A DNA stretch of 64,000 nt from Thalassovita aquimarina (GTDB taxonomy: Bacteria; Pseudomonadota; Alphaproteobacteria; Rhodobacterales; Rhodobacteraceae): positions 248,001-312,000 of the forward strand of contig NZ_JADMKU010000002.1 of assembly GCF_018219815.1 (NCBI RefSeq), written 5' to 3'. The position numbers were made by a program, and so were the translations under genes. Under the pieces are notes generated by a model. The model saw only the letters and a list, made by a program, of their open reading frames with translations, searched no databases and was not told the origin of the DNA. Shown piece after piece: positions 1-64,000 of the stretch. Numbering within the stretch: the stretch's first letter is position 1; each line of letters opens with the position of its first letter.

Positions 1-1062
<1,062 letters not shown>

Positions 1063-1291
1063 GAGGTTCTCTCCATTTTTCGGCCAGACCTGGCCAATAT
1101 CGGTTGGGGCCGCAAAATGTGCAGCCTTTCCGAGGCGCTATTTAGCGGGGGATTCCCGCTCAGTCCAGCAGACAATGTTCCGGAGGGGTTGCACGGTTGC
1201 AACAGATGCCTATCTGTCGCGGTTGAGCAGCACTGTTTCAAGGTCTATGCTGCGGCACAGAAACGCTGCCCTTTTCCTGAAGGAAACCCCA

Positions 1292-1951
1292 ATGTCACGC
1301 CTTCTTTCAACCACCTCGGCCCTGATCCTTTGCACGGCGGGTGCCGTGAGTGCGGAAACCCAGATCAGCCTTTACGGCGGCTGGCAGACGTCGCCGCACA
1401 GCCGCGTCACCGGCACGCTGCCCGCGGGAGTGACCTATCCCGGGTCGTTCAGCAAATCGATCGGCTGGGACGGCAAATCCTTCACCATGCCGCCCTATTA
1501 CGGTGCCCGCGTCACCTTCTGGCAAGGCGGCAACTGGGGCTGGGGGGTCGAGTTGAGCCATGACAAGGCTTATGCCGGGTCGGACATGTCGCCGGAATTC
1601 ACCCGGCTGGAATTCACCGACGGCCACAACATCCTGACCGTGAACTACATGAAGCGCTGGCCCGGAAAATGGGACAAGTTCACCCCCTATGTCGGCGCTG
1701 GCGTCGGCATCGCGGTTCCGCATGTCGACATCACCCCGGCCGGCGGCCAGCATACCTATGAGTATCAGTATACCGGCCCGGCCGCGCGACTGACCGCGGG
1801 CGCCAGTTACCAGCTGAACGACCGCTGGGGGCTGTTCGGGGAATACCAGTTCACCATTTCGGACAACGATGTGGACCTGACCGGCGGCGGCGACCTGCAT
1901 ACGCGGATCATCACCAACGCGCTGAATGTCGGTGTGAGCTTCGCGTTCTGA
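1292..1951 (+). CDS. Outer-membrane beta-barrel protein, resembling lipid A oxidase (LpxQ-like)
   Basis: A 219-residue exported protein. The start at 1292 is chosen because it gives a clean signal peptide (MSRLLSTTSALIL...AVSA, cleavage before ETQ) and has AAGGAA just upstream. The mature part is rich in alternating aromatic and glycine residues (WGVELSHDKAY, TPYVGAGVG) and ends with GVSFAF, a C-terminal phenylalanine typical of outer-membrane barrels. The pattern of a small barrel with a conserved SHDKAY-type segment recalls rhizobial LpxQ, which oxidises lipid A glucosamine; that identification is from memory of the family and is tentative. It is transcribed alone, divergent from petA. Confidence 0.8.
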   Translation: MSRLLSTTSALILCTAGAVSAETQISLYGGWQTSPHSRVTGTLPAGVTYPGSFSKSIGWDGKSFTMPPYYGARVTFWQGGNWGWGVELSHDKAYAGSDMSPEFTRLEFTDGHNILTVNYMKRWPGKWDKFTPYVGAGVGIAVPHVDITPAGGQHTYEYQYTGPAARLTAGASYQLNDRWGLFGEYQFTISDNDVDLTGGGDLHTRIITNALNVGVSFAF

Positions 1952-2035
1952 GCGGGACCTGAAAAGAGGTGCGTGCCGCCGGCGCGCGCCTGTCTGCCTC
2001 GTCGCAGGCCCTTGGCCTGACGTCTCGGGGATAAA

Positions 2036-2100
2036 GGGGCGCAGCCCCTCTGCGCGCCAGGGGCGCGCATTCACCCCGGGGTATTTTCACCAAGAAAAAG
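2036..2100. repeat. GC-rich intergenic repeat, copy 1
   Basis: GGGGCGCAGCCCCT, a GC-rich palindromic head, is followed by CCCCGGGGTATTTTC and an AAGAAAAAG tail. The same architecture occurs at 35041-35101 (reverse orientation) and 42841-42900. It lies between the 3' ends of two convergent genes, so it may act as a bidirectional terminator or an extragenic palindromic element. Confidence 0.65.
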
Positions 2101-2109
2101 CAGGCAGCG

Positions 2110-2715
2110 TCAGTCGCTGGGCTGAGTCGCCTTCATGCTGTCGCGGCTGTTGAACACCGCGAACCAGTCGTCCAGCGCGTCGTTGCCCTTGCGCCAGTTG
2201 CGGTCGGCATGGCGGAAATCCAGATATCCGAGCGCGCAACCGATGGCGATCTGGCCGATGTTCAGCGGCCCGGTCAGGTGGCTCATCCAGCGGTCGTTGA
2301 CCGCCTTGACCCCGCGCGATGCCTTTTGCCATTGCGCCTCGACCCAGTCCTCGAACACCATGTGCGGCGGTCGCACCCTGCTTTCGTAGACCATCAGGAC
2401 GGCAGCATCGAGGATGCCGTCGGCGGTGGCCTCCAGCGTCATCACCTCCCAGCGGCTGGCATCCGGATAGAGCCCACCGCCCGCACGGTCATTCAGGAAC
2501 TGGCAGATCACCCGGCTGTCATACAGCGCCGGCCCGTCGCCGCGGATCAGCGCCGGGATCTTGCCCAGCGGATTGACCGATTGCAGTTCGACCGGCGTCG
2601 ATACCGCCGTGGTCTTCACCGGCAACAGTTCGACATCGTCGAGCTGTCCGGTTTCGCGCAGCACCACCTCGACCTTGCGGACAAACGGCGACGCGGGCGA
2701 ATAGACGAGTTTCAT
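2110..2715 (-). CDS. Glutathione S-transferase family protein
   Basis: A 201-residue cytosolic protein with a GST fold. The N-terminal thioredoxin-like domain starts MKLVYSPASPFVRKV, with serine in the position usually used for glutathione activation, and contains the NPLGKIPAL segment with the family cis-proline and the DSRVICQFL segment that binds the gamma-glutamyl part of glutathione. An all-alpha C-terminal domain follows. The substrate cannot be read from the sequence. It is a single gene on the minus strand with no clear operon partner, converging on the outer-membrane barrel gene. Confidence 0.93.
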   Translation of the reverse strand: MKLVYSPASPFVRKVEVVLRETGQLDDVELLPVKTTAVSTPVELQSVNPLGKIPALIRGDGPALYDSRVICQFLNDRAGGGLYPDASRWEVMTLEATADGILDAAVLMVYESRVRPPHMVFEDWVEAQWQKASRGVKAVNDRWMSHLTGPLNIGQIAIGCALGYLDFRHADRNWRKGNDALDDWFAVFNSRDSMKATQPSD

Positions 2716-2770
2716 TGTGCTCTCTCCCTCTAGTTCGGGGCGAGCTTACCATCGCGAACGGGGCTGTCCA

Positions 2771-3394
2771 TCACTGCTGTGGCGGCAGATTCCGCATCAG
2801 GGCCACCAGCGCGGCAACCTCGCTGCCGAAACCCGTTGCTTCCATAGCCGCAGCGGCGGCAAGGCGCGCTTCCTCCGGCTTGTTCTGGGCCAGTTTCCAG
2901 GTTCCGTCGACATCTTCGATCCGCAGCCGCGCCGGGACGATCATCCGCATAAGTCGCTCCATCGCCTCGGACGGCATCTTGTCGCTTTTCCAGATCCGTT
3001 TCGGCGCAAGATCGGCCTCGAACCGGTCCGACAGACGGTCAAGCAGCGGCCGCAGTTCGGATTGCGGCAACAATTCCGCCGGGCCTGACACGTGTACCGC
3101 AACGTAATTCCAGGTCGGCACCTGGTCTTCGATCCCGTACCAGTCAGGCGAGACATAGCCATGCGGGCCGGAAATGGCGATTTTCACCGGTTGGGCCGAT
3201 TTCAACCGCGCCGCGATCGGGTTGGAGCGAACGAGGTGAAACAGCAGGTCGTCGCCCTCGATCAGGAACGGGATATGCGACATGAGCGGCGCGCCGTCCT
3301 GATCGGTGACGGCGAGGATACCGAAACCAGTTTCCCGTGCGAATTCAAGGTTCTGCTGGCGCGGCACCTTGCGATAGGTGGGATTGGGATGCAT
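2771..3394 (-). CDS. FMN-binding negative transcriptional regulator (PaiB family)
   Basis: A 207-residue protein of the PaiB split-barrel family. The start at 3394 is chosen because MHPNPTYRK is the conserved family N-terminus; upstream codons read into non-homologous sequence. Family-typical segments are MSHIPFLI, NPIAARLK, GPHGYVSPDWY and VPTWNYVAVH. The family binds FMN, and the Bacillus founder is described as a repressor, but many members may be enzymes, so the regulatory role is only a family label. It is transcribed in the same direction as the dapF-mtaB pair but separated by about 60 bases. Confidence 0.92.
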   Translation of the reverse strand: MHPNPTYRKVPRQQNLEFARETGFGILAVTDQDGAPLMSHIPFLIEGDDLLFHLVRSNPIAARLKSAQPVKIAISGPHGYVSPDWYGIEDQVPTWNYVAVHVSGPAELLPQSELRPLLDRLSDRFEADLAPKRIWKSDKMPSEAMERLMRMIVPARLRIEDVDGTWKLAQNKPEEARLAAAAAMEATGFGSEVAALVALMRNLPPQQ

Positions 3395-3456
3395 GGCGGC
3401 CCCTCTGTTGTCTGGTTCGGCGGCACGGTCCCGCAGATGACCACCCAAGGCAAGGG

Positions 3457-4719
3457 TTATGCGGTCAGTTGCGTGCCCGAGATGCCGGAAATCCGCGCCT
3501 CGACGATCGCGCCTTCGGTCTGCGCGGTGGCGAACGTGACCTCGGTGAACTGTTCGGTGCGCCCCATGTGGGGGTTTTCCATCAGGATGCGGTGGGGTCG
3601 GCCCACCTGATCCGCCAGGTGCCTGGCCACCTGCGCCGCACCCGCTTCGCGCAGCCGGGCGGCGCGGGCCTTGATGACATTGCCGTCGACCTGGTTCGGG
3701 ATTTTGGCCGCAGGCGTGCCTTCGCGCTTCGAATAGGGGAAGACGTGCAGCCAGGTCAGGTCGCATTCGGTGACCAGCTTCAGCGAGTTTTCGAAATGCG
3801 CATCGGTTTCGGTCGGAAACCCGGCGATGATATCGGCGCCAAAGGTCATGTCGGGGCGCAGCCTGCGCGCCTCCTCGGCGAAGCGGATCGCGTCGTCGCG
3901 CAGGTGGCGGCGCTTCATCCGTTTCAGGATCAGGTCGTCGCCATGCTGCAACGACAGGTGCAGATGCGGCATCAGGCGCGGTTCGGTGGCGATGGCCTGC
4001 ATCAGGTTTTCGTCCACCTCGATCGAATCGATGGATGAAATGCGCAGCCGCGGCAGGTCGGGCACCAGTTTCAGGATGCGCATCACCAGATCGCCCAGTT
4101 TCGGCCCGGCAGGCAGGTCAGCACCCCAGGAGGTCAGGTCGACCCCGGTCAGCACCACCTCGTTATAGCCCTTGTCGACCAGCCGCTTGATCTGATCGAC
4201 CACCACGCCTGCGGGGACGGATCGCGAATTGCCCCGGCCGTAAGGGATGATGCAGAAGGTGCAGCGGTGATCGCAACCGTTCTGCACCTGCACATAGGCG
4301 CGCGACCGGGTGCCGAAGCCGTCGATCAGGTGACCGGCGGTTTCGGTGACGCTCATGATATCGTCGACCTGCACCTTTTCGGTGGTGCCGATGAAATCGG
4401 GGCCCATATTGGCCCAGGTTTCCGGCTGCATCTTTTCCGAATTGCCGATGACCAGGTCGACCTCGTCCATCTTGGCGAAGGTTTCCGGTTCGGTCTGGGC
4501 GGCGCAGCCGGTGACGATCAGCCTTGCATCGGGATTGTCGCGCCGCAGTTTGCGAATCTCCTGCCGCGCCTTGCGCACCGCTTCGGCGGTGACGGCGCAG
4601 GTATTGACTACCACGGCGCCTTCGACCCCGGCCTGCTGGGCCAGGTCCTTCATCGCTTCGGTTTCATAGGCGTTGAGCCGGCAGCCGAGCGTGGCGAAAA
4701 CGGGGGGCTTGGCGGTCAC
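3457..4719 (-). CDS. mtaB: tRNA N6-threonylcarbamoyladenosine (t6A) methylthiotransferase
   Basis: Radical-SAM enzyme that converts t6A37 to ms2t6A37 in ANN-decoding tRNAs. The 420-residue protein has an N-terminal UPF0004 domain with cysteines in [15 protein letters not shown] and VTGCAAQ for the auxiliary [4Fe-4S] cluster. The central radical-SAM motif is CDHRCTFC. The LGCRLN start and [11 protein letters not shown] favour MtaB over MiaB. The start ATG overlaps the dapF stop by four bases (ATGA), so the two genes are translationally coupled. Length is normal for MtaB. Confidence 0.95.
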
Positions 4720-5561
4720 TGGACCTGCTCCTTCACCGAGGCGATGAAGCCGGGGGTCAGATGGGCGGTGAACACGTGCATGGTTTCGCCGGTCATCCAG
4801 ACGCCGTCATCTTTCCAGTCGATTTGCAGACTGCCGCCATCCAGATCGATCCGCACCGAGCGCCCGGTCAGGCCCCGGCGTGCCGCGGCGACTGCCGTGG
4901 CGCAGGAGGAGGAACCCGAGGCCAGTGTCACCCCGACGCCGCGCTCCCAGACCCGCATGCGCAGGTGATCCGGCCCGATCAGCGACGCGAACTGCACATT
5001 GGTGCGTTCGGGGTAAAGCGGATGATGTTCGATCTCCGCCCCGCGGGTTTGCAGATCGACAGCCTCGGCATCCTCCACGAAGAAAGTGCAATGCGGGTTG
5101 CCCATGCCGGTAGCGGTGGGCGTGCCCTCGATCGGCAGTTCCAGCGTGTCGATGTCGCGTGCCAGCGGGATTTCATCCCACGCAAGCTGCGGCTGCCCCA
5201 TGTTGACCGAGGTCAGCCCGTTTCCCGCATCCACAGCGTAGAGATCGCCGCGATCGGTGGTCAGGTGCAGTTCGCGCTTGCCGGTCTCCTCCATCAGGTG
5301 GCGCGCGATGCAGCGGGTGGCGTTGCCGCAGGCGGCCGAGGTCGATCCGTCCGAATTGTAGAACACCAGATGCGCGTCGCCCGCGCCCCGTTCGATCACC
5401 GCCAGCTGATCGTAGCCGACCCCCTTGTGCCGGTCGGCGATGGCGATCACCAGCTCGGGCGGCAGGTCGACAGCATGCGCGCGCGCATCGACGACGACAA
5501 AGTCGTTGCCAAGCCCGTGCATCTTCATGAAGGGCAAAGGGGTATCCGCGCTGTTTTCCAT
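4716..5561 (-). CDS. dapF: Diaminopimelate epimerase
   Basis: Cytosolic PLP-independent epimerase that interconverts LL- and meso-diaminopimelate for lysine and peptidoglycan synthesis. It carries the substrate segment [10 protein letters not shown] and the two catalytic cysteines in AACGNATRC and SGSSSCATA. The start at 5561 gives a 281-residue protein close to family length; an in-frame ATG at 5570 is an alternative. It is followed immediately by mtaB with a four-base overlap, a pairing common in alphaproteobacteria. Confidence 0.96.
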
Positions 5562-5796
5562 CGCGCCCATATACGCCTGATTCCCCCCGCTTTCCAGTAC
5601 CGCCCGGCGCAACCCCGGCATGGTCCGGCGACAAGGATGGATTCCATATCCTGCCCTGCCGGCAGGCCTGACCGCCACGCCGAACAGATTCCCTTGTTTT
5701 TCAAGGCAAAACTAAGGAAATGAGAAAACATTGCCGGAAATGAAGATTTTAGGGTTGACCCTCCTGCCCGCAGTTTCTAGAAGCTGCCTCCACAGT

Positions 5797-5872
5797 GGGC
5801 CGTTAGCTCAGTTGGTAGAGCAACTGACTTTTAATCAGTGGGTCGCAGGTTCGAATCCTGCACGGCTCACCA
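5797..5872 (+). tRNA. tRNA-Lys (anticodon UUU)
   Basis: A complete 76-base cloverleaf. The acceptor stem GGGCCGT pairs with ACGGCTC with one G-T pair; the D-arm GCTCAGTTGGTAGAGC is followed by the anticodon stem ACTGA/TCAGT with loop CTTTTAA, giving anticodon TTT at 5830-5832. The T-arm GCAGGTTCGAATCCTGC and encoded CCA are present. The gene is intact. Accessory DNA begins directly downstream, so its 3' end is a plausible integration target. Confidence 0.98.
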
Positions 5873-5902
5873 CTTAATCCTGAAATATCAATGGATTACG
5901 CG

Positions 5903-5920
5903 CCGCGCCTTCGGGCGCGG
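5903..5920 (+). terminator. GC-rich hairpin downstream of tRNA-Lys
   Basis: CCGCGCC and GGCGCGG form a 7-bp stem with a TTCG-type loop, 31 bases after the tRNA end. There is no T-run after it, so it is a weak terminator at best. It could also be part of the attachment region. Confidence 0.3.
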
Positions 5921-5938
5921 TTCGCGCGTTCCGGATTG

Positions 5939-5959
5939 CCGGAAGCACTACGGAAGCAA
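5939..5959 (+). repeat. 21-bp site matching the one upstream of the integrase (left copy)
   Basis: This 21-bp sequence (CCGGAAGC, three variable bases, ACGGAAGCAA) matches 12730-12750 at 19 of 21 positions in the same orientation. Each copy holds two direct GGAAGC words. It lies 67 bases after the tRNA-Lys gene, where an integrase arm-binding site would be expected. That role is inference. Confidence 0.55.
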
Positions 5960-6177
5960 CCGAAATGAAAAGATTGACCTGGTTCGGCGTTGTGGTTTTG
6001 CCACACGTGTATAGGGCCTGTCTTGGACGGCTCAGAACCCACGCACAATAAGATTCGCGGACGGCCCCATCGGCTGGGGCAGTTTCACATGAACCACCGA
6101 GCATCAGCTTTCGGCTAGCATGCCCCCACGAAATGGCGTTTAGTCGCGCGGTTATCAACTCTTGGAAGGCCGTACAG

Positions 6178-7086
6178 ATGAACCTCCCCAATACGCGGGC
6201 ACTTGGACTGGTGGCAGCGCTTGCCACCGTGACGATCTGGGCGGCGTTCCTGTTGGTCACCCGTTTCGCCGTGCGGGGCAGCTTCACGGTCGAAGAGGTT
6301 CTCGTACTGCGCCTCATCCCCGGAGCCCTCGTCATGGCTCCGGTCATGTGGCGTTTGGGTGTCTTGCCGCGCGGTCAGTCCTGGCCACGCGCAGCGATGC
6401 TCATGCTTGGCGCCAGCGCTGTCTTTCCCTTCGTGGTGTCCAAGGGGCTGTCTTATGCGCCCGCATCTGATGGCGGGGCGCTAGCACCCGGCATGCTGCC
6501 ATTCTGGACCGCACTGGCGGCCTATGCACTGATCGGAGAAATCCCCGGCCCGCGTCGCCGGTTTGGGCTGGCGCTGATCCTGACGGGCGCAATGGTCGTA
6601 AGCCTGTGGCAGATCCTCGCAGGGGCGGACGACGGGGCATGGAAGGGGCACCTGATGTTTCTGTCAGGGTCGGGACTTTGGGCAGTCTATTCCGTCATTT
6701 TCCGCCAAAGCGGGCTCAGCCCCTTGCATGGGCTTGTCATCGGGTTATTCTGGGGCGCCCTGCTTTTTACGCCATTCTTGTTCGCGACTGGCAACGTTAC
6801 CTTCACCACGTCCAGCCTGGGCGACATTGCAGTCATGATCGTGCTTCAGAGTTTCGTCATTGGCATTCTGGCAATGTTCCTGTTCGGCTACGCGGTGCAG
6901 ATTCTCGGTGCCGCCGAAGCTGCCGCCTTTGGCGCACTGACCCCTATCCTTGCCTTGCTGGGCGGCGTGGCTTTCCTGGGCGAAAGCGTTACACCGCTCA
7001 AGGTCGTCGGCGTCGCCCTGGTGGCTGTCGGCGTCTTTCTCGCTTCGGGCGTTCTAAGCAAGGCGCGGGCAGCAGCCACATCCTAA
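6178..7086 (+). CDS. DMT-superfamily (EamA) transporter
   Basis: A 302-residue inner-membrane protein with about ten hydrophobic segments arranged as two EamA repeats. The N-terminal half begins after MNLPNTRALGLVAALATV; the C-terminal half has the family-like FGALTPILALLGG and GESVTPLKVVG segments. The substrate is unknown; EamA proteins export metabolites such as amino acids or nucleosides. The start at 6178 is used because it places the first helix directly after a short cytosolic tail and follows a GGAAGG. It is the first gene right of tRNA-Lys and is probably cargo of the accessory region. Confidence 0.88.
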   Translation: MNLPNTRALGLVAALATVTIWAAFLLVTRFAVRGSFTVEEVLVLRLIPGALVMAPVMWRLGVLPRGQSWPRAAMLMLGASAVFPFVVSKGLSYAPASDGGALAPGMLPFWTALAAYALIGEIPGPRRRFGLALILTGAMVVSLWQILAGADDGAWKGHLMFLSGSGLWAVYSVIFRQSGLSPLHGLVIGLFWGALLFTPFLFATGNVTFTTSSLGDIAVMIVLQSFVIGILAMFLFGYAVQILGAAEAAAFGALTPILALLGGVAFLGESVTPLKVVGVALVAVGVFLASGVLSKARAAATS

Positions 7087-7473
7087 ACCCCACAAAACAC
7101 ACTTGTAAGGGCGTGCTCGGTGCGGCGCTTTGACTGAAAGCGACTGAACTATTCAAAGCCGACCTTGGTTGCAAGACAGCCAAAGTTCGGGTGTGGGCCG
7201 TGAGCAGCCCATTGTCCGCGTAGTTGGGAAATTCGGCTTTCGCTGCGGCCTGCCCGAACGGCAGCTTTGCGCAGGAAGCCGACTTTGCAAAGTCCTTGCG
7301 GCTTCCGGAAAGCCGACATTGGCGCAATGTGTAGCGAACGACAGTTATAAGCCCAAAGCGGATCATCATTCCACAAAGAACATCGATAGATACAGCAAAC
7401 TCTTGAACACCGAAAGCGATCGCACAACAAGGCAACCGTATGGTATTCTGAAAATATGGATGCAATCGAAGAT
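7087..7473. other. Intergenic region without a recognisable gene
   Basis: No supportable gene is seen. The word AAGCCGAC recurs three times (near 7157, 7278 and 7310) and the sequence looks like degenerate non-coding DNA. The part just before 7474 becomes more AT-rich and may hold the promoter of the next gene. Confidence 0.5.
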
Positions 7474-8427
7474 ATGAAGGCGGCAGTGACGGACCGCTAC
7501 GGTCCGCCTGAGGTGTTAAAGCTAGGCAGGCTACCTCGTCCGCTGCCAGAGAAGGGCGAGGTTCGGGTGAAGATACACGCCTCAACGGTTGGTCGGACCG
7601 ACACGGCCACTCTGCGGGCGCATCCATTCTTCGCGCGAGCGATGACAGGCACGTTCCGACCCAAAATAAAAACGTTGGGTATGGACTTTGCGGGCATTGT
7701 CGACCTGCTCGGCGAAGATGTATCCGATTTCGACATCGGAGATAGAGTCTTCGGTCTATCGCCGGATACGTTCGGCGGCCATGCGGAGTATCTTTGCGTT
7801 CCTGCAAAAGGAGCCATTGCACGCATTCCCGGAGACCTACCATTTCATCAGACTGTAGTTGGCGAAGGTGCCTGGTACGCCGAAGGGACCGCAAAACTGT
7901 TGTCAGAGGGTATGCGATGTTTGGTTTATGGGGCTTCCGGGGCAATTGGAACTGCTGCGGTTCAACTTGCCAAGGCCAGGGGCGCGTATGTGGTGGCGGT
8001 CGTCGGAACCCGGCACGTTGCCTTGTCGAAACGCCTCGGAGCGGACCGTGTCGTGAACTATGAGGCAGAGGACTTCACCGCGATCAGAGAAAAATTCGAC
8101 GTCGTTTTTGATGCCGTTGGCAAGACCTCTTTCTTCCATTGCCGACCGCTGCTGAAGGCCGACGGGATATTTGCGGCCACCGATCTCGGCCCTGGCTGGT
8201 CCAACATTCTGCTCAGCGCATGGTTTGGGCTTACCGGAAGCAAACGCGTTCAGATTCCGTTCCCCAAGGATGCACCGGGGTTTGTTCGACACCTTGCCAA
8301 ACTGATGACGACAGGGCAGTTTCAGGGCGTGTTTGACCGGCGCTATCCCCTGGACGATATCGTCGAAGCCTTTCAATACGTGGAAAAAGGTCAAAAGACT
8401 GGGATCGTCGTGCTCAATGTAACGTAA
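7474..8427 (+). CDS. NAD(P)-dependent alcohol dehydrogenase / quinone-oxidoreductase-like (MDR family)
   Basis: A 317-residue medium-chain dehydrogenase/reductase. It starts with the family hallmark MKAAVTDRYGPPEVLKL; an ATG 18 bases upstream (7456) is a possible alternative start. The nucleotide-binding motif is GASGAIGTAAVQLAKARGA, and GADRVVNYEAEDF and DVVFDAVGKTSF are characteristic. The cysteines of the structural zinc site are absent, so it is a zinc-independent type that uses NAD(P)H to reduce quinones, enones or similar substrates; the true substrate is unknown. It stands alone between the transporter and the plasmid-like element, apparently as cargo. Confidence 0.9.
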   Translation: MKAAVTDRYGPPEVLKLGRLPRPLPEKGEVRVKIHASTVGRTDTATLRAHPFFARAMTGTFRPKIKTLGMDFAGIVDLLGEDVSDFDIGDRVFGLSPDTFGGHAEYLCVPAKGAIARIPGDLPFHQTVVGEGAWYAEGTAKLLSEGMRCLVYGASGAIGTAAVQLAKARGAYVVAVVGTRHVALSKRLGADRVVNYEAEDFTAIREKFDVVFDAVGKTSFFHCRPLLKADGIFAATDLGPGWSNILLSAWFGLTGSKRVQIPFPKDAPGFVRHLAKLMTTGQFQGVFDRRYPLDDIVEAFQYVEKGQKTGIVVLNVT

Positions 8428-8762
8428 ACGGTTTCCTGATGCCATTATGGACACGGCCCCGTGGTTATTGTGTCGGAAGGCAGCGAATGGCCGCTTGCCG
8501 CTCACTCTAGCCGATCAGCCATGTCCGCTATGGGCTGGGAGCGGTCATTCGCTGCAAGACGGACGAAGGGCTGTTTTTTGCCGATTGCGTCGAGCCAACT
8601 TCGGCTTTTTCAAACACAAAACTAGCCATTTCTAACTGAATATGTGTGAAAATCGCGATTTCTCACGGGGTGAATTTCCACGAAAAACCGCGAAAAAGTG
8701 ATATCTTCAGGTATTTTTCGGTTCCGGAATTTTCCGCTTTATTCCGTATATTTCTTCTTATT
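8428..8762. other. Intergenic AT-rich region beside the replication initiator gene
   Basis: No gene is seen. From about 8590 the sequence becomes clearly AT-rich compared with its surroundings, with several TATTTTTCGG-like and TTCCG words between 8700 and 8750. It contains a long dyad (8646-8666). An AT-rich region with dyads next to a replication initiator gene could contain a replication origin, but this is inference. Confidence 0.4.
8646..8666. repeat. 21-bp inverted repeat
   Basis: GTGA and TCAC flank the perfect 12-base palindrome AAATCGCGATTT, giving a nearly complete dyad over 21 bases. It is about 100 bases beyond the 3' end of the replication initiator gene. It could be an operator, an origin element or a weak terminator; no T-run follows. 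Confidence 0.5.
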
Positions 8763-9899
8763 TTACTGTACAAACGTGTACTTTTCACCAGCATTCACGA
8801 GCATTTTCGCCAAGTGCTCAGGCTCACCCTGTACGTCTTTCGCAAGCTTTTTCCCGGTTTGTACGAAAAAGTCCGACAATGCGTCGAATTCCACACCTTC
8901 CAGCGCGGCCAGCGTCACTGTGCTGCCCCGTATGTTCTTCAGCAGGGTCGAGATATGCTGCTGACGAATGACCGCCTTGACCGGGTTCGAATCTTCGCCC
9001 TCCCGCATTTCGATGAGTTCCGACCCGATTTCGGCACAGGCGATTTCCCATAGCGGATGGTTCGGCCAACGCGCCCGGTTTCTGTCGCTCACCACCGGAT
9101 CGGTATAGCGGACAACCTGGCCGGTTTGCGCGCAAAGGTCGCCGAAACGGGCAAACAAATCCGCCCATGTGCGGATATTCCAAGTATCTCTCAACAGGTC
9201 CTTTCCGGCACGGAACTTCACTCGCCAGACCTTTGCAGAACTATCCTTCGGGTTCAGGGGCGGAATTCCCCGCGCTTCTAGGGTCTTGTTCCAGATCGCC
9301 CACCAATGAGATTTCTGTTTCTGGATCACCTCCAGCCGCTTGTCATAGATAATGACCTGACGCGCGCGTGTGCTGCCGATGGTCACCGACGTCACCCGCC
9401 CGGATTTGCCATTCACCGACGCGTCGAAGCCCGACACGTAGTCCCGGCGGTTCGCGCTGGAATGCATGACGAACGCTTCCGGCGACAGCTCGAAATCGGG
9501 CGAGAGAATATCGGTACAGATGTCGACGCGAGAAATGCTGATATCGTCTGCGTTGGTCCGCATTCCGAGACGTTCCAGAACCTTGTCCAGGTGCGCCCGT
9601 GCAGCGCCCAGCCCAAGCGTCGCAAGGAAGGTTGCACCGAAGGAAACCCGCACGCCCCACGGGTCTTTCGCATTTGGTTTCTTGAAAGCCCAGTTCGCCC
9701 CCATCGGCCCGCCGCTGGTAATGAAACGGTAACCGCTGCCGCCATGCCCTTTCAGGTGCAGTTGCACGCCGTTCCAATCGATCAGCACTTCGCGCTGTTC
9801 CTGTTCCTCAATCTGCTTTTGCTCTTCCAGATATTCTAACAGGTCCGGGGGAAGCATGGTTTTCACGGCAATCGCCAGCGTATCGAACCCGGTGTGCAA
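8763..9899 (-). CDS. Replication initiation factor (Rep_trans-like), plasmid-type
   Basis: A 378-residue protein resembling rolling-circle replication initiators of the Rep_trans family. It starts MHTGFDTLAIAVK and contains ISRVDICTDIL followed by RQVIIYDKRLEV; this R..YDK segment is where the family nicking tyrosine usually lies, with acidic residues in DICTD as likely metal ligands. A glutamate-rich stretch near residues 25-40 (EEQKQIEEQEQRE) may be a short coiled coil. It belongs to a minus-strand series with two small proteins, a hypothetical protein and the integrase. A Rep plus an integrase indicates an integrative element that can replicate or transfer when excised. Whether the nickase is active cannot be told. 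Confidence 0.8.
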   Translation of the reverse strand: MHTGFDTLAIAVKTMLPPDLLEYLEEQKQIEEQEQREVLIDWNGVQLHLKGHGGSGYRFITSGGPMGANWAFKKPNAKDPWGVRVSFGATFLATLGLGAARAHLDKVLERLGMRTNADDISISRVDICTDILSPDFELSPEAFVMHSSANRRDYVSGFDASVNGKSGRVTSVTIGSTRARQVIIYDKRLEVIQKQKSHWWAIWNKTLEARGIPPLNPKDSSAKVWRVKFRAGKDLLRDTWNIRTWADLFARFGDLCAQTGQVVRYTDPVVSDRNRARWPNHPLWEIACAEIGSELIEMREGEDSNPVKAVIRQQHISTLLKNIRGSTVTLAALEGVEFDALSDFFVQTGKKLAKDVQGEPEHLAKMLVNAGEKYTFVQ

Positions 9900-10037
9900 G
9901 ACCTGATAGGACTCCGGTTGATCTGTATTTCCAGAGGGGGTGCTACTATCACCCCTCTCTGGTCCTGTTGGCTGCTATTTGCGCCTCCGGCGGGGCAGCG
10001 AAGGTTTTGGGGCCGGAATTGGGATTCCATCTGCATG

Positions 10038-10274
10038 TCACTTCGCTCCATTCAGTTGACGGCTGATCCAGATTTCCGCCCGCTCGGCGCATTTCGCCAC
10101 ATTGAGAAGGTCCGAGTGGGAATAGCTGGACGTGCTCATCCAGTTGCCTTCGCCGTTCTTGTAGGAGCGGGCGATATCGACGGAATAGAAACCGTCATTC
10201 TTCCAGACTGTCGCGGTGATCAGTCCGAGTTTGACCTTGTAGGCTGGTTGGTTGCTCAAGGCGTTTCCTTTCAA
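10038..10274 (-). CDS. Small conserved protein of mobile elements, unknown function
   Basis: A 78-residue protein with a compact pattern: a GLITATVWKNDG strand segment, SVDIARSYKNG, then STSSYSHSDLLNVAKCAERAEIWI. Small proteins with the pattern (K)ATIW.N... R.YKDG..W..T.SF...DLL.LAK.AD.A..WI are widespread in bacteria, often near mobile DNA, and have no assigned function known to me. It sits between the excisionase-like regulator and the replication initiator, in the same orientation, and is probably part of the replication module. Confidence 0.7.
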   Translation of the reverse strand: MKGNALSNQPAYKVKLGLITATVWKNDGFYSVDIARSYKNGEGNWMSTSSYSHSDLLNVAKCAERAEIWISRQLNGAK

Positions 10275-10299
10275 AGGTTGAGGTTGGTGGCAGACAAAG

Positions 10300-10333
10300 A
10301 AAGGGCGCGGGGTGCTTTTACCTCGCGCCCTTT
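10300..10333 (-). terminator. Hairpin between the HTH gene and the small conserved gene
   Basis: AAAGGGCGCG pairs with CGCGCCCTTT around a loop of about 12-14 bases. Read on the minus strand it is followed by TTTCTTTG, consistent with a rho-independent terminator or attenuator after the HTH gene. Confidence 0.6.
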
Positions 10334-10397
10334 AAAGAGCCTTCCGGCCCCAAAATCCCCCGAAGCGCTACCAACCCATCGGGGGCAAAACTGATTG

Positions 10398-10625
10398 TCA
10401 GATGGCTTGCGACGTATGCGCGACGGTGCGCTCTTCGATCCATTTCAGAAGGTCGGCGCGGCGATAGCGAACCGACCTGGACGACACTTTGACGAAGCGG
10501 GGTCCGCCCCCACGGTGCCGCCAGTTCTGAAGCGCGCGCACCGAATAGCAAAGAATAGACGCTGCCTCGCGTTCATTCACGAGGGAGTTCGGGTCGGAGG
10601 AAAAAGTTGGTGCTTGATTAGTCAT
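10398..10625 (-). CDS. Helix-turn-helix (excisionase/AlpA-like) DNA-binding protein
   Basis: A 75-residue protein with a MerR/excisionase-type winged HTH: VNEREAASILCYSVRALQNWRHRGGGP places the HTH at residues 16-40, followed by a wing with RYRRADLLKWIEE. Such proteins act as excisionases or as regulators of the replication and integration genes of mobile elements. It is in the same orientation as the integrase and Rep, about 100 bases from the hypothetical gene upstream. It probably controls excision or rep expression, but the target site is not visible. Confidence 0.88.
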   Translation of the reverse strand: MTNQAPTFSSDPNSLVNEREAASILCYSVRALQNWRHRGGGPRFVKVSSRSVRYRRADLLKWIEERTVAHTSQAI

Positions 10626-10723
10626 GTTAATCTCACGGTTGTTGAAACATCCATGAGTAGAGTGGCGTTTGTGCTGTTCAGGAACAAAGGACTTAAGTCG
10701 GGGCTTTTTCCGCGCTATTTGTC

Positions 10724-11440
10724 CTAGCTCTTATTTTCTTGGCTGAACGCGCGTTGAATTGTCTTGCCGAGTGCGACATTGCTATATGGGCTGCTAAGTT
10801 CGCTCTCGGTCAACAACATGTCCACAAAGAAAAAAAAACGGCCCGTGTATTCTCCTGTCGAGCCGTCGTAGTAGCAAAGCTTTCCCACGTCTTCGCGCGC
10901 TTCCATCTCGAACATCGCGCCGAGTTCGAGGATCAGTTCTGTCAGAGCGCCGTTGGTTGAAGGGCGGCCCTTTGCCACTGGTTTGCTATCTTGAGCGTTT
11001 CGAACAATTTGCTTGAGTGTTTCGAGGCGCTCACTGAAACTATGGCTTTCAAGTGCAGGCCGACTATTTGCATTGCGGAAATCAATATTTAGAACGTGCT
11101 CGCTCACTTCAAGTAAGTTCAAGTTGCTGTCGAGTGTTTCCGCAGCTGTTTTGGGTAGCGCGAAATATAGCTTCAGGGATTTCTCTAGGCTGTTTCCTAA
11201 CGCTGAAAGCTTGTCGCGTTCTTCACGGGTCAACGAGGCCGGCGGGTGTCTCTTCCGTACTCTGTAACGTGTCGCCAACTCTCGAATCCGAAGTGAAAAT
11301 TTCTCAAAGTCGATGTCCGCACTCAAAATTTCATACAGGCTTTCAAGCAACTCTTGTGGCAGCTTGATAAAGGATTTGGCAGGATCCCACCCGTAGAACT
11401 CTTCAAATGATTGGTGTGAGTGTTCGTATTCATTGGTCAT
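10724..11440 (-). CDS. Hypothetical protein of the integrated element
   Basis: A 238-residue protein that I do not recognise. It is predicted soluble and mostly helical, with an acidic N-terminus (EYEHSHQSFEEFYGWDP), a basic patch (RYRVRKRHPP) around residue 57 and an aromatic C-terminal segment (YTGRFFFFVDMLL). No signal peptide or membrane helix is obvious. Its base composition looks lower in GC than the core genes. It lies between the HTH regulator and the integrase and may be element cargo; small elements often carry defence or accessory genes at this place, but nothing in the sequence identifies such a function. Confidence 0.7.
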   Translation of the reverse strand: MTNEYEHSHQSFEEFYGWDPAKSFIKLPQELLESLYEILSADIDFEKFSLRIRELATRYRVRKRHPPASLTREERDKLSALGNSLEKSLKLYFALPKTAAETLDSNLNLLEVSEHVLNIDFRNANSRPALESHSFSERLETLKQIVRNAQDSKPVAKGRPSTNGALTELILELGAMFEMEAREDVGKLCYYDGSTGEYTGRFFFFVDMLLTESELSSPYSNVALGKTIQRAFSQENKS

Positions 11441-11510
11441 GAGGGGACTCGAGCGTAAAGCGAGAGCATTTGCAACGAAATTTCAAAAGCTTATGAGGCT
11501 GCGGGAAAAA

Positions 11511-12698
11511 TCACTTCACGACGCGAAGCCCATTCCGATCACTCGGACGCCGCCCAATCGCACCGGCCAACCTCGCCGCCACCGATCCCGCCGCGCGCTG
11601 CACCGCCTCGTCTGCGAGGTGGGCATAGCGCAACGTCGTCGTCAGGTTCTTGTGCCCCATGATTTCCTTGAGCGTAAACGGGTCGATGCCGTCCTTCATG
11701 GCGACGGATGCATAGGTGTGGCGAAGATCGTGGATGCGAACGTCAGGAATGCCCGCCCGTTTGCGGATGCGCCGCCAAGGCTTTTGCAGGTTCACCAATG
11801 GGCCTTCCTCCGACTCGCCCAGAATCACATAGGGATTTTTAGGCTGGCGCGGCAGGCTTTGGATAATGTCATAGCCTTCACGGGGCAGCGGAATGCGCCG
11901 CCGCCCGGTCTTGCTGTCAGGCAATTCCAGATGATGCGTCGTCACATAGGACCATTTCAGGGTGAGGATTTCATTCAGGCGGCAGCCTGTATAGGGCAGC
12001 AACAGAATGGCCGAGACGGCGTAGATCGTCTCGCTTCCCTCGTCCAAAGCCTCCAGTAGCACATTCCCCAAGCGGGTCTGTTCCTCGTCGGACAGATAAC
12101 GCTTCTTTTCCTCTTCGCGGAATTTCTTGATCCGGCGGGCGGGGTTCGACCCGGCCTGACGCAAGCCCCAATCCTCGGCCAGGTTGAAGAGCTTGGACAG
12201 CATCGCGGCGGCGCGGTTGGCCTGATACGGCGTTTCTCGCAACCCGTGATGAAACGCCACCACGTCGGCGCGGGTGACCTCGGCAATCGGCAGGGGACCA
12301 AGACGAGGCCGGATCAGGCGGCGGATGATACTTCGATAGTCGCGCGCGGTTGTCGGCTTGCAGTGCTGATCCACGTATTCTTCCAGAAAGCGGTCGCAGA
12401 GGCCCGCGATCGTGGGCGCGTGCAGCCGGTTTTGCTTGTCGCCGGACGGGTCGCCACCATGCGCCACCTCGCCCAGAAGCTGCCGCGCCCGCTTGCGCGC
12501 TTCCTCGGCGGTCAGAACGCCATACTGGCCGATTGTGAAGCGCCGGGTGCGCCGCCCGGAACGGTACTGCACCAGATAGGCCTTCTTGCCGGACGGATAG
12601 ACCCGCAGGCCGAAACCGCGCATGTCGGCATCCCAGACGAGATAGTCCTTTTCGCGAGGGTCCAGCCCGTCAACGGTGCGCTTGGTCAGCTTGAACAT
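11511..12698 (-). CDS. Tyrosine-type site-specific integrase
   Basis: A 395-residue phage-type integrase with an N-terminal arm-binding domain (FKLTKRTVDGLDP...WDADMRGFGLRVYPSG), a core-binding SAM-like domain around residues 95-185, and a catalytic domain. Visible catalytic residues are R in TGCRLNEIL, the HDLRHTYAS box, GHKNLTTT and the nucleophile Y in LRYAHL. All are intact, so it should be active. It is the outermost gene of the minus-strand element; the near-identical 21-bp site 32 bases upstream of its start matches one beside tRNA-Lys, which suggests that tRNA-Lys was its target. Confidence 0.95.
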   Translation of the reverse strand: MFKLTKRTVDGLDPREKDYLVWDADMRGFGLRVYPSGKKAYLVQYRSGRRTRRFTIGQYGVLTAEEARKRARQLLGEVAHGGDPSGDKQNRLHAPTIAGLCDRFLEEYVDQHCKPTTARDYRSIIRRLIRPRLGPLPIAEVTRADVVAFHHGLRETPYQANRAAAMLSKLFNLAEDWGLRQAGSNPARRIKKFREEEKKRYLSDEEQTRLGNVLLEALDEGSETIYAVSAILLLPYTGCRLNEILTLKWSYVTTHHLELPDSKTGRRRIPLPREGYDIIQSLPRQPKNPYVILGESEEGPLVNLQKPWRRIRKRAGIPDVRIHDLRHTYASVAMKDGIDPFTLKEIMGHKNLTTTLRYAHLADEAVQRAAGSVAARLAGAIGRRPSDRNGLRVVK

Positions 12699-12729
12699 TG
12701 CCAGAACATCCTTTGCTTCCGGTCTGCTT

Positions 12730-12750
12730 CCGGAAGCTATACGGAAGCAA
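12730..12750 (+). repeat. 21-bp site upstream of the integrase (right copy)
   Basis: It matches 5939-5959 at 19 of 21 bases in the same orientation. The local sequence is also dyad-like: TTGCTTCCG to the left and CGGAAGCAA to the right, with an extra GCTTCCGG between. It may be an integrase or excisionase arm site and an autoregulatory operator for the integrase gene. Confidence 0.55.
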
Positions 12751-12898
12751 GTGACGGCGAATTCTGGCGTTATTCATGAGTCACCGGCGCAAAGACGGTC
12801 AACGTAAATCATTGTTTTCAATTCATTTTTGTCAGGTCAGCGAAACTCGGAGAAATCCAGCGAAACCCGCCTGTGTTATCTTAAGATCAACCGTCCGT

Positions 12899-13063
12899 AT
12901 GGCGCTGGGCAAGATGGGCGAGGCCACCCCCGAACAGATCGCCCGCCGCTTCCTCCGCGCCCGTACAACAAGCGTACAGCCGCTTCTGGAGGGCCTCGCG
13001 GTCTGGGACAGGCCGAGAAGGTGGAGGAGGACCGGTATGCGGCATGACGGGAGCCAAACTTGA
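12899..13063 (+). pseudogene. Small winged-helix-like protein, probably frameshifted
   Basis: From the ATG at 12899 the frame gives 54 residues starting MALGKMGEATPEQIARRFL and ending in an arginine/tryptophan-rich tail (WDRPRRWRRTG). If one base is restored near 12999 the frame would instead continue as a V-LGQAEKVEEDRYAA-type ending and stop at 13047, which fits the end of a winged helix much better than the actual tail. I therefore read it as a small DNA-binding-like gene with a one-base deletion. No family name is certain. Confidence 0.5.
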
Positions 13064-13116
13064 CCGGGCCTCGCAAGAGGCCCACATTAACAGGAGAGAG
13101 ACCGAGGGTGAGCGGT

Positions 13117-13269
13117 ATGAACAAACAGCAAACGCACATGGTTGACGAGGCGATCGCCAAGCTCATGGCCGAGACCATGAAGATCAACACGGAACACCGC
13201 TACTACCCGTTCATCGTGGCCGCAGGGTTGATGGGCGCAGGTGCAGCCCTCGCAAAAATGTTTATGTGA
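13117..13269 (+). CDS. Small single-span membrane protein
   Basis: A 50-residue protein with a charged helical N-terminus (VDEAIAKLMAETMKINTE) and a C-terminal membrane helix (YYPFIVAAGLMGAGAALA). AGGAGAG lies upstream but at long distance, and the closer GAGGGTGAGCGG may be the ribosome site. Proteins with a K.MAET.KIN.E..YP pattern and one helix occur in proteobacterial mobile elements and prophages, with unknown or holin-like roles. It is first in a compact plus-strand trio; the next start follows one base after its stop. Confidence 0.65.
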   Translation: MNKQQTHMVDEAIAKLMAETMKINTEHRYYPFIVAAGLMGAGAALAKMFM

Positions 13270-13270
13270 C

Positions 13271-13483
13271 ATGAACGAACTGCGGGGTATCCTGCGGGAT
13301 CACATGGCGGACGTGCGAGAGGTCATGGGCGAAACCCTCGACAGCATGGGCAAGACGCTCGACCGACACCTCCAAAAAGTCGAAGCGTCCATGGACTTGG
13401 CCATGCAGGAGCAGGCACAGGAGTACGAGGCGCGACTGTCCAACATCAAGCAACGCCTCGACCGGCTCGAAGCCAGAGGCTGA
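13271..13483 (+). CDS. Small coiled-coil protein
   Basis: A 70-residue protein that is almost wholly helical and charged (MNELRGILRDHMADVREV ... RLSNIKQRLDRLEARG), with heptad-like spacing of leucines and methionines and no membrane segment. Its start is one base after the stop of the small membrane protein, so the two are very likely co-expressed and may form a complex. I do not recognise the family. Confidence 0.65.
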   Translation: MNELRGILRDHMADVREVMGETLDSMGKTLDRHLQKVEASMDLAMQEQAQEYEARLSNIKQRLDRLEARG

Positions 13484-13486
13484 CAC

Positions 13487-13597
13487 ATGGACCAAGCAGA
13501 ACTCGAAAGGGTACTAGCCAAGATCGCCCGTGACCGGGAGGAGACCGACAAGCTGATCAAAGAGGCGGGCAAGCTGAAGGTGGAGACATGGCTTTAA
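13487..13597 (+). pseudogene. Truncated small helical protein, paralogue-like to the membrane protein at 13117
   Basis: Thirty-six residues: MDQAELERVLAKIARD, then EETDKLIKEAGKLKVETWL and a stop. The pattern KLI.EA.KLK.E..(Y)P resembles the N-terminal half of the 13117 protein just before its membrane helix. The frame ends exactly where the helix would begin, so the 3' half seems to have been lost at a junction near 13.6 kb. It starts three bases after the preceding stop. Treating it as a remnant is inference. Confidence 0.5.
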
Positions 13598-13877
13598 GAT
13601 AAAGCCATTTCCACGCGAGGTTCTCGGGAGAGCTACTCTCGCTGCCCTTCAGCGCTTTGGAGAGCTTGGTATAATTAGAATAGACGCCGGGGATGGCCTT
13701 GAGCGCTGCCGGAGCGGTTGTAGTAGCCGTGACTACGGACCATCCCTTTATCAAGGCGGACAAAGTCTCCAACGCAACAGTCGTCCAATCTGTACTACGC
13801 TCTGGCTTCTCGAAACCAATGGTCACTATGCCCTCCCTGCCGAAAATCTCTCGCGTGGAGCTTCGGTCGTCCTTCAC
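13557..13877 (-). CDS. Hypothetical protein
   Basis: A 106-residue frame from a GTG start (MKDDRSSTREIF), with a hydrophobic middle (ALIKGWSVVTATTTAPAALKAIPGVYSNYTKL). I do not recognise it. It converges on and overlaps the truncated plus-strand frame by about 40 bases. It may be a remnant left at a recombination junction; the start codon is poorly supported because no spaced ribosome site is seen. Confidence 0.35.
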   Translation of the reverse strand: MKDDRSSTREIFGREGIVTIGFEKPERSTDWTTVALETLSALIKGWSVVTATTTAPAALKAIPGVYSNYTKLSKALKGSESSSPENLAWKWLYLKAMSPPSACPPL

Positions 13878-13973
13878 CTCAACACCAAGTTATCCTCCCC
13901 TCAATCCGCAGGGCTTCATGCAGTTGGTGCTCAGGCTCACTTTCGGTAGTGGCCTTCTATCCAGACCAGATGG

Positions 13974-14000
13974 CAGCTGCTGCCAGCCTCTCAGGCGCTC
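13974..14000 (+). repeat. 27-bp direct repeat, left copy
   Basis: This sequence (CAGCTGCTGCCAGCC...GGCGCTC) is identical to 18770-18796 in the same orientation. Weaker similarity (GCAAC.AA..ATG) continues for about 26 bases further right in both copies. The two copies bracket the peptide-array/hydrolase/ABC cassette. They could be attachment-site footprints or recombination scars. Confidence 0.8.
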
Positions 14001-14090
14001 GGCGCAACGAATGATGAAGAACGCTCCAGATTGTGCGCCTAGTATTCGCTCACCCAAGCCGTCGCCGGACTTTCGAACAGGAAGCTGAAG

Positions 14091-14303
14091 TTGAAATTTT
14101 CAACCCGGCACCTTTTGGTCAGATTCCCGGCATACTATTACCGCCAGCAAGACGAATTGATAGGCATCCCCCCTCCTTCGAAACAAGGAGACCGCCAAGA
14201 AGCGTTTGAAACGTATTCCGGTATATTTCAGCTTACCGTCATTAGTTTTCAACCTGTCAGCTTCACATCAGATTTTCGGCATATTTCGGCCTACCGCCGT
14301 TAG
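14091..14303 (+). CDS. Short peptide-like ORF, copy A of a degenerate repeated unit
   Basis: From a TTG at 14091, with AGGAAG seven bases upstream, the frame encodes up to 70 residues beginning MKFSTRHLLVRFPAYYY and continuing ELIGIPPPSKQGDRQEAFE. The same peptide pattern (FSSYQLLVRFP...LIGGAPPKPGD.HEVFE) recurs in the frame entering the hydrolase gene at 14302-14420, but there with two in-frame stops. The similarity at protein level, including a one-codon indel, suggests that this was coding. The downstream half overlaps tandem repeats and may not be functional. It could be a precursor peptide or a decayed gene end. Confidence 0.45.
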   Translation: MKFSTRHLLVRFPAYYYRQQDELIGIPPPSKQGDRQEAFETYSGIFQLTVISFQPVSFTSDFRHISAYRR

Positions 14304-14331
14304 TTTTCGAGCTATCAGCTTCTTGTCAGGT
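14216..14331 (+). repeat. 58-bp tandem repeat, two units with a partial third
   Basis: Units at 14216-14273 and 14274-14331 match at 45 of 58 positions, and a third begins at 14332 with TTCCGGAACATTATCAGC before diverging into the sequence that copy A also has (ATTGATAGG...AGGAGAC). Most differences are transitions. The TTTTCRAS core of the unit also appears at 14097 and 14407. Confidence 0.75.
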
Positions 14332-14400
14332 TTCCGGAACATTATCAGCACTCGTAACGAACATTGATAGGGGGTGCCCCCCCGAAACCAGGAGACAAAC

Positions 14401-14517
14401 ATGAAGTTTTCGAGCCGTACTACGGCACAATTCGGCCAACCGCCGATCTGGAAGCAGCGTTTCGCCGCTTCTTTCCGCCTCAGGCATGCGTGTCCGAAAG
14501 AGGTGCGCCTCTCGTGA
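14401..14517 (+). CDS. Short ORF directly before, and overlapping, the hydrolase gene
   Basis: Thirty-eight residues from ATG, with a good ribosome site (AGGAGA, seven bases upstream): MKFSSRTTAQFGQPPIWK then a basic tail ending KEVRLS. The start matches copy A (MKFSTR) at both DNA and protein level, though the later sequence differs. Its stop TGA overlaps the GTG start of the hydrolase (GTGA), so it could serve as a coupled leader peptide or a small product exported by the ABC protein. This frame competes with a hydrolase start at 14364 in another frame; which is used is open. Confidence 0.45.
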   Translation: MKFSSRTTAQFGQPPIWKQRFAASFRLRHACPKEVRLS

Positions 14518-15320
14518 ACGACGCACAAATCAGTTTCCGCCCTGCTCTTGGAGGCTCTATCCCCGCCGCTTGGATCGTCGAACCTAAAAACCCAGCACCG
14601 GAGCGACCATTGGTGGCCGTGCATGGGATTTCGCGCGACGCAGAAGGTATGGCCAGACTACTGGCGCCCATGGCTGCAAGAACCGGGCGAACGGTTATTG
14701 CCCCGCATTTCGACAAACCGAACTGGCCGCGCTTCCAACTGGCCTATTGCAAGAACCGGGCAGACCTCGCGCTGCTGCGGCTTCTGGGCAGCCTAAAAAA
14801 GGACGGGATCATCCCGCCGGGGATCCCTGACCTGGCCGGGTTCTCCGGCGGCGCACAGTTCGCCCATCGCTTTGCTTGGCTCTACCCGGACCGGGTCGGG
14901 CGGCTTTGCCTGTCCTCTGCCGGATGGTGGACCTTCCCCGAAACCGCGCGGTGGCCGATGGGTATGGGGGCGACACGGAGGCAACCGCTGTTCCAGTTCT
15001 GGTTGTCGGCGAACCTGCCTGCCTTTCTTGATCGGCAAATCGTCGTGAGGGTCGGGGCGTTGGACAACATACCGGATTCCAACACTCGCCGCGATCCTGA
15101 ACTGGACGCCCGACAGGGGCAGGACCGGGTCACCCGCGCCACACTCTGGGCCGGCGCCCTGCGCGATGCTGCGCTCACGCATCGCATCAAACCAGACATC
15201 AACTTCGCGGTCCTGCCCGGCTGCGGCCATAGTGTGGCAGATTGCGTCACCAAAGGCGGGCTCGATGCGGACTTCCTGAACGCGGTGGAGCAGAACAATC
15301 CCGAAAGGCGGATCGCATGA
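14514..15320 (+). CDS. Alpha/beta hydrolase fold protein
   Basis: From GTG 14514 the product is 268 residues; an in-frame TTG at 14364 would add 50. The alpha/beta hydrolase features are VAVHGISRD (oxyanion strand), the nucleophile elbow GFSGGAQFAHR, and a late GCGHS histidine; ALDNIPD is a candidate for the acid. The fold covers esterases, lipases and peptidases, so the substrate is open. It is the first large gene of a tightly coupled cassette; its stop overlaps the start of the DUF1611-like gene (ATGA). No signal peptide is seen, so it should be cytosolic. Confidence 0.85.
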   Translation: MNDAQISFRPALGGSIPAAWIVEPKNPAPERPLVAVHGISRDAEGMARLLAPMAARTGRTVIAPHFDKPNWPRFQLAYCKNRADLALLRLLGSLKKDGIIPPGIPDLAGFSGGAQFAHRFAWLYPDRVGRLCLSSAGWWTFPETARWPMGMGATRRQPLFQFWLSANLPAFLDRQIVVRVGALDNIPDSNTRRDPELDARQGQDRVTRATLWAGALRDAALTHRIKPDINFAVLPGCGHSVADCVTKGGLDADFLNAVEQNNPERRIA

Positions 15321-16393
15321 CCCAACAGGCAAAATGTTTCACCCACCTGACAACAGCCGCGAAATGGGCCTTCACGACACGGCGCGTGCCGTCGGAACGG
15401 GTCGCGGGGCTGTCGCCTGCGCTGGACCGCGCCCGCAGCGGGGATCTGGTTCTGGCCGAAGTCGTTTCAATTGGAAGCCACAAGCGCCTTCAGACGCGTG
15501 AGGGGCGTCGTTCGACCCTGTTTCCGGGCGATTTCGTCGTTCTGGCCTGCGGAGACCGTTTCGCAATGGACCAGTTCGAAGGTCACGCCGAATTGCAGGC
15601 CGGAGGCAGCGACATGCTGGCATCGGGCGGTGTGCTCGGCACCATGATCGCGCGCAACGCGCGGGTGTCGACCCCCACGCGCCTGCGGCCTTTGGGGCTG
15701 CTTATCGACGGCGCCGGCGCGGTCATATCCGTGGCTGATCACGCCCTGCCCCCTCACCAGAACCCCTCCCGCCCCGACCTGGTTCTGGCCGTGGTCGGCA
15801 GCGGCATGAACGCGGGCAAGACAGATGCGACGGCGTGGCTTCTGCGGGGGTTCTCGCTGATGGGGCTGCGGACGGTAGGGGTCAAACTGACCGGCACCGG
15901 ATCATTCGGAGATACGCAGGCCTACACCGACGCCGGCGCGGCGATGGCGCTGGATTTCACGGATGCAGGCATGTCTTCGTCCTATCGGCAACCTGTGTCG
16001 CGCATCGTGGCGGCCCATGATCTGCTGATGTCCGAGGCCGCGGCACAGGGCTGTGACGTCGCAGTGATTGAACTGGCTGACGGCGTGACACAGGTCGAAA
16101 CCGCCGAGCTGTTGAACGACAAGTCCTTTGCCCAGGGTCTGGACGGTGTCCTGTTCGCGTGCGCCGAGCCTCTCGCCGCCATGGCCGGCATGGCGTGGCT
16201 TTCCGATCGCGGCATCACGCCTCTGGCCGTGACGGGCCGGATCACCTCGGCGCCGCTTGCCGTGGCCGAGGTTGCGGCATTGTCCGATGTGCCGGTTCTG
16301 TCTCGCGAAGCCCTTGCCGATCCGGTCACGGCCAGCGCCCTGAGCCAGACGATCCGGCAGCGCAGAAAGACCAGACACGGTCTGGCCGCATGA
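15317..16393 (+). CDS. DUF1611-like P-loop NTP-binding protein
   Basis: A 358-residue protein. The N-terminal half (to about residue 150) has no recognised motif; the C-terminal half has a Walker A motif GSGMNAGKTDA and then KLTGTGSFGD and DVAVIELADGV, resembling the P-loop domain of DUF1611 proteins (the family that contains the D-glutamate N-acetyltransferase DgcN). The usual DUF1611 neighbour, a dipeptide epimerase, is absent, so a D-glutamate role is not supported here. Start and stop both overlap neighbours by four bases, so it is made together with the hydrolase and the ABC transporter. Function unknown. Confidence 0.75.
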   Translation: MTQQAKCFTHLTTAAKWAFTTRRVPSERVAGLSPALDRARSGDLVLAEVVSIGSHKRLQTREGRRSTLFPGDFVVLACGDRFAMDQFEGHAELQAGGSDMLASGGVLGTMIARNARVSTPTRLRPLGLLIDGAGAVISVADHALPPHQNPSRPDLVLAVVGSGMNAGKTDATAWLLRGFSLMGLRTVGVKLTGTGSFGDTQAYTDAGAAMALDFTDAGMSSSYRQPVSRIVAAHDLLMSEAAAQGCDVAVIELADGVTQVETAELLNDKSFAQGLDGVLFACAEPLAAMAGMAWLSDRGITPLAVTGRITSAPLAVAEVAALSDVPVLSREALADPVTASALSQTIRQRRKTRHGLAA

Positions 16394-18003
16394 GCCGCAT
16401 TCCCCGCATCACCGCTGACGGGCGGGGCCTGCAATTGGCCGGGCTGGTTGCGCTTGCGCTTGGACAGGCCGTGGCGGGCGGGGCGACGGCATTGGGGGTC
16501 AGCGCGGCGTTCGGCGCGCTGCGCGCACCGGTGGGCGACCTGCCGGTCGCGGCCCTGACGATCATTGCGGGATCGGCGCTCGTGCTGGCTGGTTTCCGGG
16601 CCGCCGAGGCGGTTCTTGCCGAACATGTCGGCCAGAAATACGCCGCCGCAGTCCGCGAACGCCTTTTCCTTCATATCAGCCGGATGCCTGTCGGTGCCAT
16701 GCGGGGCAAGCGGAACGGTGCGCTGTCGCTCCGCTTTGTCGGGGACCTGACGGCGATCAAGAGCTGGGTTTCGGGCGGCATCGCGCGACTGGTATCGGCG
16801 GCGGTAACCATCCCGGCGATGCTGCTCGTGCTGTACTGGCTGGCGCCGGTTCTGGCGCTCGCAACCCTCGGTCCGATTCTCTTCACGCTGCTATTCTATA
16901 TCCTCATGCGCGCGCCGCTCGGGGCGGCGCATGCCGCACTTCGCAAGCGGCGGGCGCATATGGCGTCGGATTTGGCGGAACGTCTGCCCCAGGGCATCGC
17001 GCTGCGCCGTTTTGGCAGGCTGCGCATTGAACGGCGGGCGCTGGCGGGTCATTCCGCGGCGGTGACGCAGGCGGCGGGGAAACGCGCCCTTCTGGCCGGG
17101 CTGGTTCGCGCCGCCCCGGATGCCGCGTCGGGCCTTACCGTGGCATTGGTTCTGTGGGTCGCGATGTTGCGCGGCATCGACCTGCCCGAGACCGCGGCAG
17201 CCCTGACGGCACTGGGGTTGATCGTGCGCCCGCTGCGCCAGTTGGCTGGCGTGTCGGACAAACGTCAGGCATGGATCGTTGCGACCGGTAACCTGCGCCG
17301 CGCCCTGAACGCGCCCCGCATGGCCGCCACGCGCTCCGGTCGCGGCGCGAAGAAGCCCGACCCGGAATCTCCCGCGCTCGAACTCAAAGCTGTCCGCCTG
17401 CATGACGGCGGTGAGCTGAGCGCCAGCATCGACCTTGGCGAGACGGTAGCGGTGATCGGCGCACCCGGCGCCGGCAAGAGCCGCCTGCTGATGGTGGCGG
17501 CGGGTCTCGATGCTCCCGAAAGCGGGTCCGCGCGCGTCTTCGGCATGAAGCCGACCGAACCTGCGCCGGGCAGCGTGCTCTACCTCGGGCCCGCCGCTCC
17601 GATGCTGCGCGGAAGCCTGCGCCGCGATGCAATGATCGGGGTCGACCCCATGCCGTCGGACCCGGATATCCTGCAGGCGATTTCCCGCGCCGGTCTGGAT
17701 GGGCTGTGCGCACGGATCGGCGGACTGGACGGCAAAGTGGCCGAAGGGCGCCGCAACCTGACCGCCAGCGAAACGGCGCGCCTGCACGTGGTGCGGGGCC
17801 TGTTGTCCAAAGCCCGGCTCGCGCTTGTGGATGCCGACGAAATCGGGCTGGACGCGTCGATGTGCACCCTGCTGCTGGAACATTTCAAGGCGAACGGCAC
17901 CACCTGCCTTCTGGCGACCTCGTCGCGCAGGGTTCTCGACCAGCTTGGATCGACGCTGGCCCTTCCCGCGCCACCGGTCGACGTCGCGGACAACGCAGCA
18001 TGA
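16390..18003 (+). CDS. ABC transporter (membrane plus ATPase domains) with a degenerate ATPase
   Basis: A 537-residue fusion of an exporter-type membrane domain (about six helices in residues 15-290) and an ATP-binding domain (from about residue 335). Walker A is intact (GAPGAGKS). The signature region reads NLTASETAR in place of LSGGQ, the Walker B region reads LALVDADEIGLD so that the usual glutamate after the aspartate is alanine, and the H-loop position (LLATSSRR) has serine in place of histidine. ATP binding may persist but normal hydrolysis is doubtful. The gene overlaps the DUF1611-like gene and the following mini-ORF by four bases. An export or sensing role for the cassette is inferred. 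Confidence 0.85.
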   Translation: MSRIPRITADGRGLQLAGLVALALGQAVAGGATALGVSAAFGALRAPVGDLPVAALTIIAGSALVLAGFRAAEAVLAEHVGQKYAAAVRERLFLHISRMPVGAMRGKRNGALSLRFVGDLTAIKSWVSGGIARLVSAAVTIPAMLLVLYWLAPVLALATLGPILFTLLFYILMRAPLGAAHAALRKRRAHMASDLAERLPQGIALRRFGRLRIERRALAGHSAAVTQAAGKRALLAGLVRAAPDAASGLTVALVLWVAMLRGIDLPETAAALTALGLIVRPLRQLAGVSDKRQAWIVATGNLRRALNAPRMAATRSGRGAKKPDPESPALELKAVRLHDGGELSASIDLGETVAVIGAPGAGKSRLLMVAAGLDAPESGSARVFGMKPTEPAPGSVLYLGPAAPMLRGSLRRDAMIGVDPMPSDPDILQAISRAGLDGLCARIGGLDGKVAEGRRNLTASETARLHVVRGLLSKARLALVDADEIGLDASMCTLLLEHFKANGTTCLLATSSRRVLDQLGSTLALPAPPVDVADNAA

Positions 18004-18056
18004 AGATGTCTGCCTACACTTCTCAACTTCAACTCAAGAAACGCAAGGGATCATAA
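18000..18056 (+). CDS. Eighteen-codon mini-ORF coupled to the ABC gene
   Basis: MKMSAYTSQLQLKKRKGS, with its ATG overlapping the ABC stop codon (ATGA). It ends three bases before the start codon of the Tat-exported protein, so ribosomes could pass directly to that gene; AAGGGA within it serves as the next ribosome site. It could be a coupling leader or a small product. Such short frames can also arise by chance. Confidence 0.3.
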   Translation: MKMSAYTSQLQLKKRKGS

Positions 18057-18058
18057 AA

Positions 18059-18682
18059 ATGCAACATTCCCCAACACGACGAGAATTTGGCCTGGGACTG
18101 GTCATGGCTGCGACCGGAGCAAGCCTTATCCTTCCACCGACCATGGCCGAGGCCGCGGGATCAAGAAACCTCCGTTTCGGTCTGTGGACAGGCAAACGCT
18201 GGTCACGGTTCGGCAACCGCATCGACGTGAGAAGCAAAAGCCGCCACATTCACGGCCCCTATTCCTGGCCGCATCCCGTCACCGGCGAGAAACTGACGAT
18301 CTACATTCGCGACAACCACGACAAGAAGGGCAAGCGGACCCAGTATTTCACCCTGCGCGAGGACGGGACCGCGCTGGCCCGCGTCTTTGACCGCCGCCCG
18401 GGTCGCCCAGACCGGGTATTTGTCGGCGACGCCTTCATGCCGCAAGGCCAGTGGTCCGCCGGTCAAAGCCGCAACTACACGATGCAGGAATACAGCGGAC
18501 GCAGTAAAAAGACCTATCAGCTGACCTTGCAGGTCCTCGACCCGGCCAGAACCTATCGCGGTGTTCGCAACTCCATGCGTTATGAATGGATCGCAAAATC
18601 CGGTCGCAAAGTCGTCTATCACGAACGTTTCGACTACTCCCCGGGAGTCGGGTTCGTGAGGTTCGACAATCGTCTCAACTAA
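18059..18682 (+). CDS. Tat-exported protein of unknown function
   Basis: A 207-residue protein with a twin-arginine signal: TRREFGLGLVMAATGASLIL then PPTMAEA, with cleavage expected near residue 35. The mature part is basic and rich in aromatic and strand-forming segments (FGLWTGKRWSRFGN, GKRTQYFTL, KVVYHERFDYSPG), likely an all-beta periplasmic domain. I do not recognise the family. It has AAGGGA eight bases before its ATG. It closes the cassette; a single exported protein beside a hydrolase and ABC transporter suggests a periplasmic partner or folded cargo. Confidence 0.75.
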   Translation: MQHSPTRREFGLGLVMAATGASLILPPTMAEAAGSRNLRFGLWTGKRWSRFGNRIDVRSKSRHIHGPYSWPHPVTGEKLTIYIRDNHDKKGKRTQYFTLREDGTALARVFDRRPGRPDRVFVGDAFMPQGQWSAGQSRNYTMQEYSGRSKKTYQLTLQVLDPARTYRGVRNSMRYEWIAKSGRKVVYHERFDYSPGVGFVRFDNRLN

Positions 18683-18769
18683 CGTAACAGGAGGCTCAGA
18701 CCGAATCAGACGTGTCTGAAATCTTGTTGCAGGTGGTAGGGTTGAAACCGCCGGATCATATTCCGATGA

Positions 18770-18796
18770 CAGCTGCTGCCAGCCTCTCAGGCGCTC
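18770..18796 (+). repeat. 27-bp direct repeat, right copy
   Basis: Identical to 13974-14000. It lies about 90 bases after the last gene of the cassette and about 50 bases before the end of the integrase remnant. Confidence 0.8.
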
Positions 18797-18848
18797 CATG
18801 CAACAAACAATGGCAAGAGCTCTAGGAGCATAAGACACATCCGCCCAA

Positions 18849-19151
18849 CTAGCTCCTCAGGGGCACCACGTCAGCCTCTGAGGACCATTTCCCCCGCTCA
18901 AGGGCATTTTCCACCAATGTGCCCCAGGCCTCCATCATGCGGATCTTCTGAGGCGAAAGCGCAGCTTGGTTATATGCTGCGGACACTCCCACGCGGGTCG
19001 CAGACTGTCGGGGGTTGAGCAAAGCGTCCGCGACAGCCGGATCGCCGATCCCCTGTTCCGCCAGCACCGTCATGAAGGTGCGGCGGAGGTCGTGGAAATT
19101 GAAGTCAGAAGCACCCGATCCCGCCGTACACGGTTCTTGAATGGGGTCCAT
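18849..19151 (-). pseudogene. C-terminal remnant of a tyrosine recombinase
   Basis: One hundred residues corresponding to the end of a phage-type integrase: FNFHDLRRTFMTVLAEQGI is the HDLRRT catalytic box and SAAYNQAALSPQKIRMM carries the likely nucleophile tyrosine. The segment ALLNPRQSAT has proline where active members have the histidine of an NHR-type motif, and the N-terminal two thirds are absent upstream. It is therefore a decayed recombinase and marks a second, older integration event at the right end of the accessory region. Confidence 0.8.
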
Positions 19152-19239
19152 GACTTGAACGACTTACCACTTACCAAAATATGACCAATCACTCGGGTGG
19201 TTTCCCCCCGGTTGACCGGGCTCGCCGTCATGGCGCCGC

Positions 19240-20244
19240 TTAGCAGTCGTAATACTCCCGGTACCAGTCGACGAAGCACTGGACCCCTTTGTCGACCGGA
19301 ATCGGCGTGATCGGGCCGGCCAGTCGCGTCAGCAGCATGGTGTCGGCCCAGGTCGCCGGTACGTCACCGGGCTGCATCGGTATCAGATTGCGATCAGCGG
19401 ATCGTCCCGTGGCGGCTTCGATCGCAGCGATAAAATCAGTAAGCTGGACCGGTTGCGAATTGCCGATATTCACGATCCGCCAGGGGGCCACCGGCGACAG
19501 GCTATCTTCGGCGCAGACGCTTTTCCCGTCGGGCGGGGGCGGCTGGCCGGCCAGCCGCCACAGCGCTTCGACAAGGTTGTCGATATAGGTAAAGTCGCGC
19601 TTCATGTCGCCGAAATTGTAAACGTCGATCGGGTCGCCATTCAGGATGGCGCGGGTGAACTTGAACAGGGCCATGTCCGGCCGGCCCCAAGGGCCATAAA
19701 CGGTAAAGAATCGGAACATCGTCGTCGGCAGGGCAAACAGATGCGCATAGGAATGCGCCATCGCTTCCGTCGCCTTCTTGGTCGCGGCATAGAACGACAT
19801 CTGGTGATCGGCCCGCATCGTCTCGCGATAGGGCATTTCGGTATTGGCGCCATAGGCCGAAGACGTCGAAGCCAGCAGCAAATGGCGCGGCGGGTAGGCG
19901 CGGGCCGCTTCGAGCAATTCGAAGCTTCCCACGATATTGCTGTCGAGATAGTCGCGCGGCACCTCGATCGAATGGCGCACCCCGGCCTGGGCGGCGAGGT
20001 GGAAAACCAGGTCGAATCGCTGTTCAGAGAAAAGCCGCATCAGAAGACCCGGCTCCTCGACCCTGCCCTGCACGAAGCTGAAATCGGGGCCTTGCAGGAG
20101 GTCGAGCCGCGCCTGTTTCAAAGAAACGTCGTAATAGTCGGTCATGGCGTCCAGGCCAACAACCTCGAAACCTTCTGCGCTCAGGCGGCGGCAGAGATGA
20201 AATCCGATAAAACCGGCGGCGCCGGTCACAAGAGCTTTAGGCAT
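19240..20244 (-). CDS. NAD-dependent UDP-sugar epimerase (UDP-glucuronate 4-epimerase-like)
   Basis: A 334-residue extended short-chain dehydrogenase. The Rossmann motif is VTGAAGFIGFHL, followed by GLDAMTDYYDVSLKQARL, which is typical of UDP-glucuronate 4-epimerases (LpsL/Cap1J type); the catalytic motif is YAATKK and STSSAYG is present. It would supply UDP-galacturonate for a surface polysaccharide. It is divergent from the polysaccharide operon starting at 20938, with about 690 bases between, which fits shared regulation. Confidence 0.88.
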   Translation of the reverse strand: MPKALVTGAAGFIGFHLCRRLSAEGFEVVGLDAMTDYYDVSLKQARLDLLQGPDFSFVQGRVEEPGLLMRLFSEQRFDLVFHLAAQAGVRHSIEVPRDYLDSNIVGSFELLEAARAYPPRHLLLASTSSAYGANTEMPYRETMRADHQMSFYAATKKATEAMAHSYAHLFALPTTMFRFFTVYGPWGRPDMALFKFTRAILNGDPIDVYNFGDMKRDFTYIDNLVEALWRLAGQPPPPDGKSVCAEDSLSPVAPWRIVNIGNSQPVQLTDFIAAIEAATGRSADRNLIPMQPGDVPATWADTMLLTRLAGPITPIPVDKGVQCFVDWYREYYDC

Positions 20245-20937
20245 ATCAACGTCCCGCTCTGGAAAAATCAGTAACTCAAACCCTTAAATCTTCCCGACTG
20301 GGCTGTGTCAGACAAATCGCCTTACGACCCAAATCTTGCCTTCCTTGTGCCGAGGACCACAATCCGTTGTGGCCTTCGCGGGTAACAAATTTCCTCAGTC
20401 CTCGGCGTCATCTCAATCGCGGTATGCTGGCGACCGGGAACCGTCTTGAACAGCCTCGGCCCTGCGTCAGAAAGTGCCTTTACGGCAGGTCCGGGGCCGT
20501 CTTTCCGGGCGCCTTCGGCAAAGCCGGATTGTAACGGAAATGCGGCAAAATCATGTCAAAATTACGTCGGCATTGCGTCAATATCGTGACAGAATCATTG
20601 ACTCACGCCATGATGAGTGTCAATTAAAATGCTTATTGCTTGAGAGATTGCTTGATCTCTTCGAGATTTGGGATTTCGCCGTTTGCCTAATCAATGGGAA
20701 AGGCGGAACTCCGCAAACCGAAGAACCTAAATTCCGGACCATACAACTTCACTCCGGAATTTCGTGCGTCGGAAATTCGCGACGTATTTCGACCCCTACT
20801 GAAGCCGACCCGAATTGGATTTCGGAATCGGACGCATTCTCTCTGAGTCCTGAAATTCAGGCGATGCGTTTTGTATCGCAGACAGCTCTATTGAGCTGCC
20901 GCTGGAAGTGCGCTTCCGCGCCAGGAGGAACTATTTC
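20245..20937. promoter_or_regulatory. Intergenic region between divergent polysaccharide genes
   Basis: About 690 bases without a credible gene. It is less GC-rich than the flanks, particularly 20540-20660, and contains an imperfect inverted repeat at 20598-20623. It must hold promoters for the epimerase and the operon on the right. A long leader for the operon is possible. No known regulator site is recognised. Confidence 0.5.
20598..20623. promoter_or_regulatory. Imperfect inverted repeat, possible operator
   Basis: TTGACTCA and TGAGTGTCAA face each other around an 8-base spacer. It is in the AT-richer part of the intergenic region, about 315 bases before the first gene of the polysaccharide operon. 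An operator role is inference. Confidence 0.35.
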
Positions 20938-21657
20938 ATGTTACACGCATCCAGAAACAGCAATTCTTCTGCGTTTTCGAATGCAGTTTACGGCCCCACC
21001 CGAAACCGCAAATTCTCACCAAGGTTGGACCGGCGCCCCATCGCCACCCTTTATGCGCAATGGGGAAAGAGGGTTTTCGACATTGTCTGCGCTCTTCTGC
21101 TCCTGCCCCTGGTTCTGCCGGCCATCGCGATCCTGACGGCAATCGTCGCTCTCGACGGCGGCAAGCCTATTTACGCGCATCGCCGCGTCGGGCTGAATGG
21201 CCGGGTATTCCCATGTTTCAAGATCCGCACCATGGCCGTCGATTCCGAGGCGCGCCTGAACAAGATCCTGCGCGAAGACCCCGCGGCGGCCGCGGAATGG
21301 GCAAAGGATTTCAAGCTGCGCAACGATCCGCGCATCACCCGCATCGGCCGGTTCCTGCGGAAGACGAGCCTCGACGAACTGCCGCAGATCTGGAACGTGA
21401 TCCGGGGCGACATGAGCCTCGTCGGGCCGCGCCCCGTCACCAAGGATGAACTGCCGCTCTACCGGCATGTCGTCGACAGCTACATGAGTGTGCGCCCCGG
21501 CGTGACCGGCTTGTGGCAGGTCTCGGGCCGCAACGCGATCAGCTACGAGGACCGGGTCGAACTTGACCGGCGCTACACCAAGCGCCTGTCGTTCCTTGAG
21601 GACCTCCGGATCATGCTCATGACACTGCCGGCCGTTCTCCGGATGACGGGAGGTTGA
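20938..21657 (+). CDS. Undecaprenyl-phosphate sugar phosphotransferase (ExoY-like)
   Basis: A 239-residue bacterial sugar transferase that starts polysaccharide repeat-unit synthesis by moving a sugar-1-phosphate onto undecaprenyl phosphate at the inner membrane. The start at 20938 has AGGAGGA upstream. One membrane segment (FDIVCALLLLPLVLPAIAIL) precedes the catalytic domain with FKIRTM, KTSLDELPQIWNV, GDMSLVGPRP and RPGVTGLWQVSGR. It is a short single-span type as in ExoY. First gene of the operon. Confidence 0.93.
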   Translation: MLHASRNSNSSAFSNAVYGPTRNRKFSPRLDRRPIATLYAQWGKRVFDIVCALLLLPLVLPAIAILTAIVALDGGKPIYAHRRVGLNGRVFPCFKIRTMAVDSEARLNKILREDPAAAAEWAKDFKLRNDPRITRIGRFLRKTSLDELPQIWNVIRGDMSLVGPRPVTKDELPLYRHVVDSYMSVRPGVTGLWQVSGRNAISYEDRVELDRRYTKRLSFLEDLRIMLMTLPAVLRMTGG

Positions 21658-21697
21658 TCTTGATTGCGCACGAAACACCATGGCGCGGGGTGACAGG

Positions 21698-22864
21698 ATG
21701 AAAATAGTCCACATCCTCACGCGCCTTCTTCGCGCGGGTTCCGAGGAGAACACGCTGCTGACGGCCGCCGGTCAGGTGGCCGCCGGGCACGACGTGGTTC
21801 TTATGCATGGCCGCGACGTGCTGCCGGAATTCGCGCGGGATCTCGCCCCGGGCGCAAGGCTTGTCACCGCGCCGAGCCTGGTGCGGAATCTCAGTCCAAT
21901 ACAGGATTCGCGTGCCGTCCTCGAGATCAGGCGAAGCCTTGCGAAAATCCGCCCCGACGTGGTGCATACGCACCAGTCCAAGGCGGGCATCGTCGGCCGC
22001 TTCGCCGCCGCCTCGGCCGGTGTTCCTCTCGTCGTTCACGGTGTTCATATCCTGCCCTTCCTGGGTGTCGGACCGGCTCAAAAGGCCGTGTATCTCAGGC
22101 TCGAACGGGCGGCCGCACGAATGACCGACGGATTCATACATGTCAGCGAAGGAATGCGCGGCGCCTGCCACGAACATGGTGTCGGCACGGACCGGGCGCA
22201 TTATGTCGTTCCTTCAGGCTTCGATCTGTCGCGGTTCCGGAATGCGGAACCGCCGTCGGACTGGCGCCAGATTCTCGGCATCGCCCCCGGCGATCCGCAA
22301 CCGTTCGTTATCGCCATGCTTGCCGCGCTCGAACCGCGCAAACGGCACCTCGATCTGCTGCGGCAGAGCGCGGGCTTTCTCAAGCAATTCCCCCAAGTGC
22401 GCCTCGTCTTCGCGGGCGACGGCCATCTCAGGGCCGAGGTCGAGGCCGCGATCAAGGAACTCGGTCTGGATCAACAGGTCGCTTTGCTCGGATACCGCAA
22501 CGATCCCGAGCGCATCATCGCGATGGCCGACATCTGCATCCACACGGCCGAACGCGAAGGGCTGCCGCGCTCTGTCCTGCAGTATCTTGCGGCGGGACGC
22601 CCGGTGGTACTGTTCGACCTGCCCGGCATCGAGGAAGTCGTCACCCATGGCGAAAACGGGTTTGTCGTGCCCCAGAATGACTGGGGGAGCTTCCTCGAAA
22701 GGGTCGGTCAACTGGCCGCGTCGCCGGAACGGCGGGCGGCAATGGCCGGCAAGGCCCGCGCCACTCGGCTTGAACGATGGGACGAAAAGTTCATGGCGGA
22801 ACGAACGCTCGCGATCTACGAGGAACTGCTGCCGCGCGCCGTATTCAGCGAGGCTTCGGCATGA
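21698..22864 (+). CDS. Glycosyltransferase, GT4 family
   Basis: A 388-residue GT-B glycosyltransferase for the extension of the lipid-linked repeat. The N-terminal domain begins MKIVHILTRLLRAGSEENTL; the C-terminal domain has the EREGLPRSVLQYLAAGRPVV segment carrying the EX7E-type motif of GT4 retaining enzymes. A start at 21680 is also possible; 21698 matches the family start and follows GGGGTGACAGG. The donor and acceptor sugars are unknown. It overlaps the next gene by four bases. Confidence 0.9.
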   Translation: MKIVHILTRLLRAGSEENTLLTAAGQVAAGHDVVLMHGRDVLPEFARDLAPGARLVTAPSLVRNLSPIQDSRAVLEIRRSLAKIRPDVVHTHQSKAGIVGRFAAASAGVPLVVHGVHILPFLGVGPAQKAVYLRLERAAARMTDGFIHVSEGMRGACHEHGVGTDRAHYVVPSGFDLSRFRNAEPPSDWRQILGIAPGDPQPFVIAMLAALEPRKRHLDLLRQSAGFLKQFPQVRLVFAGDGHLRAEVEAAIKELGLDQQVALLGYRNDPERIIAMADICIHTAEREGLPRSVLQYLAAGRPVVLFDLPGIEEVVTHGENGFVVPQNDWGSFLERVGQLAASPERRAAMAGKARATRLERWDEKFMAERTLAIYEELLPRAVFSEASA

Positions 22865-23679
22865 ACCAGTTTTCCGAAACGTGGAAGCCAGGAATCGCGG
22901 TCGCGCCGGAATCAGGACCGATCATCGAATTCTTCGGCCTGCCGGGATCGGGCAAGACCACCGTTGCACGCAAGCTTCATGCGATGCTTTCAGCAACGCA
23001 GCCCGACCTGATCTTCGCGCCCGCCCTTCTCGGGGACGGCGCGGGCGCCGCGGCGCGCGCAACCTCGAAGCTCGGGCTCATCCTGTCCGACCTCGGCCAT
23101 GATGGCGCCGGTCGCGACGCGGTCAGGCTGGCCATGGCAATCCGGCAACCGCGCTTGCGCGACAAGTTCCGCGCCGTCTTCGGGATTGCAACGATGATGT
23201 CTCTTTATGCGCGGCTCGAACGGCGCGGCCTGAGCGCGGTACTCGACCAGGGGCTTTTGCAAGCGCTCTGGTCGGTCCAGCTTCGAACCGAGGACGACGG
23301 TTGCCGTGCGCTCGTCCGCGAGTGCTTGTCGAACGCGGCCGGCACGGGCCGCGTCTATGTCTCCGTCGAAACGCCCGCAAGGATTTGCATCGATCGCCTC
23401 GCCGCGAGGCACTCGAAGCACTCGCGCCTGCAAAAGCTCGGAACCGCCGACGCCGACCGTACCTGGGAAAGGGCGGAGTTCCTGCGCCGGGCGCTCCTTC
23501 GCGACCTTCAGACCGCTGGCCGCAGGCATGGCGTGGCGCCGCGGATCATCGTCATCGACGGGACCACGGATGCGACCGACACGACGGGCCAGATCGTGGC
23601 GCAACTGCGGGAAAACCGGCCCGCGCACCGGCCGCACCGGCCGCACCGGAAGACAGAACATCAGGAGATGAAAGCGTGA
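22861..23679 (+). CDS. P-loop kinase-like protein in the polysaccharide operon
   Basis: A 272-residue cytosolic protein with an N-terminal Walker A motif (FFGLPGSGKTTVARKL) and a nucleoside/adenylate-kinase-like layout: a hydrophobic segment with VLDQGLLQALWSVQL, and YVSVETPARICIDRLAAR in the middle, which resembles the lid of thymidylate-kinase-like proteins. Similar proteins occur in polysaccharide loci with unknown substrates. Its start overlaps the glycosyltransferase stop (ATGA) and its stop overlaps a GTG-started 43-residue ORF. Confidence 0.75.
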   Translation: MNQFSETWKPGIAVAPESGPIIEFFGLPGSGKTTVARKLHAMLSATQPDLIFAPALLGDGAGAAARATSKLGLILSDLGHDGAGRDAVRLAMAIRQPRLRDKFRAVFGIATMMSLYARLERRGLSAVLDQGLLQALWSVQLRTEDDGCRALVRECLSNAAGTGRVYVSVETPARICIDRLAARHSKHSRLQKLGTADADRTWERAEFLRRALLRDLQTAGRRHGVAPRIIVIDGTTDATDTTGQIVAQLRENRPAHRPHRPHRKTEHQEMKA

Positions 23680-23807
23680 ATATGTTCGCAACAATACGTC
23701 GCATGACAATTCGTCTATTCGCCGAACGGTTCCCAATTCCCGGATTCCTGCGAGCGGACCAAACGCCAAAAGGTTCCCAGCTGATCGAGGATATGGTAAT
23801 TATATAG
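23676..23807 (+). CDS. 43-residue small protein in the polysaccharide operon
   Basis: From GTG 23676 (overlapping the previous stop as GTGA, with AGGAG eight bases before) the frame reads MNMFATIRRMTIRLFAERF, then PIPGFLRADQ and ends DMVII. It is basic and amphipathic at the N-terminus. A second start at ATG 23682 is possible. The ribosome site and coupling argue that it is translated; the function is unknown. It immediately precedes the gene for the large secreted protein. Confidence 0.5.
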   Translation: MNMFATIRRMTIRLFAERFPIPGFLRADQTPKGSQLIEDMVII

Positions 23808-23861
23808 TTTCGGTATTGGCTTTTGAGTTCATGAGAATTCCTCTCATTTATAGGTAAGCAA

Positions 23862-26174
23862 ATGTCGACGACCGCAAATCATAAAAATGTCACTGGGCAT
23901 GGTGACACAATCGACACCTTCATTTGGAAAACCCTTTCGAATGAAAGTTCCGAAACCCGACTCGAAGAGTCCGATAATTCAAGTGGTGAAAGCCAGGGAT
24001 TTCTCTGTTTTCCGAACATTTTCTGGGACGACCAAATTCTTCCCGATCCGGCGAACAATTCAGTGACATCGTCCTCCTCGCTAACCGACGAAACCCGCGG
24101 TTCGGCCGGGCTCCACGGCTTGATCGATGGCCGCACGGGCCAGTCGATCCGGTCATTGGCGCCATCCGGCGATGACACTCAAGATGACGGCCAATCGGAC
24201 ACGGGCTGGGTCTACCCCACATCGGTCGTGCGGGCCAACACCCTCTTCACCGAAGGATCGGGATTTGTTGATGTGAAGCGGGACCTGCAATCCTGGCAGG
24301 ACTTTGGCTGGCTGCACAGCGGCAACGGCGGCGACATCTGGAATTTCCAGGCATCAAGAAGCGCCGACGATTCAAACCTTTCGGTGCTAGACGGCGGTTC
24401 GCTCTCCACCGCGCTGTCGTCCACCTTTCTCGCCGCGGCGGCGTCGGAAATAACCATCTCCTTCCAGCAGAATGTCGGGGGCTATGTCGGGACGATCGAC
24501 ACCTTCCTGCGCGAAAGCCGCCCCGGCAACAGCTATGACACCAAGCCCTATATCGACGTCGATGGCGCGGACAAGAGGGGGGGCGAGATTCAGGGACTGC
24601 TGCAATTCTCGGATATCTTCGGCGATGGGCCGGGGCAGATTCCGCTTGGCGCGACCATAACCTCGGCGACGCTGTCGTTGACGGTATCCAACGGGACGCG
24701 GAACCCGGTATCGTTCTACATGATGGCTGACGACTGGACGATCCGCCAGGACCTGAGCTGGAACGGCTTCACCGACGGCATTCAGACGGATGGCATCGAA
24801 GCCTACACAACGCCCGATGTCGTCCTCAGCCGCATCAGCAAGGGGACCGAAATCATCGATGTGACCAACAGCCTGCAGTCCTGGTCAGACCAGACCGCGC
24901 TGAACCGCGGCTGGCTGTTGAGCGATGCCGGCGACAATGGTTTCCGGTTCCAGTCATCCGAAAGCAGCGGAGCCCCGATCCTGTCGGTCACCTACACGAT
25001 TCCGACCGATCCGGTGCCGGGCATGACGGTCACCCAAAGCGATGGATCGACGGTCGTCACCGAAGGCGGTGCCGGTGACGGCATTTCCATCGTGCTGGAT
25101 TACGCGCCGACCTCCGACGTGACGATCACCATAACCACGACGGGTCTGGACGACATCAATTACGCGCCCCAGCAGCTGACCTTCACGGCCGCGAACTGGC
25201 AGACGGCGCAGACCGTCACGCTCAGCGCGATCGACGACGCGCTGACCGAGGGCACCGAGAGCTTTTCACTGTCTCTGACGGCGACAAGCCTCGATACGGC
25301 TTATGACGGCATGCATACGAATGTCGGCGTCTCGGTCATCGACAACGACGCCACGCAGCTGCCGCTTTCCCCCGCGGTCATCGCGATCCATGACACGACA
25401 CAGTACTCGGCGGGCGATCCGTCGGGCTATGGTTCGGGCGATCCATCCGGGATTGCATACGTGCCCGAACTCGACCTGCTGTTCATCGCGGATTCCGAAC
25501 ATAACGAAAGCCCGTATTACAGCCCCGTGAACCTTTTCGCGACACGGCTCGACGGGACATTCGTCGCGTCCTTCTCGCTGCAAAGCTACAGCGACGAACC
25601 GACGGGCGTCGCCTACAACCCGTTCAACGGCCTTCTCTATATCAGCGACGACGACGCCAGGCGGATTTTCATCACCGACCCGAACGACCCGACAACGCTG
25701 ATCGGATCGATCGATGTCGGTGCGCTCGGGATCAGGGACGCCGAAGATCCGGTCATCGATCCGGTGACCGGGCATATATATCTGCTCAACGGGTCAAGCC
25801 GGCAGCTGGTCGAACTGTCCGAAACCGGCGATCTGATCGAAACGATCACCCTGCCCGATGCAATCAGCGATGCGGAGGGGCTGGCTTACGATGCCGCGCA
25901 CGACGTCTTCTACGTCGCGAGCGGTTCGACACGCGGCACCATCTTCGAAATCGACCGCGACGGCAACATCCTCGACCAGACCGACCTGCTGAACGACTAC
26001 AGAAGCCCGATCACCGGCGGCAAACCGAAGCTGAAGGGGCTCGAAATCGCGCCCAGCAGCGATCCGGATGACGGCGACAAGATGTCTCTCTACGCCGTTG
26101 ATTATGGCCACGACCAAGTGCCGGACGGGCGCTTGTTCGAAATCGACCTCCACCACGATTGGCTCATTGCATGA
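23862..26174 (+). CDS. Large secreted-type protein with DNRLRE-like, Calx-beta and propeller domains
   Basis: A 770-residue protein. Residues 12-190 and 203-388 are two related DNRLRE-type (CBM96-like) domains: both have TIDTF, a GE.QG.L.F..IF segment, a DV...LQSW segment and a final FQ.S......LSV strand. The first copy is degenerate and serine/asparagine-rich. A Calx-beta/cadherin-like domain follows (about 395-500; TEGTESFSLSLTATS), then an SdiA-regulated/NHL-like propeller (about 510-768; SGIAYVPELDLLFIADS, TGVAYNPFNGLLYISDDD). No Sec signal peptide is visible, so it may use a type I system or be surface-bound by another route. Placed in the operon, it may bind or trim the polysaccharide. 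Confidence 0.8.
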   Translation: MSTTANHKNVTGHGDTIDTFIWKTLSNESSETRLEESDNSSGESQGFLCFPNIFWDDQILPDPANNSVTSSSSLTDETRGSAGLHGLIDGRTGQSIRSLAPSGDDTQDDGQSDTGWVYPTSVVRANTLFTEGSGFVDVKRDLQSWQDFGWLHSGNGGDIWNFQASRSADDSNLSVLDGGSLSTALSSTFLAAAASEITISFQQNVGGYVGTIDTFLRESRPGNSYDTKPYIDVDGADKRGGEIQGLLQFSDIFGDGPGQIPLGATITSATLSLTVSNGTRNPVSFYMMADDWTIRQDLSWNGFTDGIQTDGIEAYTTPDVVLSRISKGTEIIDVTNSLQSWSDQTALNRGWLLSDAGDNGFRFQSSESSGAPILSVTYTIPTDPVPGMTVTQSDGSTVVTEGGAGDGISIVLDYAPTSDVTITITTTGLDDINYAPQQLTFTAANWQTAQTVTLSAIDDALTEGTESFSLSLTATSLDTAYDGMHTNVGVSVIDNDATQLPLSPAVIAIHDTTQYSAGDPSGYGSGDPSGIAYVPELDLLFIADSEHNESPYYSPVNLFATRLDGTFVASFSLQSYSDEPTGVAYNPFNGLLYISDDDARRIFITDPNDPTTLIGSIDVGALGIRDAEDPVIDPVTGHIYLLNGSSRQLVELSETGDLIETITLPDAISDAEGLAYDAAHDVFYVASGSTRGTIFEIDRDGNILDQTDLLNDYRSPITGGKPKLKGLEIAPSSDPDDGDKMSLYAVDYGHDQVPDGRLFEIDLHHDWLIA

Positions 26175-26234
26175 TTGACGGAGGGGCGACCGAAATCGGG
26201 ACGCATATCCCTCGTCGTGTCGGAGACTGACGCG

Positions 26235-27755
26235 ATGGCGGGCGGGCGCAAACTCACGGAAACGACGATCGCCGGTATTGGCTGGACCTCGATGGCGGTA
26301 GGGGCGCGGGCCCTGCTGCAAATGATCGCGATCATATTTCTGGCGCGCCTGCTGTCGCCGGAACAGTTCGGATTATATGCGGCCGCAATGGTCGTCGGCA
26401 GTTTCTGCGCGATCTTCTCCGAACTCGGCGTCAGTCCTGCAATCGTTCAGCGCCCGGCGCTTGAACCGCGCCATATCCGGACGGGTTTCACCCTGTCGGT
26501 GGCGGTGGGCCTTTTCGTGGGGCTGATCGCATTCTTGCTGGCCGATACGATCGCCGGTTTCTTTCAGATGCCGGCACTTGCGGGCGTGGTCCGGGTCATG
26601 GCCATCGGGTTCCCGCTGCGCGGCATCGCGACGGTGGCGGAGGCTCTTGCCCTGCGCGATTTCCGCTTCCGCTGGCTTGCGCTGGTCGAGGCGGGCGCCT
26701 TCGGGATCGGCTTCATCGTGGTGGCGCCAGTGCTCAGCCTGCTGGACTTCGGGGTGCATGCGCTGGTCGGGGCCTACCTGACGCAAAACGCCGTCCGAAC
26801 GGTGGTTCTGCTTGCCTGCCAGCCGCATGAAAAGCGGCCGATGCTCGAACGCCGGGCGATCGGCGAACTTATCTATTTCGGCACCGGTTTTACCATCGCG
26901 AAGTTCTGCAACTACTTCGCGACCCAGGCCGACAACCTGGTCGTCGGGCGCTGGCTCGGGCCGGCGGCGCTCGGCCTCTACGGTCACGCCTACCACCTGA
27001 TGGCCGCCCCGGCGATCCTTGTGGGTCAGGCGCTCGACCGGGTGATGTTCCCGACCATGGCCAGCGTCCAGCACCAGCGCGAACGCCTTGCGCGCGCCTA
27101 TCGTAGCGGCGTCTATGTCTGCGCCACGGTGATGTTCCCCACGGGGGTCGTCGTCGCCATCCTGGCCCCCGAAATCGTGCTCATCCTGCTGGGGCCGGCC
27201 TGGATCGGCGCAGCGGTGCCACTGCGGTTGCTCGCCCTCGGCATGCTGTTCCGCACCAGTTCCAAGATCAGCGATTCAATCGTCCGCGCCACCGGCGCGG
27301 TCTATGCCCGCGCCTGGCGTCAGGGCCTGTTCGCCGTGGCCGTCCTGCTGGGCGCCCTGATCGGACAAAACTGGGGCCTGATCGGTGTGGCGACCGGCGT
27401 CTTCTGCGCGCTCGCGTTCAATTTTCTGATGATGGCGCATCTCAGCCTGCGGCTGACCTCCATGAGCTGGCGCACCTTCGGGCAGGCCCATTTGCCCGGG
27501 CTGCTGTTCGCGGCGATCCTGGGCGGCGGCAGCCTTGTCGCGGCGACGGGACTGCGCGATGCTGGCGCGGCAACCGGCGCGGTCGTGGCCGGGACGGTCC
27601 TGCTTGCCGCGCTGCTGGTGCCGCTTCTCGTCTGGACCCGGCCCCGGTTCTTCCTCGGGCCCGACCGGGTCCAGCTTCTGCGCGCGCTCGCCAATGTCGG
27701 ACCCATGCGGATGCGGCGCGGCGTTGCGCTTCTTCAAAGGCGGATTTCGGGATGA
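26235..27755 (+). CDS. Wzx-type polysaccharide flippase
   Basis: A 506-residue inner-membrane protein with about 12-14 hydrophobic segments. It resembles the MOP/PST flippases of the WzxC/ExoT type: FLARLLSPEQFGLYAAAMV and VGRWLGPAALGLYGHAYHL are characteristic. It would turn the lipid-linked repeat unit to the periplasmic side. The start at 26235 follows GGAG nine bases upstream; a TTG at 26175 is an alternative. Its end overlaps the next gene by four bases. Confidence 0.9.
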   Translation: MAGGRKLTETTIAGIGWTSMAVGARALLQMIAIIFLARLLSPEQFGLYAAAMVVGSFCAIFSELGVSPAIVQRPALEPRHIRTGFTLSVAVGLFVGLIAFLLADTIAGFFQMPALAGVVRVMAIGFPLRGIATVAEALALRDFRFRWLALVEAGAFGIGFIVVAPVLSLLDFGVHALVGAYLTQNAVRTVVLLACQPHEKRPMLERRAIGELIYFGTGFTIAKFCNYFATQADNLVVGRWLGPAALGLYGHAYHLMAAPAILVGQALDRVMFPTMASVQHQRERLARAYRSGVYVCATVMFPTGVVVAILAPEIVLILLGPAWIGAAVPLRLLALGMLFRTSSKISDSIVRATGAVYARAWRQGLFAVAVLLGALIGQNWGLIGVATGVFCALAFNFLMMAHLSLRLTSMSWRTFGQAHLPGLLFAAILGGGSLVAATGLRDAGAATGAVVAGTVLLAALLVPLLVWTRPRFFLGPDRVQLLRALANVGPMRMRRGVALLQRRISG

Positions 27756-29293
27756 AGAGTGAAAGACAACACCTGCTGGGCGCCCCGGCAAGCGAAATCC
27801 CATCGGCACCGGATCCCGGCCTTGCCGTGGTGCAGCAGCTGTTCGGCCGCCTGCATGCTGCGGACCTGCGCTACTGCCACTGGAAAAGTAACGAACATCT
27901 CGACGCCGCGGTCCACGGTCAGACCGACCTCGACGTACTGGTCGAACAGCGGCGCGGCGACGACCTGCAGCGCATCCTTGCCGAAAGCGGCTTTCGCCGT
28001 TTCCAGGCCACCGCGCTCACCGCCTACCCGGCGGTCGAGGATTACCTCGGCCTTGACGAAGCGACGGGAACGCTCGTTCACCTTCATCTGCATCATCGCC
28101 TGACGCTCGGTCAAAAGCACCTCAAGGGCTACCGGTTGCCATGGGAAGCCCAAGCGCTCGCCACCCGCAGGCTCGACCCGGATCACGGCGTCTATGCCAC
28201 TGCGCCCGAAATGGAACTCGTGCTGCTGCTGGTGCGCGACGCTCTCAAGCGCCGGCTGAGAACGCGCGTCGCGGCGGTGCTGCGGCCAGAGGCGGGGAAC
28301 GGCGATTTCGCACGCGAATTCGACTGGCTGGTCGAACGGACCGAGGCGGACGCGGTTGTCTCTCTTGCCATTGAGTTGATCGGGCCGGCCGTGGAAGAAC
28401 CGCTGCGCCGCATCCTCGCAGGCGGGGCCCGGCACCCCGACCGGGCGGCATTCGCGGCGGCGGTGCGCTCCGCGCTCCGCCCGCACCGAACCTTTGGCGC
28501 CGTTTCGGCAGCACTGCGCATGAAGGTAAGGGAAGGTTACTGGATTCTCGGCGGGTTGAGCCGCCGATGGTTCCACTGGGCGATCCCGTTGCGCCGCACG
28601 TCGCCGCGGGGCGGTGTCGTCATCGCTTTTCTTGGTTCCGACGGGTCGGGCAAGTCGACGTTGCGTGAAGATACCGTTTCGTGGCTTGGACAGAAACTCG
28701 ACGTGGTCCCGATCTATTTCGGCAGCGGTGACGGTCCCGGTTCGCTGCTGCGGCTGCCCCTGCAGATCGCCCGCCGGCTTGTCGACAAGCGCGCCCCGAG
28801 CGGCACCCCGAGCCAGCGACGCAAGGGCTGGCGCGGCCGGCTGCGGGCCATCGCGCTGATTCCGTGGGCGCTCAGCCTCGGCCTCGAGAAGCGGGCGAAG
28901 CACCGGCGGATGATTCGTGCCCGCAATCGTGGTATGGTGGTTGTCTGCGACCGCTATCCGCAGGACCAGTTCCAGGGCTTCAACGATGGTTGCCTGCTCG
29001 GTGGTCTTGCCGCATCGCCCTCGCGCCTTGTCCGGGCGCTGGCGAAGTGGGAGGCCCGCATTTATGCCGATGCCCGTCGCTCTCCGCCGGACGTGGTGAT
29101 CAAGCTCATCGCCTCGCCGGAAGTGGCGTTGTCCCGCCGCCCCGAGATGAGCGACGAGGAGATCAAGAGCCGGATCGCCGCAGTCCGCGCGCTTCGTTTT
29201 ATCGACGGAACGCTCGTGTTCGAAATCGATGCCGACCAACCGCTCGAGGAGGTCGTGCAATCCGTCCGCCGTCTGATCTGGAAGGTTCTGTAA
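27752..29293 (+). CDS. Two-domain protein: nucleotidyltransferase-like N-terminus, thymidylate-kinase-like C-terminus
   Basis: A 513-residue protein. The first ~190 residues contain YCHWKSNEHL and TDLDVLV followed by VHLHLHHRL, resembling the nucleotidyltransferase-like fold found in polysaccharide loci. From about residue 285 a P-loop kinase domain follows, with FLGSDGSGKSTLRE (Walker A), VVCDRYPQDQF (a DRY-type segment as in thymidylate kinases) and the lid SRRPEMSDEEI. The substrate is unknown; phosphorylation of a sugar or glycan is plausible from context only. It overlaps the flippase by four bases and the Wza-like gene by one base. Confidence 0.78.
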   Translation: MKSERQHLLGAPASEIPSAPDPGLAVVQQLFGRLHAADLRYCHWKSNEHLDAAVHGQTDLDVLVEQRRGDDLQRILAESGFRRFQATALTAYPAVEDYLGLDEATGTLVHLHLHHRLTLGQKHLKGYRLPWEAQALATRRLDPDHGVYATAPEMELVLLLVRDALKRRLRTRVAAVLRPEAGNGDFAREFDWLVERTEADAVVSLAIELIGPAVEEPLRRILAGGARHPDRAAFAAAVRSALRPHRTFGAVSAALRMKVREGYWILGGLSRRWFHWAIPLRRTSPRGGVVIAFLGSDGSGKSTLREDTVSWLGQKLDVVPIYFGSGDGPGSLLRLPLQIARRLVDKRAPSGTPSQRRKGWRGRLRAIALIPWALSLGLEKRAKHRRMIRARNRGMVVVCDRYPQDQFQGFNDGCLLGGLAASPSRLVRALAKWEARIYADARRSPPDVVIKLIASPEVALSRRPEMSDEEIKSRIAAVRALRFIDGTLVFEIDADQPLEEVVQSVRRLIWKVL

Positions 29294-30573
29294 TGATGAC
29301 CACGCCGATCCGTTCCGCCACCACATGGCGCCTGCCGAAGCCCGGCAACCCCATTGCGGCCTTGCGCCTTCTCCTGGTCGCGCTGCTGACGCTTCTGGCG
29401 GCACCGGTCATGGCCGGTGCCGAAGAATACCGGCTGGCGCCGGGCGACGTGCTGCATGTGCTGGTCGTCGGGGCCCCTGACCTCAGCATCGACGTGCCGA
29501 TCGAAATGAACGGTGCGGCATGGTTTCCGCTGGTGGGCGCGATCGAGGCCAACGGCAAGACGCTTGACGAGGTCCGCCGCGAAACCGCCGAAGCCTATGC
29601 CGCGATGAGCCTGTCACGCCGGGTCGCGCCCGGTGGCGGGCTGCCCCAAGTCATCGAAACGAACCAGGTACTTGTCACCGTGGTCGCCTACCGGCCGATC
29701 TATGTCTCCGGCGACGCCGTCGGCGTGCGTGAGATTCCGTTCCGGAGCGGCATGACCCTGCATCACGTGACGGCGCTGACAAGCGGCGGACCGCCGCGCG
29801 ACACCCAACGCCCGGCCTCCAGCGACGAAATCGCGGCCGCCGCCACCGCGCTTGCCAACGAATACGCAAGGATCTGGCGCCTGAAATCCTTTCTGGGAAC
29901 CGACACGCCCAAGGATTACGAACGCATCTTCGTTGCCCATGTTCCGGCGATCGACAGCATCGTCAGTGTCGAACGGTCGATCCTTACCGAAACCCGCGCC
30001 GCGATCCGGACACAGAAGCTGCAGCTGCGCGACGAAATCGCACGCGTGCGCAAACGCATCGCCGTTCTGAGCCAGCAGAAGCAGAACGAGGACGACGGCC
30101 TCGCCATCGACGAAAAGTACCTCGAAGATGTCCGGGCCCTGCACGAAAAGGGGCTCGCTGCGCTGTCGCGGGTCGCCGAAGTGCGCCGCGCCGCGCTGGT
30201 CACCGCCAGCCGGGCGCTTCAGATCGACGTCGCATTGGAAGATGCCCGGGCCGAGGCCGCGAAGCTCGCTGCCGAACTCAGCGCCGTCGACAGCGATGCG
30301 CGCATCAGCGCCTGGAAGGATCTCGGCGAAGCCGTGGCCCGCGCCCAGCAACGGCAGGCCAGCCTCGCGGCGCTGTCGGCGAGTGCCGGGGAAACCCTGC
30401 GGCAGCTTTATGGGATCAAGCCGACGGCCAAGGTAACCCGCGACGGCGTCACGCTTGGCCCGGCCGAAACGACACCATCGCTCGCCCTGATGCCGGGCGA
30501 CATCGTCGAGTTCCACCTGCTGCCCCCGGGCATGGCCGTGACGTCCGAAGAACAGAGGGCCGAAACGCAATGA
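29293..30573 (+). CDS. Polysaccharide biosynthesis/export protein (Wza/ExoF-like)
   Basis: A 426-residue exported protein. After a basic N-terminus there is a signal-type hydrophobic segment (LLLVALLTLLAAPVMA) and then YRLAPGDVLHVLVVGAPDLS, the start of a poly-export domain with PLVGAIEANG. A second segment near residues 130-170 (VAYRPIYVSGDAVGVREIPF) resembles an SLBB domain. The centre (about 200-340) is a long helical coiled coil, as in ExoF. The upstream stop and this ATG overlap by one base; no lipoprotein cysteine is seen at the cleavage site, again like ExoF. Confidence 0.88.
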   Translation: MMTTPIRSATTWRLPKPGNPIAALRLLLVALLTLLAAPVMAGAEEYRLAPGDVLHVLVVGAPDLSIDVPIEMNGAAWFPLVGAIEANGKTLDEVRRETAEAYAAMSLSRRVAPGGGLPQVIETNQVLVTVVAYRPIYVSGDAVGVREIPFRSGMTLHHVTALTSGGPPRDTQRPASSDEIAAAATALANEYARIWRLKSFLGTDTPKDYERIFVAHVPAIDSIVSVERSILTETRAAIRTQKLQLRDEIARVRKRIAVLSQQKQNEDDGLAIDEKYLEDVRALHEKGLAALSRVAEVRRAALVTASRALQIDVALEDARAEAAKLAAELSAVDSDARISAWKDLGEAVARAQQRQASLAALSASAGETLRQLYGIKPTAKVTRDGVTLGPAETTPSLALMPGDIVEFHLLPPGMAVTSEEQRAETQ

Positions 30574-32081
30574 AAGATTCCGATCAATCCGACGATCCGT
30601 TCGACGCCTTCTGGCAATACGAGAACCCGACGGTCGAATCCTTTCTCGGGGTGGCGAAAACGGTGCGCGGGCGCAGGATTGGCGAAACAGGAGGCGGTGT
30701 AATGATGGACGGCTTCGAAAATTCCGACGATCCGCTCACGGTCGACTGGCGGGAAAATCCGCCGAGCGTCGCGTCCTTCCTCGGGGCCGTCCGGCGGCAG
30801 GCGAAGACGGTGCTGCTCTGCGGTGCCGCCAGCCTGCTTCTGGCGATGGCGATCATCGTCTTTTCGACGCCGATGTATACGGCGCGTGTTTCGCTTTATC
30901 TCGAATCCGCCGCCGGCAACGATCTGCGCTCCGAACTGGGGACGGCGATCGATCTCGACACCAATGCGGAACTGATCCGTTCAGACACGACCACCGCCGC
31001 CGTGATCCGCCAGCTTGACCTTGACACGCAGCCGGAATTCGCGCCGCAGCCCAGCACCCTCGGGCGCTTGGTTGCCACGCTCAGGCAATGGACGGGTCGC
31101 GCCGCGCCGGACAGCGAACCGTCCGATACGATGCCGGTGGTGATCGGCAAGGTCAGGAAAGGTTTGAACGTCGCCCGCAAGGGCAATACGCGGCTCATCG
31201 AACTGCGCTTCACCTCGACCTCGCCGACGCTTTCGGCCGACATCGCCAATGCCTTCGCGCGCACTCATCTGGCTGAAGCCGCGGATCGGGATGCGACCGT
31301 AACGGCGCAACGGATCGCCCAGCTGGAAATCCTTTCCGAACGGGCGCGCGAGAAGGCGGCCGACGCCGACACGCATGTCCGTTCCCTGCTGCGCGGAACC
31401 GACAGGGTCGCCGCTGACCCGCAACAGGTCCAACAACGAAGTTTCGCGCTGCGCCAGCAGCTCTCGGCGCTCGAGGCCAAGGCCGCGGCCCTGACGGCCA
31501 AGCTGTCACGGATCGCGCAGTACGAACAGACCGGCGATACATCGGCCATCACCATCGACACCCCGGCCAGCCGGCGGTTGCTGACCGAACTCGCCCAAGC
31601 AAAGGATCGGCTTGCCAAGGTCCGGCAGGGCTCGGACGCCTCGCCGCAATCCGTGGCAGCCATCACCGGCAGCATCGCAACCCTCGAGGCCAGCCTCAGG
31701 CAGGAAGTGCGCCTTGCCGCCAGCGCGATCGAGGTGGAGCTCGAAACCACCCGGGCCGAGCGGCAAAGCGTCAGTTCCGAGATCGGCCGCCTGAACGATT
31801 ACGTCGCGAGCGATACCTGGGCGACGCTGCAGGCAGCGCGGCGCGACAAGATATTCTACGACGGCGCCTATCACGAATACCTGAGCCAGCTCGAACAGGC
31901 CCAGCTCGCGCCGCAGAACCATTCCGGCCTGCGCATCGTCGCTGACGCCGTCCCCCCCACCCTGCCCAGTTCACCGAACAAGATGGTGGTGCTGGCGATC
32001 TCTCTGACGCTGGGCATCTTCCTGGGGATTGGTCTTGCCGGATTGATCGAATGGAAACGCAATGAGCGTTCGCGGGCCTGA
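30570..32081 (+). CDS. Polysaccharide co-polymerase (Wzz/ExoP-like, no kinase domain)
   Basis: A 503-residue chain-length regulator: N-terminal membrane helix (AKTVLLCGAASLLLAMAIIVF), periplasmic region with long coiled coil (about 255-445), and a second helix (KMVVLAISLTLGIFLGIGLAG) followed by a short cytosolic end, with no BY-kinase domain. The first 45 residues duplicate the next ones: SDDPFDAFWQYENP..ESFLG against SDDPLTVDWRENPPSVASFLG. An ATG at 30702 has an ideal AGGAGG seven bases upstream, so the functional start may be there (459 residues); the annotated ATG overlaps the previous stop by four bases. Confidence 0.88.
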   Translation: MKDSDQSDDPFDAFWQYENPTVESFLGVAKTVRGRRIGETGGGVMMDGFENSDDPLTVDWRENPPSVASFLGAVRRQAKTVLLCGAASLLLAMAIIVFSTPMYTARVSLYLESAAGNDLRSELGTAIDLDTNAELIRSDTTTAAVIRQLDLDTQPEFAPQPSTLGRLVATLRQWTGRAAPDSEPSDTMPVVIGKVRKGLNVARKGNTRLIELRFTSTSPTLSADIANAFARTHLAEAADRDATVTAQRIAQLEILSERAREKAADADTHVRSLLRGTDRVAADPQQVQQRSFALRQQLSALEAKAAALTAKLSRIAQYEQTGDTSAITIDTPASRRLLTELAQAKDRLAKVRQGSDASPQSVAAITGSIATLEASLRQEVRLAASAIEVELETTRAERQSVSSEIGRLNDYVASDTWATLQAARRDKIFYDGAYHEYLSQLEQAQLAPQNHSGLRIVADAVPPTLPSSPNKMVVLAISLTLGIFLGIGLAGLIEWKRNERSRA

Positions 32082-33459
32082 ATGGCCGCCGCCGGGCGGC
32101 GCGGGCTTCTTTCCGGGCGGCGCGATGTCCGCGCCCGCCCCGGCCACGGGGTCCCTGCCGGTCTATTTCGCCACGCTCTACCTTGCGCTGCTTGCCGTCC
32201 CGGCTCTCATCGACCTGCCGGGCGGCGCGCCGCTGGCCCTCGTGGTGATGCTGGTCGGGTTGCCGATCTGGTACGAAGCGGCACGGGCCCGGCGCACGCC
32301 GTTCGACGCGGCTGCCAACCGCGCCATCACGGTCGTGCTTGCCTGCGCCGGATTTCTCATCGTCTGGTCGCTGCTGTCGACCTTTGGCGCCGCCCAGCCG
32401 CTGCGGGCGAGCCGTTATCTTTCCACGCTGGCCTCCGGCTTCGCGATCTACCTGCTTGTCCGCGGCACGGTCACGCGGCAGCGGGTGGCGCGCTACGTTG
32501 ACATCGTCGCTGGCACGTTGGCCCTGACCGCCATAGTGAGCCTGCTCGCCTACGATATCGCGCCGTTGCACCAGATCGTTTTCAAGGGGACCGACCGCGC
32601 CGCCGGCCTGTTCAAGAACCCCAATCAGTTCGGGATGGCGATTTCGACCTCGATCCCCGCCGCCATGGCGCTGCTTTTATCCGGGCGTCGGCGGCGCCTG
32701 TTCCGGCTGCTCTGCCTGTTCCTGATGCTCCTCGGCCTGGTGGCCTCCGGGTCCAAGACCAACCTGCTGCTCGCCTGGGGGGCGATCAACGCGATGCTGC
32801 TGGGCTATGCCGTCATCGCCCATTCCGGCGTGAAACGGATCGGCATGATGACGCTGTACCTGGCCTGCAGCGCAGCGCTTACCGGGCTTGGCGTCCTGGC
32901 GCTCAACTTCCTCAACCCGCGCGCATTGGGGCTTCTGACCCAGTTTTTCAACAGCCAGCAGGAACTGGATTCGCTGACGACCCGGGGATTTTTGTGGTCC
33001 TACAGCATCGACCAGTTTCTCGCCGATCCGTTCCTGGGTCAGGGGGCGAGCCAACGCATCGACATTTTCTACCGCGAAGCCGACGTTTCCCACAGCCACA
33101 ACGTGCTGCTGGACTACATGCGCACGCTCGGAGCGCCGGGACTGCTGCCCGTTACGGTGATGATCGGCACGGTGGTGCTCCTGTGCCTGTGGTCGATGGC
33201 CGGGTCGCTGCGCCGGACGGGCGCGGCGCCCTCTGCCCGCCTGATCTGCTTCGGCCTGTCGCTCAGCCCGCTGATCTATGTCGCGGCGAACATGTCTAGT
33301 GATTCCTTCGGGCCGTCGACAAGCCCGTATTTCTGGCTGTTCGCATATCTCTCTTTCGCCGCGCGCCGCCTTTTATCTTCGCCCAATGCCGGCAAGCGTC
33401 TCATGCCGTACCGACACCATGCGGACCGCAGGCGGTCACAGCCATCCGAAGGCCCCTGA
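32062..33459 (+). CDS. O-antigen ligase/polymerase-like membrane protein (Wzy-type)
   Basis: A 465-residue inner-membrane protein with about 11 helices. The large periplasmic loop region contains the pattern DPFLGQGASQRIDIFYREADVSHSHN; SHNVLL with a preceding histidine-serine is typical of the Wzy_C/WaaL domain. It would polymerise or ligate the flipped repeats. It overlaps the co-polymerase by 20 bases; an internal ATG at 32125 (MSAPAP) is an alternative start that removes the overlap. Last gene of the operon; a flavoprotein converges on it 17 bases later. Confidence 0.85.
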   Translation: MSVRGPEWPPPGGAGFFPGGAMSAPAPATGSLPVYFATLYLALLAVPALIDLPGGAPLALVVMLVGLPIWYEAARARRTPFDAAANRAITVVLACAGFLIVWSLLSTFGAAQPLRASRYLSTLASGFAIYLLVRGTVTRQRVARYVDIVAGTLALTAIVSLLAYDIAPLHQIVFKGTDRAAGLFKNPNQFGMAISTSIPAAMALLLSGRRRRLFRLLCLFLMLLGLVASGSKTNLLLAWGAINAMLLGYAVIAHSGVKRIGMMTLYLACSAALTGLGVLALNFLNPRALGLLTQFFNSQQELDSLTTRGFLWSYSIDQFLADPFLGQGASQRIDIFYREADVSHSHNVLLDYMRTLGAPGLLPVTVMIGTVVLLCLWSMAGSLRRTGAAPSARLICFGLSLSPLIYVAANMSSDSFGPSTSPYFWLFAYLSFAARRLLSSPNAGKRLMPYRHHADRRRSQPSEGP

Positions 33460-33476
33460 GCCCCCTTGCCTGGCGA

Positions 33477-34658
33477 TCATGGCCGCGCCCGCCGCTGCAG
33501 ATACGCCGCCGCGGCCCGCCCGGCCCAACGCCCGGTCGCCAGGCACCCGGTCAGCAGGTACCCCCCGGTCGGCGCCTCCCAGTCCAGCATCTCGCCGGCG
33601 ACGAAAACACCGGGTCGCGCGGTCAGCATCAAACTGTCATCGACGGCATCGAACCGTACCCCGCCGGCAGTGGAAATCGCCTCGTCCATCGGTCGGGGCC
33701 CGACCAGGGGCACCGGCAATTTCTTCAGTACCGGGGCGATATCGGACGGCAGGGGGCGGGCGAATTCCATGATCAGGGCCAGCTTCGCAGGATCCAGCTT
33801 CAGCGCCTTGCGAAGACGGTTTTTCAGGCTCTGTTTCGGCCCGACCCGGCTCAACCGGTCGCGGATATCTTCCACCGACAGATCGGACAGCAGGTCCAGG
33901 TGCAAGCTTGCCCCCTCGCGCAACTGCCGCGACACCGCGTAAATACCGCCCCCTTCCAATCCGCGTTCGGAAATCAGGCATTCGGCGCGCACCCGTTCAT
34001 CCCCGGCTTGCAGGGTAATGTTCTTCAGCGGCTGGCCGAAATGGGGCCGCATGTGATCCGACCAATCGACCACGAATCCCATATTGGCCGGCTGGAACGG
34101 CGCCAGTTCCCGCGCCTCGAACATCCCGGCCCATTCCCCGTCCGATCCCAGCCGCGCCCAGCTTGCGCCGCCACAGGCCAGGACGCAGATATCGGGCCGC
34201 AATTCGCGCGCCCCCCCGGGGGTATCGAACCCGAAACCCCCATCCCAAGAAACCCAGCGCCAGCGCGTCCTGATCTCCACACCGCTTTGCGCCAACCGGC
34301 CCAGCCAGGCACGCAGCAGGGGCGAGGCCTTCATCGCCTTGGGAAACACCCGGCCCGACGAACCGGTGAACAACTCCTGCCCCAGCGCTTCGGCCCAGGC
34401 TTGCACCTGCTCCGGCCCGAAATCGCGCAGCATCGGTTCCAGCACCGGCGCGGCGTCCCCATAGGCCGACAGGAAACCCTCGAAATCCTCCGCCTTGGTC
34501 AGGTTCAGCCCCGATTTCCCCGCCATCAGGAATTTGCGCGCGACCGAGGGCTTGGCCTCGGCCACCACGACCCGGTGACCGGCCCGCGCCAGCTCCTCCG
34601 CCGCCATCAACCCGGCGGGTCCCGCCCCGATCACCAATGCTGCGATACGTTCCGCCAC
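33477..34658 (-). CDS. FAD-dependent oxidoreductase (HI0933/BaiN family flavoprotein)
   Basis: A 393-residue cytosolic flavoprotein. The start is the GTG at 34658, which puts the dinucleotide-binding motif LVIGAGPAGLMAAEELA at residues 9-25. Further family features are AEAKPSVARKFLMAGKSGLNLTK and VLACGGASWARLGSDGEW, and AGEMLDWEAPTGGYLLTGCLATG near the end closes the FAD site. This matches the family of flavoproteins named TIGR03862/HI0933-like; substrate unknown. It converges on the polysaccharide operon. Confidence 0.92.
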   Translation of the reverse strand: MAERIAALVIGAGPAGLMAAEELARAGHRVVVAEAKPSVARKFLMAGKSGLNLTKAEDFEGFLSAYGDAAPVLEPMLRDFGPEQVQAWAEALGQELFTGSSGRVFPKAMKASPLLRAWLGRLAQSGVEIRTRWRWVSWDGGFGFDTPGGARELRPDICVLACGGASWARLGSDGEWAGMFEARELAPFQPANMGFVVDWSDHMRPHFGQPLKNITLQAGDERVRAECLISERGLEGGGIYAVSRQLREGASLHLDLLSDLSVEDIRDRLSRVGPKQSLKNRLRKALKLDPAKLALIMEFARPLPSDIAPVLKKLPVPLVGPRPMDEAISTAGGVRFDAVDDSLMLTARPGVFVAGEMLDWEAPTGGYLLTGCLATGRWAGRAAAAYLQRRARP

Positions 34659-34737
34659 GCCCGATCCCCTTGCCAGCGGCCACGCAGGGCCGCACACTCC
34701 GTCATGCCGCGCCGAGTTGCCAGGAACAAGCCCCGCG

Positions 34738-35034
34738 ATGCCCGACGATCCGATCTGCCCGCTATGCAGCCGCTCCATTCCGGGCGATGCGAAACAAAAC
34801 CTGCATCACTTGGTGCCCCGGCTGAAGGGCGGCAAACACGGCCCCACCGTGCTGCTGCACCAGATCTGCCACAATGAAATTCACGCCACGCTGAGCGAAG
34901 CGGACCTCGCCCGCGACTACAACACCATCGCGGCGCTCCAATCGCACCCCCGGCTCGCTACATTCATCACCTGGGTCGCGAAACGCCCGCCCGGCTTCCA
35001 TTCCAAAATCCCGGGCCCCCGCCGCAAACGCTGA
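34738..35034 (+). CDS. HNH endonuclease family protein
   Basis: A 98-residue protein with a CPLC zinc pair at the start, HHLVPRLKGGKHG as the first half of the HNH motif and HQICHNEIHATL as the second, an intact HNH zinc-finger nuclease fold. Small HNH proteins of this type are common single genes in Rhodobacteraceae; a role in DNA repair or restriction is not established. The start at 34738 directly precedes the zinc pair. Confidence 0.88.
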   Translation: MPDDPICPLCSRSIPGDAKQNLHHLVPRLKGGKHGPTVLLHQICHNEIHATLSEADLARDYNTIAALQSHPRLATFITWVAKRPPGFHSKIPGPRRKR

Positions 35035-35040
35035 TCCGCT

Positions 35041-35101
35041 TCTTCTTTTCATAAATATCCCGGGGGAGTCGCCCGGCACGGGCGGCGGGGGCAGCGCCCC
35101 C
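35041..35101. repeat. GC-rich intergenic repeat, copy 2 (reverse orientation)
   Basis: Read on the minus strand: GGGGCGCTGCCCCCGCCG..., CTCCCCCGGGATATTT and AAAAGAAGA, matching 42841-42900. It separates the convergent HNH and enoyl-CoA hydratase genes. Confidence 0.65.
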
Positions 35102-35133
35102 AATCTGCTTCGCCGTTCAGGCGAAGCCCCCGA

Positions 35134-35739
35134 TCAGCGGCACATCTCCTTGATCCCCGCGGCGATCTCGGGCTTCGCCGCCAAGGTATCCGCCGCGATC
35201 TCCCGCGCCGCTTCCACCACGTCGCCATCGATCAGGCGGTCCACGAGACCGAAACGCAGCGCCTCCTCGGCACTGATTTTCTGCCCGCCCATCAAGATCA
35301 ACTTGGTCCGCGCCGGGCCGATCAGCGCCGCCATGCGCTCCGGGTCGGACGGCTGCGGAAGATACCCCAGCTTCATCACCGGATAGAAAAACTTCGCCCC
35401 CGGCACCGCCAGCCGGATGTCACAGGCCAGGACCATCCCGTTGGCGCCCCCCGCCAGCGTGCCGTTCAGCGCCGCGATGGTCAGCCCGGGCAGCGCCGCG
35501 ATGGCCCCCGACAGCCGTTCCCACAGCGGCGAAGTGGCAAGCCCGGCCTTGGCCGCCTCAAGGTCGGCCCCGGCGCTGAACACCTTGCCCGCCCCGGTCA
35601 GCACCAGAACCCGCGCCTCCTGCGCGCTTTCGGCGATCTCGCACAGCCGTTCCAGCATGTCCGCGGTCAGCGAATTTGCCTTGTCGGGCCGGTTGATCGT
35701 CACGATCCACAACCCGCCGTCTTTTTCCAGCCCGATCAT
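35134..35739 (-). CDS. Enoyl-CoA hydratase/isomerase family protein
   Basis: A 201-residue crotonase-fold protein that would act on acyl-CoA thioesters. NRPDKANSLTADM, LTGAGKVFSAGADLE (first oxyanion-hole segment) and NGTLAGGANGMVLACDIRLA (second) are visible. It is shorter than canonical hydratases (about 255 residues) and lacks the C-terminal trimerisation helices in full; one of the usual two catalytic glutamates is not obvious, so the reaction is uncertain. Start at 35739 overlaps the SDR stop by four bases (ATGA). Confidence 0.9.
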   Translation of the reverse strand: MIGLEKDGGLWIVTINRPDKANSLTADMLERLCEIAESAQEARVLVLTGAGKVFSAGADLEAAKAGLATSPLWERLSGAIAALPGLTIAALNGTLAGGANGMVLACDIRLAVPGAKFFYPVMKLGYLPQPSDPERMAALIGPARTKLILMGGQKISAEEALRFGLVDRLIDGDVVEAAREIAADTLAAKPEIAAGIKEMCR

Positions 35740-36482
35740 ATCAGCCCCACCTGTTTGCGGATCTCCTCGTCGCGCAGCGACACTTCCTGACCGCAAAGCC
35801 CGTCGCCCGCCGGGCCGCACATCCACAGCAAGCATTTCGCGGGCCATTCGGTCGGAATGTGGTCTTCCCAGTTCAGCTCGGACACCTTGTTGATGCCGCT
35901 GGCCTTAATTTCGCGCTGCATCTGCGTGGCCACGGTACCCGGTGAAAGCCCCATGATTCGAACCCCCTTGTCGCCGCATTCCAGGTCGGCGCAGCGGGTC
36001 AGCATCGCCGCCCCGGCCTTGGAACTGCAATAGTGGCTCCAACCGTCGAGGGGGTTATGCGCCGCGCCGGAACTGATAGTAATGACGGTGCCCCGGCCCC
36101 GTTCGGTCATCCCGGGCAGCGCCGCGCGCATGCCGTTGAAAACCCCCTTGAGATTGATGTCGATGGCACCGCCCCAGCCGTCGGGATCGGCTTCAAGAAG
36201 CGAGGCGATCGGTTCGATCACCCCTGCGTTGTTGATCAGGATGTCCAGCCCGCCGAACCGGTCCTGCGCCGCGGTCACCGCGCGCTCCACGTCAGCGTAT
36301 TCGGCCACGTCGCCGGTCACGGCAATACCGCCGATTTCCTCGGCAATCCGGGCGATCTCATCGCCCGAGCGGGCCATCAGAACCACATTGGCACCCGCCG
36401 CCGCGAACTCCCTTGCCGCCGCCGCGCCAATGCCGCGGCTGGCACCGGTGATCAACACGGTCTTATCCTGAACATCGCTCAT
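35736..36482 (-). CDS. Short-chain dehydrogenase/reductase
   Basis: A 248-residue SDR oxidoreductase. The cofactor motif is TGASRGIGAAAA, the NNAG motif is present (ILINNAGVIEP), and the catalytic set is S in TISSGAA and YCSSK. A methionine/alanine-rich C-terminus ends RKQVGLI. It forms an operon with the enoyl-CoA hydratase-like gene, suggesting action on acyl or hydroxyacyl substrates; this is inference from context. Confidence 0.94.
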   Translation of the reverse strand: MSDVQDKTVLITGASRGIGAAAAREFAAAGANVVLMARSGDEIARIAEEIGGIAVTGDVAEYADVERAVTAAQDRFGGLDILINNAGVIEPIASLLEADPDGWGGAIDINLKGVFNGMRAALPGMTERGRGTVITISSGAAHNPLDGWSHYCSSKAGAAMLTRCADLECGDKGVRIMGLSPGTVATQMQREIKASGINKVSELNWEDHIPTEWPAKCLLWMCGPAGDGLCGQEVSLRDEEIRKQVGLI

Positions 36483-36609
36483 CTGTCATCTCCCTCGGAA
36501 CGGTCCAAGTGGTAAACCGCGCCCTTGCGAGGGTCCAGCCCGTATCCTCTTGACCCTCGGAGACCGAAAGCGGAAACTGCGCGCAACAATTGAAACGAAG
36601 GGTTCTTTC

Positions 36610-38127
36610 ATGAAACAATTTTCCACCCTGAAGGCACCGCTGACGGCAGCAATCCTGCTTGGCGCTACACCTGTTTTTGCCGATGTCGCGCCCACCGACG
36701 TCTGGGGTGACTGGAAATCGCAAATGGCCGGATTCGGCTATGATATCACCGCCAAGGAAACCCTGTCCGGCCCCGACCTGCAGGTCAGCGAATTGCAGAT
36801 GCGTGTCGAAATGCCCGAGGAAGGTGGCAACGTGACCGTGAAGATGGCCGGCATGACGTTCCATGATAACGGGGACGGCACCGTCGCGGTTCAGTTGCCC
36901 GCGATCATGCCGCTCGACATCCTGGTCGAGGCGGAAGGCGAAGATCCGGTCGATATCAAGGTGAACTATACCACCACCGGCCTGTCGATGATCGTGTCGG
37001 GCACGCCCGACAGCATGACCTACAACTACACCGCCGCCTCGATGGGCATGGCCCTGGCCGAAATCATGGCCGAAGGGGAAACCGTCGATCTGGGGGAGGC
37101 AAGCATCACGCTGAACAATGTCAGCGGCAGCGCCTCGACCTCGGGCAGTGCCCTGAAGAACCGGAAGCAGGATTTCCGCGCCGAAGCCCTGTTTTACAAC
37201 GTCGAAATGGCCAACCCGGACAATGCCGAAGAGCAGCTCAAGCTGACGGGCCAGATCAATGACCTGTCCGCTCGGTCCACCTCGGCAATGCCGGAAAACG
37301 TGGACATGGAAAACATGGCTGCGGCGCTGAAAGCCGGTTTCGCGGTGGATGGCAACTTTGAATACGCAGGCGGGCAGTCCGAGTTTTCCTTCGTCGGAGA
37401 CGGCGAGAATGTAAGCGGCAGCAGCGCGTCGGAATCCGGCAGCTTCGCGCTTTCGATGAATGCGGACCAGATCGCCTATTCGCTGGGATCGTCGGGCACG
37501 AAGCTGAGCCTGCAATCCTCCGACCTGCCGTTCCCGGTGGAACTGGCGCTGGCGGAAACCGGATTCGACATCGCCATCCCGGTGGCCAAGACCGAAGACC
37601 CGCAGGATTTCCGTTTCGGGCTGAAACTGGACGGTTTCACCATGTCCGACATGATCTGGGGCATGTTCGATCCGGCCGCGCAATTGCCGCGCGATCCGGC
37701 GACCATCGCCTTCAACCTGACCGGCAAGGTCAAGATCCTGGCTGACATCTTCGATCCGGCCACGATGGAATCTCTGGACGATGCGGCGCCGGGGGAATTG
37801 CATGCGCTTGACATCAACAGTCTGGCCGTGCGCGCGGCGGGTGCCGAACTGACCGGCAAGGGCGCGTTCACCTTCGACAACAGCGACCTGCAATCCTTCG
37901 ACGGCATACCGCGCCCCGAAGGCGCGCTGAACCTGGCCCTGACCGGCGGCAATGCGCTACTGGACACCCTCGTGGCGATGGGGTTCCTGCCCGAGGATGA
38001 CGCCAACGGCGCCCGCATGATGATGGGCATGTTCGCGGTGCCGGGCGACGGCCCCGACAGCCTGAAATCCACGATCGAGGTCAACGATCAGGGCCATCTC
38101 ATGGCCAATGGTCAGCGCCTGAAATAA
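36610..38127 (+). CDS. DUF2125 domain-containing exported protein
   Basis: A 505-residue protein with a signal peptide (MKQFSTLKAPLTAAILLG...VFA, cleavage before DVAPTD). The mature part is rich in short beta segments (VWGDWKSQMAGFGYDITA, FRFGLKLDGFTMSD) that recall DUF2125 proteins of Rhodobacteraceae. Function unknown; the extended beta-rich architecture suggests a periplasmic or envelope role. It is a single gene, followed by a strong terminator. Confidence 0.85.
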   Translation: MKQFSTLKAPLTAAILLGATPVFADVAPTDVWGDWKSQMAGFGYDITAKETLSGPDLQVSELQMRVEMPEEGGNVTVKMAGMTFHDNGDGTVAVQLPAIMPLDILVEAEGEDPVDIKVNYTTTGLSMIVSGTPDSMTYNYTAASMGMALAEIMAEGETVDLGEASITLNNVSGSASTSGSALKNRKQDFRAEALFYNVEMANPDNAEEQLKLTGQINDLSARSTSAMPENVDMENMAAALKAGFAVDGNFEYAGGQSEFSFVGDGENVSGSSASESGSFALSMNADQIAYSLGSSGTKLSLQSSDLPFPVELALAETGFDIAIPVAKTEDPQDFRFGLKLDGFTMSDMIWGMFDPAAQLPRDPATIAFNLTGKVKILADIFDPATMESLDDAAPGELHALDINSLAVRAAGAELTGKGAFTFDNSDLQSFDGIPRPEGALNLALTGGNALLDTLVAMGFLPEDDANGARMMMGMFAVPGDGPDSLKSTIEVNDQGHLMANGQRLK

Positions 38128-38150
38128 TCCGATCGGAACGCCGGAAAAAC

Positions 38151-38182
38151 GGGCCGCGGGCATTTGTCCGCGGCCCTTTTTT
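38151..38182 (+). terminator. Rho-independent terminator of the DUF2125 gene
   Basis: GGGCCGCGG pairs with CCGCGGCCC around an 8-base loop (9-bp perfect stem) and is followed directly by six Ts. Confidence 0.93.
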
Positions 38183-38264
38183 ACACCTCCGTTCGGCCCC
38201 GGAACTTGCACCGGGCCCGTCCGAGGGTTACCTGACTTGAACCTCTTCATAGCGATCAAGGCCC

Positions 38265-39611
38265 ATGACACAAACGCTTGAACACCTGACCCATGCCCTT
38301 CTTGACGCCGCGCGCAAGGCCGGGGCCGATGCCGCCGACGCGATGGCGGTTGCCGGCACCTCTGTTTCGATCGACGTGCGCGCCGGCAAGCTGGAACAGG
38401 CGGACCGGTCGGAAGGCACCGATATCGGGCTGCGCGTCATGATCGGTCAGCGGCAGGCCAACGTGTCGTCTTCGGACACCCGGCCCGAAACGCTGGCGAT
38501 GATGGCCGAACGCGCGGTGGCCATGGCCAAGGAAGCGCCGGAGGACCCCTATATCGGGCTGGCCGCTCCCGACCAGTTGGCGCGCGACGGGGACATCGCC
38601 GCACTGGAAATGGCCGATCCGACGCCCGAACCCGACCCCGCAGCGTTGCAGGAAGACGCGCAGCGCGCCGAGGCCGCCGCGCTGGCGGTCGAGGGCGTCA
38701 GCCAGGTGCAATCGGCCTCGGCTGGCTACGGGCACCGGCTGGTACATCTGGCCGCCACCAACGGGTTTTCCGGTGGCTATGCCCGCACCGACCGCGCCAC
38801 CAGCTGCGTCGCGATCGCCGGCAGCGGCACGGCGATGGAACGCGACCATGACGGCGACATGCGGATTTTCCAGTCCGACCTGCGAAGCCCCGAAGATATC
38901 GGCGAAACCGCCGCCCGGCGGACGGTCGAACGGATGAACCCGCGCAAGCCGAAAACCGGCGCTTACCCGGTGCTGTTCGACGAACGCATCGCCGCGTCGC
39001 TGATCGGTCACCTGCTGGCCGCGATCAACGGCACCGCCATCGCGCGCGGATCGTCCTGGATGCTGGGGGCCTTAGGCGAACAGGTTTTGCCCAAGGGAAT
39101 GAACCTGATAGAGGATCCGCACCGCCCCCGCGCCACCGGGTCGCGCCCCTTCGACGCCGAGGGCCTGGCCACATCGCGGCGCGAGATCGTCACCGACGGG
39201 GTGCTGACCGGCTGGACGCTGGACCTGGCCACCGCGCGCAAGCTGGGGCTGCAATCGACCGGCAACGCGGCGCGCGGAACCTCCGCCCCGCCGTCGCCCA
39301 CCACCTGGAACGTGGCGCTGACCCAAGGAGCGAAGACCAAGGACGACCTCTTGCGCGACATGGGCACCGGGCTTCTGGTCACCTCGATGATCGGGTCGAC
39401 GATCAACCCAAACACCGGGGACTATTCGCGCGGCGCCAGCGGTTTCTGGGTGGAAAACGGCGAAATCCAATACCCGGTGAACGAATGCACCATCGCGGGC
39501 AACCTGCGCGACATGCTGAGCACCATCATCCCGGCGAACGACGCGCGCACGTATCTGTCGCGCGTGGTCCCGTCGCTTCTGGTCGAAGGAATGACCCTTG
39601 CCGGCGACTGA
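38265..39611 (+). CDS. pmbA: TldD/PmbA-family metalloprotease-related protein (TldE/PmbA)
   Basis: A 448-residue cytosolic protein of the PmbA/TldE half of the TldD-TldE protease, which processes modified peptides such as microcin B17 and degrades CcdA in E. coli. Family segments are EGTDIGLRVMIGQRQANVSSSD near the start, LFDERIAASLIGHL, EDPHRPRATGSRPFDAEG and FWVENGEIQYPVNECTIAGNL near the C-terminus. Length is typical. TldD itself is not in the window. It overlaps the next gene by about 14 bases. Confidence 0.95.
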   Translation: MTQTLEHLTHALLDAARKAGADAADAMAVAGTSVSIDVRAGKLEQADRSEGTDIGLRVMIGQRQANVSSSDTRPETLAMMAERAVAMAKEAPEDPYIGLAAPDQLARDGDIAALEMADPTPEPDPAALQEDAQRAEAAALAVEGVSQVQSASAGYGHRLVHLAATNGFSGGYARTDRATSCVAIAGSGTAMERDHDGDMRIFQSDLRSPEDIGETAARRTVERMNPRKPKTGAYPVLFDERIAASLIGHLLAAINGTAIARGSSWMLGALGEQVLPKGMNLIEDPHRPRATGSRPFDAEGLATSRREIVTDGVLTGWTLDLATARKLGLQSTGNAARGTSAPPSPTTWNVALTQGAKTKDDLLRDMGTGLLVTSMIGSTINPNTGDYSRGASGFWVENGEIQYPVNECTIAGNLRDMLSTIIPANDARTYLSRVVPSLLVEGMTLAGD

Positions 39612-40386
39612 TATCGACCTGCTGATCGACGCCGCGAAGGAAGCCGGCAAGGTCGCCCGCAGCTTTCACGGGCCAAGGGCCCGCGCCTGGGACAAGCCCG
39701 GCAACCTTGGTCCGGTGACCGAGGTCGACTTGGCGGTGAACGACATCCTGCGCGACAGGCTGACCGAAGCGCGGCCCTCTTACGGATGGCTGTCGGAGGA
39801 AGACGAAGACAGCGCCCGGCGGCTGACCCGTCCGCGCGTCTTCATCGTCGATCCGCTGGACGGCACCCGCAGCTTCATCGAAGGGTCGCCGACCTGGGCG
39901 CATTCGCTGGCGGTGGCCGAAAACGGCATAGTGACCGCCGCCGTGGTCTACCTGCCGGAAAAGGACAAGCTCTACAGCGCCGCGGCTGGACAGGGCGCAT
40001 TCCTGAACGGCGACCCGATCCGGGTATCGTCGCGCCATGACCTGAGCGGTGCCTCGGTGCTGGCGGCGCGGCCGAACATGGCCCCGTCCAACTGGAAGGG
40101 CCAGCATGTGCCGGAGTTCAAGCGCGCCCACCGCCCGTCGCTGGCCTATCGGCTCGCCCTGGTGGCCGAGGGCCGCTACGACGCGATGCTGACCCTGCGC
40201 GACAGCTGGGAATGGGATATCGCCGCAGGCGACCTGATCCTGCGCGAAGCAGGCGCCGAAGTGTCAGACAAGCGCGGGGAACCGTTGCGGTTCAACAACC
40301 CCCATCCCAAGGTCAAGGGCGTGATCGCGGCACCGCCGGGCCTGCATGGCGACATCGCGAAAAGGCTGGCTTTCTGGCCGGAATGA
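39598..40386 (+). CDS. Inositol-monophosphatase family protein (CysQ/SuhB-like)
   Basis: A 262-residue magnesium-dependent phosphatase. Metal-binding motifs are SEEDEDSA, DPLDGTRSFIEG and WEWDIAAGDLI. The WLSEEDED segment and the C-terminal FNNPHPKVKGV resemble Rhodobacteral CysQ-like 3'(2'),5'-bisphosphate nucleotidases, but a sugar or inositol phosphatase is possible. The start is a TTG inside the pmbA 3' end (no ATG precedes it in frame), so it is coupled to pmbA. Confidence 0.92.
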   Translation: MPATDIDLLIDAAKEAGKVARSFHGPRARAWDKPGNLGPVTEVDLAVNDILRDRLTEARPSYGWLSEEDEDSARRLTRPRVFIVDPLDGTRSFIEGSPTWAHSLAVAENGIVTAAVVYLPEKDKLYSAAAGQGAFLNGDPIRVSSRHDLSGASVLAARPNMAPSNWKGQHVPEFKRAHRPSLAYRLALVAEGRYDAMLTLRDSWEWDIAAGDLILREAGAEVSDKRGEPLRFNNPHPKVKGVIAAPPGLHGDIAKRLAFWPE

Positions 40387-40512
40387 ATTTCCGTCCTCGC
40401 GGGTGACGCGCCCCGGCAGCAACCAGCCTGTATCCCGACCCCGAACGCCGCGCGCCGCCTTGCAGCCCCCCGGACCAGCGCATAGATTGGCCCCGTCCAG
40501 TCAGGAGCCCCG

Positions 40513-40617
40513 ATGACCAAGCGCATACAGCCCTTTGCCGGCCCTCACGCCCACCCGCAGGTCACATGTCCGCGCGGTGCGATGGCGGTGGCCGATTGCG
40601 CCGTCGTGCGCGGGTAG
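40513..40617 (+). CDS. Small ORF of 34 residues
   Basis: MTKRIQPFAGPHAHPQVT, then CPRGAMAVADCAVVRG. An AGGAG lies five to six bases before the ATG, which is the only evidence for translation. It stops 11 bases before the waaA start and may be a leader or a chance frame. Confidence 0.3.
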   Translation: MTKRIQPFAGPHAHPQVTCPRGAMAVADCAVVRG

Positions 40618-40627
40618 ACCGGTCGCG

Positions 40628-41845
40628 ATGGCACGCTCTCTCAGCCTTGCGGCCTATATGGCACTTGCCCGGCGCGCGCCGCGAAACCCGGTCGCTTTTC
40701 CATCCAACCGGCCCGCGGGCGAGCTGATCTGGGCGCATGTTTCGTCACTGCCGAAGGCCGCGGCGATCCTGCAACTGTTTCACCGGATCCAACCGCTACG
40801 CCCGGGAATCCAGTTCCTGCTGACCACCGCGCCGGACCTGCCGCGCCCCGATCACCTGAAAAGCGACGTGATCTGGCAGCAGGTGCCGGAAGAATCCGTC
40901 CCCGTGATCGACGCCTTCCTGTCGCATTGGAAACCCGATCTCTGCCTGTGGAGCGGCGGCCACCTGCGCCCGGCGCTGGTCGAAATGACCGCGCGGCGCG
41001 ATGTACCGCTCTTCCTCGTCGATGCCGACGCCGCGGCGCTGGAAGAGGCGCGGTTCCGCTGGCTGCCCGACATGGGACGCGGCATCCTGCGCCGGTTCCG
41101 CAAGATCATGGCAATCGACGCCGCCGCCGCGCAGCGGCTGCGCCGGATCGGATCGAATGGCGAGGTTGTCGAAATCACCGGCGCTCTGCAGGAAGGGCGT
41201 GCGGCGCTCGATTGCAACGAAGATACCCGCGATGAACTGGCCGCGATGCTGGCCGGGCGGCCGGTCTGGCTGGCAGCGATGATACAGCGCGAGGAGCTCG
41301 ATATCGTCGCCCGGGCGCACAGGACCTCGATGCGGTTCGCCCATCGCCAGCTGCTGATCCTGGTGCCGGACGACGAAACCCGGGGACCGCAATACGCCAA
41401 GCAGCTGCGCGACAAGGGCTGGAATATCGCCGAATGGTCAAACGGCGAATACCCCGAGGAAACCACCCAGATCCTGCTGGCCGATACCCGCGGCGAACTG
41501 GGGCTGTGGTACCGGCTGGCCCCGATCACGCTGATGGGCAGTTCGCTTCTGTCCGGCCATGGCGGCCGTGATCCGTATGAACCCGCCGCCCTGGGTTCGG
41601 CCATTCTCTATGGTCCCAACGTGAGCCGATACCTGCCGGCCTACAGCCGCCTGGTCGCCGCGCGGGCGGCGCAGATCGTAAAGGATGCCGACACGCTGGC
41701 CAGCGCGATTTCGCGCCTCTCCGCCCCCGACCAGGCCGCCGCGATGGCCCATGCCGCTTGGGAGGTCAGTTCCTCGGGCGCCGAAGTCACCGATGCGCTG
41801 ATCGAGATGATCCAGGACGAACTGGACCTGCGGGGGACGGCGTGA
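40628..41845 (+). CDS. waaA: 3-deoxy-D-manno-octulosonic-acid (Kdo) transferase
   Basis: A 405-residue GT30 glycosyltransferase that adds Kdo to lipid A precursor at the inner membrane. Recognisable are [17 protein letters not shown] at the N-terminus, [22 protein letters not shown], the [10 protein letters not shown]-like segment [11 protein letters not shown], and [29 protein letters not shown] near the end, the nucleotide-binding part of the family. It lacks the long N-terminal membrane anchor of E. coli WaaA. It is followed by lpxK with a one-base overlap. Confidence 0.88.
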
Positions 41846-42840
41846 TGCGGCCGCCGCGGTTCTGGTTCACCCCGCCCGGTCGGCCTGCCCTGGTGGCCCG
41901 GCTGCTTGCGCCGCTGGGGTGGCTCTATGCCGCCGCCACGGCAAGGCGGCTGCGCCGCGGCACGCCCTACCGGGCCCCGGTGCCGGTGATCTGCGTCGGC
42001 AACCTGAATGCGGGTGGCACCGGCAAGACGCCCACCGCCATTGCGCTGATCCTACAGCTCATGGCGATGGGCAAGAAAGCGGTCGTGGTCTCGCGCGGCT
42101 ATGGCGGGTCGGAACAGGGACCGGTCGAGGTTGATCCCGCATCCCACACGGCGGCGCAGGTGGGCGACGAACCGCTTTTGCTGGCGGCCTTTGCCAAGGT
42201 GGTGGTGGCCCGCGACCGTGCCGAAGGCGCGCGGCTGGCCTGCGACCTCGGCGCGGATGTCATCGTGATGGATGACGGGTTGCAGAATCCTGCGCTGCGC
42301 AAGGACCTGTCGATCATCGTCGTGGATGCGGCCAGGGGATTCGGAAATGGCCGCTGCCTGCCCGCCGGCCCGCTGCGCGAACCGGTGCCAGAGGGGATGA
42401 AACGCGCCGATTTGGTCCTGTCGATCGGCGACACCGCGGCGCAGGACGGATTTGCCGCCCAATGGGCCGCCGCGATCCCGCTGCCGCATCTGACCGGCCG
42501 CCTGGCGCCGCTGCAGACCGGCATGGACTGGCAGGGGATGCCGGTGCTGGCCTTTGCGGGGATCGGCCATCCGGAAAAGTTCTTCCGCACGCTGCGCGAA
42601 TTGGGCGCGGATGTGGTCCGGGCCGAGGCGCTGGACGACCACCAGATGCTGACCCCGGCGCTGCTGGCCCGGCTGGAAAACGAAGCCAAGCTGCGCGGCG
42701 CCCAGATGGTCACGACCGAGAAGGACGCGGTGCGGCTGCCGGACGGTTTCCGTTCGAAGGTGGTGACGCTGCCGGTGCGGCTGGAGCTGGACGACGAGGC
42801 GGCGCTTGGCGACATGTTGCGCGCGCTGTTCCGGCAGTAG
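41845..42840 (+). CDS. lpxK: Tetraacyldisaccharide 4'-kinase
   Basis: A 331-residue membrane-associated kinase that phosphorylates the 4'-position of lipid A disaccharide. N-terminal hydrophobic segment ([13 protein letters not shown]...[12 protein letters not shown]), P-loop [28 protein letters not shown], and the family segments [13 protein letters not shown] and [21 protein letters not shown] are present. Its ATG overlaps the waaA stop, so the two lipid A genes are co-expressed. Confidence 0.96.
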
Positions 42841-42900
42841 GGGGCGCTGCCCCCGTCGCCCGATGGGCGACTCCCCCGGGATATTTTTGAAAAGAAGAAG
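42841..42900. repeat. GC-rich intergenic repeat, copy 3
   Basis: GGGGCGCTGCCCCC head, a GTCGCCCGATGGGCGAC hairpin, CCCCCGGGATATTTTTG and an AAAAGAAGAAG tail, filling the gap between the convergent lpxK and L,D-transpeptidase genes. Confidence 0.7.
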
Positions 42901-43395
42901 CTAGCGGACGATCAGCCGGGTGCCCGGGACGATGCTGCGGGCGATGTGGATCAGGTGATCCCGGCGGAAGGTGATGCAGCCCTCGGTCGGGTAATGCGGC
43001 CGGCGCCATTGATGCAGGAAAATGGCCGATCCCCTGCCGGGTGTCGCATCGGGATAATTCCAGTCGGTGATCAGCACGATGTCGTAAAGCGGATCGGCCC
43101 GGCGCAGGTGTTCGTGGCCGTGGCCGTAGGGGGCGCGGACCGGGTGATTGTAGTCGGGCCGCGACGCGTCGTCCGACCACAGGTCGTTCGGGCCGATCGG
43201 GTCGGCCCAGGATGCGGGCCGGGCCAGTCGATCGGGGCGGTAGAGCATGCCGAGGATGCGATGGGTGCCCTTGGGCGTGGCGCCGTCGCCTTCGTGCTTG
43301 TTGCCGCTCAGTCCGCCGCGGCCGATGCTGCAGGGGAAATAGCGCCCCTGGAAGCGGATGCCGCGCGCTGTCAGCACCAGGTCGGCGGGGGTCAC
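42901..43395 (-). CDS. L,D-transpeptidase (YkuD-like) family protein
   Basis: A 164-residue protein with the YkuD catalytic pattern: an upstream histidine (HQWRRPHYPTEGCITF) and the active cysteine in GCITFRRDHL. It starts with GTG 43395, overlapping the ribA stop by four bases. The KGTHRILGMLYRPDR segment and the C-terminal end IVPGTRLIVR fit the small family found in alphaproteobacteria. No signal peptide is visible, so its place of action (peptidoglycan crosslinking in the periplasm is usual) is not clear. Confidence 0.85.
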   Translation of the reverse strand: MTPADLVLTARGIRFQGRYFPCSIGRGGLSGNKHEGDGATPKGTHRILGMLYRPDRLARPASWADPIGPNDLWSDDASRPDYNHPVRAPYGHGHEHLRRADPLYDIVLITDWNYPDATPGRGSAIFLHQWRRPHYPTEGCITFRRDHLIHIARSIVPGTRLIVR

Positions 43396-44483
43396 AGCAG
43401 GTGCCCCGACTTCGCCGCCTTTGTGGCCAGGTAACCGCGGTTGTGATGGGTTTCGCCCACTTTCAGCGGCACCCGTTCGACCACGTCGATGCCGTTCTTT
43501 TCCATCATCGCGATCTTGCGCGGGTTGTTGGTCAGCAGCCGCACCCGGGAAAAGCCCATCGACTTCAGGATACTGGCCCCCAGCTTGAAATCGCGTTCGT
43601 CGTCCTCGAAGCCGAGCCGGTGATTGGCCTCGACCGTGTCGAACCCCTGATCCTGCAGCGAATAGGCCCGCATCTTGTTGGCCAGCCCGATGCCGCGGCC
43701 TTCCTGGTTGAGGTAGAGCAGGACGCCGGCGCCTTCTTCGCCCATCTGGGCCAACGCGCCGCGCAGTTGCGGACCGCAATCGCATTTCTGGCTGCCCAGA
43801 ACGTCCCCGGTGAAACAGGCCGAATGCAGCCGCGCCAGCACCGGTTCGTCGCGCGGCGGCGATCCGATCTCAAAAGCGTAATGTTCCTCGCCACCGTCTT
43901 CGGGGCGGAAGATGTGCAGCCGGCCGGCCTCGGACGCCTCGACCGGCAAGCGGGCGCTGACCACCGGGTGCGGATGCGGAGAGGCGGTCAGCAGCGACGC
44001 GGCGCGGTCGGCATTGACCACGGTCAGGGCCTGTTCCCCGGCAAAAACGTAGGGATCGGGCAGCGACAGTATCACCGCCGCAGGCAACAGCCGCGCCGAT
44101 TTCGTCAGCGTGATCGCCACCCGGTGCAGATCGGCGGCCCCCTCGCGCAGGGTCTGCAGCGGGCCCTTCATCGGCGATTGCAGGTCGTCGGCCGGATCGG
44201 CGACACCGCGCAGCCATGTCATCGACACGTCCTGGGGCAGCACAATCCGGGCCAGATCGCCGTCATAGGCGCGCGCCTTCAGCGTTTCGGCCCGCCGCGC
44301 GGTGATCGCCAGAACCGGCTGCCCGCCCAGCGCGCGCAGGTCGGCAAGCCGCTGCGCGTCCAGCGTTTCGGCGGCCAGAACCAGCGCTCCTTCACCGTCC
44401 TGCACCAGCACCACGGGCACGCCCATGCGCAGATCGGCGCGGGCGCGGGCGATAAGTTCGGTCAGATCGGGGGCGAAGCTCAT
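43392..44483 (-). CDS. ribA: GTP cyclohydrolase II
   Basis: A 363-residue enzyme; the C-terminal ~200 residues form the GTP cyclohydrolase II domain. Zinc-binding cysteines are in HSACFTGDVLGSQKCDCGPQL; further motifs are LNQEGRGIGLANKMRAY and LLTNNPRKIAMME. The N-terminal ~160 residues lack the DHBP-synthase motifs of RibB, so it is not a RibBA bifunctional enzyme. It catalyses the first step of riboflavin synthesis. The L,D-transpeptidase gene follows with a four-base overlap. Confidence 0.95.
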   Translation of the reverse strand: MSFAPDLTELIARARADLRMGVPVVLVQDGEGALVLAAETLDAQRLADLRALGGQPVLAITARRAETLKARAYDGDLARIVLPQDVSMTWLRGVADPADDLQSPMKGPLQTLREGAADLHRVAITLTKSARLLPAAVILSLPDPYVFAGEQALTVVNADRAASLLTASPHPHPVVSARLPVEASEAGRLHIFRPEDGGEEHYAFEIGSPPRDEPVLARLHSACFTGDVLGSQKCDCGPQLRGALAQMGEEGAGVLLYLNQEGRGIGLANKMRAYSLQDQGFDTVEANHRLGFEDDERDFKLGASILKSMGFSRVRLLTNNPRKIAMMEKNGIDVVERVPLKVGETHHNRGYLATKAAKSGHLL

Positions 44484-44647
44484 GGTCTCTTCCTTCGGGT
44501 TCCGGCCTGTGACTTAGTCCTTTTTGTCGGAATTTGAAACATTTCCCGGTCAAAGAACACGTCCACGTGAGAAGATTGCAGCAAATCTTGTCTGATCCGT
44601 CATCCGGTCTCATCTGTTTCACACGCAAACGCAAGGAGGCCACCGCA

Positions 44648-45334
44648 ATGGCACAGCTGAAGAAGATCCTGCTTGTCGACGATGACGACGATCTGCGCGA
44701 GGCGCTGAGCGAGCAATTGGTGATGACCGAGGATTTCGACGTCTTCGAAGCCGATAGCGGTGCCGAGGCCATGAAGCGGAGCAAGGAAGGTATTTACGAC
44801 CTGCTGATCCTCGATGTCGGCCTGCCCGATACCGATGGCCGCGAACTGTGCAAGCTGATGCGCAAACAGGGCGTCAAAAGCCCGGTGATCATGCTGACCG
44901 GCCATGACAGCGATGCGGATACGATTTTAGGCCTCGATGCGGGCGCCAACGATTACGTGACCAAGCCGTTCCGCTTCCCGGTGCTGCTGGCGCGCATCCG
45001 CGCCCAGCTGCGCCAGCACGAACAATCCGAGGACGCGGTGTTCCAGTTGGGGCCGTATTCCTTCCGCCCCGCGATGAAGATGCTGGTGGACGAGGAGGAC
45101 AAGAAAATCCGCCTGACCGAGAAGGAAACCAATATCCTGAAATTCCTCTACCGGTCGTCCGAGGGCGTGGTTCCGCGCGATGTGCTGCTGCACGAGGTCT
45201 GGGGCTACAACGCCGGGGTGACCACCCACACGCTGGAAACGCATATCTATCGTTTGCGGCAGAAAATCGAACCCGATCCGTCGAATGCCCGCATCCTGAT
45301 TACCGAAAGCGGGGGCTATAAGCTGGTCGCGTGA
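44648..45334 (+). CDS. OmpR/PhoB-family response regulator
   Basis: A 228-residue two-component regulator. Receiver domain: acidic pocket VDDDDD, phosphoacceptor D in LLILDVGLPDTDGRE, conserved TG in MLTGHDSD and K in YVTKPF. DNA-binding winged helix: LTEKETNILKFLYRSSEGVVPRDVL and THTLETHIYRLRQKIEPDP. It resembles CenR of Rhodobacter; the partner kinase is not adjacent. The start at 44648 gives an exact receiver N-terminus. It is followed by a strong terminator. Confidence 0.94.
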   Translation: MAQLKKILLVDDDDDLREALSEQLVMTEDFDVFEADSGAEAMKRSKEGIYDLLILDVGLPDTDGRELCKLMRKQGVKSPVIMLTGHDSDADTILGLDAGANDYVTKPFRFPVLLARIRAQLRQHEQSEDAVFQLGPYSFRPAMKMLVDEEDKKIRLTEKETNILKFLYRSSEGVVPRDVLLHEVWGYNAGVTTHTLETHIYRLRQKIEPDPSNARILITESGGYKLVA

Positions 45335-45432
45335 AATTTGACAAAGATCAAGGCGACACAATGCGGACCACGATACTTAATATGTATACCGTCGCATAAG
45401 CGGGTTATCTTATGCACCTCCCTGTTGGACTG

Positions 45433-45460
45433 GACCCGGGCTTGCCCCGGGTCTTTTTTT
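45433..45460 (+). terminator. Rho-independent terminator after the response regulator gene
   Basis: GACCCGGG pairs with CCCGGGTC around a short CTTGC loop and is followed by seven Ts. Confidence 0.93.
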
Positions 45461-45548
45461 GACCTCCGGCAGGGTCGACAACGTCCCTGATGATCCCTTC
45501 GAAACCGGGTATTCCCTCGGGCCGTCACAGCCTCTACGTTGCGCGTGC

Positions 45549-46292
45549 ATGACGATCACCGAACTCCATCTCTTTCCGGCTCTGGGCCCTTGGCTCATTT
45601 GCGCCTTCGCCGTCATGCTCGGCACGACAATTCAAAAGCTTTCGGGGGCCGGGTTCGGCATGGTTGCGGCGCCCATCATGACGCTGGTTGCCGCGGACTG
45701 GGTGCCCGGAACGGTTCTTCTTGTGGGGTTCCTTGTAGGTGCCGGATCGGTTCTAAGCGCGCGGGATGCGATCGTTCTGAAGGACCTTCCGCCCGGCTTC
45801 ATGGGACGCACTCTCGGGGCGGTTCTGGCCGCGACGATTGCCGCGATTGTCGTCGGCTCCCCCGCTCTGCCTATCGTCGTGGCCTGCATCGTGCTGTTTG
45901 CCGTGGCGCTCAACCTTGCGGGGCTGAGAATACCGATCAACAAGTTTTCGCTATTCGGGGCCGGCACGGTCGCCGGGATCATGGGAACTCTGACGGGGAT
46001 CGGGGCACCGCCGATGGCGATCCTCTATTCGCGGGTCGAAACGCGCCGTTCGGCGGCATCGCAGAATGCTTTTTTCGGGTTCGGGATGGTCGTGTCCGTG
46101 CTCGCCCTTACCATTGCGGGGGTTATGCGTTGGCCCCAGGTCGCCTTCGCCGTTTCGCTTGCCCCGCTCGTGCCGCTGAGCCTCTATCTGTCACGCCCGC
46201 TGACACGGCGTTTCGAGCGCGGCTCGATCCGGCCCTGGGCGCTTGGACTGGCCGCCACCGCGGCGGTGATCCTGCTGGTCCGCAACTTCTGA
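45549..46292 (+). CDS. TauE/SafE family sulfite/sulfonate exporter-like permease
   Basis: A 247-residue membrane protein with about eight helices in two repeats. The segment GTTIQKLSGAGFGMVAAPIMTLV in the first repeat and GTLTGIGAPPMAILYSR in the second are typical of TauE/SafE proteins. Substrate unknown; sulfite or sulfonate export is the family role. The ATG at 45549 is chosen because the upstream frame is not hydrophobic. Confidence 0.9.
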   Translation: MTITELHLFPALGPWLICAFAVMLGTTIQKLSGAGFGMVAAPIMTLVAADWVPGTVLLVGFLVGAGSVLSARDAIVLKDLPPGFMGRTLGAVLAATIAAIVVGSPALPIVVACIVLFAVALNLAGLRIPINKFSLFGAGTVAGIMGTLTGIGAPPMAILYSRVETRRSAASQNAFFGFGMVVSVLALTIAGVMRWPQVAFAVSLAPLVPLSLYLSRPLTRRFERGSIRPWALGLAATAAVILLVRNF

Positions 46293-46404
46293 ACATCTCG
46301 GCGGCGCACGTCCAACGCGCCGCACCCTTTTGCCCCGTTTTCGGGTTGCGCCCCGCCCGACCCTGCGGGCATTCTGCGCCGCGAACCGCCAATCGGAGTT
46401 TTCC

Positions 46405-47193
46405 ATGTCCTTCACCCTTGCCACCTGGAACATCAACTCGGTCCGCCTGCGCGAACCCATCGTCTGCAAGCTGATGGAGGAAGAAGCGCCCGACGTGCTG
46501 TGCCTGCAGGAATGCAAGAGCCCGGTGGACAAGATCCCGCTGGAGTCGTTCAAGGCGCTTGGCTACCACTACATGGTGGCGCGCGGGCAGAAGGGATATA
46601 ACGGCGTCGCGATCCTATCGAAGCTGCCGATCGAGGATGTGGGCGACATGGATTTCGCCTCGCTCGGCCATGCCCGCCACGTGGCGGCGCGGCTGAAAAA
46701 CGGCGTGACGGTGCACAATTTCTATGTCCCGGCGGGCGGCGACAAGCCCGACCGCGAGGTGAACGAGAAATTCGGCCAGAAGCTCGATTACCTGACCGAG
46801 ATGCGCGACTGGTTCAAGGAAGAACAGTTCGAAAAGTCGATCCTGGTCGGCGACCTGAACATCGCCCCGCGCGAAGACGACGTCTGGTCGCATAAACAAT
46901 TGCTGAAGATCGTCAGCCACACGCCCGTCGAGGTCGATCACCTACAGCAGGTGATGGAGGCCGGAAAATGGGCCGACGTGACCCGCAACGACATCCCCGA
47001 GGGGCTGCTTTATTCGTGGTGGTCCTACCGCGCCAAGGATTGGGATGCCGCCGACAAGGGCCGCCGGTTGGATCACATCTGGGCCACGCCGGACATCAAG
47101 AACGCCGGCCATTCCAGCCGCATCCTGCGCGCCGCGCGGGGCTGGGAAAAGCCCAGCGACCACGCGCCGGTTTTCGCGACGTTCGATCTTTGA
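46405..47193 (+). CDS. xthA: Exodeoxyribonuclease III
   Basis: A 262-residue AP endonuclease of the EEP family for base-excision repair. Motifs: ATWNINSVRLR, CLQECK (metal-binding glutamate), VGDLNIAPREDDVW, DVTRNDIPE, YSWWSYR, RRLDHIW and SDHAPVF. The start at 46405 matches the family N-terminus. Confidence 0.96.
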   Translation: MSFTLATWNINSVRLREPIVCKLMEEEAPDVLCLQECKSPVDKIPLESFKALGYHYMVARGQKGYNGVAILSKLPIEDVGDMDFASLGHARHVAARLKNGVTVHNFYVPAGGDKPDREVNEKFGQKLDYLTEMRDWFKEEQFEKSILVGDLNIAPREDDVWSHKQLLKIVSHTPVEVDHLQQVMEAGKWADVTRNDIPEGLLYSWWSYRAKDWDAADKGRRLDHIWATPDIKNAGHSSRILRAARGWEKPSDHAPVFATFDL

Positions 47194-47280
47194 TCGGCTC
47201 GGGAAGACGCTGCAACCTTGGAATTCCGCCCCGCAAGGGGCATATAAAGACAAACGCAAAATCCCAAGGATAGGGTTGTC

Positions 47281-48204
47281 ATGCTAGAACTAGGTTCCAC
47301 CCCGCCCGCCGCCGATCTGATCAAGGACGTGACCGAGGCCAATTTTATGGCCGATGTCGTCGAAGCTTCGCAGGAAGTGCCCGTCATCGTCGATTTCTGG
47401 GCCCCGTGGTGCGGCCCGTGCAAGACGCTGGGCCCGATGCTGGAAGAGGCCGTGACCAAGGCCAAGGGCGCCGTGAAGATGGCCAAGGTCGATGTCGACC
47501 AGAACCAGATGCTGGCGCAGGCCTTGGCGCAGCAGGGACTGCCGCTGCAATCGATCCCGACCGTCGTGGCCTTCGTCAAGGGCCGCCCCACCGACATGTT
47601 CCAGGGCGCCGTTCCGGTCTCCGAAATCGACGCCTTCATAAAGCGCGCCATTGAGGCGGGCGGCGGTGAAGCCGGCGGCGGATTGGAAGAAGCTTTGGCC
47701 GCGGCCGAGGAAATGCTGGCCGAGGGCGCGGTGGCCGATGCCGCCCAGACCTTCGCCGCCATCGCCGAGGAAGACCCGCAAAACGCCGCCGCTTTCGGCG
47801 GGCTGGCGCGCTGCCATGTCGCGATGGGCGAACTGGACCAGGCCGAAGCGGTGCTGAACGGCGTTCCCGCCGAAATTTCAGACGCCGCCCCGATCGAAGC
47901 CGCCCATGCACAGCTGGAACTGGCGCGGCAGGCCGCGAATTCCGGCCCGTTGGACGAATTGAAAGCGGCGATCGAGGCCGATCCGGGCAACCTTGAGGCG
48001 CGGTTCGAACTGGCGCAGGCGCTGCATGCCGCCGGTCAGGTCGAGGAAGCGGTCAATGAATTGCTGGAACTGTTCCGCCGCGACCGCGAATGGAACGACG
48101 GCGCGGCCAAGCAGCAGTTGTTCACCATTTTCGATGCTCTCAAGCCGAACGACCCGATCGTTCTCAATGGCCGTCGCAAACTCAGCTCGATGATATTTGC
48201 CTGA
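47281..48204 (+). CDS. Thioredoxin-TPR protein (CnoX/YbbN-like)
   Basis: A 307-residue cytosolic protein with a thioredoxin domain (WAPWCGPCKTLGPM, intact CGPC) and C-terminal TPR-type repeats (about 130-300), like CnoX/YbbN, which protects chaperone clients from oxidation by chlorine stress. The cis-proline segment QSIPTVVAFVKG is present. It forms a run with LON-like and Trm112 genes. Confidence 0.93.
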   Translation: MLELGSTPPAADLIKDVTEANFMADVVEASQEVPVIVDFWAPWCGPCKTLGPMLEEAVTKAKGAVKMAKVDVDQNQMLAQALAQQGLPLQSIPTVVAFVKGRPTDMFQGAVPVSEIDAFIKRAIEAGGGEAGGGLEEALAAAEEMLAEGAVADAAQTFAAIAEEDPQNAAAFGGLARCHVAMGELDQAEAVLNGVPAEISDAAPIEAAHAQLELARQAANSGPLDELKAAIEADPGNLEARFELAQALHAAGQVEEAVNELLELFRRDREWNDGAAKQQLFTIFDALKPNDPIVLNGRRKLSSMIFA

Positions 48205-48219
48205 CCGTCGGTTCGGGCT

Positions 48220-48876
48220 ATGTCCTCGCCCATGACTAGACCGACCCAGCTGCCGGATACGATACCGGTTTTCCCCCTGCCCGGGGCGTTGCTTTTGCCC
48301 CGGGCACGGTTGCCGCTGCACATTTTCGAACCGCGTTACCTTGCGATGCTGGACGACGCGCTGAAAACGCCGGAGCGGCTGATCGGGATGGTGCAGCCCT
48401 GCCTGACGCCGGGCTGTCACAGCGCTCAGTTGCATCACATCGGCAGCGCCGGTCGGATCACCCAGTTTTCGGAAACCGAAGACGGGCGCTACATGATCAC
48501 GCTGACTGGCATTTCGCGGTTCCGCATCCGTAACGAGGTCGAGGGTTTCACCCCCTACCGGCGCTGCGCAGTGTCGTGGGCGGGCTTCGAAAAGGATCAG
48601 GGCGCGGAAGAACACGATGCCGGCCTCAACCGACCCGCCTTCATGGAACTGTTGTCGCGATTCTTCAGGCTGCGCGGGCTCGATACCGATTGGGACAGCA
48701 TGGCCGATGCCGATGACGAACTGCTGATCAATTCGCTGTCGATGATGCTGGATTTCGCGCCCGAGGACAAACAGGCCCTGTTGGAGGCGCCTTGCCTTGC
48801 CACTCGGCGCGAAACGCTTGTCACCCTGATCGAATTTGCGCTACGCGGGGGTGAAGACGAGGAAAAGCTGCAATGA
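48220..48876 (+). CDS. LON-substrate-binding-domain protein
   Basis: A 218-residue protein consisting of the N-terminal substrate-binding domain of Lon protease, without ATPase or protease parts. [22 protein letters not shown] and [12 protein letters not shown] are typical. It may deliver substrates or adapt protease action; function unproven. A start at 48232 is also possible. Overlaps the Trm112 gene by four bases. Confidence 0.92.
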
Positions 48877-49055
48877 CCGATACACCGCCCTTCGACCGCC
48901 ACATGCTGGAAGCGCTGATCTGCCCGGTCACCCATGGCCCGCTGGAATACGACGCCGAGGCGCAGGAACTGATTTCGAAATCGGCCAAGCTGGCTTTCCC
49001 GATCCGCAACGGCATCCCGATCATGCTGGTCGACGAGGCGCGCAAGCTGGACTGA
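48873..49055 (+). CDS. Trm112 family protein
   Basis: A 60-residue protein: [36 protein letters not shown] match the small Trm112/YcaR family, which activates methyltransferases. Only one cysteine of the usual zinc set remains, as in many bacterial members. The ATG overlaps the stop of the LON-domain gene. Confidence 0.92.
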
Positions 49056-49245
49056 GCCGGGTCGGCGCCAGTCCGCGGGGTGGCGCTGCGCAGCCTTGAG
49101 CATGGCAGTTTATACCAGCCAAGTCCGAGCTTCCTCTAAATCGCAAAGCATACCTCACCAAAGCGCCAGCCCGTTCGGGCGGACTGGCGCGGGCCCGGCG
49201 GCCTGACGGCCTTGTTCCGGGCCGCGACTCCCTTCAAAAGCTCGC

Positions 49246-49668
49246 TTACCGGCCCAACAACGCCAGCGTCCTTTCGCAACGCTGCCCGCCGTAAAACGCA
49301 TCCAGCACCCGGCCGAACACCGGATCGGCATCGGGCAATTCGGCGAACAGGGTGGCCGAACTGCGCAGCTTCATCCCGTCGATCCCGCCCAGGATGTCCT
49401 CGGCCGGTTGGCCCGCATGGGTCAGCATCAGCCCCATCATGTGGATCAGCCGCGGCCCCAGCACCGGATGGGCCAGGTAATCCGCGGCCTCCTGCAGGTC
49501 CGCGATGCCGTAAAGATGGGCGAAGTTCGACCGGCCCAGCCCGCGCAATTGCGGGAAAACGTACCACATCCAGTGCGACAGTTTCCGCCCCTGCGCGATT
49601 TCGCGTTCCGCATCGGTATAATTGCGTTCCTGCGCCAGCACGAAACGATCCAGGCTTTCCTGTTTCAT
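49246..49668 (-). CDS. DUF1810 family protein
   Basis: A 140-residue protein: SLDRFVLAQERNYTDAEREIAQGRKLSHWMW and YVFPQLRGLGRSNFAHLYGI are the family pattern; ends CERTLALLGR. Function unknown (possible NAD-binding). Start at 49668 overlaps the stop of the VOC gene by four bases. Confidence 0.92.
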   Translation of the reverse strand: MKQESLDRFVLAQERNYTDAEREIAQGRKLSHWMWYVFPQLRGLGRSNFAHLYGIADLQEAADYLAHPVLGPRLIHMMGLMLTHAGQPAEDILGGIDGMKLRSSATLFAELPDADPVFGRVLDAFYGGQRCERTLALLGR

Positions 49669-50108
49669 GACGCGTCCCGCTCCTCCTGGCTCAGCACCCG
49701 GCTCGGCACCCAAGCATAACCGTTGTCGCACAGGATCACCGCTTCGCGCAGCCCGTGCGGTTTGTTCGCCGGGGCCTGCAACACCATCGCCGCCGCCGCC
49801 GCGGCCCGGTCCGCGGCCTTGTCGGGATCGGTATTGAACAGGCGGATTTCGATCCCCGCCCCGCGCGGCGGGTTTTCCGGCAGCAGGGTCAACAGCGGAT
49901 GGTCGGCAAAGGTGCCGTCGCTGTGCAGTTGCAACAATTGACCCTGATAGGGAACGATGGCGAAATCCGCCGATACCCGGTGCGCTTCGATGCCGAACAC
50001 GTTGCGCAGGAACGCCACCTCGGCCGGCACGTCGCGGACCAGAAGGTTCAATCCGATCCCCGTCAGGGACGCCCCGAAATCTGCGGCCGATACCGTTTCG
50101 AAATCCAT
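49665..50108 (-). CDS. VOC-fold (glyoxalase-like) protein
   Basis: A 147-residue protein with one VOC half-barrel pair: GLNLLVRDVPAEVAFLRNVFGI and GYAWVPSRVL. Metal-ligand residues typical of glyoxalases are not all visible, so the reaction is unknown. It precedes DUF1810 with a four-base overlap. Confidence 0.85.
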   Translation of the reverse strand: MDFETVSAADFGASLTGIGLNLLVRDVPAEVAFLRNVFGIEAHRVSADFAIVPYQGQLLQLHSDGTFADHPLLTLLPENPPRGAGIEIRLFNTDPDKAADRAAAAAAMVLQAPANKPHGLREAVILCDNGYAWVPSRVLSQEERDAS

Positions 50109-50195
50109 TGCAACCCCTTGATCATTTTCCCGTTACAGGAATGGTTGAACCTGCCCGGGACCCGTGTCAACGTCAGCGGAAAACAGGATCACGCG

Positions 50196-51680
50196 ATGAC
50201 TCCCAGCAAGCCCGACCTCAGGATCGAAACGCCGCAACTGGCCGAAGCGGAAGCGTTCGACGACGCCACCGCCGCCGTGGCCCGGCTGGAGGAGCTTTAC
50301 GACGGTGCGATCGAATTCCTGTGCCGCAATTTCCGCGCAGCGATGGCAAGCGGCAGCGCCGATTGCCGCTATCGCGCCTTTTACCCCGAAATCCGCATCA
50401 CCACGACCTCCTTCGCCAAGGTCGACAGCAGGTTGAGCTTCGGCCACGTGTCCGAACCCGGCACCTTCGCCGCCACGATCACCCGGCCCGACCTGTTCCG
50501 CAATTACCTGCGCCAGCAGATCGGGTTGCTGCTTGAAAACCACGGCGTGCCGGTGGTGATCGGGATCAGCGACACGCCGATGCCGGTGCATTTCGCGGTG
50601 GCCAACGAAACCGACATGACGGTGCCGCAGGAAGGGGCGGGCGATTTCATCCTGCGCGACGTGTTCGACGTGCCCGACCTCAGCACCACCAACGACGACA
50701 TCGTCAACGGCACCTATCAGATTCCCGCCGACGGCACCGCGCCGCTGGCACCGTTCACCGCGCAGCGGGTGGATTATTCGCTGGCCCGGCTGTCGCATTA
50801 CACCGCCACCGATCCGGTGCACTTCCAGAACCACGTGTTGTTCACCAACTACCAGTTCTACGTTTCCGAATTCGAAGCCTTCGCGCGCGACATGCTGGCC
50901 GATCCGGACAGCGGCTATACCTCGTTCGTGGTGACAGGGAATGCCGAAATTACCGCCCCCGATCAGGAATTGCCGCGCACCTTCAAGATGCCGCAGATGC
51001 CGGCCTATCACCTGAAACGCGCCGACGGGTCGGGGATCACGCTGGTCAATATCGGGGTCGGACCATCGAACGCCAAGACCGCGACCGACCATATCGCGGT
51101 GCTGCGGCCGCATGCCTGGATCATGGTCGGCCATTGCGCCGGGCTGCGCGCCAGCCAGTCGTTGGGCGATTTCGTTCTGGCCCATGCCTACCTGCGCGAA
51201 GACAAGGTTCTGGACGACGACCTGCCGGTCTGGGTGCCGGTGCCGGCGCTGGCGGAAATTCAGATCGCGCTGGAACAGGCGGTAGCGACGGAAACCCAGC
51301 TGGAAGGCTATGACCTGAAACGGGTGATGCGCACCGGCACGGTGGCCAGCCTCGACAACCGGAACTGGGAATTGCGCGATACATCCGGCCCCGTACAGCG
51401 GCTCAGCCAATCGCGCGCGGTGGCGCTGGACATGGAAAGCGCAACCATCGCCGCTAACGGGTTCCGGTTCCGCGTGCCCTATGGCACGCTGCTTTGCGTC
51501 AGCGACAAACCGCTGCATGGCGAACTGAAACTGCCCGGCATGGCCAGCGATTTCTATAAAACACAGGTTTCGCGCCATTTGCTGATTGGCATCCGGGCGA
51601 TGGAACGGCTAAGAAAGATGCCATTGGAACGCATTCACAGCCGGAAATTGCGGAGTTTTGACGAGACCGCGTTCCTTTGA
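50196..51680 (+). CDS. amn: AMP nucleosidase
   Basis: A 494-residue enzyme that cleaves AMP to adenine and ribose-5-phosphate. N-terminal AMP-nucleosidase domain (RFYPEIRIT-like segment YRAFYPEIRITTTSF), C-terminal nucleoside-phosphorylase domain with NIGVGPSNAKTATDHIAVLRP, MVGHCAGLRASQSLGDFVL and ALDMESATIAANGFRFRVP. Full family length. Confidence 0.95.
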   Translation: MTPSKPDLRIETPQLAEAEAFDDATAAVARLEELYDGAIEFLCRNFRAAMASGSADCRYRAFYPEIRITTTSFAKVDSRLSFGHVSEPGTFAATITRPDLFRNYLRQQIGLLLENHGVPVVIGISDTPMPVHFAVANETDMTVPQEGAGDFILRDVFDVPDLSTTNDDIVNGTYQIPADGTAPLAPFTAQRVDYSLARLSHYTATDPVHFQNHVLFTNYQFYVSEFEAFARDMLADPDSGYTSFVVTGNAEITAPDQELPRTFKMPQMPAYHLKRADGSGITLVNIGVGPSNAKTATDHIAVLRPHAWIMVGHCAGLRASQSLGDFVLAHAYLREDKVLDDDLPVWVPVPALAEIQIALEQAVATETQLEGYDLKRVMRTGTVASLDNRNWELRDTSGPVQRLSQSRAVALDMESATIAANGFRFRVPYGTLLCVSDKPLHGELKLPGMASDFYKTQVSRHLLIGIRAMERLRKMPLERIHSRKLRSFDETAFL

Positions 51681-51810
51681 TCACATAAAATCGATTTTTT
51701 TGCTTGTTTTGCCCTTGTAGCAGGCCACAATTCGTTGTGTTTATACGCGACATACAGTTAAATACGCGCAATGAGGCCCAAATAATCGGGCATGTTAAGG
51801 AGACCAAAAA

Positions 51811-52098
51811 ATGGCAAAACCGATGACCAAGACCCAGCTTGTTGCTGCTCTGGCTGAGGAAATGGGAGCCGAGAAGAAAACCGCAACCGCGGCACTCGAC
51901 GCCATCGTATCGATCATCACCAAGGAAGTTTCGGCCGGCGGCGCAGTGACCCTGCCCGGCATCGGCAAGATCTACTGCCGTGAGCGCCCCGAGCGCATGG
52001 TGCGCAACCCCGCCACCGGTGAACAGATCAAGAAAGACGCCGACAAGGTGGTCAAGATGACCATCGCCAAGGCGCTGAAAGACAGCGTGAACGGCTGA
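51811..52098 (+). CDS. HU-family DNA-binding protein
   Basis: A 95-residue nucleoid protein: MTKTQLVAALAEEMGAEKKT, DAIVSIITKEV, VTLPGIGKIYCRERPERMVRNPATGEQ (DNA arm with RNPATG) and VKMTIAKALKDSVNG. Strong AAGGAG ribosome site upstream; the 130 bases before it are AT-rich, as expected for a strong promoter. A terminator follows. Confidence 0.96.
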   Translation: MAKPMTKTQLVAALAEEMGAEKKTATAALDAIVSIITKEVSAGGAVTLPGIGKIYCRERPERMVRNPATGEQIKKDADKVVKMTIAKALKDSVNG

Positions 52099-52122
52099 TC
52101 TTGCATCTTCTTGAAGTTTCGG

Positions 52123-52149
52123 AAAGGGTCGCCTTCGGGCGGCCCTTTT
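52123..52149 (+). terminator. Rho-independent terminator after HU gene
   Basis: AAAGGGTCGCC and GGCGGCCCTTTT form a stem (one G-T pair) with a TTCG tetraloop, followed by TTTTCTTTT. Confidence 0.9.
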
Positions 52150-52186
52150 CTTTTGGGCCGATGCAAACAAGGGATGGGATCCGGGG

Positions 52187-53062
52187 ATGAATTTACGCGC
52201 CATAGCGATGGGGCTGGGCTTTGCCCTGATGTGGTCTTCAGCCTTCACCTCGGCGCGGGTGATCGTCACCTACGCGCCGCCGATGGCCTCATTGTCGCTG
52301 CGCTTCCTTGTGTCGGGGCTGCTGGGCATCGGCATCGCCCTGGCGCTCGGACAGACGTTCCGGCTGACCCGGGCGCAATGGCGCGCCACCATCGTCTTCG
52401 GCATCTGCCAGAACGCGCTTTACCTCGGGCTGAATTTCATCGCGATGCAGACGGTCGAGGCATCGCTAGCCTCGATCATCGCATCCACCATGCCGCTGAT
52501 GGTGGCGCTGGCCGGCTGGGTGGTGTTCCGCGACAGGCTGCCGATTCTTGGCATCGTGGGGCTGGTTCTTGGCGTTCTCGGCGTGATGCTGATCATGGGC
52601 GCGCGGATCGAGGACGGGGTCGACCGTTATGGTGTGGGCCTGTGCTTCATTGCCGCCGCGGCGTTGACCGTGGCCACCTTGTCGGTGCGCGGCGCCTCCT
52701 CGGGGGGCAACGTGATGATGATCGTCGGGCTGCAGATGCTTGTCGGATCGGTCTGCCTCGCGGTGACGGCAGCGCTGTTCGAACCGATGCATCTGGAAAT
52801 GAGCTGGCAACTGGTCGTGGCCTTCATCTATACCACGCTGGTGCCCGGGCTGGCCGCGACATGGGTCTGGTTCACGCTGGTCAACCAGATCGGCGCGGTG
52901 AAGGCCGCCACCTTCCACTTCCTCAACCCGTTCTTCGGCGTCGCCATCGCGGCGGCGCTGCTGGGCGAAAGCCTTGGGGTTCTCGACGTGATCGGCGTGG
53001 CGGTGATCGCGGCGGGTATCCTGGCGGTCCAGCTTTCGAAACAGAAACCCACGGCGACGTGA
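52187..53062 (+). CDS. EamA/DMT transporter
   Basis: A 291-residue inner-membrane protein with ten helices and two EamA repeats. MNLRAIAMGLGFALMWSSAFT opens the first; HFLNPFFGVAIAAALLGE is the typical segment of the second. Substrate unknown. Confidence 0.92.
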   Translation: MNLRAIAMGLGFALMWSSAFTSARVIVTYAPPMASLSLRFLVSGLLGIGIALALGQTFRLTRAQWRATIVFGICQNALYLGLNFIAMQTVEASLASIIASTMPLMVALAGWVVFRDRLPILGIVGLVLGVLGVMLIMGARIEDGVDRYGVGLCFIAAAALTVATLSVRGASSGGNVMMIVGLQMLVGSVCLAVTAALFEPMHLEMSWQLVVAFIYTTLVPGLAATWVWFTLVNQIGAVKAATFHFLNPFFGVAIAAALLGESLGVLDVIGVAVIAAGILAVQLSKQKPTAT

Positions 53063-53119
53063 TCCCGCGTCAGGGCTTTGTTGGGTGACAGCACGGCACG
53101 GGTACCGCACTCTGCTGTC

Positions 53120-53833
53120 ATGGAATTGCTGTTCGGATATCTCGCCGGTCTTCTGACGCTGATCAATCCCTGCGTGCTGCCGGTGCTGCCCATCGTTCTG
53201 ACCGGGGCATTGCAGGCGCACCGGCTTGGGCCGGTCGCCTTGGCGGCGGGGATGAGCCTGTCTTTCGTGACGCTTGGCCTGCTGGTGACCGCCTTCGGCT
53301 TTGCCCTTGGCATCGATGAACAGATGCTGGCGCAGGGGGGCGCGATCCTGATGCTGGGCTTCGGCCTGATCCTTCTGGTGCCGCGGTTCAGCATCGCGTT
53401 TTCCACCGCAACCGCGGGATTTTCCCACCGTACCGATGCGCGGATGGATGGGCTGGATCAGGACCACCTGGCCGGGCAGTTCCTGGGCGGGCTGCTGCTG
53501 GGCGCGGTGTGGAGCCCCTGTATCGGCCCCACCCTGGGCGGTGCGATATCGCTGGCGGCGCAAGGCACCAATCTGGGCTGGGCGGCGACAATCATGGCAA
53601 GTTTCGCGCTTGGCGTTTCCACGATCATCTTCGCACTTGGCTATGGGGCCCGCGGCCTGCTGATCCGGCATAAAACAGTGATGCGAACGCTGTCCGAACG
53701 GGCGCGACCGCTGATGGGGGCGATTTTCATCCTCGTCGGAATCGCCATCCTGTTCCGCCTGCACCACGTGATCGAGGCCTGGGCGGTTCAGGCATTGCCG
53801 GGCTGGTTGCAGGACTTTTCGGTACGCTATTAA
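53120..53833 (+). CDS. Cytochrome c biogenesis CcdA-family protein
   Basis: A 237-residue inner-membrane electron carrier with six helices. The two redox cysteines are in INPCVLPVLP and WSPCIGPTLG, both intact. It moves reducing power from cytosolic thioredoxin to the periplasm. The next gene (14 bases on) is a thioredoxin-like exported protein, its probable partner. Confidence 0.94.
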   Translation: MELLFGYLAGLLTLINPCVLPVLPIVLTGALQAHRLGPVALAAGMSLSFVTLGLLVTAFGFALGIDEQMLAQGGAILMLGFGLILLVPRFSIAFSTATAGFSHRTDARMDGLDQDHLAGQFLGGLLLGAVWSPCIGPTLGGAISLAAQGTNLGWAATIMASFALGVSTIIFALGYGARGLLIRHKTVMRTLSERARPLMGAIFILVGIAILFRLHHVIEAWAVQALPGWLQDFSVRY

Positions 53834-53847
53834 GGAAAGGAACCGAT

Positions 53848-54264
53848 ATGAAACGCCGTGACTTCATCGCGCTTGGAGCCGCCGGGCTGGGAATGCTGGG
53901 GCGCCCCGCCATGGCGGACCCACTCAACTATTCCGAGAGCCTGCTGCAGAAACATCTGGCGGCGGGCGATACCGTTTTTCTGGATTTCAAGGCCAGCTGG
54001 TGCGGAACCTGCGCCGCGCAGGATCGGGTTCTGAAACAACTGAAAGCGGCCAATCCCGCCTATGAGGCCAATATCACCTTCATCGATGTCGACTGGGACG
54101 AATACGGGAAATCAGATCTGGTCAAACGCATGCGCATCCCGCGCCGGTCGACCCTCGTGGTGCTGAAGGGCGATCAGGAGTACGGGCGGATCGTGGCACA
54201 GACCGGCGTTGACCAGATCCGGCAACTGATGGACAGCGCCCTGGCGATCGCGACTGGCAGCTGA
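53848..54264 (+). CDS. Exported thioredoxin-fold protein (Tat signal)
   Basis: A 138-residue protein with a twin-arginine signal (MKRRDFIALGAAGLGMLG, cleavage near AMA) and a thioredoxin domain with ASWCGTCAAQ. Likely works in the periplasm with the CcdA protein upstream. AAGGAAAGGAA precedes its ATG. Confidence 0.92.
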   Translation: MKRRDFIALGAAGLGMLGRPAMADPLNYSESLLQKHLAAGDTVFLDFKASWCGTCAAQDRVLKQLKAANPAYEANITFIDVDWDEYGKSDLVKRMRIPRRSTLVVLKGDQEYGRIVAQTGVDQIRQLMDSALAIATGS

Positions 54265-54377
54265 GACTCCGCTCCGGGGAACCGGGTGAAAGCGCCGAGC
54301 CCCCACGGGAAGGCCGGGGATGTCACCGGACGCGTGATCAGACCCGGGGCGCGGCTGTAGGCTTTAGGGACGCTGTC

Positions 54378-55322
54378 CTAGTTCAGCACCGCCAATAGCA
54401 CGCTGAGCGTCACGAAGGCCCCGAAGGTCGCACCCACCAGCGCGATCGAGGCGACGCCTTCATGACCGTAATCCAGCGCGAAGACCGTGTAGATCAGGAA
54501 CATCGGCATCGCGGCGGACAGGATGACCGCCTTGTACATGTCGGCGCCAAGCGCGGGCATGCCGACCATCGGCAACAGCGCGGCCGCCAAGGCGACCAGC
54601 GCCGGATGCAGGACCAGTTTCCCGATCACGATCTGCGTCGCCAGCACCTGATTGCCCTTCAGCGGCAACCCGAAGAGAGACCCGCCGATCATGAAAAGCG
54701 CCAAGGCGCTGGCCGAGGCCGCCAGCATGTCTAGCAACCGTATTCCGGCCGGGGGAATGTCGATGCCCGAAAGCATGATCACCATGCCGGCCAGCAACCC
54801 CACGAACAGCGGCCGTTTCAGGATCGACAGCAACAGCGCGCCCAGCATCCGCAGACGGCTTTTGTGGGTCAGATCGCGTGACGATTCCAGCAGCACCAGC
54901 CCAATCGGGATCAGCAGGAAGTTTTCCACCACGAAGTTCAGCGCCAGGATGATCCCCGCCTTGTCGGGGAACAGCAGCAGCATCACCGGATAACCGACGA
55001 AACCGGAATTGGGGCAGCTCGCCCCCATCACGCCAACGGCGCGGCGCGCCGGGCCGGTGCTTTGCAGCGTCAGGATCGCATACATCGCACCGATCGTCGC
55101 CAACCCGCCGATGGCGAAAACGGCCATATAGGAAATGTCCAGCACCTCGGCCAGATCGCGTTTGACCAGCGCCGCGCACAGCAGCGCGGGCAGTGCGATG
55201 TTCTGCACGTATTTGCCCATGATCCGCATGTCACTTTCGGCGAACATTCCGAACCGGACCGAGGCAAAGCCAAGCGCGATGGCCGCGAAGATCGGGAAGG
55301 TGATGGACAGGATGTCTAGCAT
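54378..55322 (-). CDS. AEC-family transporter (auxin efflux carrier-like)
   Basis: A 314-residue permease with about ten helices: MLDILSITFPIFAAIALGF start and GVMGASCPNSGFVGYPVMLLL are family marks. Substrate unknown; malonate or other small acids are possible. Overlaps the HD-protein gene by seven bases. Confidence 0.92.
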   Translation of the reverse strand: MLDILSITFPIFAAIALGFASVRFGMFAESDMRIMGKYVQNIALPALLCAALVKRDLAEVLDISYMAVFAIGGLATIGAMYAILTLQSTGPARRAVGVMGASCPNSGFVGYPVMLLLFPDKAGIILALNFVVENFLLIPIGLVLLESSRDLTHKSRLRMLGALLLSILKRPLFVGLLAGMVIMLSGIDIPPAGIRLLDMLAASASALALFMIGGSLFGLPLKGNQVLATQIVIGKLVLHPALVALAAALLPMVGMPALGADMYKAVILSAAMPMFLIYTVFALDYGHEGVASIALVGATFGAFVTLSVLLAVLN

Positions 55323-55978
55323 GAGGCGGTGTTCCAGTGTTGCGGCGGTTCGGTGCCGATTTCCCCGGCAAGATCGGTCAGGAAACGATGCATCACCGCC
55401 ACCCGGTCCCGCGCCAGCGCACGGCCGGTGGCGGTCTGCATCCCCTCGGCCAGTCGCAGCAGCTTGACCGGCCAGTGATCCAGCGAAAAGGCGCTGTCGT
55501 CCGGATCGCGTTCGGCGGCGAAGGGATCGTCCGGATCATAGATCGGCCGGTCCAGTTGCCCCGATACGGAAAAAGCACGGGCGATGCCGATGGCGCCGAT
55601 GGCATCCATCCGGTCGGCGTCGCACAGGATGCGGGCCTCAACCGTTTCAGGCTCTATTCCGGCGGAAAAGCTGTGCGCTTCGATGGCGTGGCGGGTGTTT
55701 TCGATCTCGGGCGCGGAAAATCCCAAGGCTCTCAAATGCGGCGCGGCGGCCTGCGCGGCCAGACGCGAAGCCTGCGCCCGGTCGGGCGCGTCCTTGGGCA
55801 GGTTGACCAGATCGTGCAGATAGGCCGCCGCGATCAGGACCCGCAGGTCACCGCCCTCGGTTTCCGCGATCCGTTGACTGGTGGTCCAGACCCGGTCCAG
55901 ATGCGCCAGATCATGGGCGCTGTCCTGCGCCATGTCCCGTTCCGCGATGTTTCGCAGGGTACGGCGCAGGGTTTCCAT
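55316..55978 (-). CDS. HD-domain phosphohydrolase
   Basis: A 220-residue metal-dependent phosphohydrolase: HDLAHLDRVW, AYLHDLVN (HD) and CDADRMDAIGAIGIAR provide the ligands. The HD/PDEase group is known for nucleotide hydrolysis; substrate unknown. Start ATG 55978 overlaps the aroC stop by one base; GTG 55981 is an alternative start. Confidence 0.9.
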   Translation of the reverse strand: METLRRTLRNIAERDMAQDSAHDLAHLDRVWTTSQRIAETEGGDLRVLIAAAYLHDLVNLPKDAPDRAQASRLAAQAAAPHLRALGFSAPEIENTRHAIEAHSFSAGIEPETVEARILCDADRMDAIGAIGIARAFSVSGQLDRPIYDPDDPFAAERDPDDSAFSLDHWPVKLLRLAEGMQTATGRALARDRVAVMHRFLTDLAGEIGTEPPQHWNTASC

Positions 55979-57084
55979 CACCCGATGGTGCCGCGGTTTT
56001 CGCCGATCTGGCCGCGATGCAGCAGCAGGTGATCAAGGATCACGCAGGCCATCATCGCCTCGGCCACCGGCACCGCGCGGATGCCGACGCAGGGGTCGTG
56101 ACGGCCCTTGGTGATCACTTCGATCGCGGTGCCGTCCTTGCGGATCGACTGGCGCGGCGTGAGGATCGAGGAGGTCGGTTTCACGGCAAAGCGCACCACC
56201 ACGTCCTGACCGGTGGAAATGCCGCCCAGGATGCCGCCCGCGTGGTTGGAGGAAAACACCGGCTGACCATCGTTGCCCATGAAGATCTCATCGGCGTTTT
56301 CCGACCCGCGCAGTTTCGCCGCCGCCATGCCTTCGCCGATCTCCACCCCTTTCACCGCGTTGATCGACATCATCGCGGCGGCCAGGTCGGTGTCGAGCTT
56401 GCCATAGATCGGCGCGCCGATCCCGGCGGGAACGCCGCGCGCCACCACCTCGACCACGGCGCCGACGGAATCGTGTTCCTTGCGCAGCTTCTGCAGGTAA
56501 TCGGCCCAGTCCTGCGCCACGTCCGGCCCTTGCGGGATCCAGAAATCGTTCTGGTCGATCGCGTCCCAGTCGAAGCTGTCGCGGTCGATCTCCAGATCGC
56601 CCATCGCGGTCATGTAGCCCTTGATTTCCAGACCCGGCACCATCGCCCTGATCGCTTCGCGCGCCACGCCACCGGCGGCCACCCGGGCGGCGGTTTCGCG
56701 GGCCGAGGACCTGCCGCCGCCGCGATAATCGCGATTGCCGTATTTCAGGTGATAGGTGATGTCGGCATGGCCGGGGCGGAAGGTCTGGGCAATCTCGCCG
56801 TAATCGCGCGACCGCTGGTCGGTATTTTCGATCATCAGCTGGATCGGGGTTCCGGTGGTCTTGCCCTCGAACACGCCCGACAGAATCTTCACCGCGTCCG
56901 GTTCCTGCCGCTGGGTGGTGTGCTTGCTCTGCCCCGGGCGGCGCTTGTCCAGCCAGTGCTGCAGCATCGCCGCGTCGACAGGCACTTCCGGCGGGCAGCC
57001 ATCCACTGTCGCCCCCAGGGCGGGTCCGTGGCTTTCGCCCCAGGTGGTGACGCGGAACAGGTGACCGAATGTATTGATGCTCAT
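55978..57084 (-). CDS. aroC: Chorismate synthase
   Basis: A 368-residue FMN-dependent enzyme that makes chorismate from [25 protein letters not shown] start, [29 protein letters not shown] and [18 protein letters not shown] segments. Full length. It leads the aroC-HD-AEC operon. Confidence 0.97.
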
Positions 57085-57181
57085 CGCAGCGCTCCTTTGC
57101 AGCCTGCAATACAAAGCACGGGCCGCGCGCTCAAGCGGTTTTGCCTTGAAACGGTGTATCGGCGGCGCTAGGTCTGCGGCG

Positions 57182-57274
57182 ACCTCGGGGTGCGTGCCGC
57201 GTGTTGCGGCGGGCTGAGATGCAATCCTGCGAACCCGTTGAACCTGAACCGGTTAAGACCGGCGGAGGGAAGGT
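57182..57274 (+). ncRNA. TPP riboswitch (thi-box)
   Basis: The conserved thi-box words are in order: GGGGTGC near the 5' side, GGCTGAGAT (57212-57220), ACCCGTTGAACCTGA (57233-57248) and GGTTAAGACCGGCGGAGGGAA. ACCTC at the start can pair with the closing GAGGGAAGGT side (P1). It lies 50 bases before the thiB start and the family controls thiamine genes, so it represses thiBPQ when thiamine pyrophosphate is high, probably by hiding the TAGGAGG ribosome site. Confidence 0.96.
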
Positions 57275-57323
57275 ATGGATACTCTCCACACTAACTCCGC
57301 CCGTCGCAGTTAGGAGGATACCT

Positions 57324-58301
57324 GTGAAGTATCTTGCATTTGCCACGGGACTGTTGGCCGCCACTTCCGCAGTGGCCGATATCCCCGTACTGACGATCTA
57401 CACCTATGACAGCTTCGTATCCGACTGGGGCCCCGGCCCGGCGGTGGAAAAAGCCTTCGAAGAAACCTGCGGATGCGACCTGCAATTCGTCGGTGCCGGC
57501 GACGGCGCGGCCCTGCTGGGGCGGCTGAAACTGGAAGGCGCGCGCACCAAGGCCGATGTGGTTCTCGGGCTCGACACCAACCTGACCGCCGCCGCCAAGG
57601 AAACCGGGCTGTTCGCCGAAACCACGGTCAGCGCCGATTACGATCTTCCGGTGGACTGGAACGATCCGGTTTTCGTGCCCTATGACTGGGGCTATTTCGC
57701 CTTCGTGCAAAACGCCGACCTGGACGGTCCCACGGATTTCAGGGAATTGGCAGACAGCGATCTGAAAATCGTCATCCAGGATCCGCGCAGCTCGACCCCG
57801 GGTCTGGGCCTGCTGATGTGGGTGAAGGCGGCCTATGGCGACGACGCGCCGGCGATCTGGGAGGGGCTGAGCGACAACATCGTCACCGTCACGAAAGGCT
57901 GGTCCGAAGCCTATGGCATGTTCCTGGAAGGCGAAGCCGATTTGGTCCTCAGCTACACCACCTCGCCCGCCTATCACCTGATCGCGGAAAGCGATGCGTC
58001 GAAAACCGCGGCGCGCTTCTCCGAGGGCCACTACATGCAGATCGAGGTCGCGGGCAAGATCGCGGGCACCGATCAGCCCGAACTGGCCGATCAGTTCCTG
58101 CAATTCATGGTGACGGATGCGTTCCAGTCGGTGATCCCGACCACCAACTGGATGTATCCCGCCGTTACCCCCGAAGCCGGGTTGCCGGAAGGGTTCGAGA
58201 CCCTGATCCAGCCGGAAAAGGCCCTGATGGTCCCCTCGGATCAGGCCCCCAAGGTACGCGACGCGGCGCTGGCCGAATGGCTTGAGGCGCTTTCGAAGTG
58301 A
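57324..58301 (+). CDS. thiB: Thiamine ABC transporter substrate-binding protein
   Basis: A 325-residue periplasmic binding protein. The start is GTG 57324 with TAGGAGG seven bases before; it gives a signal peptide (KYLAFATGLLAATSAVA) and the family start IPVLTIYTYDSFVSDWGPG. DVVLGLDTNLTAAAKETG, VPYDWGYFAFV and QDPRSSTPGLGLLMWVK are typical of ThiB. Regulated by the TPP riboswitch upstream. Confidence 0.96.
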   Translation: MKYLAFATGLLAATSAVADIPVLTIYTYDSFVSDWGPGPAVEKAFEETCGCDLQFVGAGDGAALLGRLKLEGARTKADVVLGLDTNLTAAAKETGLFAETTVSADYDLPVDWNDPVFVPYDWGYFAFVQNADLDGPTDFRELADSDLKIVIQDPRSSTPGLGLLMWVKAAYGDDAPAIWEGLSDNIVTVTKGWSEAYGMFLEGEADLVLSYTTSPAYHLIAESDASKTAARFSEGHYMQIEVAGKIAGTDQPELADQFLQFMVTDAFQSVIPTTNWMYPAVTPEAGLPEGFETLIQPEKALMVPSDQAPKVRDAALAEWLEALSK

Positions 58302-59830
58302 TCAGAGGCGGCCCGGGATATGCAGCGGCAGCCTTGGTTCTGCTGTTCATTTTCGGGCCGCTGATCGTGGTGTTTGTCCGGGCCGGGGGCGGAACGCTGC
58401 CCGGCCCCGCCGATTGGGCGGCGGTGCGGTTTTCGATCACGCAGGCAACGCTGTCGGCCCTGTTCAGCGTCATCCTGGCGGTGCCGGTCGCCCGCGCACT
58501 GGCGCGGCGGCAATTCCCGGGGCGCAGCCTGCTGATCACGCTGCTGGGCGCGCCCTTCATCCTGCCGGTCATCGTGGCGGTGCTGGGCCTGCTGGCGGTG
58601 TTCGGCCGCAGCGGGGTGTTGAATTCCGTGCTTATCTGGGCAGGGCTGCCCCCGGTGCAGATCTACGGCCTGCACGGGGTGGTTCTGGCGCATGTGTTTT
58701 TCAACCTGCCGCTGGCGACACGCATCCTGTTGCAGGCCTGGCAACAGATCCCGGCGGAACGGTTCCGGCTGGCCGCCAGCCTGAACATGACCGCGGGGCA
58801 GGTCATGCGGCGGCTGGAACTGCCGATGCTGCGGACAACCTTGCCCGGCGCCTTCATCGTCATCTTCGCCATCTGTTTGAGCAGTTTCACCGTCGCGCTG
58901 ACACTGGGCGGCGGGCCGAAGGCGACCACGGTGGAACTGGCGATCTACCAGGCGTTCCGCTTCGATTTCGATCTGGGCCGCGCAGCGGTTCTGGCCGTGA
59001 TCCAGACCCTTCTGGCCGGTATCGTGGCGCTTGTCGCGTTGAAATATTCCCGTGGCGAGGGCTTCGGCGCCGGACTGGACCGGGTGGTGCGCCGCTGGGA
59101 TGCGCAATCGGCCGGGTTGCGCATCACCGATACCGCCGTGATGATCCTGACCGCGCTGTTCCTGCTGCTGCCCTTGTTGCTGGTGGTAATCAACGGGATC
59201 GCCGGATGGGCGAAAATGCCGGACCAGGTTTTCACCGCGCTCAGGGTCTCGCTGGTCATTTCCCTGGTATCGACCGCCGTGGCCCTGGCCCTGGCGCTGC
59301 CGATTGCGCTGGCGGCACTGCGACGCGGCTGGATCGAGGTGATCGGGCTGCTTGGCATCGTTTCCTCGCCGCTGGTGCTGGGCACCGGGCTGTTCCTGAT
59401 CGTGTACCCCTTTGCCGATCCGGCGCGACTGGCCTTCGCGGTGACCGGGCTGGTCAATGCGCTGACGGCGCTGCCTTTCGTGCTGCGCGTGCTGATCCCG
59501 TCGCTGCGCGCGTCGGAAAAGAACTTCGGCAGGCTGGCCGATGTGCTGGGCCTGACCGGATGGGCACGGCTGCGATTCCTGCTGCTGCCCCGGGCGCGGC
59601 GGGCGCTTGGGTTTTCCGCCGGGCTTGCCGCGGCCTTTTCGATGGGAGATCTGGGCGTCATCACGCTGTTCGCCGATCCCAGCCGCGCCACGCTGCCGTT
59701 GCAGATGTACCGGTTGATGGGGGCCTTCCGGATGGAGGCCGCCGCCGGTGCGGGATTGCTGTTGCTGGTCTTCAGCCTTGGCCTATTTTGGATGTTCGAC
59801 AAACTGGGACGCGGCGATGTTGACGCTTGA
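58298..59830 (+). CDS. thiP: Thiamine ABC transporter permease
   Basis: A 510-residue inner-membrane permease with two binding-protein-dependent transport domains, about 11-12 helices in total. EAA-type loops appear in each half (RLAASLNMTAGQVMRRLELP and RLADVLGLTGWARLRFLLLP). The GTG start overlaps the thiB stop by four bases (GTGA). Confidence 0.95.
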   Translation: MIRGGPGYAAAALVLLFIFGPLIVVFVRAGGGTLPGPADWAAVRFSITQATLSALFSVILAVPVARALARRQFPGRSLLITLLGAPFILPVIVAVLGLLAVFGRSGVLNSVLIWAGLPPVQIYGLHGVVLAHVFFNLPLATRILLQAWQQIPAERFRLAASLNMTAGQVMRRLELPMLRTTLPGAFIVIFAICLSSFTVALTLGGGPKATTVELAIYQAFRFDFDLGRAAVLAVIQTLLAGIVALVALKYSRGEGFGAGLDRVVRRWDAQSAGLRITDTAVMILTALFLLLPLLLVVINGIAGWAKMPDQVFTALRVSLVISLVSTAVALALALPIALAALRRGWIEVIGLLGIVSSPLVLGTGLFLIVYPFADPARLAFAVTGLVNALTALPFVLRVLIPSLRASEKNFGRLADVLGLTGWARLRFLLLPRARRALGFSAGLAAAFSMGDLGVITLFADPSRATLPLQMYRLMGAFRMEAAAGAGLLLLVFSLGLFWMFDKLGRGDVDA

Positions 59831-60512
59831 GAAACTGGAAATCGTGCTGGACGGATTCACGCTGAATGCCGATTTCACGCTGGAACAGGGTCGAAACCTG
59901 GCCCTGATCGGCCCGTCCGGCGCGGGCAAGTCGACCCTGCTGAACGTGATCGCGGGCTTCTTGCGGCCGCGTTCGGGCCGGGTGCTGTGGCAAGGTGAAG
60001 ACATCACCGATCTGCCGCCGGGACAGCGGCCGATTTCGATGCTATTTCAGGACAACAACCTGTTTCCCCATCTCACCGTGACGCAGAATATCGGGCTGGG
60101 CATCCGCCCCGATCTGAGGCTGAACGCGGCGGAACGGGCATATCTGCACGACGCGCTGGAACGGGTCGGATTGGCGGGCATGGCCGGCCGCAAACCCGGC
60201 CAGTTGTCGGGCGGGCAGCAAAGCCGGGTCGCTTTGGCCCGCGTGCTTGTGCAACGCAAGCCGCTGGTGCTGCTGGACGAACCCTTTTCGGCGCTCGGAC
60301 CGGCGTTGAAACATGACATGCTGCGGCTGGTGGGCGATCTGATGCAGGAAATCGGCGGCACGATGCTCATGGTCAGCCACGAACCCGAGGACGCACAGAT
60401 GATCGCCGATGTGACCTCGGTCGTGGCGCAGGGCACGGTAACCGCGCCGAAACCCACCGCCGCGCTGTTCGAAAACCCGCCGAAGGTGCTACGCGACTAC
60501 CTGGGCACCTGA
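59817..60512 (+). CDS. thiQ: Thiamine ABC transporter ATP-binding protein
   Basis: A 231-residue ATPase: Walker A GPSGAGKST, Q-loop LFQDNNLFPH, signature LSGGQQSRVALARVL, Walker B LVLLDEPF, H-loop MVSHEPED; all intact. It overlaps thiP by 14 bases and completes the thiamine importer. Confidence 0.96.
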   Translation: MLTLEKLEIVLDGFTLNADFTLEQGRNLALIGPSGAGKSTLLNVIAGFLRPRSGRVLWQGEDITDLPPGQRPISMLFQDNNLFPHLTVTQNIGLGIRPDLRLNAAERAYLHDALERVGLAGMAGRKPGQLSGGQQSRVALARVLVQRKPLVLLDEPFSALGPALKHDMLRLVGDLMQEIGGTMLMVSHEPEDAQMIADVTSVVAQGTVTAPKPTAALFENPPKVLRDYLGT

Positions 60513-60613
60513 GCGCGGGGCGCGGAAAGGCGCGGTTTATCCGTAACATGAGGTTGCGCGCGGGCGCCGGGACCGCCACAGTCGGGTCATCGCCACCGAA
60601 AGGAGTCCCGCCG

Positions 60614-61432
60614 ATGGATTTCATGTCGCTCATCTGGATTTTCATTCTGCTCACGGCCCTTCAGCCGATGTTCCAGAAAAAGCTGCAAGAGGCCATGCGC
60701 CAGCGCAAGATCGACGAAATTCAGAAAAAACGCGGGTCGCGGGTGATCGTTCTGGTGCACCGGCAGGAAACCATGAGCTTCCTCGGTTTTCCGCTGATCC
60801 GCTATATCGACGTGCAGGACAGCGAACAGGTGCTGCGGGTGATCGACAGTACCGATGACGACACGCCGATCGACTTCGTCGTGCACACGCCGGGCGGCAT
60901 GGTCCTGGCCGCGGTGCAGATCAGCCGCGCGCTGCGTAAGCACAAGGCCGATGTGCGCGTTCTGGTGCCGCATTACGCGATGTCGGGCGGCACGCTGATC
61001 GCGCTTGCCGCCGATGAAATCGTGATGAACCGCCACGCGGTGCTGGGCCCGGTCGATCCGCAACTGGGAATGCAGGCGCCGCAGGCCGCCGCGTCCATCC
61101 TGGCCGCCGTGGCACAGAAGAACGTCAAGGACGTGGACGATGCGACACTGATCAACGCCGATCTGGCGAAGAAGGCCATCGCGCAGGTGAAAGGTGACGC
61201 GACGACCCTTCTGGCCAGCCACATGGACCAGGCAGAGGCCGAAAAGGTTGCGGACAAGCTGGCTTCGGGGATCTGGACCCACGATTACCCGATCTCGGCG
61301 GAAGAGGCGAAAGAGATGGGGCTGCCGATCAGCACCGACATGCCGACCGAGGTGATGGACCTGATGCGGCTTTACCCGCAGCCCACGAACAAGCAGGGCG
61401 GTGTCGAATACCTGCCGCGCAAACACGCCTAG
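60614..61432 (+). CDS. Clp-fold serine protease of the SDH family (SppA-like)
   Basis: A 272-residue protein with an N-terminal membrane segment (FMSLIWIFILLTALQPMF) and a Clp/crotonase-type protease fold: FVVHTPGGMVLAA (oxyanion), HYAMSGGTLIALAADEIVMN with the probable nucleophile serine in MSGGT, and VLGPVDPQLG. The AGGAGT nine bases before ATG 60614 supports this start. Function unknown; membrane-protein quality control is plausible. Confidence 0.85.
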   Translation: MDFMSLIWIFILLTALQPMFQKKLQEAMRQRKIDEIQKKRGSRVIVLVHRQETMSFLGFPLIRYIDVQDSEQVLRVIDSTDDDTPIDFVVHTPGGMVLAAVQISRALRKHKADVRVLVPHYAMSGGTLIALAADEIVMNRHAVLGPVDPQLGMQAPQAAASILAAVAQKNVKDVDDATLINADLAKKAIAQVKGDATTLLASHMDQAEAEKVADKLASGIWTHDYPISAEEAKEMGLPISTDMPTEVMDLMRLYPQPTNKQGGVEYLPRKHA

Positions 61433-61469
61433 GGCTTGCCTTTCCCGATCCCTGCCCAAGATACAGCAT

Positions 61470-62324
61470 ATGACAAAGACACTGATTTCCTTCGGCCACG
61501 GCTATTCGGCGACAGCGCTCGCCAAGATTCTGATCCCGCAGGGATGGCGCATAATCGGCACCACCCGGAGCGCGGAAAAATGCGACGCGCTGGCCGCTGC
61601 CGGGGTGGAACCGGCACTGTGGCCCGGCACCGACATGACGCCCTTTCTGGATCAGGCAAGCCACATCCTGGTTTCCGCCGCCCCGGATACCGCGGGCGAT
61701 CCGGTACTGCGGCATTACCGCGACCAGATCGCGGCGCGGGCGGATCGGTTCGAATGGGTGGGATATCTGTCGACCACCGGGGTTTACGGCGACCATCAGG
61801 GCGATTGGGTCGACGAGGATACCGCGCTGACGCCGTCGACCAAACGCGGCCAGATGCGGGTCGCGGCGGAAGCGGAATGGCAATCCATCCCCGGCCTGCC
61901 GCTGCATATCTTCCGGCTGGCGGGCATCTATGGCCCCGGGCGCGGCCCCTTTGCCAAGGTCCGCAATGGCACCGCGCGTCGGATCATCAAGCCGGGGCAG
62001 GTGTTCAGCCGCATTCATGTCGAAGACATCGCGCAAGTGCTGGCCGCCTCGATCACCCGGCCCAATCCCGGCGCGATCTACAATCTGTGCGATGACGATC
62101 CCGCCCCGCCCGAGGACGTGATCGCCCATGCGGCAGAGCTTCTGGGGCTACCGGTGCCGCCGGCGGAAGATTTCGAAACGGCCGAGATGACGCCGATGGC
62201 GCGCAGTTTCTACGCAGAATCGAAAAAGGTCCGGAACGCCCGCATCAAATCCGAATTGGGCGTCCGGTTAAGATATCCAACTTATCGGGATGGCCTTGCA
62301 GCATTGCTGCAAAGCGACGGCTGA
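61470..62324 (+). CDS. NAD(P)-dependent SDR-type epimerase/reductase
   Basis: A 284-residue protein of the extended SDR (YeeZ-like) type: ISFGHGYSATALAKIL replaces the normal GxxGxxG, YLSTTGVYGDHQGDWVDE is typical, IFRLAGIYGPGRGPF follows. No catalytic YxxxK is visible, so it may not be a classical dehydrogenase. Substrate unknown. Confidence 0.85.
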   Translation: MTKTLISFGHGYSATALAKILIPQGWRIIGTTRSAEKCDALAAAGVEPALWPGTDMTPFLDQASHILVSAAPDTAGDPVLRHYRDQIAARADRFEWVGYLSTTGVYGDHQGDWVDEDTALTPSTKRGQMRVAAEAEWQSIPGLPLHIFRLAGIYGPGRGPFAKVRNGTARRIIKPGQVFSRIHVEDIAQVLAASITRPNPGAIYNLCDDDPAPPEDVIAHAAELLGLPVPPAEDFETAEMTPMARSFYAESKKVRNARIKSELGVRLRYPTYRDGLAALLQSDG

Positions 62325-62331
62325 CACCGTA

Positions 62332-62520
62332 TCAGTCGGTGAACGCGATCAGCGCCACGGCCAGCAGCATGACCGAAACCGCCAGCGCGTTGTCAGAAGA
62401 CGACGATGCGGCATCGGCCATGATGACCTCGGGTTCCATCGCGGGTTCGGCGGCGCTCCCCGCCAAAACGGGGCCTGCGACAAGTGTCAGGCAAAGCGGC
62501 AGGACGGCAAAACGTTTCAT
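62332..62520 (-). CDS. Small exported/membrane protein
   Basis: A 62-residue protein: signal peptide [20 protein letters not shown], then a short acidic stretch ([14 protein letters not shown]) and a final membrane helix ([16 protein letters not shown]). The ATG overlaps the dxs stop by four bases, so it is coupled to dxs. Function unknown. Confidence 0.75.
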
Positions 62521-64000
62521 GCTCTTTTCTCTCCGATCGTAGCAATTCCAAGAACTTCGAGGACTTTGGCCTCGATATCAGGTGTGTTCAAGCCTGCGAC
62601 ATCATACATCGCGGCCGGAGAGGCCTGATCGATGAAAATATCGGGCAAAACCATCGATCTGAACTTCAGCCCACTGTCAAAAACGCCGTTTTCGGCCAGC
62701 AATTGCGCCACGTGACTGCCGAAACCGCCGATGGCGCCTTCCTCGATGGTGATCAGCGCCTCGTGATTCTGCGCCAGGTCGAGAATCAGATTCTCGTCCA
62801 GCGGCTTGGCGAAGCGGGCGTCGGCCACCGTCGGCGATATGCCCTTCGCGGCGAGGTTTTCGCTGGCCTGCATGACTTCCTGCAAACGGGTGCCGAAGGA
62901 CAGGATCGCGACCCGTGCCCCTTCGCGCAACACGCGACCCTTGCCGATTTCCAGCGGCACGCCGCATTCGGGCAGATCGACACCAACCCCTTCGCCGCGC
63001 GGATAACGAAAGGCGATGGGACCGTCATCATGGGCGGCGGCGGTGGCGACCATATGGACCAGTTCCGCCTCGTCCGCGGCGGCCATCACAACCATGCCCG
63101 GCAGGTTGGTCAGGAAGGCAATGTCGTAACTGCCCGCATGGGTGGCGCCATCGGCCCCGACCAGGCCGGCCCGGTCGATGGCGAACCGCACCGGCAGCCG
63201 CTGAATCGCCACGTCGTGCACCACCTGGTCATAGCCGCGCTGCAGGAAGGTCGAATACATAGCGCAGAAAGGTTTCAGCCCGCCCGCCGCCAGACCGGCG
63301 CTGAACGTCACGCCGTGCTGTTCGGCGATACCGACATCGAAACAGCGCGAGGGATAGCGTTCGGCAAACAGGTTCAACCCGGTACCATCGGGCATCGCGG
63401 CGGTCACCGCGCAAATTTTGTCGTCGCGCGCGGCCTCGTCGACCAGCGCCTTGCCGAACACAGAGGTATAGCTCGGCGCGTTCGACGGCGCTTTCTTCTG
63501 TTCGCCAGTGATGACATCGAACTTGGCGGTGGCATGGCCACGGTCGCGGGCGCGTTCGGCGGGGCCATACCCCTTGCCCTTCTTGGTCAGCACGTGGATC
63601 AGGATCGGCCCGGTGGCGCGCGCCTTGACCGTGCGCAGCACCGGCAGCAGCTGGTCCAGATCATGGCCATCGATCGGCCCGACATAGGAAAATCCCAGTT
63701 CCTCGAACAGGGTGCCGCCGACCGCCATGCCCTTGAGCATTTCCTTGGCCCGCTTGGCGCCTTCGCGGAACGGTTCGGGCAGCAGGCTGACCGCGCCCTT
63801 GGCGGCGGCCTTGAATTCCTGGAACGGTTCGCCGGCATAAAGCCGGGTCAGGTAGTTAGACAGCGCGCCGACCGGCGGCGCGATCGACATTTCGTTGTCG
63901 TTCAGCATGACGATCAGGCGCTTTTTCAGGTGGCCCGCGTTGTTCATCGCCTCGAACGCCATGCCGGCGCTCATCGACCCGTCGCCGATCACCGCGATGG
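62517..64000 (-). CDS. dxs: 1-deoxy-D-xylulose-5-phosphate synthase, C-terminal part (cut by window edge)
   Basis: Thiamine-diphosphate enzyme of the non-mevalonate pathway. Visible are [19 protein letters not shown] and [16 protein letters not shown] (ThDP/magnesium site), [32 protein letters not shown] (catalytic glutamate region) and [19 protein letters not shown]. The frame is open to base 64000, so the first ~150 residues lie outside. It is thiamine-dependent and near the thiBPQ operon, though with no visible shared control. Confidence 0.97.

Follow-up and report, generated by a model that had tools for sequence, protein, structure and literature searches.

The window, the whole stretch of 64,000 nucleotides that was analysed, holds a short gene cassette between two direct repeats. 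Twenty-seven bases are identical between the repeat copies, as the preliminary description had noted, and they lie within 61-base copies of 79% identity. Between the copies are the genes for a hydrolase, a P-loop protein, an ABC-type protein and a protein with a Tat-like signal. The features are as follows.

11511-12698, minus strand: tyrosine integrase, left of the cassette (context)
13969-14029, no strand: left direct-repeat copy, 61 bases, with the 27 identical bases at 13974-14000
14097-14341, no strand: degenerate repeats, not a peptide array; a duplicate of the operon leader, now decayed (14152-14259), overlaps them
14401-14517, plus strand: candidate 38-codon frame with a ribosome-site-like sequence and a four-base overlap with the hydrolase GTG
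14514-15320, plus strand: alpha/beta-hydrolase, PahZ1/LpqC-like, 268 aa from GTG 14514, putative catalytic Ser, Asp and His kept
15317-16393, plus strand: P-loop protein with a DUF1611/dethiobiotin-synthetase-like fold, Walker A and K190 kept
16390-18003, plus strand: ABC-type membrane protein, CydC/ABCB-like, Walker A present, signature and H-loop degenerate
18000-18056, plus strand: 18-codon frame at the third ATGA (18000), overlapping the ABC stop
18059-18682, plus strand: Tat-like-signal protein, 207 aa, of a rare family
18765-18825, no strand: right direct-repeat copy, 61 bases, with the 27 identical bases at 18770-18796
18849-19151, minus strand: integrase-like C-terminal fragment, right of the cassette, below the Pfam cut-off (context)

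The 27-base repeat occurs twice in the host genome and is absent from the 294 other sampled genomes of the family and from the plasmids searched. The integrase fragment was not found in 148 other genomes at E 1e-10, nor in the plasmids searched. Both integrase genes lie outside the repeats, so the segment lacks the integrase-inside-repeats arrangement of an att-bounded integrative element. No RNA element in 12700-19300 matched Rfam up to E 0.5, the z values for folded leader pieces, three in number, were -0.58, -0.04 and -2.06, and promoter and terminator predictions were near chance level. Four-base overlaps had been described for the hydrolase, P-loop and ABC genes; those at 15317 and 16390 are real. 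Between the ABC and Tat genes there is no overlap. The Tat protein had also been taken as a partner of the other genes. A fixed partnership is not supported, and the protein is linked to the operon only weakly. Kinship with exported lipoproteins encoded near eight relatives found no support (hhalign probability 1.3%), and a single-sequence model of the protein (mean pLDDT 46.9) was too poor for a fold search.

A genome scan returned at least 549 relatives, and the best-scoring 80 P-loop loci were kept; some of these lie in the family genomes as well, and kinship keeps the loci from being independent. The hydrolase is present at 64 of the 80 (missing at the threshold used in the other 16) and the ABC-like gene at 76, and at 53, as in the window, the hydrolase, P-loop and ABC-like genes follow in this order on one strand. 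The P-loop and ABC-like genes overlap by four bases in 45 of 66 cases. Gene fusions join the hydrolase to the P-loop protein at locus L081 and an Asp/Asn beta-hydroxylase (AspH) to the hydrolase at locus L070. The operon occurs in Alpha-, Beta- and Gammaproteobacteria. Order, overlaps, fusions and co-occurrence show that its parts belong together. The preliminary description had made its reading depend on such neighbourhoods elsewhere and on a non-random substitution pattern, and both are found: the three genes adjoin in many other genomes, and P-loop gene differences of 0.36, 0.29 and 0.59 at codon positions 1, 2 and 3 point to purifying selection. Divergence of the window proteins exceeds that of most sequences compared: counted from the worst, they rank third of 63 and sixth of 51. 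They retain 39 of 40 near-invariant positions in the hydrolase, 60 of 63 in the P-loop protein and 10 of 11 in the ABC-like protein. A chance assembly, or DNA in decay at an integration hot spot, would fit the integrase gene and fragment that flank the cassette, as well as the decayed leader duplicate, but the gene order conserved elsewhere, the retained residues and the codon-position pattern refute it for the three core genes and make it extremely improbable overall. The cassette is real and intact, and is no chance assembly.

The degenerate repeats before the hydrolase had been read as encoding short related peptides. The spacings between the starts of the copies, 149 and 58 bases, are not divisible by three, and being mutually out of frame the copies speak against a peptide array at 14097-14341. 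Between the two tandem copies 13 of 58 bases differ. The stretch 14152-14259 aligns with the leader at 14357-14464 as a decayed duplicate without the leader's ATG. A hydroxylase, a hydrolase and an ABC protein are parts known from RiPP-like clusters, and in the window each end of the core operon is overlapped by a short frame; both points speak for maturation and export of a small peptide. This proposal of the preliminary description is nevertheless quite unlikely. In addition to the out-of-frame repeats, neither a counterpart of the 18-codon frame at the same place nor a common short frame after the ABC gene was found among 60 of the 72 relatives, and the ATPase motifs of the ABC-like protein are degenerate. 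Of the proposed layout for peptide or metabolite maturation and export, the conserved gene neighbourhood stands, the peptide half is unsupported and the export half is doubtful.

The ABC-like protein has the same membrane and ATPase domain order as CydC/CydD and MsbA-type exporters. Among curated models CydC (2.5e-28) scores better than MsbA (2.2e-14), both far below the curated cut-offs. Unlike those transporters, many members of this family lack ATPase motifs: Walker A, GAPGAGKS in the window, is found in 44 of 73 sequences (window included) and an LSGGQ-like signature in 33 of 73. In the window the signature reads NLTASE and the H-loop position is Ser, so that both the LSGGQ-type signature and the H-loop His are gone. 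An export role is doubtful because these motifs are missing in so many members. This is an ABC exporter family seen losing its ATPase motifs while the membrane half is better conserved.

The hydrolase most likely starts at GTG 14514, the starts at 14364 and 14403 marking open frame only. Its closest solved relatives by sequence are poly(aspartic acid) hydrolases and LpqC, and in the profile search LpqC scores slightly above PahZ1. The window protein has the conserved Ser, Asp and His (S148, D221 and H276, numbered from 14403) together with the subfamily motifs that mark PahZ1-like enzymes; like PahZ1 and LpqC, it has the nucleophile region S-x-G-x-QF-x-HR and the QG-x-x-R region. The strains that yielded PahZ1 were isolated on a synthetic polymer, and cleavage of beta-Asp amide bonds is reported for it (PMC4456602). 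Unlike PahZ1, the hydrolase here sits in an operon with a P-loop partner.

The P-loop protein has a BioD-fold P-loop domain with Walker A. Dethiobiotin synthetase BioD shares the fold of this C-terminal domain (Z about 15 to 16.7), and a weak sequence match to BioD spans Walker A and the conserved Lys; unlike BioD, the protein carries an additional N-terminal part of about 150 residues. SRP GTPases and CTP synthase folds score almost as high as BioD. The conserved sites are G167-K168-T169, K190, D213 and E252. The DUF1611 (PF07755) fold is shared as well, since 2g0t, a structure of the DUF1611 type, ranks with the best folds (residues 63-349, Z 15.7, 172 residues aligned, rmsd 3.4), and the sequence match is weak: DUF1611_C matches 29 of 63 P-loop members at E 0.01 or better. 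The window member is not among these; Pfam yields no hit for it up to E 1, and it does not reach the PF07755 gathering score. DgcN, which we take to be a DUF1611 protein, suggests another route, in which an amino-acid N-acyltransferase/deacylase pathway would resemble D-glutamate catabolism and the hydrolase would remove the acyl group. The weak DUF1611_C matches and 2g0t speak for it, as does a more distant relative of 29% identity beside an M20 peptidase gene (L050); the neighbour at this locus is that peptidase, which rules out DgcA there. We consider this route rather unlikely, since the window protein lacks a Pfam match, identity is only 28-29% for the family's two distant matches, and simple catabolism would hardly account for a dioxygenase and a conserved membrane gene of the ABC-like kind. 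Literature text searches returned no published description of the operon, which agrees with the earlier remark that no described system has a DUF1611-like protein in this place.

AspH is encoded at 32 of the 80 loci, at 28 of them directly before the hydrolase, and the other 48 have no AspH nearby. The AspH of relative L031 matches the aspartyl/asparaginyl beta-hydroxylases (PF05118, E 4e-17). Among 295 genomes of the family, a close AspH (at least 67% identity, a threshold set after examples had been seen) occurs in seven, all with the P-loop gene; the co-occurrence p-value of 2e-9, which counts 20 P-loop genomes and leaves out two distant ones, is rough. In the tree, the window's six nearest relatives all have AspH, and the window genome has none at E 1e-10; the window copy is therefore a derived core. 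An apparent AspH remnant at about 7715-7786 on the minus strand (tblastn E 1e-4) is antisense to an alcohol dehydrogenase gene and was judged to be chance. Together these comparisons show that the conserved operon has, in its fuller form, the composition AspH–hydrolase–P-loop–ABC-like protein, and that the window's copy of it is derived. LpxO, of the AspH family, hydroxylates lipid A. An AspH-family lipid hydroxylase, an esterase and an MsbA-like flippase could thus modify an envelope lipid, and the ABC protein does match the MsbA model, though CydC more strongly. This reading is quite improbable: the hydrolase resembles poly-Asp hydrolases and LpqC, and the nearest solved relatives of AspH, both weak, are a 'beta-hydroxylase' and L-proline cis-4-hydroxylase.

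Asp-rich reading frames (11 Asp in 25) lie near 30 of the 80 loci compared with 0 of 20 control regions. Counting long loci, the figures are 24 of 58 and 0 of 20 (p = 1.9e-4, a rough value, as the controls were drawn from ten family genomes only and the Asp-rich threshold, like that of 170 bits for the subtilase, was set after examples had been seen). In some neighbouring subtilases tens of Asp residues stand in a row. No Asp-rich subtilase occurs in the window genome at E 1e-20. The subtilase–sigma module also stands alone, 9 of 15 subtilase genomes being without the P-loop gene. Asp-rich frames accompany 14 of the 32 AspH loci and 16 of the 48 without AspH, so the presence of Asp-rich neighbours does not follow that of AspH. 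Near the 80 loci, a two-component kinase is found at 38, a regulator at 33 and an ECF-type sigma factor at 32, and EF-hand-like Asp-rich proteins adjoin some family loci. These neighbours would suit a regulatory or calcium-homeostasis module in which Asp-rich proteins would sense metals and the enzymes would work in signalling. We regard this as very unlikely, because the strictly kept catalytic-type residues suggest chemistry and not sensing alone.

The best explanation in our view, to which we give somewhat less than even odds, is a derived operon copy that carries out ATP-driven modification of an Asp-derived substrate. The hydrolase hits and the Asp-rich frames supply its poly-Asp link. 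The better profile score of LpqC, the 16 loci lacking the hydrolase, the subtilase genomes without the P-loop gene, the poor agreement between AspH and Asp-rich neighbours, the missing AspH and subtilase of the window genome and the divergence of the window proteins count against it. We infer as the target an acidic molecule derived from Asp, either free or as a peptide or protein tract. Where AspH is present, it would beta-hydroxylate this molecule. The P-loop enzyme may activate a carboxylate or amine with ATP, as in dethiobiotin synthetase, and the hydrolase may cut or transfer a bond of beta type, amide or ester. The ABC-type protein might be the membrane anchor of the enzymes, and where its ATPase is intact it might also move the product. 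Two-component or ECF-sigma pairs, often nearby, may control the operon. In the window, AspH is missing, and a Tat-exported protein shares the repeat-bounded segment between the integrase genes.

With its dioxygenase, its P-loop ligase-like enzyme and its hydrolase with poly-aspartate-cutting relatives, the operon suggests a link among three kinds of enzyme. Its parts make up a multi-gene enzyme system that is kept by selection, often lies beside its own regulators and is undescribed in the literature searched. A more specific form of the Asp-directed reading, which we think unlikely, is a poly-Asp editing system: AspH would hydroxylate Asp-rich tracts of exported proteins, the P-loop enzyme would activate them with ATP, the PahZ1-like hydrolase would trim or cross-link them, and the decayed ABC exporter would serve as a membrane scaffold. 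If true, poly-Asp editing would give PahZ1 enzymes a natural role.

The hydrolase, P-loop and ABC-type genes of the window belong to an operon that recurs in many genomes. The P-loop protein occurs in at least 549 places of the species-level genome collection, and our locus set consists of the best 80 of these, several cut by contig ends. A hydrolase of the same family is encoded in 64 of the 80 loci and an ABC-like gene in 76 (score > 150 in each case), and in 53 all three genes are complete, in this order and on one strand. Of the 66 loci in which the P-loop and ABC-like genes are both complete and share a strand, 45 show a four-base overlap between them; a four-base overlap of hydrolase and P-loop genes is rarer (only 7/58). 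In one genome (L081), hydrolase and P-loop protein are fused. Within the Rhodobacteraceae, the P-loop protein is present in 22 of 295 genomes, host and two distant matches (28-29% identity) included, and 8 of 72,556 plasmid records match it. Our literature search, which used DUF1611 and related terms and had most subscription journals outside its scope, found no description of the operon; the two papers listed for DUF1611 are on other subjects, judging by their titles.

In the window, the preliminary description had the hydrolase, P-loop, ABC and Tat-signal genes enclosed by identical direct repeats, and this is what we find:

13974-14000 and 18770-18796: direct-repeat pair, 27 identical bases, bounding a 4.8-kb segment

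The plus strand of the segment encodes the hydrolase, the P-loop protein, the ABC-type membrane protein and a further protein that bears a Tat-like signal. The four-base overlaps between hydrolase stop and P-loop start and between P-loop stop and ABC start are likewise as described. The whole host genome holds two copies of the 27-base repeat, both flanking the cassette, and the 294 other sampled family genomes hold none. GTG 14514, which aligns with the position where relatives begin, is the most likely start of the hydrolase. The stretch upstream had been read as repeats encoding related peptides. This reading fails because the spacing of the copies, 149 and 58 bases from start to start, does not allow one reading frame to be kept. 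Part of the stretch, 14152-14259, duplicates the operon leader at 14357-14464 in decayed form, without the leader's ATG. Overlapping the hydrolase start is one 38-codon frame that has a ribosome-site-like sequence; it is at most a candidate peptide gene. Further upstream, three small consecutive frames (13117-13597) adjoining an integrase look like phage or integrative-element remnants.

The window retains the conserved active-site-type residues of the P-loop protein and hydrolase. Of the near-invariant positions (agreement in at least 95% of relatives), its P-loop protein has retained 60 of 63, with T60, S222 and A290 lost, its hydrolase 39 of 40, the one lost lying upstream of the likely start, and its ABC-like protein 10 of 11. 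Judged from the alignments, the window proteins are more diverged than most relatives, because they rank third from worst of 63 rows and sixth from worst of 51. The differences from L068 (Rhodosalinus halophilus) at codon positions 1/2/3 amount to 0.36/0.29/0.59 (P-loop gene), 0.36/0.33/0.59 (hydrolase) and 0.38/0.33/0.55 (ABC gene), a pattern that points to purifying selection on all three rather than decay.

The operon has a further partner, the Asp/Asn beta-hydroxylase AspH (PF05118). It is encoded in 32 of the 80 loci, directly 5' of the hydrolase in 28 of them, and in one genome (L070) AspH and hydrolase form a single reading frame. A search of the 295 family genomes gave eight AspH matches. 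Seven, at 67% identity or more, all fall in genomes with the P-loop gene (Fisher p = 2e-9); the eighth, at 42%, is in a genome without it. In two genomes (G063 and G125), AspH lies far from the P-loop gene. The window falls within a seven-row clade of the P-loop tree (support 100/99). AspH was most likely lost from the window copy, because all six other clade members have it and our search of the window genome found none.

The Tat-signal protein is less closely tied to the operon. No relatives were found in the 294 family genomes or in plasmids, and 4 of 50 P-loop-gene genomes, hand-chosen from the 80 loci and mostly alphaproteobacterial, have one. Three are full-length, on stretches without the cassette; the fourth, in L117 of the window's clade, is truncated, a remnant close to the cassette. 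A link to the operon is suggestive, not firm.

Against solved structures, the hydrolase family profile matches LpqC best (3.8e-32), followed by two poly(aspartic acid) hydrolases (8.4e-31 and 1.5e-27). With the window hydrolase alone as query, the poly-Asp hydrolases come top (3.6e-10 and 6.1e-10) and LpqC third (6.5e-7). According to passages of PMC4456602, poly(aspartic acid) hydrolase-1 (PahZ1) cleaves beta-Asp amide bonds in thermally made poly-Asp and is similar to PHB depolymerases. The P-loop protein gave a very confident structure model (mean pLDDT 95.3). In this predicted model, the C-terminal domain matches the dethiobiotin synthetase fold, and residues 63-349 align to the DUF1611-type structure 2g0t (Z 15.7). 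Because SRP-type GTPases and CTP synthases reach nearly the same scores, the fold indicates the superfamily, not the reaction. DgcN is a DUF1611 protein. Its gene, dgcN, is treated in parts of PMC12363236. The ABC-type protein is nearest to CydC/CydD and ABCB exporters, yet scores far under the curated cut-offs. Walker A is kept in 44 of 73 sequences and an LSGGQ-like signature in 33; the window protein keeps Walker A, has NLTASE as signature and lacks the H-loop His. The membrane half is the better conserved, with a mean column identity of 0.58 against 0.49 for the ATPase half.

Asp-rich frames (at least 11 Asp in 25 residues) occur in 30 of the 80 loci, 24 of them as the N-terminal part of an apparently exported subtilase. 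Among loci of at least 16 kb, 24 of 58 have such a frame versus none of 20 controls, which were 20-kb regions from ten family genomes carrying the P-loop gene (p = 1.9e-4). The subtilase is usually accompanied by a sigma factor (32/80 loci) and an anti-sigma factor (31/80). This module is also seen in family genomes that lack the P-loop gene: a subtilase match of at least ~170 bits is present in 15 family genomes, of which 6 have the P-loop gene (p = 1.5e-4). A histidine kinase lies near 38 of the 80 loci and a response regulator near 33. Asp-rich neighbours are found in 14 of 32 loci with AspH and 16 of 48 without; they show no association with AspH, and this speaks against one role shared by both.

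Several neighbourhoods were recorded in passing. In L151-L162, subtilase, sigma and anti-sigma form a recurrent module (all three in 11/12 loci); in most cases the N-terminus is Asp-rich, and L152 and L159 add EF-hand-like Asp-rich proteins. Judged by eye, L063 (host genome C9, ~45.3 kb) encodes at 8197-8652 an Asp-rich, apparently exported protein, similar to one in L145, adjoining a large membrane-type frame and a response-regulator-like frame. A distant P-loop form adjoins type I secretion-type genes in L047, L048 and L028, with a CapA-like gene in L047 and L028, and the L028 gene is a fusion with a Mutator transposase piece. A Priestia megaterium plasmid (L029) encodes a P-loop protein of 25% identity amid ATP-grasp, thiamine-diphosphate and PEP-mutase-family genes, which may form a phosphonate-type cluster. 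The P-loop gene of L136, titled Enemella evansiae (Actinomycetota), groups with a Paracoccus plasmid in the tree, and the L136 contig is as long as one of family genome G002; L136 is probably a mislabelled or contaminated assembly. Near the operon, 8 of the 80 loci encode members of a conserved lipoprotein-like family without assigned function:

L070, L087, L089, L092, L093, L095, L098, L122

The component genes, the order in which they lie, their co-occurrence and fusions, and the retained active-site-type residues are observed. We infer the operon's substrate, the order of its reactions and any transport: AspH, the P-loop enzyme and the hydrolase would carry out an ATP-driven modification of an Asp-derived substrate, and the ABC-type protein would be their membrane partner.
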